In this document: one piece after another, positions 1 through 64,000 of the stretch
How the letters are laid out: each line of letters begins with the position of its first letter
Position numbering within the stretch: the stretch's first letter is position 1
Notes under the pieces: generated by a model
Told to the model about the DNA's origin: nothing
Databases searched by the model: none
What the model saw: the letters and a program-made list of their open reading frames with translations, nothing else
NCBI GenBank assembly: GCA_902806565.1
Contig: CADCXA010000025.1
Location: forward strand, 2,790,001 to 2,854,000
Length of the DNA: 64,000 nt
From: Hypoxylon rubiginosum
Lineage: Eukaryota > Ascomycota > Sordariomycetes > Xylariales > Hypoxylaceae
Direction of reading: 5' to 3'
Program-made: the position numbers and the translations under genes

Positions 1-2014
1 CGTAGGTCGTAATGCGTATCCTAGGTCCGGCCGTTTTTGCCCGGTGCCTGTTGACTCTTGGTGTCTAGGCAGGCTCGTTGTTCGATGCCGGTCGGTTGAA
101 GGAAAGCGGTGGATTGGAGGATAATCTTGGGGTGGTCTTTCAGGGGGTGGAGTGCTGGTCATAGTTCCGGTCGAAATCATGGGCGGTCTACTAAGAGTAT
201 CTTGCAAAGTCGGCGGTGGAGGGGATGAGATAGCCTGAAGTTCAGGATTACTGGAAATTATGGCTGAGGCACGACTCATTTCCACTGGCTGTTTGGGAGG
301 CGCCGAACTAGGCTTGTTAACGGTCCCAGGCGGAGGTGACGATTTTCGCAATTCTCTCACAGCGGCGACCGACTTCACCCGAGTAAGATCGGCTGACTGC
401 CTTTGAGTTGGGGGGACTGCCCCTATCGTAGGCTGAGGTTTAATAAAGGCATCGTCTGCCAGGTGGTCCGTAACGAGTTGACTGAGCTGCCTCTGCGGAT
501 CCGCGGGAGATGTAGGACTATCAAACTCGAATTTTGTGCCCTGATCGTGTAGGAGGGAGAACTGATCAAGTGTTGGGAACCTTGACGACAGCTCGTCTGC
601 CTCAAAATTCCCACCTGTTTTGGAGTCTAGAGCAGCGAACGGGTCGCCATTTGTGACTCTCCCTGGGGATGGGCTCGGCCTTGGTGGTTGTTTCGGGGCA
701 GACTGGCTAGAGGTAGTTGGTCTGCCACGTCGCATAGGCGTGATCTCAGGGAGGGCTTGGGTTTGAGGTTGCGATGGGGGAGAATATACTGCGCCTATAC
801 TCGGCGTAACTTTGCCTTCCTTGCCTGTAATTGGCTGTTTTTCTTTTTTCCCCGAATCTGTTTGAGATTGCCCAGAGTATATCTAGGGCTTGTTAGCCAA
901 GTCGGGCGGAATATCAACATTGCACGTACATCATTGATAGGCACTTCACGGCCCTGCATTCGACAGCTTTCCCGAAGCACTTGATAAATATTCGGCCGGG
1001 CTCGCAAGTCCTCTCGTAACATTGACCCTTCATAACAAGATTTAGCAAGTTAATCCTAGGAATAAGATATGAAGTCTTACCAATTAACTGTTTTAACCTG
1101 TCTGAGAACACGGGATAGCTAGGGTATCTGAAGCTTGCATTTAAAATAGCGAGCTGCCCTTGCTCCTCGAATGGTGTAGTATAGTAGCAGAGCTTATAGA
1201 GTAGTACCCCTAGAGCCCAGATGTCCGATTTCTCGTCTATCGGTTGTTTCCGGTATACATCGATCATCTCCGGACTCCTATATTGTAAAGTAGTATGTCT
1301 CTGGACATCTTCGTCTATCAGACGGCATTCCACCACGGTCTGTGGCGCGGGTCTTGGCGGAGCTGCCGAACCAAAATCACACAGTTTGAATTTCCTCCTC
1401 GAGCCATTTGCTGTGATGAGAACATTCTCTACCTTCAGGTCTCGGTGTAGCAGAGGCGGCTTGAGGTAATGCATACAGGCGACGCCTTCTGCGACGTCGG
1501 AGAAGATATTCAAGATCTCGGGTTCGGTAAGACGGTGCTGCAACCGGGTATTCATGAAATCGATCAACCCTCCTCCATTGCAGTATTCCATGAGCAGGAA
1601 GACCTCGTAACCGCCGCCCTTTAGCTCGGATGCGTGCGAATCGATATATGTAACAATCGTCTTGTGCCCCTTGAGCCTTTTCATGGTTTCCACTTCCGTC
1701 CGCATCCCGCGGAGAGTCTCCTTGTCCGGCACGGCGACTCTCTTCAGCACTGCCTGATCGGTTCCGTCGACGGCGTGCTGCAGCTTCACGAGGTATACAT
1801 GTGCAAAACCACCCTCCGACAAGTATTTCTGGATCACTACCCTATGGGAGCCGACGTGGATCTTGGTGCCAGAGACGAAAGTGCCAGCGGGAGCGGTCGG
1901 TCCCTGTATGGGCATCGGCGCGTGTATCTGCATTGGCGCACCGTATGCGGCCTGTTGGCTAGGCTGACCCGGACGTGGTGCCGCCATTGGCACGGTGTTT
2001 CCGTAGGAAGCCAT
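1..2014 (-). CDS. ark1: NAK/Ark1-family serine/threonine kinase, 3' end outside window
   Basis: A Ser/Thr kinase of the Ark1/Prk1/AAK1 (NAK) family, which in yeasts phosphorylates endocytic coat and actin-patch proteins at the cell cortex. Exons by hand: 2014-1081, 1027-930, 882-1 (open at the edge; 638 codons visible). Introns 1080-1028 and 929-883 have GTAAGA and GTACGT donors; the second has a GGCTAAC branch site. A Pro/Gln-rich head precedes the kinase domain (about residues 52-340): glycine loop LSEGGFAHVYLV (65-76), likely ATP-binding Lys91, HRD 190-192, DFG 213-215 and YRSPEM in the activation segment. The tail after residue 345 is Pro/Ser/Thr-rich and contains DPFAALDSK, followed 12 residues later by FPTLDQF, as in fungal Ark1 relatives. 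The family call is firm; which paralogue it is, is inferred. Confidence 0.83.
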
Positions 2015-2850
2015 GCTATTGGCTTTAGGACAGGGTCTCTATCGGGAGAGAGACGAGATAGGAAGACGGGGTGGGAATCGGTAAAAGATGGTAACGGTCG
2101 AGGATCTTCACGGTTGTGGCATGGAGGCAGAAAGTATGCGCATGGCAGCTATAATTGACGCATACCTATTCCGTAGATAGTTGTCGGTAATGCAGTTGCA
2201 GTTAATGGTATAATCAAGTTAATCAAGTCGACGCCAGAGACCAAAGGACGACGTCTGTGGACGCCAGGTGTTGGTCTCCTTTAACGCGGTTAATGTACAT
2301 AAACTCGAGGTAGACGTTTAACGGGTAAGGGGGGCGGTAAGCTGTAGCGGGTTCTAGGGGTTAGGTGTACGGTGTAAAGGCACTCCGTCTTTCGTAACAG
2401 TCTGTTCCACTTGTGATTGTCCCCGCCAAACCCCCTAAAAAAAGTACCGGCTCATCATCGGACACGACTATTTAAAAATATTACCCATCTCGGTTAGCAC
2501 ATATATGCAACACTGCTAGCATTTGCACATACACGATTCTATGGCAAGATGCCTTTCCCTTTCTTTCAATCACATTGATTACTATGCCAGTCAATAAGAA
2601 AGATGGTGGTAACGCACCAAGTCTTGTTGTAACACCATTCACCAATGATACAGACAAGTAACAAGTCTAGGTATATATATATACACGTCCATACAGCATA
2701 ACTTGTTACACCAAAAAACCACAATACCTAGACTCCGCGTGATGCCAATAAATCTCCTAGCCCAGTACATATTGTAGTACTCGTTTATGGGATGGATATT
2801 GGCCCATACCATAGGTACCTAGCTACCCTCTAAAATAATATCCCGAGCGC
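2015..2850. other. Intergenic: kinase promoter and NHX 3' flank
   Basis: This 836-bp gap lies upstream of the kinase start and downstream of the exchanger stop. I see only short AT-rich stretches and no supportable gene or RNA. Confidence 0.6.
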
Positions 2851-5122
2851 TTACCCGGACCCAGGACTTCCTTCTCCATTTCCTCGGCCGCCGCTTGGAC
2901 CGCCATTGCCGCCATCAAGTAGTAGTTTGGGCTTGATGTAATCCTCATCAAGCTGTCTGAAAAGAGCCTGCGGGTCCTGAGCTGTGAGTAGCTGCCTGAT
3001 TGCTGCCCTGGCAGAAACAGGTGCCGTATCTCGGTGCCCTGATGTCGGATACGAGAATACCCCTTCCTCTTCGGATGTCCCGCTAGGCGTGAGAATTGGA
3101 CTTCGCGAGGATTTGTGGGCCGGCGGTGGGAGATCCGAAGTGTCTATATCGCTGCCTAGGTCCGAGTCCGTTACGCTGCCGTTGCGACCTAGGAGATCCG
3201 TACGCTCAATCTCCTCACCAGAAGCTTGCTGAGCGGCCTTACGGCTCAAACTTGTACCACGCGATGTTGGGAAGGACGGAGAGCGGTGTCCTGACACATA
3301 GCTCCCTCGTTCTGGACCTGTAGGCCGCCGAGATCTCTCTGAATCCACACGATCAAGTCGCACCGATCCATTCCTCTGCCGAGGGGTAAATCCAATACCA
3401 TTTCCAGAGCGCTTATAATATGAGCCCGCTGGAGCAGCTTCAATGTCGAATTCGTCGTCGCTATCCACTTCTTCCACAACCCCTGTCCTGATACCCAGTA
3501 TCTCTAGCATTCGTGCTGTCGTGCCTCCAAATATAATCACGGTGAGCACCACCACGACAAGCACAGTTGCCTTGAGCGCATACGAATTCGCCCCAGTCAG
3601 GAGAGCGGCCAGTGCCACACCGACAGCTCCGCGTAAACCAGCCCAAAACAACATTGCTTGGTAACTGTAAGGCAGTTCGTCGCTAACCTCCTTGCCTCGA
3701 CGTCGCGCCCGGTAGTGAATGAACCAATTAATGGCCTTAGACAGCGGAAACACAGCCACCCATCTTGCCGCACAAACGGCAACGACAGTGACAATGATTA
3801 GTAGCGGCTGAAACTGGAGCTCATTATCGGTGAATAGGGATAGCCCTAAATAGATGAATATGAAATTTTCAGATAGCTGAGCTAGAATCTGAAAGAAGTA
3901 CTTGGTACTGAGCTGTGTTCGTCGTGACATGTTGAAGTAGGCGTAATGTTTGAGGGTAATGCCGCAGAACAGCAAAGACACAATGCCTATTGTCTATTAA
4001 TCACGGATTCATCGGATAAATAAGGCATTCAACTACACGTACCTGACATCTTTAGTCCTTGCGAAAAGAAGTAGCTGGCATACGCGATCAACACAATCAA
4101 GCATGTCTCGATTTGCGGATACCTTCGGATATATGTAAACTTCAGAGCGAGCGCAGTGCCAACACCGACCAGGACACCGATAAGCAAACTGCCGAAGAAA
4201 ATGAGCAAGAAGATGCCCACACCTTCAAAGAAGCTGAAGAATCCATAGGCGCCCGCGGAATCGCTCTTGTACTTTTGCGCCGTCTCGAAGATGACGATGG
4301 CAATGGCATCATTCAGGATAGATTCGCCAAAGATAATGGTATATAATTTGGGATCCACCTTGTACGTGTTGAAAATGGCTAGGATCGTGACAGGATCGGT
4401 GGCAGACAATGTTGCGCCGACGGAAATGGCATCGACGAAGCTCATCTCCAGCCCCTCCAGGGGTATCCGAGTGTATAACCACAATAGCAAGCCTATAACG
4501 ACGGCGGACAAGAAAGTTCCGGCAAAGGCGAAGGTCAAGATGGTGCCGATGTTTCGAAAGAAATTGGCTTGGTGCAACTCGTACCCCGAGTTTAGGATAA
4601 TCGGCGGCAGCAGGAGGTTGAAGAAGATTTGGTAGTCGAAACTCACGAGCTGTCGAATAGAGTGACCGGTGCTTACTCTCAGAATCAACCCTACCGTCAT
4701 TCCTAGTGTTTGACGTTAGTTTTTTTTTATCGCCACCTTTACCCCCCTCAAGTCGCGCGACATACCGGCGAAGATGGATATTACTGTCTCATGGACAGCT
4801 TGGACTTTCTTCTGCTGAAGCATGTAGCTTGTGAAGAAGGCAGTAATAAGAAGCATGATGGATATGAAAAGGGCCCATGATGCGAATACCTCCTGCTGGC
4901 CGGAGTCAGGTTCTGCTAGATTGTTAGACAGAGGTTCGGTAGGTGGGCTGGAGCCGCGCAATGGGGTTGTAGTCTCATACCATCGGGATCTGTTTCTTCG
5001 TCCGCTCGTCCTGTAGCAGAAATGGCTTAGTAAATTTGTAGTTATATAGGATGCGACATGGTCGAGGATCAGATTGACATACGAACGAGCTCCACGACGG
5101 AGCTGGCGATTTCGGACAACAT
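2851..5122 (-). CDS. NHX1: Endosomal/vacuolar Na+(K+)/H+ exchanger, NHX type
   Basis: A cation/proton antiporter of the NHE/NHX (CPA1) family, which exchanges lumenal H+ for cytosolic Na+ or K+ in endosome/vacuole membranes. Five exons: 5122-5083, 5010-4981 (only 30 nt), 4915-4766, 4702-4043, 3986-2851, giving 671 aa. Four short introns have GTATGT, GTATGA, GTATGT and GTACGT donors; CTAAC branch sites are clear in introns 2 and 3. Family motifs: FFNLLLPPII (100-109, the amiloride-site region), SATDPVT (173-179), FGESILNDA (198-206) and, across the last splice junction, MSGIVSLLFCGI, then WAGLRGAVG. About a dozen hydrophobic segments precede a hydrophilic Ser/Arg-rich tail of some 230 residues, probably regulatory. 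The start is the first ATG that joins in frame to the conserved core. Location in endosome or vacuole is inferred from the family. Confidence 0.9.
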
Positions 5123-5840
5123 GGTCACGACGCAGATTGGCGATGACCTCAAGTCGGAGATTGAAGCTTTAGTGGGATGTATTTGTTTAGCTCTTCAATG
5201 AGCACTGGGTACGCGGCGTGCGAACGCATCAAATGTCGAGGAGCCGAATCGCTCAACGTGGATGGAGATGCGAAGTTAGGCTGAGGTTACGGTTTAAGCT
5301 TGTTGTTCTTGAAATTTCGACAAGTTGAAATCGACAGCTTTCACATTTCGCTATTCCGGGCAGCTCCTTGCGCTGCAGCCGTTAAAGCTACTTGGTACAG
5401 GCCTGCAGGACTTCCGTCTCCACCTCAAGCCACCTAAAGCCTAAGGACCTTAGTGCTTAGGATTCAATCGGTTACAGTGTTATCCATTCTACATGCATGC
5501 AGGTGCAGAACGTTAGATCATTTATTCATTTGCATACGTATTCCCAACCCACTTAACGTTAAGATTCACCTCGTGGAGGTGCAATAGCATATAAGCTAGA
5601 CTCGACACAGTCTAGTCTCGCTCCGTGTCTCTTCAATTGTCTCGTTGTCTTATTGACTTGGTACCTCGATCCCGGAAATCGGAATCCTCCCATTTTTAGA
5701 CCCGTGTCTAACCCTTTTACGTCGCAAAAATGCCTGATGTCATCGCGACTCTAGTCCTAGTCCTAATGAATTTCGGCCTTCCGACTGGTCATGTCAGGTA
5801 CAGGTAAAGTTGCATACATATCCTTTGGTAGCGTCCAGCT

Positions 5841-5868
5841 CATGTCCATGTCCATGTCCATGTCCATG
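5841..5868. repeat. (CATGTC)n microsatellite
   Basis: Nearly five tandem copies of CATGTC are directly visible. The array lies in the divergent NHX/transporter promoter region. Confidence 0.95.
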
Positions 5869-6064
5869 TTGCCTATTCCCTACGTTGAACCAATTACGAC
5901 GCGCCACCATTCCAGCTGTGCCTCGGTCTCGTGCTAACCTATCGTCTCGAGTCGAGACCGCGTGACAACCATCCTTTCCACAGTTGGCCTAGACGGCTAA
6001 ATTGACTGCCGACCCCGGTCTACCGAACCCATTCTATTATTGTACATAAACGAACACTTGACAT

Positions 6065-6096
6065 ATTCAAGATCATCAGGATTCAAGATCATCAGG
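6065..6096. repeat. Perfect 16-bp tandem duplication upstream of transporter
   Basis: The word ATTCAAGATCATCAGG occurs twice without a gap, at 6065-6080 and 6081-6096, about 130 bp upstream of the transporter ATG. It could lie in the 5' leader. Confidence 0.95.
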
Positions 6097-6227
6097 AGCT
6101 GAAGCCGAAAACATTACTCCTACATACGTACATATAATTAGATAAATCCGACTGTCGCCAGCGACTCCTGTTCGTCGATCGACAGCATACCAACCATCTT
6201 GGCCGCGAAAGCGATTCCATCCAATCG

Positions 6228-8258
6228 ATGACCTCGTCATTGCCGAGCTCCTCGTCCTCGGACCACGAGTCTTTGTCGAATCGCCAGTATGGTCAATCCT
6301 CGAAACCGGATAGCAACGCCGATCCCGCGTGGTCGGAAAGTACAATAAGAGTTGGGGCCGGAGACGTGCAGGCACAGGATAGGCTTAATGAGAACTCCCC
6401 TCTCCTGTCCCCTAGCGGAGGGGAGCGGGATTCTATAGACAACGACAACGAAGACAGGAGACAAGCTGAACAAGACGAGTTCCAGTCGACCAAAAGCATC
6501 TGGTACCTGTTCCTTTTGACCATCAGCATCGGAGGATTGCAAGTTGCCTGGGCGGTAGAGCTTTCCAATGGCACTCCCTACCTGCTATCCCTCGGTCTGA
6601 GCAAGTCTCTTATGGCCCTTGTATGGGTCGCCGGGCCCATCACCGGGACTCTAGTCCAGCCCTATGTCGGCATGCTTAGCGACAACTGCAGAATATCATG
6701 GGGGAAACGCAAGCCCTTTATGCTCGGAGGCGCCGCCGCTACCGCACTATCCCTTATGTTCCTTGCCTGGATCCGAGAAATCGTCAGAGGAATCTTGGGC
6801 TTGTTTGGAGCCGACCCCGAATCACATGGCGTGAAAGTCACCACCATTGTGATCGCTGTCATCTGGATTTATGTCCTGGATGTTGCCGTCAACACAGTTC
6901 AGGCATCCATCCGGGCCTTCATCGTCGACTGCGCACCATCCCATCAACAAGAAGCTGCGAACTCCATGGCTAGCAGACTCGTGGGTGTGGGCAATATCAT
7001 TGGCTACATTGCAGGCGGCATCGACCTCCCGAAATATGTTTGGTGGTTCGGGAGCAGTCAATTCAAAGACCTTTGCGCCATTGCTAGCATTTTTCTTTGT
7101 TCGACGATAGTGTTGAGTACTATAGTCATTCGAGAGCGGAACCCGCAACTTGAAGGACGCCCGGCTGCCGATCGGCCTGGTCTTGTCTCATTTTTTGTGA
7201 AGATCTTTGCCTCTATTAAAAGACTTCCGCCGCAGGTCTCTAAGGTCTGCATCGTCCAGTTTGCTGCGTGGATCGGGTTCTTCCCCATGCTCTTCTACAC
7301 GTCGTCCTATATCGGAGAAATCTACGTCGAGCCCTTCCTAGAAGAGAATCCCGACATGACTCCAGAAGAGTTAGACCAGCTCTACGAAAAGGCCACTCGA
7401 GTAGGCACGTTTGCTCTACTCATATTCGCCATCACCAGTCTAGCAACCAACGTATTGCTCCCCTTCTTCATTGACCCAACGTATGATAACAATCCCGTCG
7501 TCGGCCATGCGCCTGGGGAAGCACCAGCTGCATTCCCTCTTCCTGGTGGCAAGAGCTTTCTGTCTCGTTTAGTCATACCTGGCCTCACCTTGCGAAAAGC
7601 CTGGCTATTGTCCGAAATCCTCTTTGCCGGATCAATGTTCTGCACTGTTCTAGTCCGAACGGTTGAAGCTGCGACGGTGCTCATCGGTCTTATTGGCATT
7701 ACGTGGGCACTGGCGCTCTGGGCACCGTGGGCTATCATCAGCGCCGAGATAAGCCGCCGCGATCTTCTATATCGAGCCCGGAAGCAACAGATGAGGACTC
7801 TCGCACAAGGTGAACAGCTCGATACCGATGATCCGGCCGATGGGCTTCTCGAGCAAGAATTCCGGTTACAAGCTGACGAGGAGGCGCCGGATCAAGCAGG
7901 CGTCATTCTCGGTATTCACAACATGGCTATCGCGTCGCCGCAGTTCATCGCAACTCTCGGCTCTAGCGTCATCTTCCGCTTCTTTCAAAAACCGAGAGGC
8001 GTCCCTGGCGACCATAGTATTGCCATCGTCTTGGCTTGTGGAGGATTCTTTGCGCTCGTGGCGGCGTTCTTCATCCACAGGATTAGCGATGACATGTCGG
8101 TGCCAGCAGCTGCCGTGTTTGCTGCCGAACAGGGCGACCCGATCAGCTCTCGGCCAAGTACGTCGCATAGTAAGACGAGTGTCGACCAACCGAGGACTAG
8201 CATAGATCGAGCGGCTGTAGCCAGAAACAGCAGCTTCGGTGCCGGCTTAGAGTACTAA
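6228..8258 (+). CDS. SUT1: Sucrose/alpha-glucoside:H+ symporter (GPH/SUT-type MFS)
   Basis: An intronless 676-aa transporter resembling fungal Sut1-type members of the glycoside-pentoside-hexuronide family, which import sucrose or maltose with protons across the plasma membrane. A hydrophilic N-terminal tail of about 90 residues is followed by TM1 with GGLQVAWAVELSNGTPYL, typical of the family. The loop motif SWGKRKPFML matches the basic RxGRR-type loop 2-3 of SUTs. About twelve hydrophobic segments are visible, and GNIIGYIAGG lies in the middle. A long hydrophilic loop near residues 505-550 (RDLLYRARKQQ...) and a Ser-rich C-tail are present. The ATG at 6228 is the first in frame. Substrate choice cannot be read from sequence; sucrose versus maltose is inference. 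Confidence 0.85.
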   Translation: MTSSLPSSSSSDHESLSNRQYGQSSKPDSNADPAWSESTIRVGAGDVQAQDRLNENSPLLSPSGGERDSIDNDNEDRRQAEQDEFQSTKSIWYLFLLTISIGGLQVAWAVELSNGTPYLLSLGLSKSLMALVWVAGPITGTLVQPYVGMLSDNCRISWGKRKPFMLGGAAATALSLMFLAWIREIVRGILGLFGADPESHGVKVTTIVIAVIWIYVLDVAVNTVQASIRAFIVDCAPSHQQEAANSMASRLVGVGNIIGYIAGGIDLPKYVWWFGSSQFKDLCAIASIFLCSTIVLSTIVIRERNPQLEGRPAADRPGLVSFFVKIFASIKRLPPQVSKVCIVQFAAWIGFFPMLFYTSSYIGEIYVEPFLEENPDMTPEELDQLYEKATRVGTFALLIFAITSLATNVLLPFFIDPTYDNNPVVGHAPGEAPAAFPLPGGKSFLSRLVIPGLTLRKAWLLSEILFAGSMFCTVLVRTVEAATVLIGLIGITWALALWAPWAIISAEISRRDLLYRARKQQMRTLAQGEQLDTDDPADGLLEQEFRLQADEEAPDQAGVILGIHNMAIASPQFIATLGSSVIFRFFQKPRGVPGDHSIAIVLACGGFFALVAAFFIHRISDDMSVPAAAVFAAEQGDPISSRPSTSHSKTSVDQPRTSIDRAAVARNSSFGAGLEY

Positions 8259-8879
8259 GAATGCCTCCGGTGGGCCATTATGTTTTACCATACGTCGATG
8301 CTCATCCATGAGTTTGCTAGAGTTTTGTATCACCTTGTATTTCATTATCCATTAGTACCAAAGGTCTATAAGAATGTATATTGGTTGTGACATTTTCAGT
8401 TGGTCACTTGAGTCTAAGAGCGAATTACCTCCGAGAGCTGGCGACTACCCCTCGTGATCGAGTTATATCCCTATGCTTAAAGGTCTCGAAGCAATTTTCA
8501 GAGCGTCAATAACACTTATCTAAAGTTAAGACACGATCTAATATGCATTGAGTGATCCCCATGGGGTATAGCGGAGAGGCAGGACGGATTGTGAGCTACA
8601 TGTTCCAATAGGCTAAATTCCTCAACCCCTAGTCCCCCACGTGCAATATAACACGATATCCGGGGTATTTCGTGCGGAGGCTCTTGTCCGCGGTTCACTA
8701 CTCTCTTCACTGTAGGATTTGTCTCAATCGACCCTGCTACGGTCCGGCCTGCCATCTTTAGATTGGGTCTAGACAATACCTAAATGATCTACCAAATGGA
8801 ACGTCAGCCCCGTGCAGCTTTCCCCGACTGGGGTATCAATGGTATGGTGCGAGGCTATTCCCCTATTGATCGGCAGAGG

Positions 8880-8886
8880 TATATAA
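8880..8886 (+). promoter_or_regulatory. TATA box of PL20 lyase gene
   Basis: TATATAA lies about 110 bp upstream of the ATG, a normal distance for a fungal TATA promoter of a regulated secreted enzyme. No other good TATA word is nearer. Confidence 0.6.
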
Positions 8887-8894
8887 CACGCCTC

Positions 8895-8909
8895 ATCCCC
8901 CCGGGGGAT
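8895..8909. promoter_or_regulatory. C/G-run palindrome containing overlapping CreA/CRE-1-type words
   Basis: ATCCCCCCGGGGGAT is a near-perfect inverted repeat just downstream of the TATA box and contains CCGGGG (SYGGRG) on both strands. Carbon catabolite repressor binding is inferred from the consensus only. Confidence 0.4.
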
Positions 8910-8989
8910 CTATGCCTAGCACTCCAGCGCTCACCTCTTGCAGTACCAAGGCAGTTTGCAGTTTTAGTTGAGAGATACCACGCTTCAAG

Positions 8990-9955
8990 ATGAAGGTCAC
9001 CCTCCTTTCGGCGCTGGCCACCGTCGCCAGCGCGGCCGTGCTGTGGGACGGGCGGTTCAACGACATGAGCACGTCAACAGACCTGAACAAGTGGAGCTGG
9101 GCCAACCAGGTCGGGGCGTACCAGTACTACATCCACGGGTCGGCGTCGGTGGACAAGTACGTCAACTTCTCGCCGTCGTACAAGAACCCGGCGGACGCGG
9201 TGTCGAAGCAGGGGGCCAAGCTGACGCTGGACGGGACGGCGTTCTGGAACGGGCAGAACATGCGGCGGATCGAGCTGATCCCGCAGACCAAGGCGGCCAT
9301 CAACAGCGGCAAGGTCTACTACCACTTCAGCATGATGCGCAAGGACGCCAACGCCCCGTCCAAGAGCCGCGAGCACCAGATCTGCTTCTTCGAGAGCCAC
9401 TTCGTCGAGATGAAGTACGGCTGGATCTCGGGCGAGCAGGGCACCGACAACCCGAACCTGCAGTTGTACGTCTCTCCCTATCCATCCATCCATCCCTCGA
9501 CTCCCCCTGAAAGAGGCTCCTCTGCAGATGGAAAATAGGTAGAAGAGAGAGAACGTAGCTAACCCAACCGCCACAGCATGATCTCGCAGAACTCCAAGTG
9601 GAAGACGGAGTGGAAGCCCGAGGTGTGGCACAACGTGGCCTTCGAGATCGACTTCAGCAGCAACAAGGTGGGCTTCTGGCACTCGGAGGGCGCGGCCCCG
9701 CTCGCGCAGGTGGTCGCGCCCGCGTCCGCCTCGACCTCGTCCAACGGCGCCGACTGGCACCTGGGCGTGCTCGAGCTGCCGCGCTCCGGCTACTCGGACG
9801 GCGTCGAGGATTTCTACTTCTCCGGCGTCTACATCGAGAGCGGGACCCTCACCACCGCCATCGGCGGTCCTGGTAAGTAATGGCGATATGTAGATGTCTT
9901 AGGTCTACGGGACTGCACATGCTTACACCTCCCTTTTTTTTTTATAGCTGCATGA
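8990..9955 (+). CDS. Secreted polysaccharide lyase family 20 (glucuronan lyase-like)
   Basis: A predicted extracellular beta-1,4-glucuronan lyase resembling the Trichoderma PL20 enzyme. Exons 8990-9465, 9577-9872 and probably 9948-9955 give 259 aa; intron 1 (9466-9576) has a GTACGT donor and CTAAC branch. Residues 1-16 form a signal peptide ending near ASA. The mature protein starts VLWDGRFND and carries GAYQYYIHGS, MRRIELIPQT, REHQICFFESHF, MKYGWISGEQGT, WHNVAFEIDF, ADWHLGVLELPR and YFSGVYIESG, matching the family almost end to end. Intron 2 is doubtful: unspliced, the frame stops at 9880 and ends GPGK; spliced, it ends GPAA. The gene is very GC-rich at third positions compared with its flanks. 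A TATA box and CreA-type words lie upstream. Confidence 0.85.
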
Positions 9956-10366
9956 TCTCGAACGCGAACTAAGAGAAACCGGTCTTGGGGAAATGTGAGA
10001 AATGCGCGGGAATCAACCTAAATCAAAATGCAACCGATATTATTTGCTGGCTCTATTCTTTGTATCTAGGTAGTTCGGATCCCTTGTATATACGGACGAG
10101 CCCAAATTTTTTAAAGTCTTCGCTTTTCTCCCTACTAAGTGTGTCCATCAATTGTGCTCCTCTCCCTTTTTAGTCCTTCTAGCCATTTTTTTAGTCTAAG
10201 ACAACACATCCATCCATAATCCTCTTTTTTTTGTCACATTCAATAAGCCCAGACAATCTCAAGCATCAACCTCCTCCGTTCATCTCCTCCGTTCACACTC
10301 CTCCGTTCATATTCCACCCTAGCCCCTGTTGTAATTGTTGTTGTTGCTGCTGCTACCGCTGCTTCT
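9956..10366. other. Intergenic between lyase and small secreted protein (convergent)
   Basis: Holds the 3' ends of two convergent genes. An imperfect repeat of CTCCTCCGTTCA lies at 10271-10310, followed by a TTG/CTG tract. No gene is seen. Confidence 0.6.
10271..10310. repeat. Three spaced copies of CTCCGTTCA
   Basis: The word CTCCGTTCA occurs three times in 40 bp, in the 3' flank of the small secreted protein gene. Confidence 0.8.
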
Positions 10367-10762
10367 CTAGGCCGAAGTAATAGTCGCCGAGGCTACCTCC
10401 GAAGTAACGGTCGAGCAGGGGCCGAGCGTGGTCAGGGTCTCGCCGGGTACCGGGTTGTGCCGGGAATCGTAACCCGTGATGCCTCCCCAGTAGTAGCAGA
10501 CCGACAGGCCCACGGAGTTGCAGTAGCTCCAGTCGCAGCGGCCCTCGTACGGGACCTCCCCCAGGGGAAGCGAGCTCGTCGAGGAGGAGGAGGAGGAGGG
10601 CGCCGGGGTCGTGGACGGGGTCGTGGACGGGGCCGGGGTCGTCACGGGGTCCGTCGTCGGCGTCGCGGTGGTGGTGGCGGACGGTACGTCCGGGTGCGGG
10701 AGCGCCAGGGCGCCGGGTCCGAGGAGGGCTAGGGCCCCGATTAAGCGTAGGATGGTCGACAT
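10367..10762 (-). CDS. Small secreted Ser/Thr/Pro-rich protein with four cysteines
   Basis: A 131-aa single-exon ORF with a hydrophobic N-terminus (LRLIGALALLGPGALA, signal peptide to about residue 20). A Ser/Thr/Pro linker (about 29-66) with TTPAPS-type repeats looks like a mucin-like, O-glycosylated spacer. It is followed by a compact C-terminal domain with four cysteines (76, 81, 89, 116) and several aromatic residues. I do not recognise a family. It could be a cell-wall-associated protein or an effector candidate; no GPI signal is obvious. A TATATAAG box (10943-10949 on the minus strand) about 180 bp upstream supports a real gene. Confidence 0.65.
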   Translation of the reverse strand: MSTILRLIGALALLGPGALALPHPDVPSATTTATPTTDPVTTPAPSTTPSTTPAPSSSSSSTSSLPLGEVPYEGRCDWSYCNSVGLSVCYYWGGITGYDSRHNPVPGETLTTLGPCSTVTSEVASATITSA

Positions 10763-12481
10763 TGTTGGTAATCAGATAAGGTTGTGAGAGTTCGTAGGTG
10801 TAAGTTAGAGTGGTATGTGACTATGGGATAGTAGATGCAAAGTATTGTTCGAAAGCTCCTTTGTTCACGACCTTTGTGATTTAAACTGACTGGCTTGTCT
10901 CTTGAACTTCTTCCCAGGAAATCCAGGCGTGCGCAAGGCTTCTTATATAGTTTTTACACTAGTGGGAGTTCTACCTACAATCTCGAATCGGCTCAGCGCG
11001 GCGCACATCGGATGGAACTCGTCCTCGAATTGGCAACTCGCTCCCCCAAAGTAGCGAATCGGCCATCGATGCACGATTGTATGAATCATTATATGAGCAG
11101 CAGCAAGGGGTCTTGTCGGTTTGTTCTGTAGCAATCCAGGTACGCCACAAACGTAGGCAGAACCTAATCCGACGCTCAGGGAGGTTGTCGCGCATGACTT
11201 GCGGCGACATCGCAGCAACCAGAACTATGTTTGCCAGATTGGCACATCTAATGTATATCCAATGTCTGATATACAAGAAGGATTTCAATATTTCTCGTAA
11301 TTGGGTGTTTGCTAAGAGCTGAAGGTTGGGAAATGCTTGTTTTCGTCCGCCAGATGCTGCAGGGCGTCCAATATTCCAACCGTTGCCGTCCTACAGGTAC
11401 ACATATCTCGTGTAGTACAGCAAGGGGGGTGTGCAAGCCTCGGCCGGCCGGGGCAGCGCCGGACCCAATGAGAGGGTTTTCGTCCTGACCTCGAAGGTCA
11501 AGGTACAGCCCTACCAATACCACGGGACACGGGACTCGTACTTCTGGGATTTTCAAGCTTTCCTGAGCCACAATATCCTCAAAACGATCATCATGAGCTC
11601 GAAACGGAAGCTGATAAAATAACGCTGTTCGTTCCACGGGTCGCTTACACACCGCTCCCAGCCTCATTGGTAAATCCTCACGAGAAGAATCAGCAAACTC
11701 ATGCAAACATACCTAAATGAAGATACCTTTTCGGAGCACATTCCCATTCACGTATAATAGTATGAGTGGATCGTCCGGGCATGTAATCCGGCAACGTCGG
11801 CTGCGATGACGGCGTCTCTGGATGGTGTTGGTATCGGGAAGCTACAAATAAAGAGCAAATATGAACTCAAAACTTCTCATCACCTCTGCAAATACGACAT
11901 GGGATAATTAATATAATATCACAATTTTATGGGCTGCCTAATAACTTGTTAGACTAGGTAGTCTTTAAGTGCTCCTAGAATAGTCGTGGCTTTGCTGGAT
12001 TAGTAGGTAGTTTTGGATTGGAACGAAGTTGAGTTCAATAAACCTAATCCGACCACAAGGCAACAACTTCAATATGGTAACGTCTCCATTTCTTAAATCT
12101 TTATATGTCAATATCGCTTTACTTGCCAACAATTGTGGTTCATTGAGTACCTAGGTACGCTGTCTTGTAGCCGAATGCCCTCGACTTAGTACATCTATAA
12201 CGCGTTTGAGGTTTTCACGATAGGACTAGATGTTACTAATATTTATCCACAATTACTGTGATTATTATTCTATACTTTATGATTACGTTACTCGTATACG
12301 CTGCGTAACATATCTTTCCAAGAACATCCACCTCGTACCATCCATCCCCGAAATCGTTGGGTCGCCCCCTCATACCGTCGTTATATATCCGTGAATTTCG
12401 TACAGTCCGTTCTCTTCAAGCTTGGAGGGAGGCCAATAATTCAAACATTAAGATTAGGAATTAAAGAGAGTAAACGTCCTC
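10763..12481. other. Intergenic region between two small secreted protein genes
   Basis: About 1.7 kb. The left part is the promoter of the 10.4-10.8 kb gene, with a TATA word at 10943-10949. The right part is the 3' flank of the 12.5-13.2 kb gene. A 152-codon minus-strand ORF at 11248-11706 has no recognisable domain and atypical composition; I do not call it. Confidence 0.5.
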
Positions 12482-13160
12482 TTAAGAAACGAGAACCTGG
12501 GTGACATCAACAGCCTCGCAAGTCGGGTTGTGGGGCGGCGAGGTCGTGGCCCATCCAAGGGATTGGTAGTAGTAGCCGGTGAAGTATTGCCAGCACACGT
12601 ACCACTGGTAGTTAGCGACGCCCTCGCCACTCGGGACGGGGTTGGTGCCGGGAGTGAACGTGGAGTCGTCGTAGTAGGTGTAGCCGAACAGCTTGCCGTC
12701 CGCGTCGAACCCCCACAGGTTGTACGTGCTCCAGCCGAACATCGGCGCGGCGACGTTGCTGTTTATCTGGTACTGCAGACCCAAAACCTGGTCGACGACG
12801 GCCGGGTTGCCGTCCTGGTCGGTGTACGGGAGCTTCCACGCGATGGTGCCGACTTCAGACTCTCCGACGGTGGTGTAGCTGCTAGTGTTGAAATAGTACT
12901 CGTAGACGTAGCTGTCAGGAGGCGTTTCTGGGCCCAAGCACAGTCCCTCGATGGCAGCGCCAGCGTGGCATGCGGAGGCGTAGCCTATTCTTTGTGTCAG
13001 TTTTGACGACCCTTGATGCGTTTCCCTCGTGAGACTAACCATCGATAGAGCTGCCCTCTTTGCCAGTTATGTGGAGGTAATACGGGCCTGTCTGAGTGTC
13101 TTGCGCAGACACCGCAGTAGCGGCAAGGCCGAGAAATAGAGCTGAAAGCTGTAGCTTCAT
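12482..13160 (-). CDS. Uncharacterised secreted protein, 207 aa
   Basis: Two exons (13160-13040 and 12984-12482) join in phase 1 across a 55-nt intron with GTTAGT donor and CTGAC branch, giving 207 aa. Residues 1-19 are a signal peptide ending AVSA. The mature part runs GPYYLHITGKEGSSIDGYAS, then CHAGAAIEGLC, then a Tyr/Trp-rich body (YVYEYYFNTSSY, WYVCWQYFTGYYYQ) with four cysteines and at least one N-glycosylation sequon. The pattern resembles conserved fungal secreted proteins of unknown function, but I cannot name a family. A TATAAAT box on the minus strand at 13301-13309 sits about 140 bp upstream. Confidence 0.75.
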
Positions 13161-15328
13161 GACGGTGGTATACCTAGCGAAGCGGTATGAATGTGTGTGC
13201 GGAAGTTGAGGATGATTAAAGAAGATGATTAGGTAGTAGTCTGATGATTGTGACTGTGTCTGGAGTGAAAGTGGGATTAAGCAGGAGGACAAGCCCTCCA
13301 ATTTATAGGAGAACGATTCCCGAGTCTCGACGAAGCAACAATAGTCATCACGAGGTCGTTGGTCGCTTAGGCGGTGGAAGGAATGAGATGGACTGGAAAG
13401 CGAACAGCGCGGCGGAGATGTACCGCCTACGCCGCCGGGCGACGATCGTCGGGGCTTTCGGTCCCATTGGCTCTACCCATCAGCCTCTCTGCACGTGGTT
13501 CCTCATCAAGGGACTTGACTCCCCTAGGAATAGTAAGTAAGCCCAAATTAGCTGCTAGTATTCTCAGGAACCACGAAACATCATCAGTGCTGCGATTCGA
13601 TCTGGGGTAGAAAATTCTCGTATATGCAATGTGACGCCGTAAAGCCAACCCCGGCTCGTTTGGAGCTTCAAGTAGTCAGTCACACTACCCATAGCATCCT
13701 CTATGTTTGTCAAGCCATACCAATACCCAAGTCAGGCCTAGAGTAGGCACAGCCCGGTGCTACGGGATAGCGAGATTCGGAGGCAATATCTCAGTGATAT
13801 TGCTTTAAGCTGAGGTCACTCTTCGCCTATTCCCGCTGTCATCGCAACGATCAGTCACAAAGAGGCAATTTCTTCCCCGTAAAGCCCCAAACCCCTTTAT
13901 AAGGGTATCCCTTGCTAGGCGCTTCACAATTCGTATCCATAACGGTCTTGGCCGTACGAGTTCACCGCATACTTGCATCCGTAGGCGCTAAACCCCGGAA
14001 ACATGAGATTATCAGGGAACAATGGAATTGTGAATTGTTCACAATAGAAGATATTAGAAGCAAAATACCTAGCCATGGTAACGTCGTGTTATTTGCTGAC
14101 GCCAGAGCCTCCGTAGTAGCCTATTGCTAAGTCTAGGCCGGTCACCTATTCTTTAGGACCGAAAGATATTCACAATCGCTTCTTCCGAACCGAAATTTCA
14201 TAGCATCGTCAACTCCATCCGAGCAATTTCCATACTCCGACATCTCGCCACAACATCATGGGAACGGAAGACGGCGAACTTTGGTAGATGACAAAATTTG
14301 CGATATGCCAAGGCTATAGATAGAATGGCTTTTTCAGCAAAGTATCAGTCGACTGCGCACCATCCTACACCGCTGGGGTCGTCACGATAGTGTCAGCAAT
14401 ACGATCTTTTGAGGTCGTTTCGTCGCTTGATGGTGAAGATCCCCTTTCGTACCTCTCTTGTTTACTCGGTCCCCCTAGTTCAGAAGTACTTCTTCCTTTA
14501 GTTGAACCGGAACTTCCGCAACTCTTAATAAGCTAACGCTACAAGATGCTATCGTCTCTTCCCTTTCTTGAAGGAACTCGTGGTTTAACGACTGCGAATA
14601 TGAACCTTCTCATCCGCGTTACCATCGTCATCCTATTGGTTATAAGAAAGCCGTCGCAGAGGTTAAGGGTCGAACCTCGTAAATATAAGGCCCATTACAC
14701 CTAGAGCAACGCAATGCTCTTACTACGGTGACATTCTAGATCAATAATCGAGTTATACCCAATCCTACCAAACGGGATATCCAGCCAGCACCACCGGAAA
14801 CCTCCAAATTGAGAAGCATCGGATGAACCGCTGAAGGATGGATAACGGTCCACCGTCGTTGCTACGACCACCCCTATCATGATTAAGACTCGAACAGCCG
14901 GTATTAGAGCAGCTCTCACCATATAAGAGATCTATTACAGACGACATGACCAAATTCCGTACTCGTCTGGTTAACCCAGGGCTATAGGGCCACCAATACC
15001 TACCTGATAGGCTCTGGCTAGAGCACGTTGGTGTCTTAAACCGATTAGATTTGAGACGGGTCTCTTGTCAGAGTTGAAAGAAGTACCGAGACGAACAATG
15101 TTCAAAGATGACCTCGTAAGTACCTTCCACCCTCACCGATCTAGAAGATAAAAACTGCCTCGGAAAAGGCAGGTTGTTACAGTTTCGATAAACGTGGCAC
15201 ATAAGTTGATGAATAGCAAAGTTATAACGATCAATCAGTCGTGATATCTTCTTCCTTTACGAAGTTGGCCCAGTGATACAATTTTTCCCCTTTTTCTTTT
15301 CATGTCTTCATCTCAACCCTCCAACCCC
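13161..15328. other. Intergenic, 2.2 kb
   Basis: The first 200 bp are promoter of the 207-aa secreted protein. The rest shows no coding pattern, tRNA or repeat that I can support. A GGTTCGACCC word (minus strand, near 14666) looks like a tRNA B box but has no matching A box or stems. Confidence 0.5.
13301..13309 (-). promoter_or_regulatory. TATA box of the 207-aa secreted protein gene
   Basis: CCTATAAAT on the minus strand, about 140 bp upstream of the ATG at 13160. Confidence 0.5.
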
Positions 15329-15995
15329 TTACTCATACCTCTCTGCCTCCCGCGAGCTCTGCGTAACGCTATCAGGGGCCTCATACCCCTCCGCGGATAT
15401 ACTGCCCGGCACGCTCTCGGGGGTGTAGTAGTCGGAGCCCTTGAAGTGCTCCTTGCGCGGGTTGTACTTGGTGCCCGCGACGTTGGACCGGACGGCCTCG
15501 CGGCCCTCGGCCATGGCGTCGCCGTTTCGGCCGTACGCCGTCGTCGTGTCGGTCGCGCTCGACGAGCCCACCTCCCGCGGCCGCGTCGCGTCCGCGTCGA
15601 ACTCGTTGTTGCCGCCGAAGTCACGGGCCTGGCGCTCGAGCTTGTCCTCCGGGCCGCCGACGCCTTCGAAGTGCTCGCCGCGTGTTTGTCTGGGACGATA
15701 TTAGTTGCTGCCACACGAAAAAAGGACCTCATGTATAAGTTGAAGCAACGTACCGGCCACGGGCATCTACGTCGCCACCCTCCTCGGGCGGGATCCTCTT
15801 GTTGTAGCTGGCGTTGGTGGATAGGTCCTGGTCGTATCGCACCTCGGCACCGGGGAATCTCTGTTCTACCCTCGAGTCGACGCCGGCTTCGTCATTGGGA
15901 GACGTCTTCTTTGCGCCGGTCTTCGCATCGTAGCTGTTGAGGTCTCGCTCGGCCTGGTCGGCGATGTGGCGTAGAGTTTCGACTGAGGGTGCCAT
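15329..15995 (-). CDS. Small hydrophilic conserved fungal protein, probably stress-related
   Basis: Two exons (15995-15754 and 15689-15329; 64-nt intron with GTACGT donor and AACTAAT branch) give a 200-aa protein with no membrane segment or signal peptide. It is highly polar and Gly/Arg/Asp/Glu-rich, with motifs such as RHIADQAERDLNSYDAKTGA near the N-terminus, VEQRFPGAEVRYDQDLSTN, RIPPEEGGDVDARGR and FEGVGGPEDKLERQARDFGG. The composition suggests an intrinsically disordered, hydrophilin-like protein. I cannot assign a function; a stress or desiccation role is inference from composition only. Confidence 0.7.
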
Positions 15996-17674
15996 CTTGT
16001 GTGTGTTGTGGGTAGGTTGTCGAGTATTATGACTTTGATTGTAGGGTGTGGTGAATGGTTTGGTCTGTAAGTAGGATATTTCCTGGATATATTGGTATTT
16101 TTACACTGGATTAAGACTAAAACTTTCCCTCAAACTGTTCGCAATGTCTTCCCTTTATCATTCTATTCCTACATGAACTTGACGTCAATGACGTCATCGA
16201 AATCACGATATGGAGCGCAACATGAAATCATCAGCCCCGATTTTCCAGGGGATCTGTCTCCGCCTGTGTATCCTGAGAAGGCAATCAGAGTCTGTCGAAG
16301 TGACAGCTTTGACGTTTCTTTCAGATCCAGGAGGCGAAGCTGCCTATCTAACCTCACGTAAACGTTGTACAATATGCATGTGCTACGCAAGAGAACGCCC
16401 GCAGGGGCCCAGTGTGATATCATCCGTTCCGTCCCGCACCATTTGCTCCGAGCGGCTCTGCTAACCTCTTACCTATCGTGTAAGCGAAACGCCATCATCG
16501 AACGCTGATCCCCCAAACCCTGCGGCTCGGGCGCTGGGTAGGGTTGGCAGTTTCTAGAAGCTACTACCAGCCTTACGAGTCCTTAGGTGCGCCTAATAGA
16601 TAATACCTAACGCTGAAAAGGAACGGCCAACAGGGTTCCAGTTGAGAGAGAGCTCTGTCCATGGCAGTACTACCGGTGCTATGTCTCCATGATCATGTGT
16701 AAAACTTACTCAAGTCTCAAGTTAATTAGAGAGCCGCAGCCTCTTATACAGAAACGAAATTCAAATAACTCACCACCTACGAAACCTTTATTTTTAATAG
16801 AGACGGGTTCCACATATATCACACCTGATTTATCATAGGACAGGGAACGGTTCTAAGAGGTAGCTAGGAGCGGAAGAGAACAGAACAACACTTAACATCT
16901 AGCACATGATAAATTATACTAAAATCATCTAGCTGCCTACCTAATTAACATAGGAATCTTTAATTTCTCGTTAAAGATTCTTACTGGTGCAGATAAGTTG
17001 CCTGGGTAGTAAGGACGATAGGTACATAGGTAGGTATTTCTCATTTCATTGATCACCAGATCTATAAACAAACATCCATCTACCTCTTATAGAGTTTGTG
17101 TTTAGCTTAAATGCATGGATCATAATAGTAGCATGCCATATATCCTATTACCTGCTGTGACATGATTGTCTAACCACCGTGCTGTGTCAAAGAGAATAAT
17201 GATGATACAGCATCAAGCCATATTGTTGCGAACATTGTAGACTCTCCTCCCTTACACCAATGTATCGGCTCCCGAATTGAGTAGAAGTTATTACTTATTT
17301 GAAAGTAATATCTTCAACTTGACACGATACCCCTGAGGTTCCTGCTAGCCTATCCACGAAATCTAAGCCACGAGATTTCACCGGACATGGAAGCGAGAAC
17401 GGGGAAATCTGATTAGCTGAGATGAAACTTCACGTACGTGAAGCTACCTCTGATATTAGGTGTTAGACTGAGTTACCACGGGATTTTTATAGAATAAGCT
17501 TAGATGAAACCAAAGTGTCAAGTGTTAGTAAAGAGAGAGAGTGGTTGTATAGGGAGTAGTGGTGTCACGACACAGAACCAAAAGGAGCGGAAGCAATGAC
17601 GCTTTTTCTCAAGGAGCTATGAAGCTGACTACAAATAGCTACCTACTTGTAGGGACCTAGTTAAATCCATACCT

Positions 17675-17712
17675 GGTACCGGTAGGTACCGGTAGGCACC
17701 TGGGTAGGCACC
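17675..17712. repeat. Tandem GGTACCGGTA / GGTAGGCACC units
   Basis: GGTACCGGTA occurs twice in direct succession, followed by two spaced copies of GGTAGGCACC. The units resemble the wider TACCTAGGTA-like word class of this tract. Confidence 0.8.
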
Positions 17713-18306
17713 GAGGCCCTCTGTCCTCTGAACCCAGCCCCCCTATCTACCTCCTATAGACTGCTAGTACCCGTCCAAGGGACCAAATGGCCGATAGGAT
17801 AGAGCCTTGATAAGTGGCAGATGTTCAAGTTAAATCATTATCTCATGAGCTTTGTTTTAGTGTGTATTGGCTTGTTTGAGGCTTCCACGTGGGGATGATA
17901 GATACCTAGCTGGGGCAGTTATGAATAGCCTCGGGTATTGTCTTGACAGTTTATAACGAAATAATGGGTTTCTAGGAAGGGAATCCGTCATAGTCTACCT
18001 ATGTATGTTCCTCCCTATACCGGGGCTCTAATCTTTCGCTCTTAATCCGTTGGGTGGGGAGCTGGTCTTGTTGGCCCGGATAGGGGGGGGAGGGGGCTGG
18101 GTTTGGAGGATAAAGGGCATCAGCGCCAGCCCTTTGCTTCTAGGCTGATAGCTCCTCGCACAAGAACAACAATATCGTTGCTTCTATGCCTTTCGGTTTG
18201 CGTCGTCGCACTTTGCTTCAAATCAAACCAATGGCGCTATTTTATATCGGCTCGTTGAAGGAGACAGGGATTTGATATAGAATCTACCTTCTCCTTACCA
18301 AGTTAA

Positions 18307-18335
18307 GTATGTACCTAGGTAGGTATCTAGGTATG
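18307..18335. repeat. CCTAGGTA-rich cluster
   Basis: Overlapping GTACCTAGGTA, GGTAGGTATC and CTAGGTATG words occur within 29 bp. It is one of the densest examples of the window-wide motif. Confidence 0.8.
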
Positions 18336-21300
18336 CAATTACAACCTCTAGTAAACACATGGATATATTCCAAGGCCATCCTAGCTGGTATCAACGTGAT
18401 TTGAAAGAGTTAATTCCAGTTGCCATTATTTTTTAAGTCTATAACCTCATGATTTGTAAGTCACTGAGATGGCTCCTGAATGTATGAGTTGGCAGGTATT
18501 GTAGATAGGTCACCGAGCAGGACATGGTAGATAGGAAGCCAGTGTCCCAGCAGTAGCCCACAGAACATTTCTCTTGGTTACTGAAATGTATAAGGGAACC
18601 ACGGTCACAAACTACCTAACTTACCTATCATAAATGCACCTGATGAATCTGTGCTACCAACAAAATGTGCAATTTTTCTAAGGACCTATCATCTAGAGAG
18701 CTACTAGCAGCAGGCTTATGTTGCTGTAACATAGGTCCGGCACCATGCAGAACGAGTGACTGGTATGGAGTAGCAGCATGAGCACCTACCAATGTGACAT
18801 CGAGATCCGGCATCCATTAATGGTCCCGAACCTAGACGACTGGAGATTGTTCTTACCTAAGGCTATTGTAGCAAAGGCTACGGCAGTGTCTCCTAGTGCC
18901 GGGAAGAAAAAGAAGCATTGACTAAGAGTCACTATATAGCCGAGTAGCAGGTTTGGTATGTTATTTTCCCGGTACCCTTCCCCTGAGCTGTGGTTATAGT
19001 CGACGTGTACTATAAGGAGATACATTGATAGTTGTGGGAACTATAACATCTGGGGAAGTCCGCTGCAGAGATGATCGACTAGTTGTCTCGGCAATGCTGG
19101 GTCGCATTTATGTTAACTCAGTTAGGTTTATATGATAGCTGCACCTGTAACATGAGGGCATTTGACTGTTACATCCTCGTCGTACCGTCTAATAGATCTT
19201 CCCGTTTATTCACTGGAACTCGCCATGTCAAATTCTTGGCTAACAGGACTTTATTTTACTTTGCGGAGAAACTGTTCTAATGTATTACGTACCTGGTAGG
19301 CTCGGGCAACGCTCGTGAGTACACTTTAACGCTTGGTTGCTAAATATACTTCTTGACCACTATATAGGTACTATAGCTACCGGTACACAGGCCGGCAGCT
19401 GTATACTGTTAGAGAGGTATGCGAGCAGCACTAACCGCAGAAAGAACAGGTTGCGAACTATTGCGGACGGAGAAGCAGCCTGCGCATGCCGGTCCTCATA
19501 CGCGACGTGTTAGGTCGGTAATAATCTCATGCGAAGGAAAAGATGGGGTTATACGACGGTACGGAAGGGACAAGTCTCATTGGTGCGGAGGTTACAACGT
19601 GGCTGGGAGCTTACCGGAAATTTCGAGCTGAAGTTTACTGAATATAATACCCATTAGCAATTCCCGGTCTTGGGGATCGCTTGCTCGCCTGCAGTTCGAA
19701 GGGGGGAGACCGCACATGACCGGGCACATCTGCCTGCTGCGAAGAAAATCCCGATATGACACCGAAGCGAAGATCTATCTAGTTCGGGCGAGGAGGCGCC
19801 CGGGCTGTACACTACTGGTAATATTGGACTGTTGGACTATAACTAGTTCGGCCATAGTTTGCTATTTCTTGCAACTGCGAGGACGGATGTAGGAGTACAT
19901 TGGTCGACTTTACCCGGGCACACCGATAATACATACGTATATCACAGGCCCGTCTTAGCCAAGATGGCTACCACTTCCAGCTGGAGTAATGTTATATTTT
20001 CGTGCATGAGTTGCCACGAGAAGAATAGCTTCTTTACTCTTTCGTGCTAGAGATCTAGCTATGCCGGTAGAACACAGGTACGGTAGCTTGCCGTAACGTT
20101 GAATTACGGGGTGCCACTGGATGGTCACATAGCTTGAACAAATCTGGCGGCTGTTTAGGTGCCTACCTGGTAGAATAATATATCTAGGTTACGAGAATCG
20201 AACAGACCTGGCTTTCCGCAGATGGATCTCGATTTACAACAAGCTCAGCATACGTAGATACGACCGTGCAACTTCTCTAAGGTGACCGGGAGGCTGCTAG
20301 GGCAGCGGTGGATGGCTTGCAAAGCTGCAAATCAAGGCGTAGGGATCATATCCCGTACCCTGGTGATCGCCATAAGAGCTCGAGTACTAAGCAGTGCGTA
20401 AGCCGGCCGTCTGGTGCCGCATCGTATGATAGAGGCTGAGAAGTGACTTGTCAATTTGATCTCAAGTTTCAATGGCATCTTTAAGAACCTCGACGTCTCT
20501 ATAACATAGTCGACACTGCCACAGAATCGATCGAAAAGGAATCGAAGATGGGGAAAACGACCTTAGAAACGTCGCATAACGGGTGTGATTCTGAGGCAGA
20601 ATGGTATGATGACCATCAGACAGTAATCTGCAGAAGCTTGCAGGAGGAAACCGAACATGTTTCTCCCTTTGGGGAAAATGAGTGAGCGAGGATAAGGGGG
20701 AAGAGCTTATTGGACCCAGAATTTCCAGGGATTGGAATGAACCTCAAACTCGCCGTGAGGGATGGTGGATGTGTGGATGTGTGGATGGTGAGGATGTGAG
20801 GGTAGCATTGAAGGCTTCCCATCGACGTCGCAATTTTTTTTTCTTCGAGTCCAAGGACCAACATTGGCTCGCGACCCCTTCGACCCCTTCGGGTTTGGTT
20901 CGTCGAGGGACCTGAAAGGAACGTGCGGGGCCACTTGTTAATCCTAAACTCTATCGTATTTAGCTTGTCAGATCTGCGGCAGGGATCTAAAAGACGTTTT
21001 AGCCGGAGTCGGTTGGTTCAGTTCGCTTAATATCTCGTCCAGGTACTTGGGCATCTTGGCCGCGGCCGTCTGTGACCCCTGTGGGTCAAGCATGGCCGAA
21101 CATGGTCGAGCATGAAGAGGAGGGTAGCATGGTCATGGAAGAATTCTACGTACATACTGTAGTAGTAGTCGTCAGAAACGAGCCGTGACCACGTAAGTGC
21201 ATTAAGGTAGGTGTTTAAATAATTGCCGTGCCGTCCTACCAATGCTATACCATACCTGACATCCTGAAATTGGACATTGCCAGACGCTTCTCCTTTTGTC

Positions 21301-22623
21301 AGGTTTGTCAGTGGGTTTGTCTTCTTCTACCACCAGAGCGGCATATGATGTCGTAGCTAAGTAATATAAGCGGAGCGTCTCATGACTGGTTTCAGGGGTG
21401 GGTGTTGTTCAAGCCAATAAATAGAACGGCAGGAAATGTAAGCAGCCTTACTACGTATGTAGAATAACGTCTCATAGAAACATGAGGCAAGGAAGTGGAT
21501 TTCCCTGACTGCATAACTAAACACGGCACGTTGCTATGTATATCAAGAGATATTGGTTCAAAGTAAAGCGTCGTACTAGGCCGAAAGAGTTGGAATAACC
21601 TGCTACGGACGCGAGAGTACCTAGGTAAGATTGGTATCTGCGTAGAGGACCAAAAATTAAGTAGGCTGGCTGACTGGGACTCCCGGGCTTGGATTTCTCC
21701 ATAGGACGATAGGAACCGAATAGTATCACTGTTCGGGCTAGAACATGGGTAGTGGACTGATACCAGCCGTGTAACTGGGCGGGTCGTCCAGACTCTTATT
21801 TAACAATAGATATGTTCGTAGGGACGATGTTGTGGGTCGGAGGCTTACGGGTTGATTCCACACCTAGATACGCTGTCTTATGCGATGTGTAACTTGCATA
21901 GTTGTAGTCGTAGTTGTAATCGTGGCGGCGTCCCGGGCCTTGGCGCACTCCATTCGACTCCAATCGGCCGAAAATGGGTACGCAACGGCGACTTTCACCG
22001 GAGCTTGGCTGGCTCGACCATACCACAATACGATGACACCATCTGGGAAATCTGAGATAAAGATCATCTGGAGGGCTGACCATAATGCTGTTAGGATTGT
22101 AGCCATGTGGTAAGTTTGGAGATGGCCTTGCCCACGGACGTGGTTTTCGTCTTGTCCATGCCGCACACCAATAACCCTCTCATTTCATCGACTGCCATCC
22201 ACTGGGACAACTGCCGTTCCGTAACCACCATTAGGGACCGAGGGTCAATGGCCGACGTCTTCCCCCTTTCATAGGGGTTTATAAACGTGAGTTTATTTTC
22301 GGCGTATATGAGATTGCCTGGGTCGTTCTTAGTTGAGAATCGGGTCCGTCATCGTCATATCATGGATATGTAGAAGGTGTTAGACCGGGTCGCCGTCGCT
22401 GGTAGAGCCGATTCTTTATGCCTCGACACCGGATATTGTAGAAAATAGGTAGGTTCATGCGATGGATAGGGGCGCACAGAATACGGCCATCTCCGTCTCA
22501 TGTTGAATTTCTACCTACTACATAGGTATTGCGAGAGAGGTGTGCTGAGCTTGCTGAGCTGGCTGAGATGATGAATAATCTGGGAATGAATTGCAGACGG
22601 GATATTTTTTATTAATTTAGACA

Positions 22624-22644
22624 GGCAACTGGCAACTGGCAACT
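22624..22644. repeat. (GGCAACT)x3 tandem repeat
   Basis: Three perfect 7-bp copies are seen directly, in intergenic DNA. Confidence 0.95.
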
Positions 22645-22921
22645 GGGACAGGATCACTAGCGGCCTCCACTTAATATGTACGTGTAACGCATTATTACTA
22701 CATATATGTACATAGTACCTGGATATGCGCGATACCTAATTAGTGAAGCCCCCTGGTAATTGCACAGTCTGGGGTGCCGGAATAGAACTAATAAGAGGAA
22801 AACCCGGATTTCGTGGTAACATGGGCTTATACCCACCGGGCTGCATTTCAACAGAAGGCCCTTCCATTCAACCACCAGCCCTCCATCTCACTTGCTTTGG
22901 CTGCTTTGGCTGCTTGGCACC

Positions 22922-22979
22922 GCACTAGGCAGCTAGGGGCCTAGGGGCACAGGAACCTAGGAGTCTAGGAGCCTAGGGC
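22922..22979. repeat. CCTAGG-rich imperfect repeat block
   Basis: About six imperfect 8-10 bp units containing CTAGG occur in under 60 bp, including GGCCTAGGGG, ACCTAGGAG and GCCTAGGGC. Confidence 0.8.
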
Positions 22980-25900
22980 TCATCTTGTACTCTCTGACTC
23001 TTCAGGAGTTTGTCTCGAACCTGTTCCTAGAGGCAAAACCGAACAAGCCACCCACCGCTCACCACTCTGCCGACCAATGCTTAAGAACTGGTTCTTTCCG
23101 TCGACGCGGTTCAGGGTCACTTCGAGATCATTCCGAAAGCGGAAGCATAAGCGAGAAAAGGTCGCCTTTCTGTATCATTCATCCATTCATTCATATGGGT
23201 AGTCCCTTTTTCCACTATTCCACTACCGAGTTGTGCGTCGACCATGCTGCCATGTAGACGGCAAGCATTTTATATTATCAGACGACCGAAGAGCCAAAAT
23301 CAGTTTCTATGTAACGTCTTCTAATATCGGTGCACGTAGACGAGACAAGGCGGCACCTGCAGCATGCAGTCATCCGTGTAAGTAGGCATTCCAGAACCTA
23401 GGATTGTGTCGTGCTTACAATGAGTGTCACGGTGCCCACGAGTCTGCGAGTCTACAACCCCAGGCCGGTTGATTTTCCTTTTTCTCCTTTTGCGTCTTTC
23501 TTCACACGATTCGGTTGGATCGTCTAGCCCTCGATCAACCAGACAATAGACGGGCCGTGAGACACTTGCCCGGTTGACTGTCCTTTGCTTTATGAAACGT
23601 CCTCTTGCTGTAGCAGTAGCAGTTGGAAAACACACTCGTCTCCACCGAAATGTTACCGCGGTTGGTGATGCAACCGCTGACGCCTCTGTACCAAAAAGTG
23701 CCTACGAATGGAACACCAGCAATTTTTTTTTTGGCGAGTGTTAAGGTTAAGTTCCGGGCTCACAATTGCTCAAATGGCAAATTGGCCCGAATAAGTGCGA
23801 CGGGGTGCGTCTACATACGTCCATTAGCTTGTTGTTCGTGTACGAAGTACTCCCCCTGGATAAACGATGAACGACCCGTACTGGTTTTCCGTGAAAAAGG
23901 ATCCATGTCAATCGAAAACTCTGTCGATGGGAAATGTCACGACATAGTCAACTATCATGAAGAGGAACCGCTTGTGGAACCTGTCGGTCTTTAAATTCTA
24001 GTTCGTCGGCGGAAAGGCGCCAGGCACGGTAGCGGTAGACAAACAACATGCAGATCTAGCGGTCCGACAAATGGGTGCTCCGTGGCTGTCCGTGGTCCCT
24101 CGACTACTACTAACCAGCTAGTAACGCTGTGTAATTCGATGCCCAAGCTAGGATCCGACGCCATACAGAATTTGGCGCGATACCACTGGTCGTCCCATCA
24201 AAACCCGCCGAAAGAAGTGATGAACTTTTGCAAAGGTGCGCAAGGTGGGAAGGAAAACTGGCTGACGAGCGAAAAAGCAAAAGAACAAGAGGGAAAAAGA
24301 AAAAGGCGCTCTCATCGATCAGCCTACATTTCCCAAGTCTTCCTCCCTCCTTTGCTTCTTTCTCCGAGACTCTTTTCTTTTACAAACCTACCTTAGACCT
24401 TCAGGGTTGAATACCTAGCTCCTACCTAGGTAACCTGCCATAGGTCACTTAGACCCGGCAGATAATCTTTCGTGCTAGCTGCATTGACGATACTGGCGCC
24501 GAGTGGCCTGGCTGGCTGGGACGTAGCGAATGGCGGAGGAGGAGTAATCAATGTCGCGCGTGGTTTTCAGGGCTGTCGAGACACGGGATGGTGGTATCCA
24601 TGCCATCACGAAAAGCCCATTTTTGGTGGAGCAGAGACGGCACGGATATTATTAACGTTAGTGAGAGACTGCCCACTGCCCAGGTGGAATGTGGGAGTGT
24701 GGAATATGTGGAATGGGGGAAGAATGTGGAAGAAGCCGTGGCTGAATCGGGATTGTCTGGATCGTTTGGAGTTGGTTCGTCCCGCTTTGCCCCCCCGAGA
24801 GCGTACATGGGTAGAGTCCAAGAGGGAGAAACAAGGATCAGATTGCCCCCCAGTTCGCTAGATCGCAGCACACCAAGCAGACCAAGGCAGCATTTCGCTG
24901 TCTGCGGGCGTAGTATGTCTCTCCCACGCCCCAGGGGCCAGGACAGCGGGCTGAAGAGAGGGGACCAGAGGGCCCAAATACTCGGTTTTCACGCCTCAGC
25001 CGGAACTCGCTTCCAGTTCCACTCCTGCAACTCAACTTACTGTTTAGGACTAGTCCTCTCCTGGGCCCTTGTTTGTGTGCAACATCTTCTCTCCCGTCCT
25101 CTATCCACCATATGCCGGCCGTCTCTCTCATTTATCATCTCTCCAGCCGAAGTCCTGTCGAGCACCGTCCAGAACTGTTACCCGCTTGTTTGCTGAGTCG
25201 ACTTGGCCCAGAGAATTGAGCCTGGCCGCTCCCCGTGTATACCAAGCCTGGAAAGTAGAAGACCGACGAAAAAGGGGTTACACAGCTTCTGCTGTCACCA
25301 TTCCTTTCAAAAGGGGTGCTTCAGAAATAGGTGTATTCGCTCTCTAGTAGAAATCGACGACTGGAGAGCCAGTGTACGCCACACCTCAGCAGGAATCCTC
25401 TGCAAATTCTCGATCCTCCTCCCCTTTCCACCCCCCCTTTCTCTCCCGTTTGGTGCTTCTACTCTAGCATCATGTTTACGGCGTGGGATAGTTCCTAAAA
25501 CCTCGCTTACGTCTGTGGCCCTTTTACCTTACTACCTATCTGCACGTCAGACACGCCTCTCGCCTCCCTACTCGCCAAGATATCACATCGACACCGACAG
25601 TCGCCTACATCACAACGTCGAAATAGTATAATGCCATAGTTGCACAGCGTCTCTAGTAGTCTTCCCCGTTGCAAGGATATTCCTGGCCAGCTCTCCCGTC
25701 TCGACCACTCATTTCGCTCGTTGTTGACCACGGATATGTAAATATCCGCCTCCTTACCGCGAGAATTCCCCAGGTCTGTCATCTAGATTTCTAGCCTCTC
25801 ACCGGGTAGAATTGTGGTCACCCAAGACCAACTTTGCTGCTTTGATCGCTGCCACATTTATCGATAATTGCCTGTTGTCTCAGCCACCGACTCCATTCGT

Positions 25901-26134
25901 TGCAGCGCATCATCATCACCCTCTCGAAGTCTTGAGACTAGCTCCCGCGTAGTCGGTATCACTATCACAGTACGGCCGGGTCTTAACTTGCACTCTCGTG
26001 TAATTGACCTCGAGACTAATTCTATATAGCTCTACGGGCGGCCTCTGGTTGCTGACTACGTACACCGGTCTCTGCTTCATATGTCGTTTGCTGCCGTCGA
26101 GGTTCCATCGTACGGCGGCTACTGTTGTAATACC

Positions 26135-27493
26135 ATGGTGGACACTATGGCTAGGCCACCCGACTCGTGGGCCCAAGACCCTTATGCTCCACGACACGCC
26201 TCTTACTACACTCAAGAGCAACGCGGCCATGAATTGCGCCTACCTCCAATTCCTAGTCTGGTAAACGGACCACCAGCGACTCAAGGGCCTCCGAATGTAC
26301 GGCATCCGGCAGCTTATAGACACAACCCGTACGAGGATCATCCGTACGCGGCTACTTCGCCCGTTCAAAATCCGCAGCCGCCGATACCAGGCGCTGAACT
26401 GCACACGACAGCCCCGAGCCCTTACACTAGGCGGCCGGTGGAAGCAGCCAACCGTCTTCGTCCCGCACACTCACCAAATGTAGGAGAGCGGTTTATAGAG
26501 GCTCACGAACATGGCCGAGTCCGCCAATTAGGCGGAGAGGCGAGCTCTTTACAGGCTCCTAGGCTGCCTTTGCAACCACAAATAGCGGGTTCGCCTCGAC
26601 AGCAACACTACGCGGAAATCCAGCCAGTTAGACCCCCTACTGCAGATTTCCAACAGCGAGAACTTCGTCTCCAAGGGTCGCCGCAAGCAATAAACCCTCC
26701 CCGACAGACATGGCCGTCTCAAAGCGAATCTCGTGCTCCCGAGCGGATGAAGATCTCGGAGCTTCTAAGCGACGAGCCGAGAACCAGAGAGTCGGGCTCC
26801 TCGAAGGCGCCAGTACGCAGAAAAGCCGCGGTCGCAGCTTCATCGTCATACACGTTAAAGGTTCGCCAGCAGCCGGTAGCCGCGAGGTCCTGTGGTTTTG
26901 GTGAGAGGGATCGTAGGGTCATCGACCCGCCTCCGATCGTCCAAGTCTTTATCGAGGACCCTAAGGCTTCCCAGGAGGAAATCCGATCGCAGCTGAAATT
27001 CCGGTTCTCTGTCATGCACTGTACGATTTGGAACGAGAAGGGCGATCAGGACTGTTCGGGGATGCCAGATGACTACCGCCAGCAGCGGAGGCTGATGGGG
27101 ACGATCGTATCGTCGCCCTTCGTAGGCCTGGACGAAAATAACGAGGAAGGGTGCTTCTTCTGCTTCCCCGACCTGTCGTGCCGGACCCCTGGAACCTTTC
27201 GGTTACGGTTTAGCCTGGTGGTCTTGGACCCCAATTCGGTGCCGGGATCGAAAACGCCGGTGTGTGCTACGGCTATGAGCGAAGTGTTCACGGTCTACAA
27301 CGCCAAGGACTTCCCAGGGATGCGGGCGAGCACGGCGTTGACAAAGAGGCTCAAGGAGCAAGGATGCCTCATCTCTATCAAGAAGGGGAACGAGAGGAGC
27401 CACACGCGAGACGATAGCGAAGACGACGACGACGACGATGACGATGGTGCTAGTTCGACCCAGCGACGGGTGAAACGGGCTAGAAAAACATGA
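26135..27493 (+). CDS. velC: Velvet-domain regulator, VelC type
   Basis: An intronless 452-aa protein (start at 26135; an in-frame ATG at 26081 would add 18 residues). The first 235 residues are Pro/Gln-rich and disordered. The velvet domain spans about 239-420, opening with YTLKVRQQP, then CGFGERDRRVIDPPPIVQ, later SSPFVGLDENNEEGCFFCFPD and TPGTFRLRFSLVVLDP, and ending TKRLKEQGCLISIKKGNER. Velvet proteins are fungal NF-kB-like DNA-binding factors that coordinate sporulation and secondary metabolism with LaeA. The position of the domain at the C-terminus after a long head fits VelC rather than VosA or VelB. The end carries an acidic Asp run and a basic RRVKRARKT likely nuclear localisation signal. 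The ATG at 26135 has the better context and begins the polar head. Confidence 0.8.
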   Translation: MVDTMARPPDSWAQDPYAPRHASYYTQEQRGHELRLPPIPSLVNGPPATQGPPNVRHPAAYRHNPYEDHPYAATSPVQNPQPPIPGAELHTTAPSPYTRRPVEAANRLRPAHSPNVGERFIEAHEHGRVRQLGGEASSLQAPRLPLQPQIAGSPRQQHYAEIQPVRPPTADFQQRELRLQGSPQAINPPRQTWPSQSESRAPERMKISELLSDEPRTRESGSSKAPVRRKAAVAASSSYTLKVRQQPVAARSCGFGERDRRVIDPPPIVQVFIEDPKASQEEIRSQLKFRFSVMHCTIWNEKGDQDCSGMPDDYRQQRRLMGTIVSSPFVGLDENNEEGCFFCFPDLSCRTPGTFRLRFSLVVLDPNSVPGSKTPVCATAMSEVFTVYNAKDFPGMRASTALTKRLKEQGCLISIKKGNERSHTRDDSEDDDDDDDDGASSTQRRVKRARKT

Positions 27494-28818
27494 CACTTGA
27501 CACCTGACGTTCTTGGAGCAAAAAAATGTTACTTGGTTTTCTTCATAGGTTTGGACATCAGGACGGCTTACTTTACGACGGCGGCGTCTTGTAATTGCTT
27601 TTTAGGGAATGTAGAGCAGCGTGTTAGGAGCTCAGAGGCGCATTGCTACACGGAGACTTTGGACATATCGACTTTTTTTTACACACGGGAAGATGGCGAA
27701 AGAACAAATACAAGCATGCTATATACAGGCTGGAGAAAAACGGACACACATAGCGTTCATTCTTGCGAGGGATTGAGGGGCGGACGGGCGATGGGAAACT
27801 TGGAATAGGAAATGACTTGTTTATTGGCAAGGCTGCCTTTTTTGTTTGAAATGCGGTTGGATGGTCGAATTTATGGATATCGTGTCTAGGACACACACTT
27901 GCGCAATACCCCCTATCTACCTTGGTGTTTTACTACTACTTACTACTCTTGATGAGTATGGATATGATGGAATTTACGACGGGATGCTTGACGAGGGTTA
28001 TTAGCTGGAAACTGGTATTTATCATACCTTACTTGTTTTATATTCTATAAAGCTACCTCTCCCATCTGTCACTAGTATCCGGAGCTGTGAATGGTGAATA
28101 GAGAAGCACAACATATATGTATGTGATTGGACAACTCGTAAGAGGTCTCTTTGGATGGAAGTCGGCTACGCTGTGAAAAGGGGAATATTGCCTTGCAAAG
28201 AATAAGGGATAGGGTGTATATAGCTGGTATCCTACCTCCTATCTGCCAATCCAATATATCCAAGGCAATATTTAGAATAATTCGCTTATACATGTGAAAG
28301 CTATTATTATATACATCAATGTCAAGGTTCGACTCCTGATTGATGCTAGCATTGGGAAGTGTTACGTAGAATTATACAAGTCTCGGAAATGTTAGTTGAC
28401 GTTCTCGATAAATAAAAAGAGCCCCTATCGTTAGTCGTCACGGCTGTACCCTTTTTATTACCTAGGGCTCTATTTTAGCTCTCAACAAGGCTTATCGGAG
28501 GCTCTACGGCGGATTGATTAGTGCTAAATACGGACTAGTCCGGCTTAGTCTAAGTCAGCTAACAGCGCTGTGGCTGCCAGGCTGTGGACCCTTACCCTCC
28601 AGTGGGATTTCCCCCAAGGAAAAAGTCGGGCGGAAAAAATCCCAACGTTGAATTTTTGAGTGACTTTTCCGTCCCGGAGCTTCTCCATTTTCCCCCAAAC
28701 CACGGATTCCCCAAGCAAACAACAAGAGCTCTCACGATAACACATTATCGACCTCTTACCTCTCTCCTTCCCTTTTTTCCGCACCTCTCGGAATTCCTCC
28801 ATCACGACAGCATCCACC
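27494..28818. other. Intergenic: velvet 3' flank and PDA1 promoter
   Basis: About 1.3 kb with no supportable gene. The last 130 bp before the PDA1 start are pyrimidine-rich, as in many strongly expressed fungal promoters. Confidence 0.55.
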
Positions 28819-30226
28819 ATGTTCTCGCGTGCTCTGCGAGTGCCGAGAGCCGTGGCGCCTCTGGCGCGTGTCCGAGCTGCCAGACCTGCCGCTGCCGCCG
28901 CCGTCGCACCTTTCCGCACCGTCACCACCAACGCTGCCAGCTCCCACGCCGACAAGAACGCCGTCCCCGATGCCGACGACCAGCCCTTCCAGGTCACCCT
29001 GAGCGACGAGAGCTTCGAGACCTACGAGCTCGACCCGCCCCCGTACACGCTCGACGTCACCAAGAAGGAGCTCAAGCAGATCTACTACGACATGGTCGTA
29101 GTCCGGTAAGCAATTGCCCCAATCGCCCCAATTGGCGAACGAGCTTCCTTGCTCGGTCGGCCCGGGGGTCGTCGCGTTTTTGCTAAATTGCCTTTGTTTT
29201 GTTAGACAGATGGAGATGGCTGCCGATCGATTGTACAAGGAGAAGAAGATCCGGGGTTTCTGCCATCTGTCCACCGGTCAGGAGGCCGTGTCTGTCGGTA
29301 TCGAGCACGCGCTTACCAAGGACGACGATATTATCACCGCCTACCGGTGTCACGGTTTCGCCCTGATGCGAGGAGGTACCGTCCGGTCTATCATCGGCGA
29401 GCTCCTGGGCCGGCGTGAGGGTATCGCGTACGGCAAGGGTGGCTCTATGCACATGTTCACCAAGGGTTTCTACGGCGGCAATGGAATTGTCGGCGCTCAG
29501 GTCCCCGTCGGTGCCGGTCTAGCTTTCGCGCACAAGTACACCGGCAGCAAGAAGGCTGCTGTCATCTTGTACGGTGACGGTGCTAGCAACCAGGGCCAGG
29601 TCTTTGAGGCTTTCAACATGGCTAAGCTCTGGAACCTACCCGCCCTATTTGGCTGCGAGAGTACGTTCCCGCTAGCCCCCTTTTTGGCACCATTCTAATT
29701 AACATGTCTCTCAGACAACAAGTACGGTATGGGTACTGCTGCTGCCCGATCGTCCGCCCTTACCGACTACTACAAGCGTGGTCAGTACATCCCTGGTCTC
29801 AAGGTAAACGGTATGGATGTCCTCGCGGTTAAGGCTGCCGTCAAGTACGGCAAGGAGTGGACCGTAGCGGAGAACGGACCCCTTGTTCTAGAATACGTCA
29901 CATACAGATATGGTGGACACTCCATGTCCGACCCTGGCACCACGTACCGAACCCGTGAGGAGATCCAGCGCATGCGGTCGACCAACGACCCCATCGCCGG
30001 CCTCAAGCACAAGATCCTCGACTGGGAAATATGCACCGAAGAGGAGCTGAAGACGATCGACAAGGACGCCCGCAAGCACGTCAACGACGAGGTCGCCATC
30101 GCCGAGGCCATGGCCGTCCCCGAGACCACCCCGCAGATCCTGTACGAGGACATCTACGTCCGCGGAAGCGAGCCGCAGTTCATGCGCGGCCGGGTCACCG
30201 ACGAGAACTACTACTTCAGCTCTTAA
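28819..30226 (+). CDS. PDA1: Pyruvate dehydrogenase E1 component subunit alpha, mitochondrial
   Basis: The thiamine-diphosphate-dependent E1 alpha subunit of the mitochondrial pyruvate dehydrogenase complex, which decarboxylates pyruvate and passes the acetyl group to E2. Exons 28819-29105, 29206-29660 and 29715-30226 give 417 aa; donors GTAAGC and GTACGT, with a GCTAAAT branch in intron 1. The Arg/Ala-rich N-terminus is a typical mitochondrial presequence. The ThDP/Mg site is GDGASNQG at 219-226 with the closing NN at 248-249 in CENNKYGMG. The phosphorylation loop [16 protein letters not shown] (312-326) contains the regulatory serine region. The length matches the family (about 410-420). 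Intron 2 falls within the codon before the NNKYGMG motif. Confidence 0.97.
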
Positions 30227-30988
30227 GAGATTTTTTTTCAACACTTCGAAGTACAATACATAACAATATGGCATTTGACAGCATCAAAAAACTTGTTTTT
30301 TAGCAGAGCAAAAACCCCTGTAGAATTAGTTTAGATGGGCAGGGCTAAGACAAGGAGGCTGGAGTAATTAAAGTCATTTTGTTTCGATTACCCCCTTTCG
30401 CCCTTATCAAGAGACGTACCAACCTGTCCATACAATCTGTGTTACTAGTCCCGTATGTCTGGTCTCGTGGCATGGGGAGAAATAGAAGAGCGATGATACC
30501 AATCTTATCGGTGCTTTCTGACTTCTTGAACACGAGTGGTACTCGAGTTGTTATGTGATCTTATAATGTGCTTTGAAAATGTCTTGTTTAGTGAGTTTTA
30601 TAAGGAGTATTGAACGCGGTGATATCGACTCTCACGGATAGTACCAACGCGAATCGGAAAGAGGTTATCCAGTGAAGGAGTAGATTTAAACTCGCATTTT
30701 GCCCTTCACATAAAAGACTAAGAGCAAAGGTCGTCCGTCGTCCGTCTTCAATTCTAGGTCGTCATTTTCTCTCGTTTAAGCCCGAGTCCCCCCTTTTCCT
30801 TTTCTCCCTCTCCCTTATTCCCTTTTTTCCAAAATTTTGTTGTCCCAATTCCTCCCCCAAAATTTTTATTTATTCATTTCCAAACCCCCAGTTCTTCTTA
30901 TATAAGGCACCACTACTACCTACCTACCTACCTACCACCTTCTACCGTAAGAAAGGGGAAAAACGCTCTGTAACATTTCGTTGCAACG
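30227..30988. other. Convergent intergenic, PDA1 / prephenate dehydratase
   Basis: Holds the 3' ends of both genes. A CTAC/CTACC array is present at about 30917-30936. No gene is seen. Confidence 0.55.
30917..30936. repeat. (CTAC)n microsatellite
   Basis: About five uninterrupted CTAC units are visible, in the convergent gap between PDA1 and prephenate dehydratase. Confidence 0.9.
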
Positions 30989-32450
30989 TCACCGCATGCC
31001 GACCCAGCTCCCGAGCCACCGGGAGCTCGAGGCGACGCGCGCGACGTCGTCGAGGGCGCGGCGGACGCGGCCCTCGGGGTCGTCGCGCCGGTGGCCCTCG
31101 AACTCGACGAAGAATACGTACCGGAAGGCACCGGCGTCGGCCCCGGACCCGGCCCGGGCGAGGCTCGGGCGGCTGCCGATGCTGGTCAGGTTGAGGCGCG
31201 CGCGGCGGAAGCAGTCGAGGACGTCGGCGAGTGCGCCCGGGTGCCGGTGCGGGACGGTGAAGGAGGCGAGGGACTTGGACCGCGAGTACGCCGGGTCTTT
31301 TGGCTCCGCGTCGTCGTCGTCTTCCCCTGCGTCTTTTCCTTGGAGCGAGCCTGCTGCCGCTGCTGTGTCGTGAATACTCTCCTCCCTCTCCATCCTCCGC
31401 CTCCGCCTCTCCACCAGCCACTCCGGATCGCTATCACCATCACCATCACCATCACCATCCCCGCTACCGCCACCACCGCGCCTCAGCACGAAGAAGCGCG
31501 TAGTATTATCGTCGCGGTCCTCGATATCCCGCGCCAGCACGTCGAGCCCGAGCGTCCGCGCCGCGGCGGCGCTGCTCACGGCGGCGCTCTCGCCCGAGGC
31601 GTCGGCGCGCGCGAGCTCGGCGGCGCGGCTCGTCGAGCTCACGTCGACGGTCTCGACGCCGCGGAGCGACTCCCGCAGGAACCGCGTGCACTGGCCGAAG
31701 GCCTGCGGGTGGCTGTACACGCGCCTGACGTGGCTCACGTCGTGGATGAGCGGCGATTTTATAACCGTTACTCCCCCAGGGGCCGCTGATGAGGATGAAG
31801 AAGAGGGTGCTGCTGCTGGTACGTGGCCTAGCAAGCAGTGGTGCACGTCGAGATAGATCTCGGCGCACACGCTCAGGTCCGGGTACTCGCCGTCGCGGTC
31901 GGCGAACTGGTCCAGGGTAAAGACGACGGAGCCGTTGGACGAGTTCTCGAAGGGCACGACGCCGTAGTCGGCGCGGCCGGACTGCGTCGTGGTGAAGATG
32001 TCTTTTATTTTTGTGTTGCCGTATTAGTGTTTATAAACTCAGGTAAAAGAAATTACCGTATAAAAGAAGAAAAAGAGAGACAGAAAGACTACAAAACGTC
32101 TTTCTATCTGTCCGCCAGCCTATTCCTCTGAAATGCTTAGTAGTAGTAAACTTGCTTGCTTACCTTTAATCGTCTCAACCGGTATCAAGTCAAACTTGTC
32201 CTCTGGAAAAGTGTCTAGCGTTGCCTGCACAACCCCGGAAGAGCGAGCATCGCGATTAGCTTTGAAGATGAAAAACCGGCGCTTAAAAGAGGGTGCGTGT
32301 GTGCGGATGAGATCCGGAGCTGCGCCGTACCTGGTGCGTATAGGACGAGACGGGGCCCAGGAAGCACACCGTCGGCTTTGCGGTCGTTGCCGTTCCCGCC
32401 GCCCCGGCGTCTAGGCCGGTCTCGTTCTCCCTCAGCCCGCTATTTTCCAT
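30989..32450 (-). CDS. PHA2: Prephenate dehydratase with C-terminal ACT domain
   Basis: Converts prephenate to phenylpyruvate, the committed step of phenylalanine synthesis. Exons 32450-32331, 32224-32164 and 32001-30989 give 397 aa. The opening VCFLGPVSSYTHQ continues across intron 1 into ATLDTFPEDKFDLIPVETIK and then GVVPFENSSNGSV, the catalytic family pattern; YSHPQAFGQC (156-165) and NTTRFF (226-231, with the conserved TRF) follow. The ACT domain (about 303-395) includes SLASFTVPHRHPGALADVLD and IGSRPS, the allosteric phenylalanine-site motif. Between the two domains (about 234-300) lies a low-complexity insert with Gly-Asp repeats, five consecutive Arg and an acidic patch. Exon 3 is very GC-rich. 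The start is the ATG nearest the conserved core. Confidence 0.93.
31431..31460. repeat. (CACCAT)n microsatellite inside the prephenate dehydratase CDS
   Basis: Four to five CACCAT units encode the alternating Gly-Asp run at residues 241-250 of the insert between the catalytic and ACT domains. Confidence 0.9.
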
Positions 32451-33502
32451 ATTCCGTTTACGAATCCTTTGGATGTATGAGTATGAGTATGACGTAGAAT
32501 GAGAAGAATGAATGTAAAAAGGACGGGACGTGAGGTTTCTAAGAGAAACCCGGGAGCGGCTTATGAAGGCCGGGGGAGAGAGTGAGAAAAGAGTTCGGTA
32601 GGGCAATAAGTCCGGGTCCCCTTTGTTTTTTTGTACTACCACGGGCTCGTCACTTACAAAAAGGGGGGTGGGGGGAGGGCACCGCTGATACTTTTCAAAC
32701 AGAGAATTATTGCTGTGTCCCCGGCTTGTAGATAGCAAACACTTGCAAAATAACTAAGAGCTCCCTAAAGTAACCGATTCTAATTGGTGGTTATGTTTGC
32801 ACGAGGTGGGTCTTTGACAAGACGACTTCAGTTGCGCCCTTTTGTACGCAAAAAAAGGAGAGAAAGGATTGGGATCGAATGCCGGACAATAACTTGAATT
32901 GATCCACATTCATACCTCCTAGACTCCGTAATTCGGCTTCATTTTGACACGCATGACTTGAAGGCCTCATATAAGTACAGCATCAGCTTATCCGCCTACA
33001 CCAGGACATCAGCAGCTTCTCACTAAGCTACTAGCATCTTATCTTCCTCGTAGCTGACTTGTTACAGGAAAATAGTAATATAGGAGGCACTGATTCGACT
33101 GGTTTAATTTTAATCATTATCACAATATAGAGACATTCCGGATTCATCAAGGAGTGACTGATACGCTATTGTGCACTATCTAAGTAGTTCCGTCCCACGG
33201 GAACAATAACGAGGGTAACTAGTTAGCAGATGTCACGAGCCCCAAGCTCAACATACCGCTGGTGCAGACGTGCAGGGCGAGAAGAACCAAAATACTCTAA
33301 TGTGTTAATAAAGCAGCAAGGCGAGCCGACTGGGTCAATCACGCTCAGCTGCCTAGAAGGATGAAGCCCGTGATGTAGGCAGGTCCAATTCTCCAGACAG
33401 TTAGACCCCCAGGTATGGCATCTTTGCTACCTGCGTTAGTCCCTTGAACCATCGTGCTTGGGCTGTTGGAAGTCGTACCTCCTTTCCATGCCGTAAGTCA
33501 AC
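32451..33502. other. Intergenic: PHA2 promoter and distal eRF1 3'UTR
   Basis: The right end (about 33427-33502) is likely eRF1 3'UTR containing a second intron. The remainder is promoter of prephenate dehydratase. No gene is seen. Confidence 0.5.
33427..33478 (-). other. Probable second 3'UTR intron of eRF1
   Basis: On the minus strand, GTACGA donor at 33478, a consensus ACTAAC branch at 33440-33435, then acceptors at GCAG (33431) or GTAG (33427), giving 48-52 nt. It begins 24 nt after the readthrough-frame stop (33505-33503). The branch word is strong, but the branch-to-acceptor distance to the first AG is short, so the second AG is preferred. RNA evidence is not available here. Confidence 0.5.
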
Positions 33503-33911
33503 TCAAGCCGTCATCATAGAGCGAAGCGGGCTGGGTGTCGCGACCTGTTTAGCCGTATGCTCCGAGTTCGCCGGGCCAGATTTCATCAAACGCCGCTGTG
33601 CGAACGACGCCGCTGTTGCTTTCCTCGCAGATCCTGGGGCTCGCGATGGTGCGGGCGCGGGGGGTAGCGGCAGCGGACGTTCTGATGCTTTCACGACAAA
33701 CGCTTGCTTAGACGATTCTACTTGAGCCTTGCCCTCGTCTCTGACGAGGGATTCCTCAAACTGCATAAGTCTATGTCAGTAACAATACAAAAGTATAGAG
33801 GCATCGCTATTGAAGGATATATCTTTTTTTCTCATAAAATTTCTGATATGCGCAAGGGACGACCTAACACGAATTTAGAGTGTATGTTAAGGAACTTCAT
33901 GCGCGTACCTG
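33503..33911 (-). promoter_or_regulatory. In-frame eRF1 readthrough extension across a 3'UTR intron
   Basis: Directly after the eRF1 UGA (33914-33912) comes CAG, then a GTACGC donor at 33908. The intron runs to 33761 with a TTACTGAC branch and TATGCAG acceptor. The next exon continues in the eRF1 frame for 85 codons to a UGA at 33505-33503. The predicted extension (readthrough residue, Gln, then 85 residues) is Pro/Ala/Ser/Arg-rich and looks disordered. Unspliced, the frame closes after three codons. The intron signals are good; that ribosomes enter the extension is inference. Confidence 0.6.
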
Positions 33912-35477
33912 TCAATCGTCATAGTAGTCGTCGTCGTCATCCACTTCAGCTAACTGTTCGAAGTTCACCTTGTAGCGGAGAATGCCGCCAATACCACCGA
34001 ACCCCTTGACGAACTGGTTGCCTTCAGTCGACCTATCCGATACGAACTCCAGATTGGTTCCGAAATCTTTATAGTGCTCTGCGATCCACTCAAGGAATGA
34101 ATCTTGAGACACCGCCTCCATTTCCTGATTAGTCTCCTTATCTAAGAACTTGGATCGGTCGCCCGTCTCTTGCTGTTTCGTAGTGTGGAGGATGATCTCG
34201 GCGCCGGTGCTATCCTTTAAAACCCATCGAGTAATCTCAAGGTTCTCGAAGACGATCAAAGTTTCCACCGCGCCCAGTTCTAAGGCCTTGAGGGTATCCT
34301 CAATACCATAGCAGACTTTTCCAGTATCTTGGCTGATCTCTTCGAAGTACTTGCCGATGAGCTTCTTCTCCTGGATGAACTTGACATTTCCGAGGGTCTC
34401 GGAAGACAGTTCTATAGCCTGGTTAAACCCGTTCTCGCCACCGTACGACACATCCACGACCTTGATGACCTTGCTCGCCAGTCGGTTGTCGAACATATCG
34501 GATGCGTTGAGATCGTTTTTGAAATCGGCAGAACCAGCGAGGATAATTCCGGCAACATTGACCTTGTCGTTGCTGATGAAATTCTGAACGGCCAACTCGG
34601 CGACCTTACGGACGTAGTTGTGTCGCTTTTCCTCTCGAAGACGGGCGAAACGAAGGGCCGACTGTCCACCACGTCCGTGCTTTTTGGGCAGATCGACGGA
34701 GAACTTATGGATAACATCGCGAGTATTTCCGCTTAGTGTACCGAAAAGAGCACCGTTACCATCCATGACGATGAAGCCAAACTTCTGGTCGGACTCTAGC
34801 AGCTCAGCCAGAGCCTCAGTGTGGAATTTGTTGTCGCAGAGATACAGAGACGTGTTGATGGGCTTGAAGGGCTCGAAGTCGATGTTGACCTTTCGCTCCT
34901 TTCCTTCCGAGGTCAAGATTTCACCACAGTAGACGACCAGTCCATTAGGAGGAACTTTGTTATAGAGCTTTAGTCGCTGCTGGGTCGAGGTGATGGCGGA
35001 GAGCACAGATTGTCGGTTAACACGAGACTTGATGTTCGAGGCAGTTCCCTAGTATCGACGGTCAGCTTACTACCAATTCAACTTGAATTAGCGGTCAGAG
35101 GAAGAGGGAGGATGCTACGTACATATTCTTCCGCCAACATCTTGGCTGCGCGTGAGATCTGGTCCTTAGGAGCTGCATTTGAAGATTAGTATTTTTCCTT
35201 TTTTGATAGAATCGAAGCGGGGGAGGGGTAAAAACCACATACGAATAATCAGAGAAATCATGCTTGTTCCATTGCCACGAGCGGCCTCGAGGCGCTTGAT
35301 CAGCTTCTTGACTTTCCATATCTCGATCTGTAGGCGCAAGAGGTGTTAGACAATGGCGGTTGAGGGTCGAGGGAGAAAGGGGGTGGCCTCAAAGGGGGGG
35401 AATGATGCTAAGGAGCCACCTATGACGATATGCGCACTTACGTTCTTCTCAGCCTCCGTAGCCTGAGCGTCACTCAT
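33912..35477 (-). CDS. SUP45: Eukaryotic peptide chain release factor 1 (eRF1)
   Basis: Recognises all three stop codons in the ribosomal A site and, with eRF3, triggers peptide release. Exons 35477-35442, 35327-35243, 35172-35123 and 35048-33912 give 435 aa, close to the yeast and human lengths. Stop-codon recognition motifs NIKS (62-65) and YLCDNKF (126-132) are intact, as is the catalytic GGQ (184-186) in [12 protein letters not shown]. The C-terminus ends in the usual acidic YYDD tail. The start [12 protein letters not shown] leads in frame into [14 protein letters not shown], the conserved N-terminal helix. The first coding exon has only 12 codons. Three short introns fall within the first 60 codons, a common pattern in fungal housekeeping genes. 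The UGA-C stop with downstream introns suggests autoregulation (see findings). Confidence 0.97.
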
Positions 35478-37905
35478 TTTGGCTTGTCGGTGATGAGCGA
35501 TCTAGAATACGGATTTTTCTTTTGTGGAGTTGTTCTTTAAGTCGGCGAAGATCGTATCAATGTTGGTAAGAGGGAAAAAGTTGGGTGAAATTTGTGGTTG
35601 AGGGAAACAAGGAATGCGTAGACGAACGCCAGGGCGGGCCCTCGGGTTAGTTGGTGAGGTACAAGTACGTCAAAAGTTGCAGGTATTGAAATAAGCAGAA
35701 AACGTGCACGGGCACAAGAGTTAAAAAAAAATATTCACACAAAGTGGTCCTCTTTTGAGCCACTATGTGGCGCTAGTGCAGCCTTAGTCTGACTCTCTGT
35801 CTTAGGTAACAAAGCTTGCAAGCAGAAATGAGAAAGCTGGGGCTGGCTGGCTGGCTGGGGCGGCTTCAAAATTAGGCTAGCGCGGGACAGCGGGATTAGC
35901 CAGGCTGACTCCCGAAGGCCCGTGACTTCCTACCCGCACTGACCTTTTTTAGACCGGGCAAAAGTCACACATCATCGCTCCTCGCGAAAACAACACGTCA
36001 ATCGACATTTCGGCAATTCAGTTGGCTACCAACACGACAAACCCCCATGACCGGAGAGAAACGATAAATGCATACATAAGCCTACAAACCATGAGTCGCG
36101 AGGAATTTAATGCAATCGTTATTTCTTCATCTAGGACATTGCGATAACAACCTCATCTCTGAATCTCAACTTTGAGTCTTAACAAAATGAGCGCAGATTA
36201 GCCTATCGAGATCGTACTCGATGTTGGGTTTTGACGCACTAAAATGTGGCACATCAGAAACGTGGATGTGATCGTCGCGTGCCGGTGGTAGCGTATGCGA
36301 TGGGGACCATGGCAAGACACAGTTGAGCGACCACTCCTGGCCTTGCGTCCGCACCTCAACTATCACCTCACGCACATCACGTAGGGACCTGTATCCTATA
36401 ATTTGCCTTCATGTCATTGAGAACGGCTCAGTTTTCTATTTAAGTATCTGAGTGATTGCCATAAGGCGTGGCAATTATAAAACGTTTGTCGGGAGGGCAG
36501 ATTGTTATGAACTCAACTACCTGCTAGATTGGGCTACAATCGGTACCTTGGCTAATATGTCATTTACTGACCGGACAAGCGCAGAGGAAGGCCCTAAAGC
36601 CAGGGTTAAAAGAGAACACCCTCTAAGCAGGGGATTATCGTATGGGGCTGCGGATTCCGGGCTGCAGGACTCCCCTCGTACGACTGCCATGGGGAGAGGC
36701 GAGATGATGGCGCAAGAGCAACATAATTCTTCGGAAATCTGATTACTTGCATTGAATTGTCGTCAGACAATACGCCGAGATGGCTTTTGCAAGGGCTCTT
36801 GCGAAGGGACCTGCTTGGTTGCGTCCTCTTCCGTTGCTGGTTATCTGGACGGCCAAAAATTGTCTTGTCATCCTCGATGGGATCAAATTACACAGTTTTT
36901 GGCTGTCCACGATAGCCTCAAATACGAGGAGAGTTCGGTTGGAAATTCTGCCGGTTACGGTCTTCGTTGCTCCAAGCCGAGGTGGAGCTAAGCGACTGGG
37001 CCAATTCACCGCAATGCAACGGCAAGACACGGGACTCACCACGACGTACGTCGGGAGTACCGATATGATGCGCACGATTCAATCGAGGTAAGACGGCATT
37101 CTGGTGCTCGACCTATTTTCCGGTCACGACTTACTATACGGCATAGCGGCGTTATTCACATCTATCAGGGTGGGCAACGTTGCATCTACCCCATACGGGG
37201 TCAATTGGGCATTTCTGCCGGGTTCAGCAGATACCTGTGTATGCTGACTGACGACACGACCAACACACAATATGCAGTGGACACACAATTACCAGTGGAT
37301 CAACTATATCTTCTATGGTGATGATGTCTGCTCAAATTCCAACGTTGGCCTTTGGGTTCATCATGTTATATTGGTAGTGCATAGGTTGTGGGCATAGTCG
37401 AGCTGGGGTTTTTGTTTTGAGTCGAGACCTTGGGCTTTAGGGCATTGGGGTGTTGGATGAAGGATGGTGACCGATGATGGCAGAAAGAGGATGGTGAGGT
37501 TGGACCAGTGACAAAGGGTTGGGCTTGGCCACGAGGGTCTTGGGTCTTGGGATGGATGATGGGAGGTCCTTATCGGCTAAGGGGGGATAGGTAGTAGGTA
37601 GGTACGGCGGTAGGTAAGGTATGCTTGGGAACTGGAAGGGGGGGAGGCTGGATATACCTGATACCTGTTTACCTATGTAGGTAGATACATGCTTAACAAT
37701 TTGTCTCTTAACCTATCAAATCTGCTCTTCCCTCCCCTGGTCCATGTGCGGCTCAAGCCTAATCAGGTTGGATTTTTAGCGTTTCCCAAATTTCGTGGGC
37801 TCCTGGACTTTGACCTTGACCTTCTCTTTACACTCCACCCTCCACATCCCACTTTCCATCTTTAACTTCAACCACAACCACACATCGACAGCAACGCCGA
37901 CCAAA
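35478..37905. other. Divergent intergenic, eRF1 (-) / DDT-WHIM protein (+)
   Basis: A 2.4-kb gap. It contains a GGCT tandem repeat at 35839-35860 and GGTAGGTA-type words near 37590-37690. ORFs of 96-110 codons at 36452-37091 occur on both strands with no recognisable domain; they look like chance. Confidence 0.5.
35839..35860. repeat. (GGCT)n microsatellite
   Basis: GGCTGGCTGGCTGGCT is directly visible in the eRF1 promoter side of the divergent region. Confidence 0.85.
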
Positions 37906-40011
37906 ATGGCCGAAGACGATTCCAGCGATCTATCGTCCATCTCGTCCCTGTCTTCTGCCCCTGAAGATAACGGCGAGATTGAAGTTAAGCGAGAGAAGGG
38001 CATCCTGAAGTTCTTCCACAAGCTACCCCCCAGCGCTAAACCCGCCGAACCCAAGAAGGAGATGTCTCCTCCGCCGCGCAAGAGATCGCCTTCGCCCGCT
38101 CACGAATACGTGTTAGCTGACAATTCAGACGTTGCAGTGCGTGGTAACCTCTTTGTCGCGTTAAAAAACGCGACATGTCGCGTCGTTCCACCAGCTAATT
38201 ATCTACAGTTCCTCGTCATGTTTCGTTCCCGATTTAACGATGCCTTGCCCAAGTCCCTAGCCAACTTTGGTCCTCAAGAACTCGAGCGAGACGTGACCGA
38301 GCCTGTCCCCGGCGAGCGTGTCGAGCATTTCCTTTGTGCGATTCTAAGCTTGCTGCTCAACCGCAAGCAGGATGTCAAGTATGACGCAATACCTTGCCCT
38401 ACTAGTAGAGTTATACGAGTACAAAATCTAACACGGATGTGCTAATAGGCCTGGACACTACAATCGAGCTTTAGAGGATGCTATCAGTTCGCACAAGAAC
38501 CACTGGGCGCGAGCTTGGAAGGATGAGAACCCTCTGGCGGGCAGCAAATCGTTTGCGACCATGGATCCCACCGAAAGAGTATGCCATTTATGCCATTTTT
38601 TAATACAATCCAAGTCTCCCCCCATTGTAGATCACAGAAAAGTCAATTGTAACTAACGCCAGTGGATCTATAGCTCACCTTACTGCGAACCCTCGTCGTG
38701 TGGTCGCTATCATCCTCCGAAGTGATCAAGGGCATCATCAACAAATCCTACAAAGGAAATCGCCACGAAGACGATCTCAACCAACCTCTTTCAGTGCAGC
38801 CGTGGGGCTCCGATAGCGATAAGCGACGCTATTACCTCATCGAAGGCCTGGACGATACTCATTTCCGAGTCTATCGCGAGAGCAACCCCCAGGGTTTTAA
38901 TAGAACATGGTGGAGCGTGGCCGGAAGTATCGAAGAGCTCAAGGCTCTAGCGGACAAGCTACACAACGCTGACGGTGGCCCGAAAGCGAAGAAGCTCGCC
39001 CAGAAGATGTATTCCGCTGTCCCGCGCTTTGAAGCGACAGACGAGAAGCGCAAGCGACGCGAGTATCGCCTCTTGCGCAAGGAGCAGTTCAAGCGCCCCG
39101 AGCCTGGTTTCTCCATGTATGAGGGCCGAACGAGAGGCAAGCGCATGAAGTACACCTATTCCGACGACGAGGATTTCCTATCTGACTCTACATCTGTGCG
39201 CCGGTCTTCGCGCAATACCCGCCAACCTACTCCGGTCGAACCCGCCGGTCCCGTCACCACTGCTAGCGGTCGCCAAATTAAAGCGCCGTCGCGCATGACA
39301 GTAGATGCATCCAACAACATCGTCACTACGAGCCCCACAGCAAGCCACGGCCACAATGAGGGCATCGCATCGAAGGAATCATCAGCTGGTCCCACGGGTA
39401 GACCTCGAAGATCAGCGGCCGTGAACCACGGCACCAACGGCTGGGCTTCATCTTCAAAGAACAACAAGAACGACAACTCTGCGGATGAGGATATGGAGGA
39501 TTACGATGAAGACGATGATGATAGCGAACCTGAACTTGGCGACGATGAGGAGGATCACGTCCCTGATGATAGTGACGAGGAGGAGGATGAGTTTGATGAA
39601 GATGAAGAGATGGTCGATGATGATCTTGATAATGCCAAGGACAGCATGATGGTCAAACTGAAGCTGCCGTCGAAGGGTGCAGCACCTAAGACCAACGGAT
39701 CAGCACTTAACCTGGACGGCTATCGCTACAACGGCAAGAAGAACGGCTCTTCCAAATCTCAATCTCCCTCGGCAGGAGACAGCGGTATATCCGAGAAGGA
39801 TGACTTTCCGGAAGAGGTCATCTCAGTGGCGACTACACGCAAGCATGCAACGCCCGAGAAGTCCCCTGCTATAAGCACCGATCAACAACCCCAACGTCCT
39901 CCCTCGACACCGGCACTGAACTCTCTCCAGTCGACCTCTCTGGCTTTTAGGGAAAGCCCGGATAAGGTCCAAGCTCTGCCGAAGCCGGTGGATGTAGGAG
40001 CTGGAGATTAG
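37906..40011 (+). CDS. DDT/WHIM-like chromatin-remodelling accessory protein
   Basis: Exons 37906-38136, 38209-38378, 38449-38578 and 38674-40011 give 622 aa. After an acidic/Ser-rich head, FLVMFRSRFNDALPKSLANFGPQELERD with the following EHFLCAILSLLL block resembles a DDT-type helical domain. ERLTLLRTLVVWSLSSSEVI looks like a WHIM1 motif, and PWGSDSDKRRYYLIEG...FRVYRE a WHIM-type tail, as in ISWI-partner proteins of the RSF1/CECR2 class. These place the substrate nucleosome and linker DNA; exact complex membership is inference. The C-terminal half is disordered, with a long Asp/Glu tract (about 380-440) and basic patches such as GKRMKYTY. Intron 1 (72 nt) is a multiple of three without a stop, so retention would insert 24 residues. 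The start follows a CAAA context. Confidence 0.65.
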
Positions 40012-40596
40012 TCGTTGGCAAACATTACGATTCTGGACTAATACTAGAACTACTAATGCTAGACCGAAGACCAGACAGGACAATGTCATGTATCTTTAAG
40101 AGAGGGAAAGAAAAAGGGGAGTCTTTGGTCCTGTCATTTACGAGACGAGACGAGACGAGATGAGATGAGATGAGACGATTGTGTGTGTATTTGCTCGAAG
40201 CAAGTCGATTCTTTTAGAGGAAGCAGCATGCTGAGCTTCTGCCAGCAAGCACACACATAGGTACATACACCAACTACTGTGGCTCCGGGTGCGGCCCTGA
40301 TGTGTCGACCCGGACAGAACAGAACAGCAGAGATCTGAGACCGGATCAAGAAATGTGTACTATACTACGGTAAATCACCGTGTCGGTAGACGACCAAAAT
40401 CCTTCCTGCTTGGTACAGGACAAAGACATAATAATCAAGTTTGCGGTTCAAAACCGGATCCTTCTACGAACCTCCTTTTTTTACGTGCTCTCCTCCCTCC
40501 CTTTTCCGACCCGTGATATGTGCATGTCGTATTCTATACAGCGAAGCAGGATACCGGAGCTTTTCCGAACCGTTGTGAAAAATTAGTCTTCTCTCA
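40012..40596. other. Convergent intergenic, DDT-WHIM protein / DUF1770-like gene
   Basis: Contains the GAGAC/GAGAT pentamer array at 40142-40177 and a TG-rich stretch. No gene is seen. Confidence 0.55.
40142..40177. repeat. (GAGAC/GAGAT)n pentanucleotide repeat
   Basis: Seven consecutive pentamers alternate between GAGAC and GAGAT variants, in the 3' flank of the DDT-WHIM gene. Confidence 0.9.
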
Positions 40597-41294
40597 TCAC
40601 CTCTTCGCTTTCTTGGGTAGGGGCCAGTTGTTCACGCCGTACCACCATCGCCGCGCTCGAGCGCCGACCGAGTTGCCGCTCAGCTGCGCGTTCTTGTTCC
40701 AGCGGTGCCAGCCGCAGATCGCCAGGTTGTACAGGACGCCCTGCGCGAAGGGCATCATCATCTAAAAGCGTTGGTAAGCAAGTTAGATTAGTATATATAT
40801 GTATGCTCTCGAAGCTTCCTCTTGCATATACGACCTCGCCCTCACTGTCCCTATCTCTCTCTCTCTCTCTTCCTACCTAAACTTCGTATATAGAAAAGGA
40901 AAGTTATATAGCCACATACCTGATCCCGCACCGTAATCCACGCCACCTTCCACCACGTATCCGCCTTGGCGATGCTGTGCAGGTAGCTCTGCTCGAACCG
41001 TAGATCGGGCATCGGCGGGAAGCTCCTAGCCCTAGCTCGCGGCTTCAACACGCTGATGGGTATATCGTCGTCGTCGTCGTCATCTTCTAGATCATCCAGG
41101 TCGTCATCTAGATCGTCGTCCAAGTCGTCGTGCCGGGGGTGTTGGCGGTGACGGGGCGGTACCTCTTGTAGACGAACGGGCTGCTTCTCGGACGCGGCCG
41201 TCGATGGGTTCAGGTCGTGCCGCGGCGACGGGTTCTGCTGGATGTGGGCCGTCTGGATCGTCTCTGCGATCTGCGTCGGTATGCTGGACGCCAT
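40597..41294 (-). CDS. DUF1770-like conserved fungal protein
   Basis: Two exons (41294-40920 and 40761-40597, phase 0; GTATGT donor) give 179 aa. The N-terminal half is polar with a long Asp-rich run (about residues 60-78). The conserved C-terminal part reads MPDLRFEQSYLHSIAKADTW, then WKVAWITVRDQMMMPFAQGVLYNLA, CGWHRWNKNAQ and RRWWYGVNNWPLP, with many tryptophans. This resembles the fungal DUF1770 pattern as I remember it; function is unknown. One moderately hydrophobic stretch around PFAQGVLYNLAICGW might associate with membrane. The start is the ATG that leaves a polar N-terminus; the stop TGA is at 40599-40597. Confidence 0.75.
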
Positions 41295-41995
41295 TCTTCT
41301 TCTCTTTTTTCGCGGCGGTATTGCCGTCTGTAGGGATTGGTAAGTTGCCTTGGTGGTGCTGAAGCTGTGATAAATGACGTCTCCATGCAGGTGGCCGACA
41401 GCTGCTGCATATCTCCGAGGATCTATGTATCTAAGCGGATCTTTACAGCTTACCTTGTATATGAATAATGCGTTACTAGAATATTCCAACCGCTGGATAT
41501 CACTGGGGCATGTATGGAATAATGAAGCTCAACCATATAGACCTCTTTACAACACCATACCACAATGAAATCCGTCTAAATTTTGTATTAGACCAATCTA
41601 TCACCATTAAGAACCATAGTTGAGACAATATAGTTCAATAATACTAACTACTTCTGCCTATTCACCAACCCGCCTGGACCGTTTAGCGCGTAACGACCAG
41701 AGTAAACCCAAACCTCCTTGCTCCCAGCTAAGACAGAGAGAGCTGTCTTTTTTTGTGTTTTTATCTTTTTTTGTTCCAAGAAGGAACACAATTAATCAAA
41801 TCCGACTTGCACTGCTCAAAGAAATATTCCCAATTCAGATACTGCGTTGCTCTCGTTCTGTATCGACCCATTCGACCTGTTGAATTCCGACTTTAACAGC
41901 GTCCCGTATGGCTGCTCTAGTGATCCGCTCTCGACAGACATGGAGCTATCAGGATATTTCATCCCTCCAAACGGATCGTTCGCGTGGAGAGTCCT
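41295..41995. other. Intergenic, 0.7 kb
   Basis: Promoter of the DUF1770-like gene and 3' flank of the orphan gene. Nothing else is recognised. Confidence 0.55.
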
Positions 41996-43462
41996 CTATG
42001 AGCTCTCCGACTCTGAATCGGAAGTCAGCTCCGTTGGTGACGACGCTTCAAAGTTCTCCTCATCGTAAGGGGCAGTGCTTGTAGAAAGTAGCGTGTTCCA
42101 CGTGTCGAGTATCTCCTGCATATCGAAAAAGATCGTATGTGGGATCGTATCAGTGCAGTACTTCGATCCGAACTCGGGCGGGAAGAGATGCAGGACATGG
42201 TTCGTGTCCGTATAGGCGGCGAATGGCGCGTAGAACGGCTTGAGTCGGCCACACACCGCCTCGAGGGCACTCTTCAAATCGGGATAACTTCTTCTTGGCC
42301 AGGGCTTTCTGTGGTCTGTTTCATCCGGGACGCGTACGTTTACCCGAGTTAGCCATCCTCCGTTCGTTTCGGGATGCTGCGGCGGGATGTTCGTCTGTAC
42401 TATGCCATCTCGCGTAGTAGCTGACGATTCCAATATATGGTCGAGCCATTCGACCGGAACTCTTGATGTTGGGAGTTTGCGCTGGCTGCTGGTAGCTTGA
42501 TCCGATGCATTTGAGCAGCATCCCGAGGTGCTGACAAGCGCAGGGCAGATGTCTGTTGCGGCCTCTGTTTGGGCATCCGCATCGGCATTACTCTCGGGAA
42601 AGAGTGTGCCGGAATACTTGAGGCGTATAGCTAGGGACCCTATGGGAAGTTGTCCCCTTGTCAGCTTACTGATTTCTACCCTCATTTTGATGTCGATGAT
42701 AGGAACGAAATATGATAGATTCACGACAAATCCTGCGTAGTAATTACTCGAGGAAGAAAGAAAAAAGAGAAAGAAAAGGGTTATCATAATAGTTGGATGG
42801 GGCTTACCATGCCAATTTTTGTCGAACGGGCCATCGAGGGCGTCAAACATACCAAGGAGTGAGTTTGGCGGCGATCGAACTCTAAGAGTTGTCTTTTCGG
42901 TTTGAGCGTTTGCAATCATCTCCTCTAGAGCAGGTAGTCGAGGGACTGAGTCATACTCATGCTCCAAAGAGTCGCACGATGACCGCCCGAAGCTGTTATA
43001 CTTCCGACTACGCGCACGTCCTAATGCTCCTGAGACGGTGTGATGACGAACCGGTAGGGATCGCTTTTCCGTCTCCAGTGACCGCCGGGAAGTCACTGAG
43101 GAGCGAATACCCCTAAGCGACGAAGACATGGAGCCGAAGCTCTTTCGGATCACAGACGGACGTCGGTCACGAGCTTCGCCGCTTGTAGAGTATTCCGAGG
43201 AGAGGCGGCCTCTTAGTGATGACGAGATGGAACCGATGCTCTTGCGGATGAAAGACACATTTTCCTTCTGAATACCTTCGCTATCCTTGGCATGTCGAGC
43301 GTGTTGCCATGCTAGGATAGACTTTTTGTGGTTTAAGCCTCGCATAAAACGTTGGCGTATGGAGTCGCGCTTGTTAGACGAGGGACTATTCGGATTCGCG
43401 AAGGGCTCCAAGTCTGGGCTAGGATAAGGCGTCGGGACCTTGCCTATACCGAACTTTCCCAT
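41996..43462 (-). CDS. Orphan Ser/Arg-rich protein with duplicated RKSxGSxSSSLRG motif
   Basis: I do not recognise a family. Two exons (43462-42808 and 42732-41996) give 463 aa; the 75-nt intron has a GTAAGC donor and TACGCAG acceptor. It is in frame and stop-free, so the region also reads as one 488-codon ORF with a spurious hydrophobic patch. The first 170 residues are basic and Ser-rich, with the repeat IRKS(I/F)GS(I/M)SSSLRG occurring twice, both in basic-directed kinase-site context. The middle carries VVNLSYFVPIIDIKMRVEIS. The C-terminal part (about 350-460) looks folded: WLTRVNVRVPDE, SYPDLKSALEAVCGRLKPFYAPF and PHTIFFDMQEILDTWNTLL, with an acidic tail ending ESESS. Confidence 0.7.
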   Translation of the reverse strand: MGKFGIGKVPTPYPSPDLEPFANPNSPSSNKRDSIRQRFMRGLNHKKSILAWQHARHAKDSEGIQKENVSFIRKSIGSISSSLRGRLSSEYSTSGEARDRRPSVIRKSFGSMSSSLRGIRSSVTSRRSLETEKRSLPVRHHTVSGALGRARSRKYNSFGRSSCDSLEHEYDSVPRLPALEEMIANAQTEKTTLRVRSPPNSLLGMFDALDGPFDKNWHGKPHPTIMITLFFLFFLSSSSNYYAGFVVNLSYFVPIIDIKMRVEISKLTRGQLPIGSLAIRLKYSGTLFPESNADADAQTEAATDICPALVSTSGCCSNASDQATSSQRKLPTSRVPVEWLDHILESSATTRDGIVQTNIPPQHPETNGGWLTRVNVRVPDETDHRKPWPRRSYPDLKSALEAVCGRLKPFYAPFAAYTDTNHVLHLFPPEFGSKYCTDTIPHTIFFDMQEILDTWNTLLSTSTAPYDEENFEASSPTELTSDSESESS

Positions 43463-44199
43463 TGTGAGAGAGAAGCGGTAATGATAAGAACTAAGCGGGT
43501 TGAAGGTTGATATGACTATGTAAGTGGTACTATCAGAGACCAGAAAACTAAGTGCTGAACGGGGGGAGTCTCTGTGTGTCCAAGAATGCTTATATCAACA
43601 TGTCAAACCGCGGGCTGGGTAGCTAGCGATAAGCAGAAAGTAAAAGATGAAAGATGAAGAACTAAGAGAAAAACGTATTTCGTAAAGTTGAGTGGGAGTC
43701 TGAGGACGACATATTTTTGCATTCTCGCCCCGTTCTTTCCAACCTAATGGCTATCGCTTCTGTTATTATCATAGCGAGTAAGGGCGGCCACGGGGCTTCT
43801 CTGTTGGTGGAAAGTATATACCATGTTCGCCCGTTATCCTTTCTTCTTCTCGTAAATGATGGAATGGTAGAGTTTTGTAAGGTTAGGAAGGAGCGAGAAC
43901 AAGCGTGAGTCTTACACGCCTCCTTAGTTAAAAGATAGGGGTTGATTTTGGTTGCTACATTTTGGTACCTAAGACCCTTCGACGCCAGGGATAGCTTGAA
44001 ATTCTATTGAATATCCAAGTATTCATAAGCGATATGCTATATGCCTGTATCTACACGTAGGCAGGTTGAAGGCACTCTACTGATACATTTGTTTTCTGAT
44101 GTACAAGTTCACCTACCTACAAAAGGGGTATTTTCAAGTCTCATAAGTCGTTAATATACAGTGGAGATATACATACTCGAAAGAACGAGTTTAGATAAT
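43463..44199. other. Intergenic, 0.7 kb, between two minus-strand genes
   Basis: Promoter of the orphan gene and 3' flank of the PPR gene. A 63-codon plus-strand ORF (43717-43908) has no support. Confidence 0.55.
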
Positions 44200-46116
44200 T
44201 TACCGGCTCTCCGCCGCAGGATGCTTCTCCGACATGCTACGCCTTTGTTGGAACCGTCCCATAAAATCTTCATCGTCTTCCACTTCCTCATCCTCTGGGC
44301 GGTAGTTAGGATGGATTTCCTTCATCTGTTCGAAATGACGCACAACGACCCCGTTTAGACGGTTGCGTTTCGGCTTCATCTGCTCTTTCACGTCTGCAGG
44401 CACCCTCGTGCTGAATATCACCCTATCGCAGGCGGCAATCATCTTCCGCGCAAGGGTCATAAGCTGCTGCTTCGAATCTGACTCTGCCCCGTCGTTCTCA
44501 TACTGTCTCGTCAGCATCATGTATGGCTTCCAGAGGTTGTCGATGGCCGTCACAAGCTGCATGCCCCATGCCGTCATCGCATCCTGCATCTTCTTTTGCT
44601 TTCTGGTACACAGCTTGCTGGCGTAAGCTACTCTAAGATAGGTTTGTAACACCATCACATCGGGGTTTGGAAGCTTGGCCGTCATGATTTTTAATACCGT
44701 AGTCGCGTGATCGAAGGCAGAGTGGTTTAGATTGTCTCGTAGACAAGTGGCCATAGCCGTTCGGAAGTTTTTCGGGACCATTAGCTCAGAGGGCATATTC
44801 CCCAAGTATAACGCCGTTCTCCAGCTGTTTTTTCCGCGTTGGAGGGCGGTAAGCAGCCGATGCCAGTTGTCAGCGTCAGGAACGACGCCACGCTTCTCGG
44901 TAAAAATATACCAATACTGTTGGACGTTGGTCGTTTTGCCCGTTTTTTCTAGGGCGACAAGAATCATAGAGAGAGAGTTATTGCCCGGCAGTGCATGGCT
45001 AATCGTAGGTGCTCCGGGTGCCTTGATTTTTTGTTTATCGACCTGAAGTGGCGGCGGAATATCTGCATTGGGTCTATTAAGACTTTTTACTTCTTCAGGC
45101 GATTTAAGGGCCTCGGGCTTGCTATCCAGCGAGATCATCATAGTTTGCTTAACCAACGCCTCAACAGAGTTAGCATCGTGGTAGTCACCCATCAATAGCA
45201 CTCTTCCCATCGCGCAAACCAATTCTTCATCGATAATTAGAGAACCGGCCCTCCATTTCGAGAGAACCTCCTCCCATACAGCCTTGGCTCGCTGAATCGC
45301 CTGCGTTTTGGCTCTTCGGACCTCGAGGTCTAGGAGAGAGCTGCGCGCGGAAGTCTCAGCTGCAGACCGCAGGCCGTTGAATATAGTTGTATAGGTCAGA
45401 CCATTAGGCGCACGGAGGCCATCATTTGCAGTTTCTGCAACGGAAAACATGGATTCGATATCTTTCGCTTTTGCACACACTTGCAAGACGGCGTTCATGT
45501 GGATGGTATTGGGTTTTAGGCGACTGGTACTGGCCAACATAGTGTTATAGATTTTAACCGCCTCTGAGACGGCTAGCTTCGAGTGTGAAGAACTAGCCAA
45601 GCCTCTGAATATGATGGTAAATGTCTGGGCATTGGGGAGTTGAGCCCGCTTCTTCATCTCGTTGTACAATTTGATAGCAGCATGTAGTTTGTCATGCCGC
45701 ATCTGGTAGTCGATCAAATGATTCCAGCTGACGGCTACATTTGTATTTTTGCTGGCTTTTCTTGCGACCAAAGCAGCCTCTTCGAAATGATCCTTTCCTA
45801 GAGTCTTGTTGACGTATTCGGCAATGTGTAGCGGGTCCTTTAAGTATTGCAATTGTTTCTCTGCAGCCCATTCCTGGGACTTCGAGACCCTTGGAAGCCT
45901 TGGGACCCCCGGGTTCTCACTGCCCTGCTCAGGAGTTGCATCTTTTCCTGTGGCTTCCGCTAGCGCACCAGCTTCGGCGTACGTAGATATATGCGGTGCA
46001 CGAGATTGCGTCGAGGCGTGGAATGGTTTTAGTGTCGTAGGGATTTTATGCGGGCGCAGAGCATGGTTGGCGGTGCTAGCGAAGGCTCTTCTAAGACATG
46101 CGGTACAAGTAAACAT
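44200..46116 (-). CDS. Mitochondrial pentatricopeptide-repeat (PPR) protein
   Basis: A single-exon 638-aa protein. The N-terminus (MFTCTACLRRAFASTANHALR) is Arg/Ala/Ser-rich without acidic residues, a mitochondrial presequence. PPR units are visible at about residues 128-165 (WNHLIDYQMRHDKLHAAIKLYNEM), 166-205 (NAQTFTIIFRGLASSS, with EAVKIYNTML following) and 205-250 (NTIHMNAVLQVCAKAKDIES, then TYTTIFNGLR). More divergent helical repeats probably extend to about residue 560. Fungal PPR proteins bind organellar RNA for processing, stability or translation, or belong to the mitoribosome; which applies here cannot be told. It is divergently transcribed from DNA polymerase alpha. Confidence 0.8.
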   Translation of the reverse strand: MFTCTACLRRAFASTANHALRPHKIPTTLKPFHASTQSRAPHISTYAEAGALAEATGKDATPEQGSENPGVPRLPRVSKSQEWAAEKQLQYLKDPLHIAEYVNKTLGKDHFEEAALVARKASKNTNVAVSWNHLIDYQMRHDKLHAAIKLYNEMKKRAQLPNAQTFTIIFRGLASSSHSKLAVSEAVKIYNTMLASTSRLKPNTIHMNAVLQVCAKAKDIESMFSVAETANDGLRAPNGLTYTTIFNGLRSAAETSARSSLLDLEVRRAKTQAIQRAKAVWEEVLSKWRAGSLIIDEELVCAMGRVLLMGDYHDANSVEALVKQTMMISLDSKPEALKSPEEVKSLNRPNADIPPPLQVDKQKIKAPGAPTISHALPGNNSLSMILVALEKTGKTTNVQQYWYIFTEKRGVVPDADNWHRLLTALQRGKNSWRTALYLGNMPSELMVPKNFRTAMATCLRDNLNHSAFDHATTVLKIMTAKLPNPDVMVLQTYLRVAYASKLCTRKQKKMQDAMTAWGMQLVTAIDNLWKPYMMLTRQYENDGAESDSKQQLMTLARKMIAACDRVIFSTRVPADVKEQMKPKRNRLNGVVVRHFEQMKEIHPNYRPEDEEVEDDEDFMGRFQQRRSMSEKHPAAESR

Positions 46117-46578
46117 AGCTTACTTGCTTGACTGGGGACAATATCGAGATCGAGATCGTGATCGTGAGGCTTGAGTCGATTTCATGTTTCTGGGGTCGGG
46201 ATGGGAAGTTTTCCTTAGCAAAGCTCGCGATTAGCTTCAAGCTATCGCATGCGCAAAATCAATTAAAATTTATCGATAAGAATTTTACTCCCCTGTCTCG
46301 TTGCTTATGTCAGGCGATGACGCCAAGCGCTCCCCCACTCAATAACACATAAAACATTTCTTGACAAGGATTCGCGAAAACGCGGTCTGTAGCGGTTTGT
46401 AATTAGTGGTTCGCGCGTCGCGTCACCCGTCACCCTCGCTAAAGTGGCCCCTAAAATAATTGCAATTACTCGATACCAATTGATCTACCTCCACCTATTC
46501 TCCCCCTCTCTCACAACTTGAACATGATTCACACTCTATAACCTACCCAAAAGACATCGATTTATTCCCCTAGTCAAG
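46117..46578. promoter_or_regulatory. Bidirectional promoter PPR / POL1 with G1/S-type motifs
   Basis: This 462-bp gap separates two divergent starts. It contains CGCGAAA (46373-46379, a match to the SBF-type CRCGAAA box), ACGCGG (46380-46385, one mismatch to the MBF-type ACGCGT box) and a dense CG block with TTCGCGCG, GCGCGT and TCGCGT at 46410-46424. These are the element types that drive replication genes at G1/S in yeasts; binding here is inferred. Confidence 0.5.
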
Positions 46579-49500
46579 ATGTCTAAGGTAGCTAGCAAGC
46601 GAAACAGGCTCGCCGAGCTTAAAGCTCTACGTGCTGCAGGCAAGAAGGCATACGACTCTTACGAGGTCGAACAGGAACAAGATCTATACGAGGAGGTCGA
46701 CGAAAATCAATACAAGAAGATTGTCCGCGACCGTTTGAACCAGGATGACTTTGTTGTCGACGACAATGGCGAGGGTTACGCCGATGACGGACGAGAGGAT
46801 TGGGACAGAGTACACAACTACGGATCAGAGAGCGAAGAAGAGGTGCCGCTAGGGGGGAGGCCTCGCAAGTCAGGTACCGCAGACACAAACCACTCTCACC
46901 TGAGATAGTCCCTAACATACAACTTCCCAGACAAAAGAAAGCGTGACGAGGAAAAGGCCAAGCGGGATGCAAACGACCGCGATATAAGCGAATATTTCAT
47001 GAAGGGCCAAACTGCCGCCCAACCAAAACCAAAGGTATATACAATTCTGCCCCTCGCTATAGGACTTGGTTTAGGAGCTAACGTCGGTTCTAGGTCGTCA
47101 AAACTGAAGACGACGAGAGGTTCCTCAAGGATCTACTCGGCGAAGTAGATGCGAACATACCCGCTCCAAAACCGCGAGCCCAAAAGCGGCATAGATCCCC
47201 TGAACGGCGCCGAGCCCGTGTCCTATCTCCTATCCGCGAGAGCCGCCAACCTATCCCCAAGAAAGCGAGACTCAGCAGCGAACAATTACCACCCACACCC
47301 CAAGCGCGTATCGACGATGATGAATTCCTTCCGGCAATGGATGATGATCTGCTGCTATCGACTGCTGACGTACCTATGAGCGATCCCGTTCCGCTTCCTT
47401 CGTCTCCGACGGCCGCCATCCTCGCGCGCAAGACTCAAGTTAAGGCCGAGCCTGCTGACGAGGAAGACGAAGAGATGATGGAGGTCTCTCATGCTGGGGG
47501 AATTGCTACTACCAGCGTAAACTTGACTGCATCCCGACCTATTAAAAAGTTGGCCAAACCCGACCCATACCCGTCTCCTGCGAGTTCATCTCCAGTAAAA
47601 GCCCCGGAGGCAGCGATTGACTCATCCTCGTGGAACGATCTCACGAATAAACTAAATGTTGTTAGCTCGCCCGTCGAATCCAAGACTATTGGAAAGCTCG
47701 ACTACAAGAACGCTATTGAGGAAGATGGCAGTCTGAACATGTTCTGGACTGACTATACGGAGGTCAATGGCTCTCTATGCTTATTCGGCAAAGTGTTGAA
47801 TAAGCAGACAGGCACTTATGTGAGCTGCTTCGTCAAAATCGACAATATCCTGAGGAAGCTGTACTTTCTACCCCGTCAATATCGTCAGAAAGGCGGCCAG
47901 GATACGAGCGAAGAAGTTGAGATGATGGATGTCTACTCCGAAGTAGATGAGATCATGACCAGGATGAAGGTCGACATGCACAAGATAAAATCCTGCACCA
48001 GGAAGTACGCCTTTGAGCTCCCCGGTATCCCTAAAGAAGGGCAATATATGAAACTGTTATACCCTTATACCAGTAAGTTTATATTAATTTTCATGTATGT
48101 GCTGCCATATACTTATTTCCAGTAGGGCCCCAAATTGCCCCTGAGACGAAGGGCGAGACCTTCTCTCAGGTATTCGGTTCCAACACTGCGTTATTTGAAC
48201 AATTTGTGTTGTGGAAAAAAATCAAGGGCCCATGTTGGCTTAGGATAAAAAATGCCGATTTTGGTACTCTCAAGAATGCATCTCATGCTAAACTCGAAGT
48301 CCTGATTCACGATCCCGATACGATATCCTCGTTGAATGATTCCGACAACCTGGACGCACCTCCTCTCACGCTCATGAGCCTTGCGATGCGAACTGTCTTC
48401 GATGCCAAAAAAAATAAACAGGAGATACTTGCGATAAGTGCTCGTATCTATGAAAATGTTCTACTCAGCGATACCACTCCCGCGGAGAAGCTCCCCTCGA
48501 GAACATTCACATTGATGAGGCCGGTTGGATCTACATTCCCCATGGGCTTCGACAAATTAGCAATGGGGAGGAAAAAAGCATTTACCAAGTTGATGAAACA
48601 GGAATCGGAAATATTATCCTTCTTCCTAGCACAAATCGATCTCGTTGATCCAGATGTGATTCTCGGTCACCAGCTTGAAGGAGTCGACTACAGTATCCTA
48701 CTCAATCGATTACACGAGAAGAAGACTCCTCAGTGGTCACGGCTCGGGCGGATGCGTAGGGCACAATGGCCAAATTCCATGGGAAAAGCTGGTGGCAACG
48801 TTTTTGCAGAACGGCAACTCATGGCTGGCCGTCTCTTGTGTGACCTCGCCAACGACGCCGGAAAGTCCGTCATGTATAAGTGCCAATCTTGGAGTTTGAC
48901 AGAGATGTGCAATATCTACCTTGGCGGAGACGCACGCAGACGAGATTTCGACAACGACGCTGCCCTGAAGACATGGGCAACAGAGAAGACGGGTCTGATG
49001 GACTACGTAACGCATATGGAAGCGGACACGTATTTCATTGCCGCGCTAGCTTTAAGCACACAGTTATTGCCTTTGACAAAGGTCCTGACGAACTTGGCGG
49101 GTAACTCGTGGGCTCGAACGTTGACCGGTACTCGAGCTGAGCGAAACGAGTATATTTTACTGCACGAGTTTCATCGCAACAAATACATCTGTCCCGACAA
49201 GCAGTTCTTCAGGGGCCGGCCAAAGCCAGAGGAAGAGAACAACGACGAAGAGGCCACTGATAGCAAGAAAAAGGACAAGTATAAAGGTGGTCTAGTCTTC
49301 GAACCAGAAAAGGGGTTATATGACAAGTTTGTCCTCGTTATGGATTTCAACTCACTTTATCCTTCCATCATCCAGGAGTTTAATATCTGCTTCACTACTG
49401 TCGATCGAAGCTCATTGGTAAGTTTGTCTTGGGTATCCTATTTTTGCTCTGCGCTAATCGTCGAAATAGTCGAATGATGAAGACACGGTACCGGAAGTCC

Positions 49501-51266
49501 CAATACAACAAGAGCAAGGCATATTACCAAGGCTCATCGCTACGCTTGTTAGTCGGCGACGAGAGGTCAAGTCGCTCATGAAGGACAAGAATGCCAAACC
49601 TGAACAGCTCGCTACATGGGATATTAAACAGCTGGCTTTGAAACTGACGGCCAACTCTATGTACGGCTGTCTAGGATATACCAAATCCCGTTTCTACGCC
49701 AGACCCCTTGCCGTACTTACGACCTACAAAGGTCGTGAGATTCTTCGCAGCACCAAGGAGCTCGCCGAATCGAAGTCACTTCAAGTCATTTATGGTGATA
49801 CTGATTCAGTCATGATCAATGCCAACGTGGACTCCGTTGCGGACGCGTTGAAGGTCGGCCAAGAGTTTAAGAAGGCCGTTAACGAGCGATATCGCCTGCT
49901 CGAGATCGATATCGATAACGTCTTCCGGCGCATTCTGCTTCAGGCCAAGAAGAAGTACGCGGCCATCAACCTCGTAGAGGTTCCCGGTGGCAAGTTTATC
50001 GAGAAGATGGAAGTAAAGGGTCTCGATATGAAGCGGAGAGAATACTGCGGCCTGTCCAAGGAGATCTCATCTCGTATCCTCAATGAAATATTGTCTGGCG
50101 ACGATACCGAAGTCTCCGTCCAGCGGATACATGAGTATCTACGCGAGATTGCAGAGAAGATGCGAGAGCACAGTATTCCCGTCCAGAAGTATATCATCTA
50201 CACGCAACTGGGTAAGGCGCCAAAGGAATACCCGAACGCGGACTCAATGCCGCAGGTCCAGGTTGCACTCCGAGAACTCGCACGCGGCAAGAATGTCCGT
50301 CGGGGAGACGTCATCTCGTACGTCGTCACCGGAGACAGCAAGACGACCTCGGAGCCCGTGGCCAAGCGCTCCTACACGCCGCAGGACGTGATGAAGGCCG
50401 ACTCGGGCCTCAAGGTGGACGTCGAGTGGTACATGGGCAAGCAGATCTTCCCGCCCGTCGAGCGCCTCTGCGCCAACATCACCGGCACGTCCACGTCGCA
50501 GCTCGCCGAGCAGCTCGGCCTCGACATCCGCCGCTACGCGAGCAGCTCGACCTTCAACCAGTCCGGGTCCAACGACCTCGAGATCCACCCGCTCGAGTCG
50601 CAGATCCCCGACGAGATCCGGTTCCGCGACTGCGCGCGCCTCTCGCTGCGGTGCCGCAAGTGCAAGGCCTCGGCGCCCTTCGAGGGCCTGCTGTCCTCGT
50701 CGCTCGCGCACGACTCGTCAGAGACCCAGACCGAGACCCAGACCCGGGTCACGCCCCAGGGCGTCGCGTGCCCGTCGTGCCGGGCGCCGATCCCGAACCT
50801 GACGGTGGTGGCGCAGGTGGAGCGCGCGGTCCGCGCCGAGACGGCGCGGTACTACGAGGGCTGGCTCGCGTGCGACGACCCGTCGTGCGGCGCCCGCACG
50901 CGCCAGATGTCGGTGTACGGCGCGCGGTGCCCGGGCCCCAAGGGCCTGGGGTCGGGCTGCCTCGGCCGCATGCGCTACGCGTACTCGGAGCGCGACGTCT
51001 ACAACCAGCTCGTCTACTTCGCGTCCCTGTGGGACGTGGACAAGGCGCGGACGGCCGCCGCCTCGGGCGCCACGGGTCTGGGGGGCAAGGGCAACGCGGG
51101 TAGCCTGAGCGCCGCGGAGCGCGAGGAGGTGCTCGCCCTTGCTGAGCATAACCGTACTAGGTTTACTACCGTCAAGGGCGTCGTCGATAGGTACCTTGAT
51201 AAATGCGGACGCCGCTGGGTCGCCATGGACACGCTGTTTGGGAAGCTGGGGTTCGCGGCCGTGTAA
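46579..51266 (+). CDS. POL1: DNA polymerase alpha catalytic subunit
   Basis: Family B polymerase that extends primase-made RNA primers to start leading and lagging strands. Exons 46579-46873, 46931-47034, 47094-48072, 48123-49417 and 49470-51266 give 1489 aa, typical for fungi. The N-terminal 330 residues are acidic and disordered. The core shows RKIKGPCW-type sequence (WKKIKGPCWLRI), motif A DFNSLYPSI (about 867-875), motif B KLTANSMYG (949-957) and motif C YGDTDS (999-1004). The C-terminal cysteine modules (about 1285-1390: CRKC, CPSC, CDDPSC, then two further Cys) should bind zinc and contact the B subunit. The acceptor of exon 4 is ambiguous by 3 nt (48123 or 48126). A block at about 50290-51130 is far more GC-rich than the rest of the gene. 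G1/S-type promoter words lie upstream. Confidence 0.95.
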
Positions 51267-52828
51267 AATTCGCTGCTGTTGTTCATCTTTCCCTTTTTTT
51301 TTTTTTTTCGTCCATCGTTTTTTCCAAGCCAGCCAGTTCGGCGATGAAGTATGGAAAGGGAGAGGTTTTCATCATCATGGCGTTGTTCGGAGTTTCTGGT
51401 TCGGCTCGAAGGGGGATAAACCGCTAGGTGTAATTGATAACGAATGTATTTTCAGGAAGAGCTACATACGTAGGTACTTTGCGCTTCGATAATGAGAAAT
51501 CAATCAGCTTTAAAACACTAGCGCTTCGCTGTCTCTGTGAATTAGGTGAGGTGTCTATTACATGTACGTAGCTATGTGTGCTCTTTAGCCTACCTTGCCG
51601 GTAGGTGTATGTGTATGTCTGATTGTAAAACTACTCAAGTGTTTCGTATTACGACAGCCTCCTGGCTTACAGAACAAAGGCATAGCCACTATTAGTTTAT
51701 AGGATTGCGTAGAGGAACAGCTACCAACTAATAGAAATCTAACATAGCCACGTATAGCATCTTGAGATGACTCCGTATAATTTCCGTTATTTTTAGGAGA
51801 CCGGATAGGGGCTTGGCATCCTACTCTAGGATGCCAAACTTCACAACTGGTCCTACTCTTCTTTTACCCCTTATCACCTCACTACTGTCTCTAATGTGTC
51901 AATATGACAGGTAAGTTAGCGACGAATATATAAGACAACGGCCCTAGAAAACACATCATCACATACAATCACAATAAGAGGCATAAGATTCGCTTCAGTA
52001 TATCAGTTTTTTGGTGGCTGCCACTGACTTGCTTTCTAAAGATTAGGATGGTGTACATGTTGGGGACGGATGACGAAGTCGACTTCTTTCCCTTCCCTCC
52101 CTCCCTATGACCAATGTTGTGTGTGCGCGTACCACCCCGTGTCTGTCTCGTCGAGTTCTCTTCCGTGTCATCGCCCCCAACGTGTCTGAGAGAAGTAGCA
52201 ACGGCTTTAAGTGCCTTTGCAAACAAACGCGCGAGCGAATAGTCAGTGATCAGCCGTGACCAAAAGGTCCAAATGCAATCAAGAATACACAACCAAATTC
52301 CCTTTGGTTTCCCTGGCCTCCCCACGTCCTTCCATGACCGAATTCTGCCTATGTGGCTTGCTCCCCCCGATCCGACCATGGCCGCTTTCGATACTCTCCC
52401 TCTCTCTCTATCTACCACACACCTTCGTTCGCGCTCGCACTCGCATCGGGTATGTCCCAAAGCTAGACAGCGAGTAGCGCCCTGTCACTAGGACGTAACA
52501 CATATTATGAGAGATCTCCTCTTGTAAATACCCTCCAGTGGTTTGTCTCGTGCCACTAGAAGTAGGAGAAAATGTAATGAAACACAGTCTTGGGAATTTG
52601 AGAGAGATTTCGGGGGAAATGTCGTCTGTGTGGTGACAGGTGGTGAAAAGGTAGGGTCTATCGGCGTGAGGTATCATAGTAATGTGACGGGAAAGAAACC
52701 TGAAACTTTTGAGACACATTTTTTTTAACCCCCCGTAAATGCAACGCAGTAGTAATCCCGTGTCCTAGTCTATGCACAACGATGCAACCGCAAATGCGAG
52801 GACGTTTCTATCTTGGAAAGCGGAGAAT
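51267..52828. other. Convergent intergenic, POL1 / eIF4G
   Basis: A 1.56-kb stretch holding both 3' flanks. A 15-20 nt T run follows POL1 at about 51292-51308. Small ORFs at 51969-52719 have no recognisable content. Nothing else is seen. Confidence 0.5.
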
Positions 52829-55800
52829 CTAGCTGCTTCCCTTCTCGACCTTCGCTGTCGTATCCGGTACCACCTTTGCCAGAGCAGGCGACGCAGCCGT
52901 AGATGGAGGCGATGTCGGGTGATCCGAATCCATGTTGGCAAGTAGACTAGGCAATCATGTTAGTGTTTTCCTTCATCCAGCGTATAAACGAACGACTGGA
53001 ACTTACCCGAACGAATTCGTGCTGCTCTGCGCGTCTCTAACCGGAGGAGTACCGGTTCTGGAAGAAGCTGCGGAATCCTCAGCGCCTCTGCTCAGGGAGC
53101 TACTAAAGCCCATGCCGCGTCGACCACTGTTACTCCGAGAGCCGAGCATCGACATCGGTCCTAGGGTAACGTTGCTGCTCGAAGCGCGGCTCGCGCCGCC
53201 CTTTAGACGACGCAGGTCATCCATGCCGACCTGATTCTGTGCCTGCTGCGTATATCCTGAGAAATTTCTAGCGTCACCACGACCGATCTGGGGACGTCCC
53301 GGGCCACCGCCTCTCTGGCTGCTGCGCGCTGCCTCAGCAGCCTTCTGAGCCGCTTGGGCTTCGGCCTCAGCACGAACTTCCTCCAGGGTCTTGGGTCCTT
53401 TGTTGGTCTCCTTGGATATCCAGGCCGCTCTTCTTAGATCAAGCACGTCCATCAGCATGAACTTAAGACGGCTAGGAAGCTCGGGAAGATCAACCATGCT
53501 CTGGATCCTTCCGAAGTAGGCATCCATCATAACTCTGCCTTTATCGGTAGCATCTAGGTTGGCTCCGATAGTTCGAAGCAGCTTGGAGAGGGATTCCACC
53601 TCGGCTTCATCAGGAATGCCCTGGTAGTCAACCAATTTTCGAACACATTCGTGCATGATGCGTTCAGTGAGCATGCCCAGCTTGTACAGTTCGCCGATAA
53701 ACTGAACCAATCCAAGTCCACGTCGCTTAGCAGCTGCGGCGATGTAGTACTCTTCAGAGAGCATAGCAGCTTCGAGCGCCTTCTTGTCTTGGCCCTCCTT
53801 CGGGTCTGGGAGGGCGAGCTTCCAGCCACGCTCGAACTCCTCCTGGCATCGGTTGAGGAGGTACTTTCGGAATAGTGCACCACCGCTGACGACCAGACCC
53901 GCCTTGTCCTTAATATTCTCATCCCGAACCTCCGGACTCATCGTTTCCAGCATCTTCTTGCAGAACTTCGCATACATCGACGCCCAGTGCGCTTCGTCGG
54001 TAGCTTTCTCGAAGGTAAGCTGAATAACCTGGCGGAGGGTTCTGCCATCCGTCTCATCCTTGGATTGCGCCGCGATCTGTAGGATCTGATCCGAAATCTT
54101 CTCGAAGTTTTCGGGCGTCATCTTGTTCAAAGCAGCCTTGACCTTACGCTGAACCATTTGCGGATCAAGGAGTGCGGCTTGGGTAGGAGCACTGATCGGC
54201 GGGCCTTTGGCAATACTAGGTGGTTTCCAGCCCGATGTAGAAGTACTGAGAGCTTCAATCTTCATGCCCGCGGTCAGAGGCATAGTCCTAGCTGCCTGTG
54301 CTTCCACCTTGGCGCTGAATGTATTTTGTTTACTAGCATTGCGGCGACTACCTTGCCGCGGCGAATGAGGCATGCTCATATTCGAGCTGGACGGCGTTCG
54401 AGCCATTTGGTTACCGCCAGGGAAAGGTCCACGGAAACTGGGCATGGGAGCAACTAACGGTCGCGACGTCGATTTATCGCTCATGTGGAAACGCTCTGCG
54501 GAAGTGGTTCCCGGCGGCAGTGTTCGCCCACCAGGAGGAACGTGGAAGCTGCCAAAGCCAACGGGACCAGGGGCACCAGTCCTAGAGTTCTGTCGACCAG
54601 AACCGCCAGCCGGCGTTCTAGCAGACGCGGATCGCCCACCATCGCTGTCGCCGATGAGGGTCTTGACTTGTTGGTGGAAATCAACCGAGGGCTGTTCGGT
54701 GAAGACCTTTTGGAATTGAAGCAGAAATGTAGGATCGTACTTGAAAGAGGTTCCCTTTTTGGCGACAGCAGTGTTCAACGCTGGGTTCGGTGAATAAATC
54801 CCCGGCGGGTAGAGGTCTGCCTTGATGGAACTAGAACCCAAAAGCCTAGCAGTCTTGAGCGACTGGAGCGCGGCACTGGGCTGCGGGGGCTCAACAGATT
54901 TAGTGTTAATAGGAGCGAGGTTGAGAGCAGCCGGCTTGTTGTTACGGCCGCTTGATGTCGACTTTGCGCCAATGCCAGCAGGAGTAGAGGGCTTATCGCT
55001 GAGGGATAGACCGGCCAGCTTCGCAGTAGCTTCGCTCGTTGAGGGGGCATCTGTCTTGTCCGCTGGCTTCTCGGCCGGTTTCTTGAGCAAGTCTTGAATC
55101 GATGGAGCACCGCCCTGAGCACGTCGGCGCTCCTTTTCTTCCTCTAGTCGTTCCATTTCAGCCTCAGCTTCGCGAAGCTTACGATCATTCTCGGCAGCAT
55201 TCGCTAGTCGTGACGCTTCTTCAGCCTTCTTCTTGGCGGCTTTCTCAACATCAATCTTAGCTTGACGCTCTGCTGCTTCCTTCTCACGTCTCGCGTCCTC
55301 CTCTTCCATCTCCCGAATGATACGCTCCAGTTCCTCATCGTCAGTTTCCTGGACGGGTTTGGCAGCTTCTTCCTTCTTGGCGGCCGCGGCCGCGGCTGCT
55401 GCCTCGCGTTCGGCCTTCTCTTTTTCTTCAGCCTCTTGTCGCGCCTTCGCTTCCTCGGCGGCTTTGGCTTCTTCTTGCGCCTTCTGCTCGGCCTCCTGCT
55501 CGGCCTTCAGGCGCTCTTCCTCCTTCGCCTTCTCAGCGGCTACTCTAGCAGCTTCCTCTTCCCTAGCCTTATCCGCGCTCGCTGCCTGCTTCATTTTCTC
55601 CTTGAATTCATTCCGTACTTCTTCAGCCGTTTTGGAGTTGCTTGCACTCTCTGTTCGGGAATGTGCCGGCGTAGCCGCCTTCGGAGTCTGCGATTTGGGG
55701 GGCGGCGTCGGAGTAGACGCGATCACCGGCGGGGTCTTAGACTGCTGGATGGAAGGGACAGGAGAGGCCGGCGCTGGTGCTCTGAAATTGGTAAAATCGA

Positions 55801-57629
55801 CCTTTTCTCCGGCCGCGTTCTTGATCGTAATAGCCGCGCTCTTTTTAGGCGGGCGGGTGAACTGAGGGGACGAGACAACAGCAGGTTTAGTCTGTGCATG
55901 CTGAAGTTGGGGGGTGCCTTGAGCGACAACTGGTGCCTGACTCTGACTAGTGCTTGATGCCGGTCGGTGGTCCGTGGATACCTGCGAAGAGTTACGAGAC
56001 ATTGGTTGACCACCCTGAGGATTATAGGGGCCCGGGTTAAAAGGCTGCTGATAAGCAGGTACAGGAGACTGGCCTTGGCCATGCATTATTGGATACATCG
56101 GATATCCAGCAGTGACCGGCATGCCTGGACGCATATTCGGGTCAAAGTGTCCATGGTAGAAGTTCTGTGCGTGTGTACTAGTCAGCAACCGGTCAAAAGT
56201 GTTACTCTCCGCGGAGAGATCTATCCGTCCGCTATTCGGCGGATACGTAGGAACGACAGGAAAGGGCTGTTGCAAGGGAATCATCGGAGGTTCGATGACG
56301 CGTGGCGTTTGCATCTTGTCGAGTGAAGCTGAACCACGGCGCCGCGAACCGTCCGCGATGGATTTCTGATCTGAACGCCTACTAAAGCGTCGAGACTTCT
56401 GACTGAAGTCTTGGTACTCATTGTTAAAAGAGTCTGTTCGTCGGTGCGGGTTCGAGAACTTTTCGATCTCGCGACGGTTTGCCTTCTTCTTGCTAACTTT
56501 GAGTTGTGCGCGGTCATGACTGAAAGGGACAAACGGGGGGAGGTTTACTTGTGGTACCTGAGTTCCCATGGCAGGAGGCGGGTAGTAGAACTGTGGTTGC
56601 ATGCCAGCGGCGCCCATGTTCGGGGGTTGTGGCATCGCCGGTGGAAGCGCTGGGCTTCGATTGTGAGGCGGAGGTGTTCCGAACTGCTGTTGGCGGCTAT
56701 TGCCAAAGTTAGGAGGCATGCCGCCTCGTCCAGAGTTTTGGGGACCGCGGCCGTAGTTGTTCGGAGGGTATCCCATAGGTTGGTTATAGGAGTTGTTAGC
56801 GAATCCCCGACCACGACCAGCAGATGGGAAATTGCCTCGACCCATCTGGGGAGGTCCAGCCTGGTTGCTCATGTCGCTAACATTCGAGCCTCTTCTGATA
56901 TGAGGGGAATGCTGCGCTCCCAAGCCCGGATCCTGAGATACTACTGAAGTGGATCGCATATGGGGACGCTGCGCATAGTTAGCATTAAGTTTGCGTCGCC
57001 TTGAACAGACCTGAAAAGAGATGGATGATACTCACTTCGCTATCGCCACCGAAACTACCAAAAGTCATAGTCTGTTGAGCAGCGCTCGAGGGAGGTCGTC
57101 CACCGCTAGCAGAAGGCTGCGGGATAGGAGAAGGGGAGTTTTGCGGTGAGGTCACTCGCGGGTTACTGTCAGGGATAGGAATGGGGACAGATCCAGCCTG
57201 GGGGGAGCTATGCGAGACAGCCGGTGAGTCCTGAAATCCGAATTGGATATTGGCCTTTCCACCTGGAGGTCCACCATTCGTGGAATAGCTGTTGGGACCA
57301 TTCGCGCTTATAGTCACCGAGCTCTTTCGGTTGTGGTCGGAAATTCCATTGACGTTAGAGGTGCCGTGCGCAACGGTAGGGACTGCGGGAATGGCAGGCA
57401 TGATGTTTGGTCGGCCGTTCAGAGGCGTAATAGAAGACGACTTTGCATGGTGCGGTGCAGAAGCCAAGGAACCAGCCGCAACAACGGGTGGAGTAGAGCC
57501 AGTAGCAACCACTGGCGTCGAGGACGGCTTCTTTGATGCGCCGGCGGCAGAAGCGTACGACGGTGCCGAGGCGGCCGCAGAGGTGTTCGACGCCGTGGTT
57601 TGATTTTGGTGCGCGACAGATGAAGTCAT
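52829..57629 (-). CDS. TIF4631: Translation initiation factor eIF4G
   Basis: Scaffold of the eIF4F cap-binding complex, joining eIF4E, eIF4A and poly(A)-binding protein. Exons 57629-57036, 56968-53007 and 52946-52829 give 1557 aa; the introns are 67 and 60 nt with GCTAAC and ACTAAC branches. The first 700 residues are Pro/Ser/Gln/Asn-rich. A long Glu/Ala/Lys/Arg stretch (about 640-810) looks like a single alpha helix. The eIF4E-binding motif YDPTFLL (YxxxxL-phi) lies at about 942-948. The MIF4G HEAT domain spans about 1135-1375 (QRKVKAALNKMTPENFEKIS to LDVLDLRRAAWI-like end). RGG/Ser-rich tail segments follow. Exon 3 encodes the end GLLANMDSDHPTSPPST and onward; without it the frame stops at 53003. 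The ATG at 57629 is favoured over one 12 nt upstream because it starts MTSSVAHQ. Confidence 0.95.
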
Positions 57630-58433
57630 AAGTAACAGCAATCGAGGCTACTAGAGCTGAGTGTTACGTGTGCTTGATGATTTGTTCCTTTTTGTATATT
57701 ACGTTGTTGACAAGTCTTTCTTTCGCGCTTGGATGTCGGAAAGAAAGAGACGCAATCGCAAGCTTAGGTCGGAGGTAATCGAATGTCAAATCCGAACTCA
57801 AGACTGTAGGAGTAGATTAGACCGTGTGATCGACTTGTCGAAATGAATGACGGATCTCAGTGTGTCGAGATGGGAAATCGTCAATTAAATTAGGTGGTGT
57901 GTTGTAGTCGTCGACCTTTTTTTCTCGACTGACAGGAACAAGAAAAACAAGCGTCGATGGCGAAGCTTGCACCTGCTCGTGAAAGTTTATCAAGGGTGAG
58001 GGTCAAAGGGATTTCTGTCGGCGGAATGATGGAAAATGAATGTCGTCGCAAACAAGAGAAGGGTTCCGAATATGTCGGGGTCTTGGATGACTGACGACAG
58101 CGGAGGTCCTGAGAAGTAGAGACAAACCTGACGATGTGGTGCTATACGGGCGAAGTGCGCGCAAGACTCGTATCGACGGAGAATGTCGCGGCGAGAGATT
58201 AATTGAGTGGAGAGAAGTATTCCCTGTAAAGAAATGCAGAGAAATACCTGAAGTGTCCGTCCTCGATGAAGAGTTCAAAGAGGGAAAAAGTAACAACCTG
58301 CAGAAGAGGTATCCTGAGGTTGTGTGTGTGGTTGATCTATGATCAAAAGGGTGGTGCAAGAGTTAAAAAAAAATTACGATGGGAAATTTTTTGGGAAGTG
58401 AAAAAGGCTTGCCCCCAGGTTTGCGACTAGGCC

Positions 58434-58461
58434 TGGTCTCTGGTCTCTGGTCTCTGGTCTC
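58434..58461. repeat. (TGGTCTC)x4 tandem repeat
   Basis: Four perfect 7-bp copies are seen, about 800 bp upstream of the eIF4G start. Confidence 0.95.
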
Positions 58462-58594
58462 GCACCACGCAACTACCATGTACTTATATGTATACGCACA
58501 ACCAGGTGTGTACCTTAGGTATCTCTTCGTCTAGGGTCTAGGGGGTTTAAACCTTAGGGTCTTAGGGCCTTATCAAGCTAGCCAGGTAGTGGTT

Positions 58595-58644
58595 GATGGG
58601 CAACGGGCAATGGCAATGGGCAATGGGCAATGGGCAATGGGCAA
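58595..58644. repeat. (GGGCAAT)n tandem repeat
   Basis: About seven copies of a GGGCAAT unit with minor variants (GGGCAAC, GGCAAT) lie in intergenic DNA. Confidence 0.95.
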
Positions 58645-60354
58645 GCATAATAACACCTGAGGAGTACCTGGAGAGTTTGGCACTGGCCTGACCCAGTTAG
58701 CGACCAGTTAGAACCCGCGCTGAAGAGTACTGTAGGGCAGGCCCCACCTTTTGCAAAATTGCATGTACCTAAGGTACCTAATCTACCATTACCACCACGT
58801 CAGGGTGCAAAAAAGAATTATCCCATTTTAGGGTGCGCAAGCCACCAAAAGCATGTCAATTGTTTCGAAGCAACTTTGAACTTTCGCATGTCTTGCAATT
58901 CGAGTCGGTACCCCAGACGGTGTCTTGTTATTTTAATCCTCGACTCACCTCCAGGGCTCTTGGGCTCTTACGTGGGTCATTTTCAGACCAAACTCCAGCG
59001 AAATGTGTTATCTCGACCTCTCACCTCTCACCTTCCGCACCCCCTAACAAATCAACAATAATCAATGTCGCAACAACTCCTTGTTTGATCAGGCACCAAC
59101 ACCGGTAGTCTAGGAGATTGGTTTGACATGTCAGAGCACCTCAGCAGATATCAGAAGTCTTGTTTGCGAAATCTGTCTACATATTTACATATTTACATGC
59201 GCACAGGAGATATATACATATGTACTTATACATGTACCATCCTTAAATGTTGCCCCAGTCAGCCAGTTAAATGGAATTAGTTGTATGGTTTTGTTACCGA
59301 CGATGTGGGCGTCTTTGCCCTCGCTCCCGCCCTCCGCTGATAGGCCTTTTTCGTTGTTAGGAGCTCCCCACGCTCTAGGAATTATCGCATCTGCCTTGTC
59401 TCCTAAATCCGAATATCATATCATGGACGAAGAGCCGGGCAATATTCATCTAACCATCTGCCTTTTTATTCTCCCACCAGACTAGAAGACAATAGTGACA
59501 AGCAACGATGCCAGGAGATATAGATACCGAGTATAAAACACCCTACGTATATGTATATTGCCTGTAGGTATTTAAGAATTATCATCACATTTCTCTTAAT
59601 AGCACGCACTCTATCACCTTTTCCAGAAGCGGCAACCCGGAAAGAATACCTATCACATACTTGCTTTCGCTGCTGTAATAATTTTAGGATCAGGTTAGAA
59701 ATCTGATAAACCTCCCCGATAATCTTTGTTTATAAAGATTGGCTCCTGTAAGTCCTGTTTAATAATACTCTCACTTACCTACATATATAGGGGTAGGTAA
59801 ATTATTATAGTCTTGATCTGCCTACGTGGTAGAATACGTACCAATCTGCCTCGCAAGCACCATCTCTACCACCTGGTTCACATGCTACATGTTGATAATT
59901 CGCAGGAAGTAGAAGGATCCAATGAGCATTAAGATATCTAATGTTAGAACGAAACAACTGCCTAGAATTTACCAAGAAAGCCAACCTCCTCCCTTTCATG
60001 CCTGCTAAGGTTGTCCTTGGTATGTCTTAAAATACGGTCCGCGAATTCTCCCGTCTTGGTAGGTATACGCAGTCGCCCGTTTCCCAGGTCCCCTTTTTCG
60101 AACATTTAGGTACGGGTAAACGGAACAACCCGCTCATTTATAGCACAGACCCCTATTCAGAACCGTATGCTGTATGTTCGCGAACGACTTTCGAATGTTG
60201 AACTTCTGATATTCCTAGGTACCTAGGTACATACATAGCGAGCCACATTAAATAAATTTTTATCATTGGTGGCAAACCCCAAGTACATAAATCTCCAAGC
60301 TCGACGGCCAAGCGTCCGTAAGCCAACTATATCTCCTTACGACGCGGGATCAAC

Positions 60355-60371
60355 TTTTTTTTTTTTTTTTT
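60355..60371. repeat. T17 homopolymer
   Basis: Seventeen consecutive T residues are visible in intergenic DNA. Confidence 0.95.
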
Positions 60372-61396
60372 AGCTCTATGCAGCGTAGGTGCATTAGGCC
60401 AATGGACATGCCAGCAGTTTTTGACTCACAAAAATAACTGTCATACTCGAAGATGACGCAAATCCGAGCCAACCCAAGCCCCTTTCCCTCCCCCCACCCC
60501 CCGTTGATTCGGTCTCTGCAGCGAACTGACGGCGGCCCATCATGTACGTAGCTGCGTAGGTATGTTCTATGTACACACACACGAGACCAAGATAGATGGA
60601 TGGACGTGGCGTGACTTTGACCACGCCCATCGCCCGAGTGTAACGAGTCAGAATCCTTCTCGAATATGCACGCCACAGAGCCGCTTTGCAACCCCCCCTC
60701 CTACTATGTAAAAGTTGGGAACTTGCTTCTCCATGTGACGGTAATGGATAGTGTATACTTATCGATTAGGGCGACTGATTTTATAGTCGTCTTCTCTCTC
60801 TCTCTTCTTTAGCTGTTGTCCCCTATTATTATCTACCGACTTGTTACCCGTTGTTTTTTGGGCGCAACTTATCTATCTCCAAGCAGTCTGGCATTTCCCA
60901 AAGGAAAGCCTAACGGCTTGCCGATGCCTGGGATTGGCGGAACCAGAGCCCACCGAGACCCCATCACAGCCCTAATCCTAGTGGATAAATGGACAATCAT
61001 TGATACGTCACGTAAGAACGGGCTTCTAGAACCCTTTGACCCGTCTATATTGGGTACATGTGCACATATTTAATATGTAGTGGGCAGAGGTACGGGGAGA
61101 CGTTTGGGGAAGCGAAAGGTGTAACAGCCTTGAACTCGTCCCCGAGTTGCTGCAAATATCTACACACATAGATAGGAGGGATGTAGGTTAATAATATGGA
61201 TATGTAACGAAAATAACGGAGCCCGTGTTGCTCAGAATTTGCCCCTTTTCTATATGCTGTTTGCTTTTTACGAACCCTCCCAATCAAAGCACAGAGGCCG
61301 CCGTTCTTCATGCTCCATGCCAATAGCACACAGTCTACGTCATATTGCCTTGAAACCTTGTCGGCGATCTATTTTCAGGGTATTATTTTCTTTTAA

Positions 61397-64000
61397 CTAC
61401 GCCTCCGCAGCTTCGACTCCATCGCCAGGCACGACATCCTCGTCGATGTCTTCATCGCTCGCGCCAACATACCCAACCTCGTCTTCCTCAGTAATTGGTT
61501 GCAACATCTGCTCCGCCGACTCCGCAGTCTCCGGCAAACCACGCTCCGCACGCAACTGCTGGACCTTTGTCGTCGTCATCTGGTAGACAAACTGACCCAG
61601 ATGCTCTACCCCTTCCATCGTTGCCTCGCCTGGTACCGCAGTCCCTTCTTCTTCCGTCTGAATGCGCTCCGAAGGCCACATCTCACCAGTTGCAAGAGTA
61701 AGTTTGTCAGGTCGCTGAAGTAACAGCTCGAAAGCTGGACGTAGTTCATAGCATGCTTCAAAGACCTCTCTCCGGCCAAGAATATATAAACCTAGCCGTG
61801 CACGAGAGAGCGCCACTGTCAGACGTCGGATATCTCTGAGGTAGCCAACTCTTGATGTGCGCGTAAGCGAGAGGATGATATCTATACATGGTTAGACCTG
61901 GCAGCTTTGAAATAATAGAATGAGGCACTACTCACAATCGTTTTGTTCGCCTTGGTACTTGTCAACCGTTGTCACGATCTTCGGCAAACCGAATATAGCA
62001 TTCTTTGCACACCGGTGAGATAGTACATCTTTGATGAGCGCGCGCTGGCCAGCGTACGTGGCCAAGATACTGATCTTTGACGCCGGATATCCTAGGAGCC
62101 GCATATACTGGTATATGGCAACGGCATATTCAGCTTCGCCGAGATTCTGTATGAAGTGTGGAGTTGGTTCTACTTCTCCACGACCCTTATAATCCGAAAC
62201 GTTGATAAACTGGTAATCGTATTTGAACCCAGCATTGGCAGCTTGGAATTCCTTCAGGCTCTCAACGTGCGGCAGGTTTCCGAGGTTGGGGTATCTCCAT
62301 TGGTACAATGCGGCAATGGATGGGCGGGCACGGCCTTGCTGATCCAACGTGATGACTGGTATTCCCAGACGGACGAATCGGGAAAACAGAGATTGCTCAA
62401 GGTTGGCGTAGTGCCTAAACGCAAGACTCTGTATGACGGGAGAGTTTTGATAATGGTCACCACAGAGAACAACCCTTTGCAGTGCCATCTGCCCATTTTT
62501 GGGTTTCTGCATGGCTAAAGGTATGAAGCTCTCAACTTCGGTGATCTGTGCCGCTTCTTCCATAACAACGTTGTCATAGTGGAAGCCGAGGGAAGCAATC
62601 TCCGTACGACGCATGGCGGCATGTGTTGAGGTCATGGCAATGATACGAGCTTCGCTGGTTAGGAGATAATTGGCCTTATCTCGATCTCGTCTCAAAATCT
62701 CAAATGGTAGGACATCTTCCAACTCGGAAAACATTTTTGATATGTGGTGATAGCAGCCGTTCGCAATGTCAAGAACGGCTTCTCGGTCACCATCTGAAGG
62801 GAATAGAGGCTGAGGGGCGTTGGCGAAGTAGTTATGGAACGGGAATGCCTGGATGATATCCGCTGCAGAAAATTTTACCTCCTTGGCGATTTCTGTGAAC
62901 TTTGCCCAGGCTGGCTGAATGTAAACAGAATTGAAATATCCTGCAGTCTCCGCCGAGTTCCCATGAGCACCAGGAGCACCTATGCTAGCAGCTAGGCGAT
63001 TGACCTCGATTAGATAGCGGTCTCTGATCTCAAGGAAAGACTCTACCCGCCCGTGTTTGCTGAAATTTCCATCTGTATCAAGATCTTCTTCGCCATGACC
63101 AAGGCGAAGGAGATGCCGTTCATCGATGTCCAAAGCCACAATTTTGGCAAATAGCTGGTTCAACGCCTGATTAGAATGGGCAATGAGTAGCGTGCGCTGC
63201 TCGGGAAAGTTGTGATAGATATTGTTGATGACCTGCGTCGCAACGTCTGTCTTACCAGTTCCCGGTGGACCCACGATAACGGTAAGGCCGGGCTGGCTAC
63301 CAGATATTATAGCATCAATCTGAGCGGGCGTGAATCGAACAGTGTTCAGCTTTGGGGCATCGACAGGATATGGCCCAGTGTTCGGTGGCTTGTATGTAGA
63401 GACTTTATACGTCTCAACCTCGGCAATAAGGGTGGGCTCGGCATCTCTTCGTCGTTTCTTAGATGTCTTGGTCGTCTTCTCTTCTAGAGGTTTATCTACC
63501 GACTCGAGGATGTACGGAGGGCCAAAGCTCGCAGTCACATCATCCCCAGGATCAATAGTTTTCCCTGGTAAGCTCTCGACGAGATGTTGCCAGTCTAGGA
63601 ATGTATCTCTGAAATCTAGCTTTCCGATCCGATTCGGGAGGTGTTTATATGTTGCCGCGGCAGGGTCGCCATAGCCAAGGAAGTTCTCGTGTAGCCATGA
63701 TGCTAGGGGCACTTCGGAAAGACACAAGCTGCGAATGGATTCAAGTACTGGCTTGAAATTGTTTTCCCTGCCGCTCCGTCGGATGACGAGGTTAATCCGC
63801 TCATAGACGTCTGGCTTCCCTTTGGCGACCCGATCCATGTCTGCCTTGTAAGTTCTTGGGTCTAGCCTTAGTTGAACCCTTCTAGTAGGCGATCGAGTAT
63901 GTCCGTTAAAGTAAGCGGTAGGGTCTCTAATGGATTTCCCCTTATCGTCCATGATCTGGGCAACCTCAGCAGTCCGAACAGAGACAATTCCAAACTTTTG
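61397..64000 (-). CDS. cwf11: Intron-binding spliceosomal helicase Aquarius/Cwf11, 5' end outside window
   Basis: C-terminal 849 residues of an SF1 (Upf1-like) helicase related to human Aquarius, which binds the intron upstream of the branch point in the active spliceosome. Exons 64000-61936 (open at the edge) and 61881-61397 join over a 54-nt intron with GTGAGT donor and CTAAC branch. Visible motifs: LDDKG-like MDDKGKS, NNFKPVLESIRSL, Walker A GPPGTGKT, IYHNFPEQRTLLIAHSNQALNQL, DIDERHLLRLGHGEE, motif II MEEAAQ, FANAPQP, RARPSIAALYQWRYPNLGNL, ANAGF, NLGEAEYAVA, VTTVDKYQGEQND and, after the intron, TVALSRARLGLYI. Motif III is GDHYQNSPV instead of the GDHHQLPPV expected from animals. The tail is acidic. 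The family is clear from near-continuous similarity. Confidence 0.95.

Follow-up and report, generated by a model that had tools for sequence, protein, structure and literature searches.

Does the eRF1 protein of Hypoxylon rubiginosum always end at its stop codon, or does the mRNA behind that stop encode a further, selected tail by which the gene could regulate itself? The window considered here, the whole stretch of 64,000 nucleotides from 2790001 to 2854000 of contig C25, carries a single eRF1 gene on the minus strand, whose spliced translation yields 435 aa from four coding exons: exon 1 at 35442–35477, exon 2 at 35243–35327, exon 3 at 35123–35172 and exon 4, which ends in UGA, at 33912–35048 (all minus strand). 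Exon 4 matches the Pfam families eRF1_1, eRF1_2 and eRF1_3, and the gene is identified as eRF1 by the NCBIfam model aRF1_eRF1 (389 bits). A second eRF1 copy was considered and rejected, the sole other Pfam eRF1_1 match in the 48.3-Mb genome being pelota/Dom34 (NCBIfam pelota, 217 bits), a gene found on the same contig as eRF1 (locus L001, 1480–2619, plus strand).

The normal eRF1 stop (UGA, 33912–33914, minus strand) is followed by C, as UGA CAG, and a predicted first 3′UTR intron of 148 nt (33761–33908, minus strand; 36% GC) starts 3 nt past it, with a GTACGC donor at 33908, an ACTGAC branch and a TATGCAG acceptor (TTATGCAG) ending at 33761; the sequence-only reading of this DNA had placed both the stop and this intron, and on re-reading its coordinates were correct. 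The CAG-UUU behind the UGA is what we take to be a partial match to the yeast CAR-type readthrough motif. With regard to the wider stop context, the eRF1 stop is UGA-C and not CUAG, and has U at −1; passages of PMC12233894 describe UGA followed by C as leaky, CUAG as the strongest known stop context, and U at −1 as going with low readthrough in mammalian cells. The acceptor of this first intron has comparative support, since homology among relatives starts at the codon TTT directly behind it. Upstream of TTT the gene models diverge, and Q alone is common with one of them (P0005), where it would correspond to the acceptor CAG itself. We also observe an earlier AG (33771–33774, minus strand; ACTGACATAG ACTTATGCAG) that follows the branch site but precedes the acceptor given above; its use would bring a stop five codons past the UGA, and the choice between the two acceptors could serve as an additional gate on the extension.

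After splicing, the reading frame stays open for 86 codons, namely a Q from CAG at 33911–33909 and 85 further codons, up to a UGA at 33505–33503 (the same end as had been read before, where the count was put at about 87), and the in-frame extension with its stop occupies 33503–33760 on the minus strand. Across 264 kb of the genome, 38 of 23,503 stops combine a donor close by with an intron-like module and 80 or more open in-frame codons; this control required a GT[AG]NG donor within 15 nt, covered both strands in three frames each, ran in each piece as far as its last 1.5 kb, and counted eRF1 itself. The same layout is found at the ends of two of 50 stop-to-stop ORFs of at least 250 codons, eRF1 being one; the other, at about 4091 on the minus strand of locus L019, has 88–89 open in-frame codons and may be a spurious ORF. 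Judged within this genome, the stop layout is moderately more than chance would give. The open frame by itself is weak evidence for coding, and stop-free windows of 85 codons make up 4.4% (252 of 5,676) of those outside long ORFs. The frame of the extension has the best codon score of the six and is the sole open one, and its score is of the size usual in coding windows (of 232, 58% score no higher); among stop-free wrong-frame windows 41 of 107 match this score, as do 52 of 252 open non-ORF windows. Coding statistics were accordingly set aside as proof of coding, as the score of the extension is not separable from those of stop-free wrong frames. A search of the genome for other copies of the extension gave none that convinces (one further match, E 0.66), and the extension matched no Pfam family (E up to 1) and no NCBIfam family.

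Relatives provide evidence of a different kind. With the extension as query, two of eight candidates were matches: Hypoxylon texense has a protein of 91 aa (91% identity, E 8.6e-38) and Xylaria longipes one of 67 aa. When eRF1 plus extension was the query and scoring was confined to the extension, two of 245 candidates matched, these being the eRF1 gene models of Xylariaceae sp. FL0662B and AK1471, which carry the extension fused (E 2.8e-22 and 2.6e-16). Of the six matches that a profile search with the extension produced from 6,308 candidates, four had not come up before: one from Daldinia eschscholtzii and three further proteins, with the weakest homologue at E 9.7e-4. Extension homologues (the full set is P0001–P0008) are found in five other named Xylariales, three of them placed in the order by look-up of the named species and the other two, both Xylariaceae, by record name; in two of the five the extension is fused to eRF1 in the gene model. 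None of 15 pattern matches on viral contigs, nor any of 107 on prokaryotic contigs, was confirmed as a homologue. The H. texense protein bears the database name prephenate dehydratase, which may have been taken over from the next gene; in the window, the gene that follows eRF1 on its strand is a prephenate dehydratase (30989–32023, minus strand; Pfam PDT, E 2.8e-45).

Conservation is greatest in the last 28 residues of the extension (LMKSGPANSEHTAKQVATPSPLRSMMTA; 33506–33589, minus strand), where identity to this sequence is 79–100% in seven of the eight homologues and 50% in the eighth, far above the 18–78% of the middle part. In all six sequences that reach that far, the opening block reads F[E/D]ESLVx[D/N]EG. 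At the C-terminus, seven of nine sequences end in MTA, one in MTV and one in MTAT; eight of the nine share the end position, and conservation runs up to the second in-frame stop, as in extensions of the AMD1 type. The near-invariant end PSPLRSMMTA (33506–33529, minus strand) contains an S-P-x-R sequence that we take to be like a CDK phosphorylation site. A predicted structure of P0003, made with eight alignment rows, was uninformative (mean pLDDT 32). On these comparisons the extension is a selected coding exon and not open 3′UTR, because it is conserved at the protein level, is 79–100% identical at its end in seven of eight homologues and stops at a common position in eight of nine sequences. 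The sequence-only reading had offered a functional extended isoform as the alternative to regulatory readthrough; the two are not mutually exclusive: the peptide sequence of the extension shows strong conservation, so that there is a selected tail by whichever route it is produced. Such a tail is easily overlooked, since databases show it either as a split-off small protein or as part of an eRF1 model in which the stop is skipped.

The other element on which regulation would depend is a possible second 3′UTR intron (33431–33478, minus strand), for which the GTACGA donor at 33478 and the ACTAAC branch are present in the sequence as previously described. Its acceptor would lie at 33431 or 33427, so that the candidate runs from GTACGA to ACTAACGCAG (48 nt) or to ...GCAGGTAG (52 nt), and its first AG is very close to the branch A. 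Relatives had been proposed as a check on the frame, length and intron positions of the extension: eight of nine sequences share its end, and homology starts at the first-intron acceptor. The second intron is a prediction from sequence. The predicted second junction falls 285 nt past the normal stop and 24 nt past the second stop, and our recomputation gave the same distances as before. The exon-junction complex (EJC) sits about 20–24 nt before junctions, and a 50-nt rule applies to nonsense-mediated decay (NMD). By that rule the first junction, 3 nt past the stop, should leave no downstream mark, and the second should leave a mark for normal termination only. In Neurospora crassa, introns near the stop or in the 3′UTR can reportedly bring NMD, and the 3′UTR-intron route is reported to need EJC factors. 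As for the machinery, the H. rubiginosum genome encodes UPF1, UPF2, UPF3 and Mago. The readthrough–NMD circuit that the sequence-only reading saw here is partly supported, in that its geometry fits and these four factors are encoded; what it overlooked is a third route, which begins at a donor 30 nt ahead of the stop and is taken up below.

With moderate confidence we propose that a selected C-terminal extension exon behind the UGA is used in an eRF1 readthrough–NMD feedback loop. The in-frame exon, its conservation at the protein level, its start at the acceptor and its common end have direct support, and we infer the steps of the loop, which would run as follows. When eRF1 is plentiful, ribosomes would stop at the UGA and the exon-junction mark would stay about 285 nt downstream, at the second 3′UTR junction; with this mark left in place, the eRF1 mRNA would be degraded by NMD. 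When eRF1 is scarce, the UGA-C would be read through, perhaps helped by a hairpin, and the tail translated. Terminating 24 nt ahead of the second junction, the readthrough ribosomes would remove the mark, whereupon the mRNA would be spared and the eRF1 level would recover. The read-through eRF1 would retain its acidic end and add the conserved tail. Since NMD in this scheme hangs on the second intron, its predicted status counts against the circuit.

The hairpin in question, a candidate readthrough stimulator that is suggestive only, is a perfect 8-bp stem with a triloop (33732–33750, minus strand), the first base of which is nt 14 past the UGA in the spliced mRNA. A 60-nt window containing it is more stable than dinucleotide shuffles (z −3.25), than synonymous recodings (P 0.033 and 0.026) and than genome windows of like GC (P 0.011). 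This support drops in longer windows, to z −2.02 at 90 nt and −0.76 at 120 nt; windows as stable are found elsewhere in the eRF1 mRNA, and the genome is not short of perfect 8-bp hairpins (459 sites in 263,496 positions). Six sequences cover the hairpin; in these its arms encode SLV and EG, both invariant and separated by D or N, and the loop codon encodes the variable residue, a suggestive coding pattern. An Rfam search of 33000–35600 gave no match up to E 0.5. For alphaviruses, PMC8310308 describes increased readthrough where a stem-loop lies 3′ of the UGA.

Readthrough is the favoured way of reaching the extension, with alternative splicing possible as a second route. The alternative that survives best dispenses with readthrough: a possible alternative donor, GAA/GTGGAT (33939–33944, minus strand; phase 0; 30 nt before the stop), would sometimes be joined to the same acceptor, so that the last 10 residues and the stop of eRF1 are removed and the conserved tail replaces the acidic end. 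In an mRNA spliced in this way, too, translation would stop 24 nt short of the second junction. Donor and acceptor share phase 0, and two gene models from different Xylariaceae isolates (P0003 and P0004) join NFEQLAE to F(E/D)ESLV exactly there; both fused models bypass the stop via splicing, which counts against readthrough. Their weight is limited, however, as a gene predictor cannot model readthrough, must avoid stops, and would make up such a junction for an exon that it scores as coding. GTGGAT is also without the G at +5 that is present in the three coding introns and in both 3′UTR candidates. Donor enrichment and a donor matrix were tried for ranking the two donors and rejected as too noisy (32 selected introns, many with doubtful donors); on the matrix, two of the three eRF1 coding introns score about as low as the alternative donor. 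Loss of the acidic end should moreover impair eRF1, that end being reported as a primary eRF3-binding site in fission yeast (Ito et al., 1998), and N. crassa eRF1 is reported to use readthrough (Kurilla et al., 2020). Taken together, alternative 5′ splicing as the sole route is a real possibility, if an unlikely one.

It is also conceivable that both routes operate, readthrough serving feedback and a minor splice isoform giving a stable, tailed eRF1 of separate function. One conserved exon could serve either route, both donors being phase 0 with the extension, yet this arrangement is less simple, and we consider it improbable. That the extension is an independent small gene, or an open frame of its own following eRF1, is far less credible again: in H. 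texense and D. eschscholtzii it is indeed annotated by itself, and here TTT has an in-frame ATG two codons ahead of it, but the residues before the acceptor vary between models while conservation starts at the acceptor codon, and two models have the extension fused to eRF1. The weakest reading, that of a functionless chance frame in the 3′UTR behind a constitutive or spurious intron, could appeal to the 4.4% of non-ORF windows of such length that are stop-free, and is scarcely tenable in view of homologues in other genera and in one further family, the best of them at E 8.6e-38.

If, as we prefer, the extension is reached by readthrough and takes part in the feedback loop, what might the tail itself do? 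The concentration of conserved residues at its extreme end points to a short binding motif, to a degron, or to some influence on how translation terminates at the second stop. The length of 28 residues is about that held inside the ribosome exit tunnel at the second stop, and we mention, as speculation of low probability, that these residues could act on termination there, by stalling or by sensing free eRF1, so that the tail would be more than a spacer for clearing the NMD mark and eRF1 activity would be measured twice. Were this so, eRF1 would gauge itself at the leaky UGA and then again at the second stop. The level of eRF1 sets the fidelity of stop-codon reading, and an exon conserved in Hypoxylaceae and Xylariaceae would turn a failure of termination, or alternative splicing, at eRF1 into a selected protein product. 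Besides making this product, the readthrough or splicing may spare the mRNA.

How does this compare with known systems? The N. crassa study reportedly proposes circuits of this kind for many fungi already. The sequence-only reading was right that eRF1 circuits had been reported in plants and Neurospora: eRF1 of N. crassa is described as autoregulated by readthrough and 3′UTR-intron NMD (Kurilla et al., 2020, FEBS Lett 594:3504, doi 10.1002/1873-3468.13918; cited in PMC10578600 and PMC9809470), and Arabidopsis eRF1-1 has a readthrough–NMD circuit (Nyiko et al., 2017, doi 10.1093/nar/gkw1303, via PMC9293766). The N. crassa case is alike in concerning eRF1 of a Sordariomycete and in that readthrough shields an mRNA with a 3′UTR intron from NMD; the present case may differ in having a predicted intron 3 nt past the stop and a second candidate 24 nt behind the readthrough stop, and in that the extension is a conserved peptide. 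A conserved extension is not known to be part of the Arabidopsis circuit. There, too, readthrough of the gene's own stop is reported to protect the mRNA from NMD, the difference being that the organism is a plant. The passages on suaA/eRF1 of Aspergillus nidulans (PMC4065248) amount to annotation and contain neither an extension nor readthrough of its own stop. The readthrough–NMD circuit of eRF1 is itself already known from N. crassa and plants, and ours is probably another instance of it.

For a conserved tail of this kind AMD1 is, by analogy, the nearest precedent. Human AMD1, in the passages of PMC13025110, has a conserved C-tail extension made by readthrough, with conservation just before the second in-frame stop and with stalling shown by structure and mutants. 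The present case is unlike it in that the gene is eRF1 itself, that the purpose may be escape from NMD, and that the tail is not known to stall ribosomes. Among the papers listed by literature searches we found no description of a conserved fungal eRF1 extension with a fixed end, and we do not claim that one is unreported. It is possible that the conserved tail is a new element of a known circuit.
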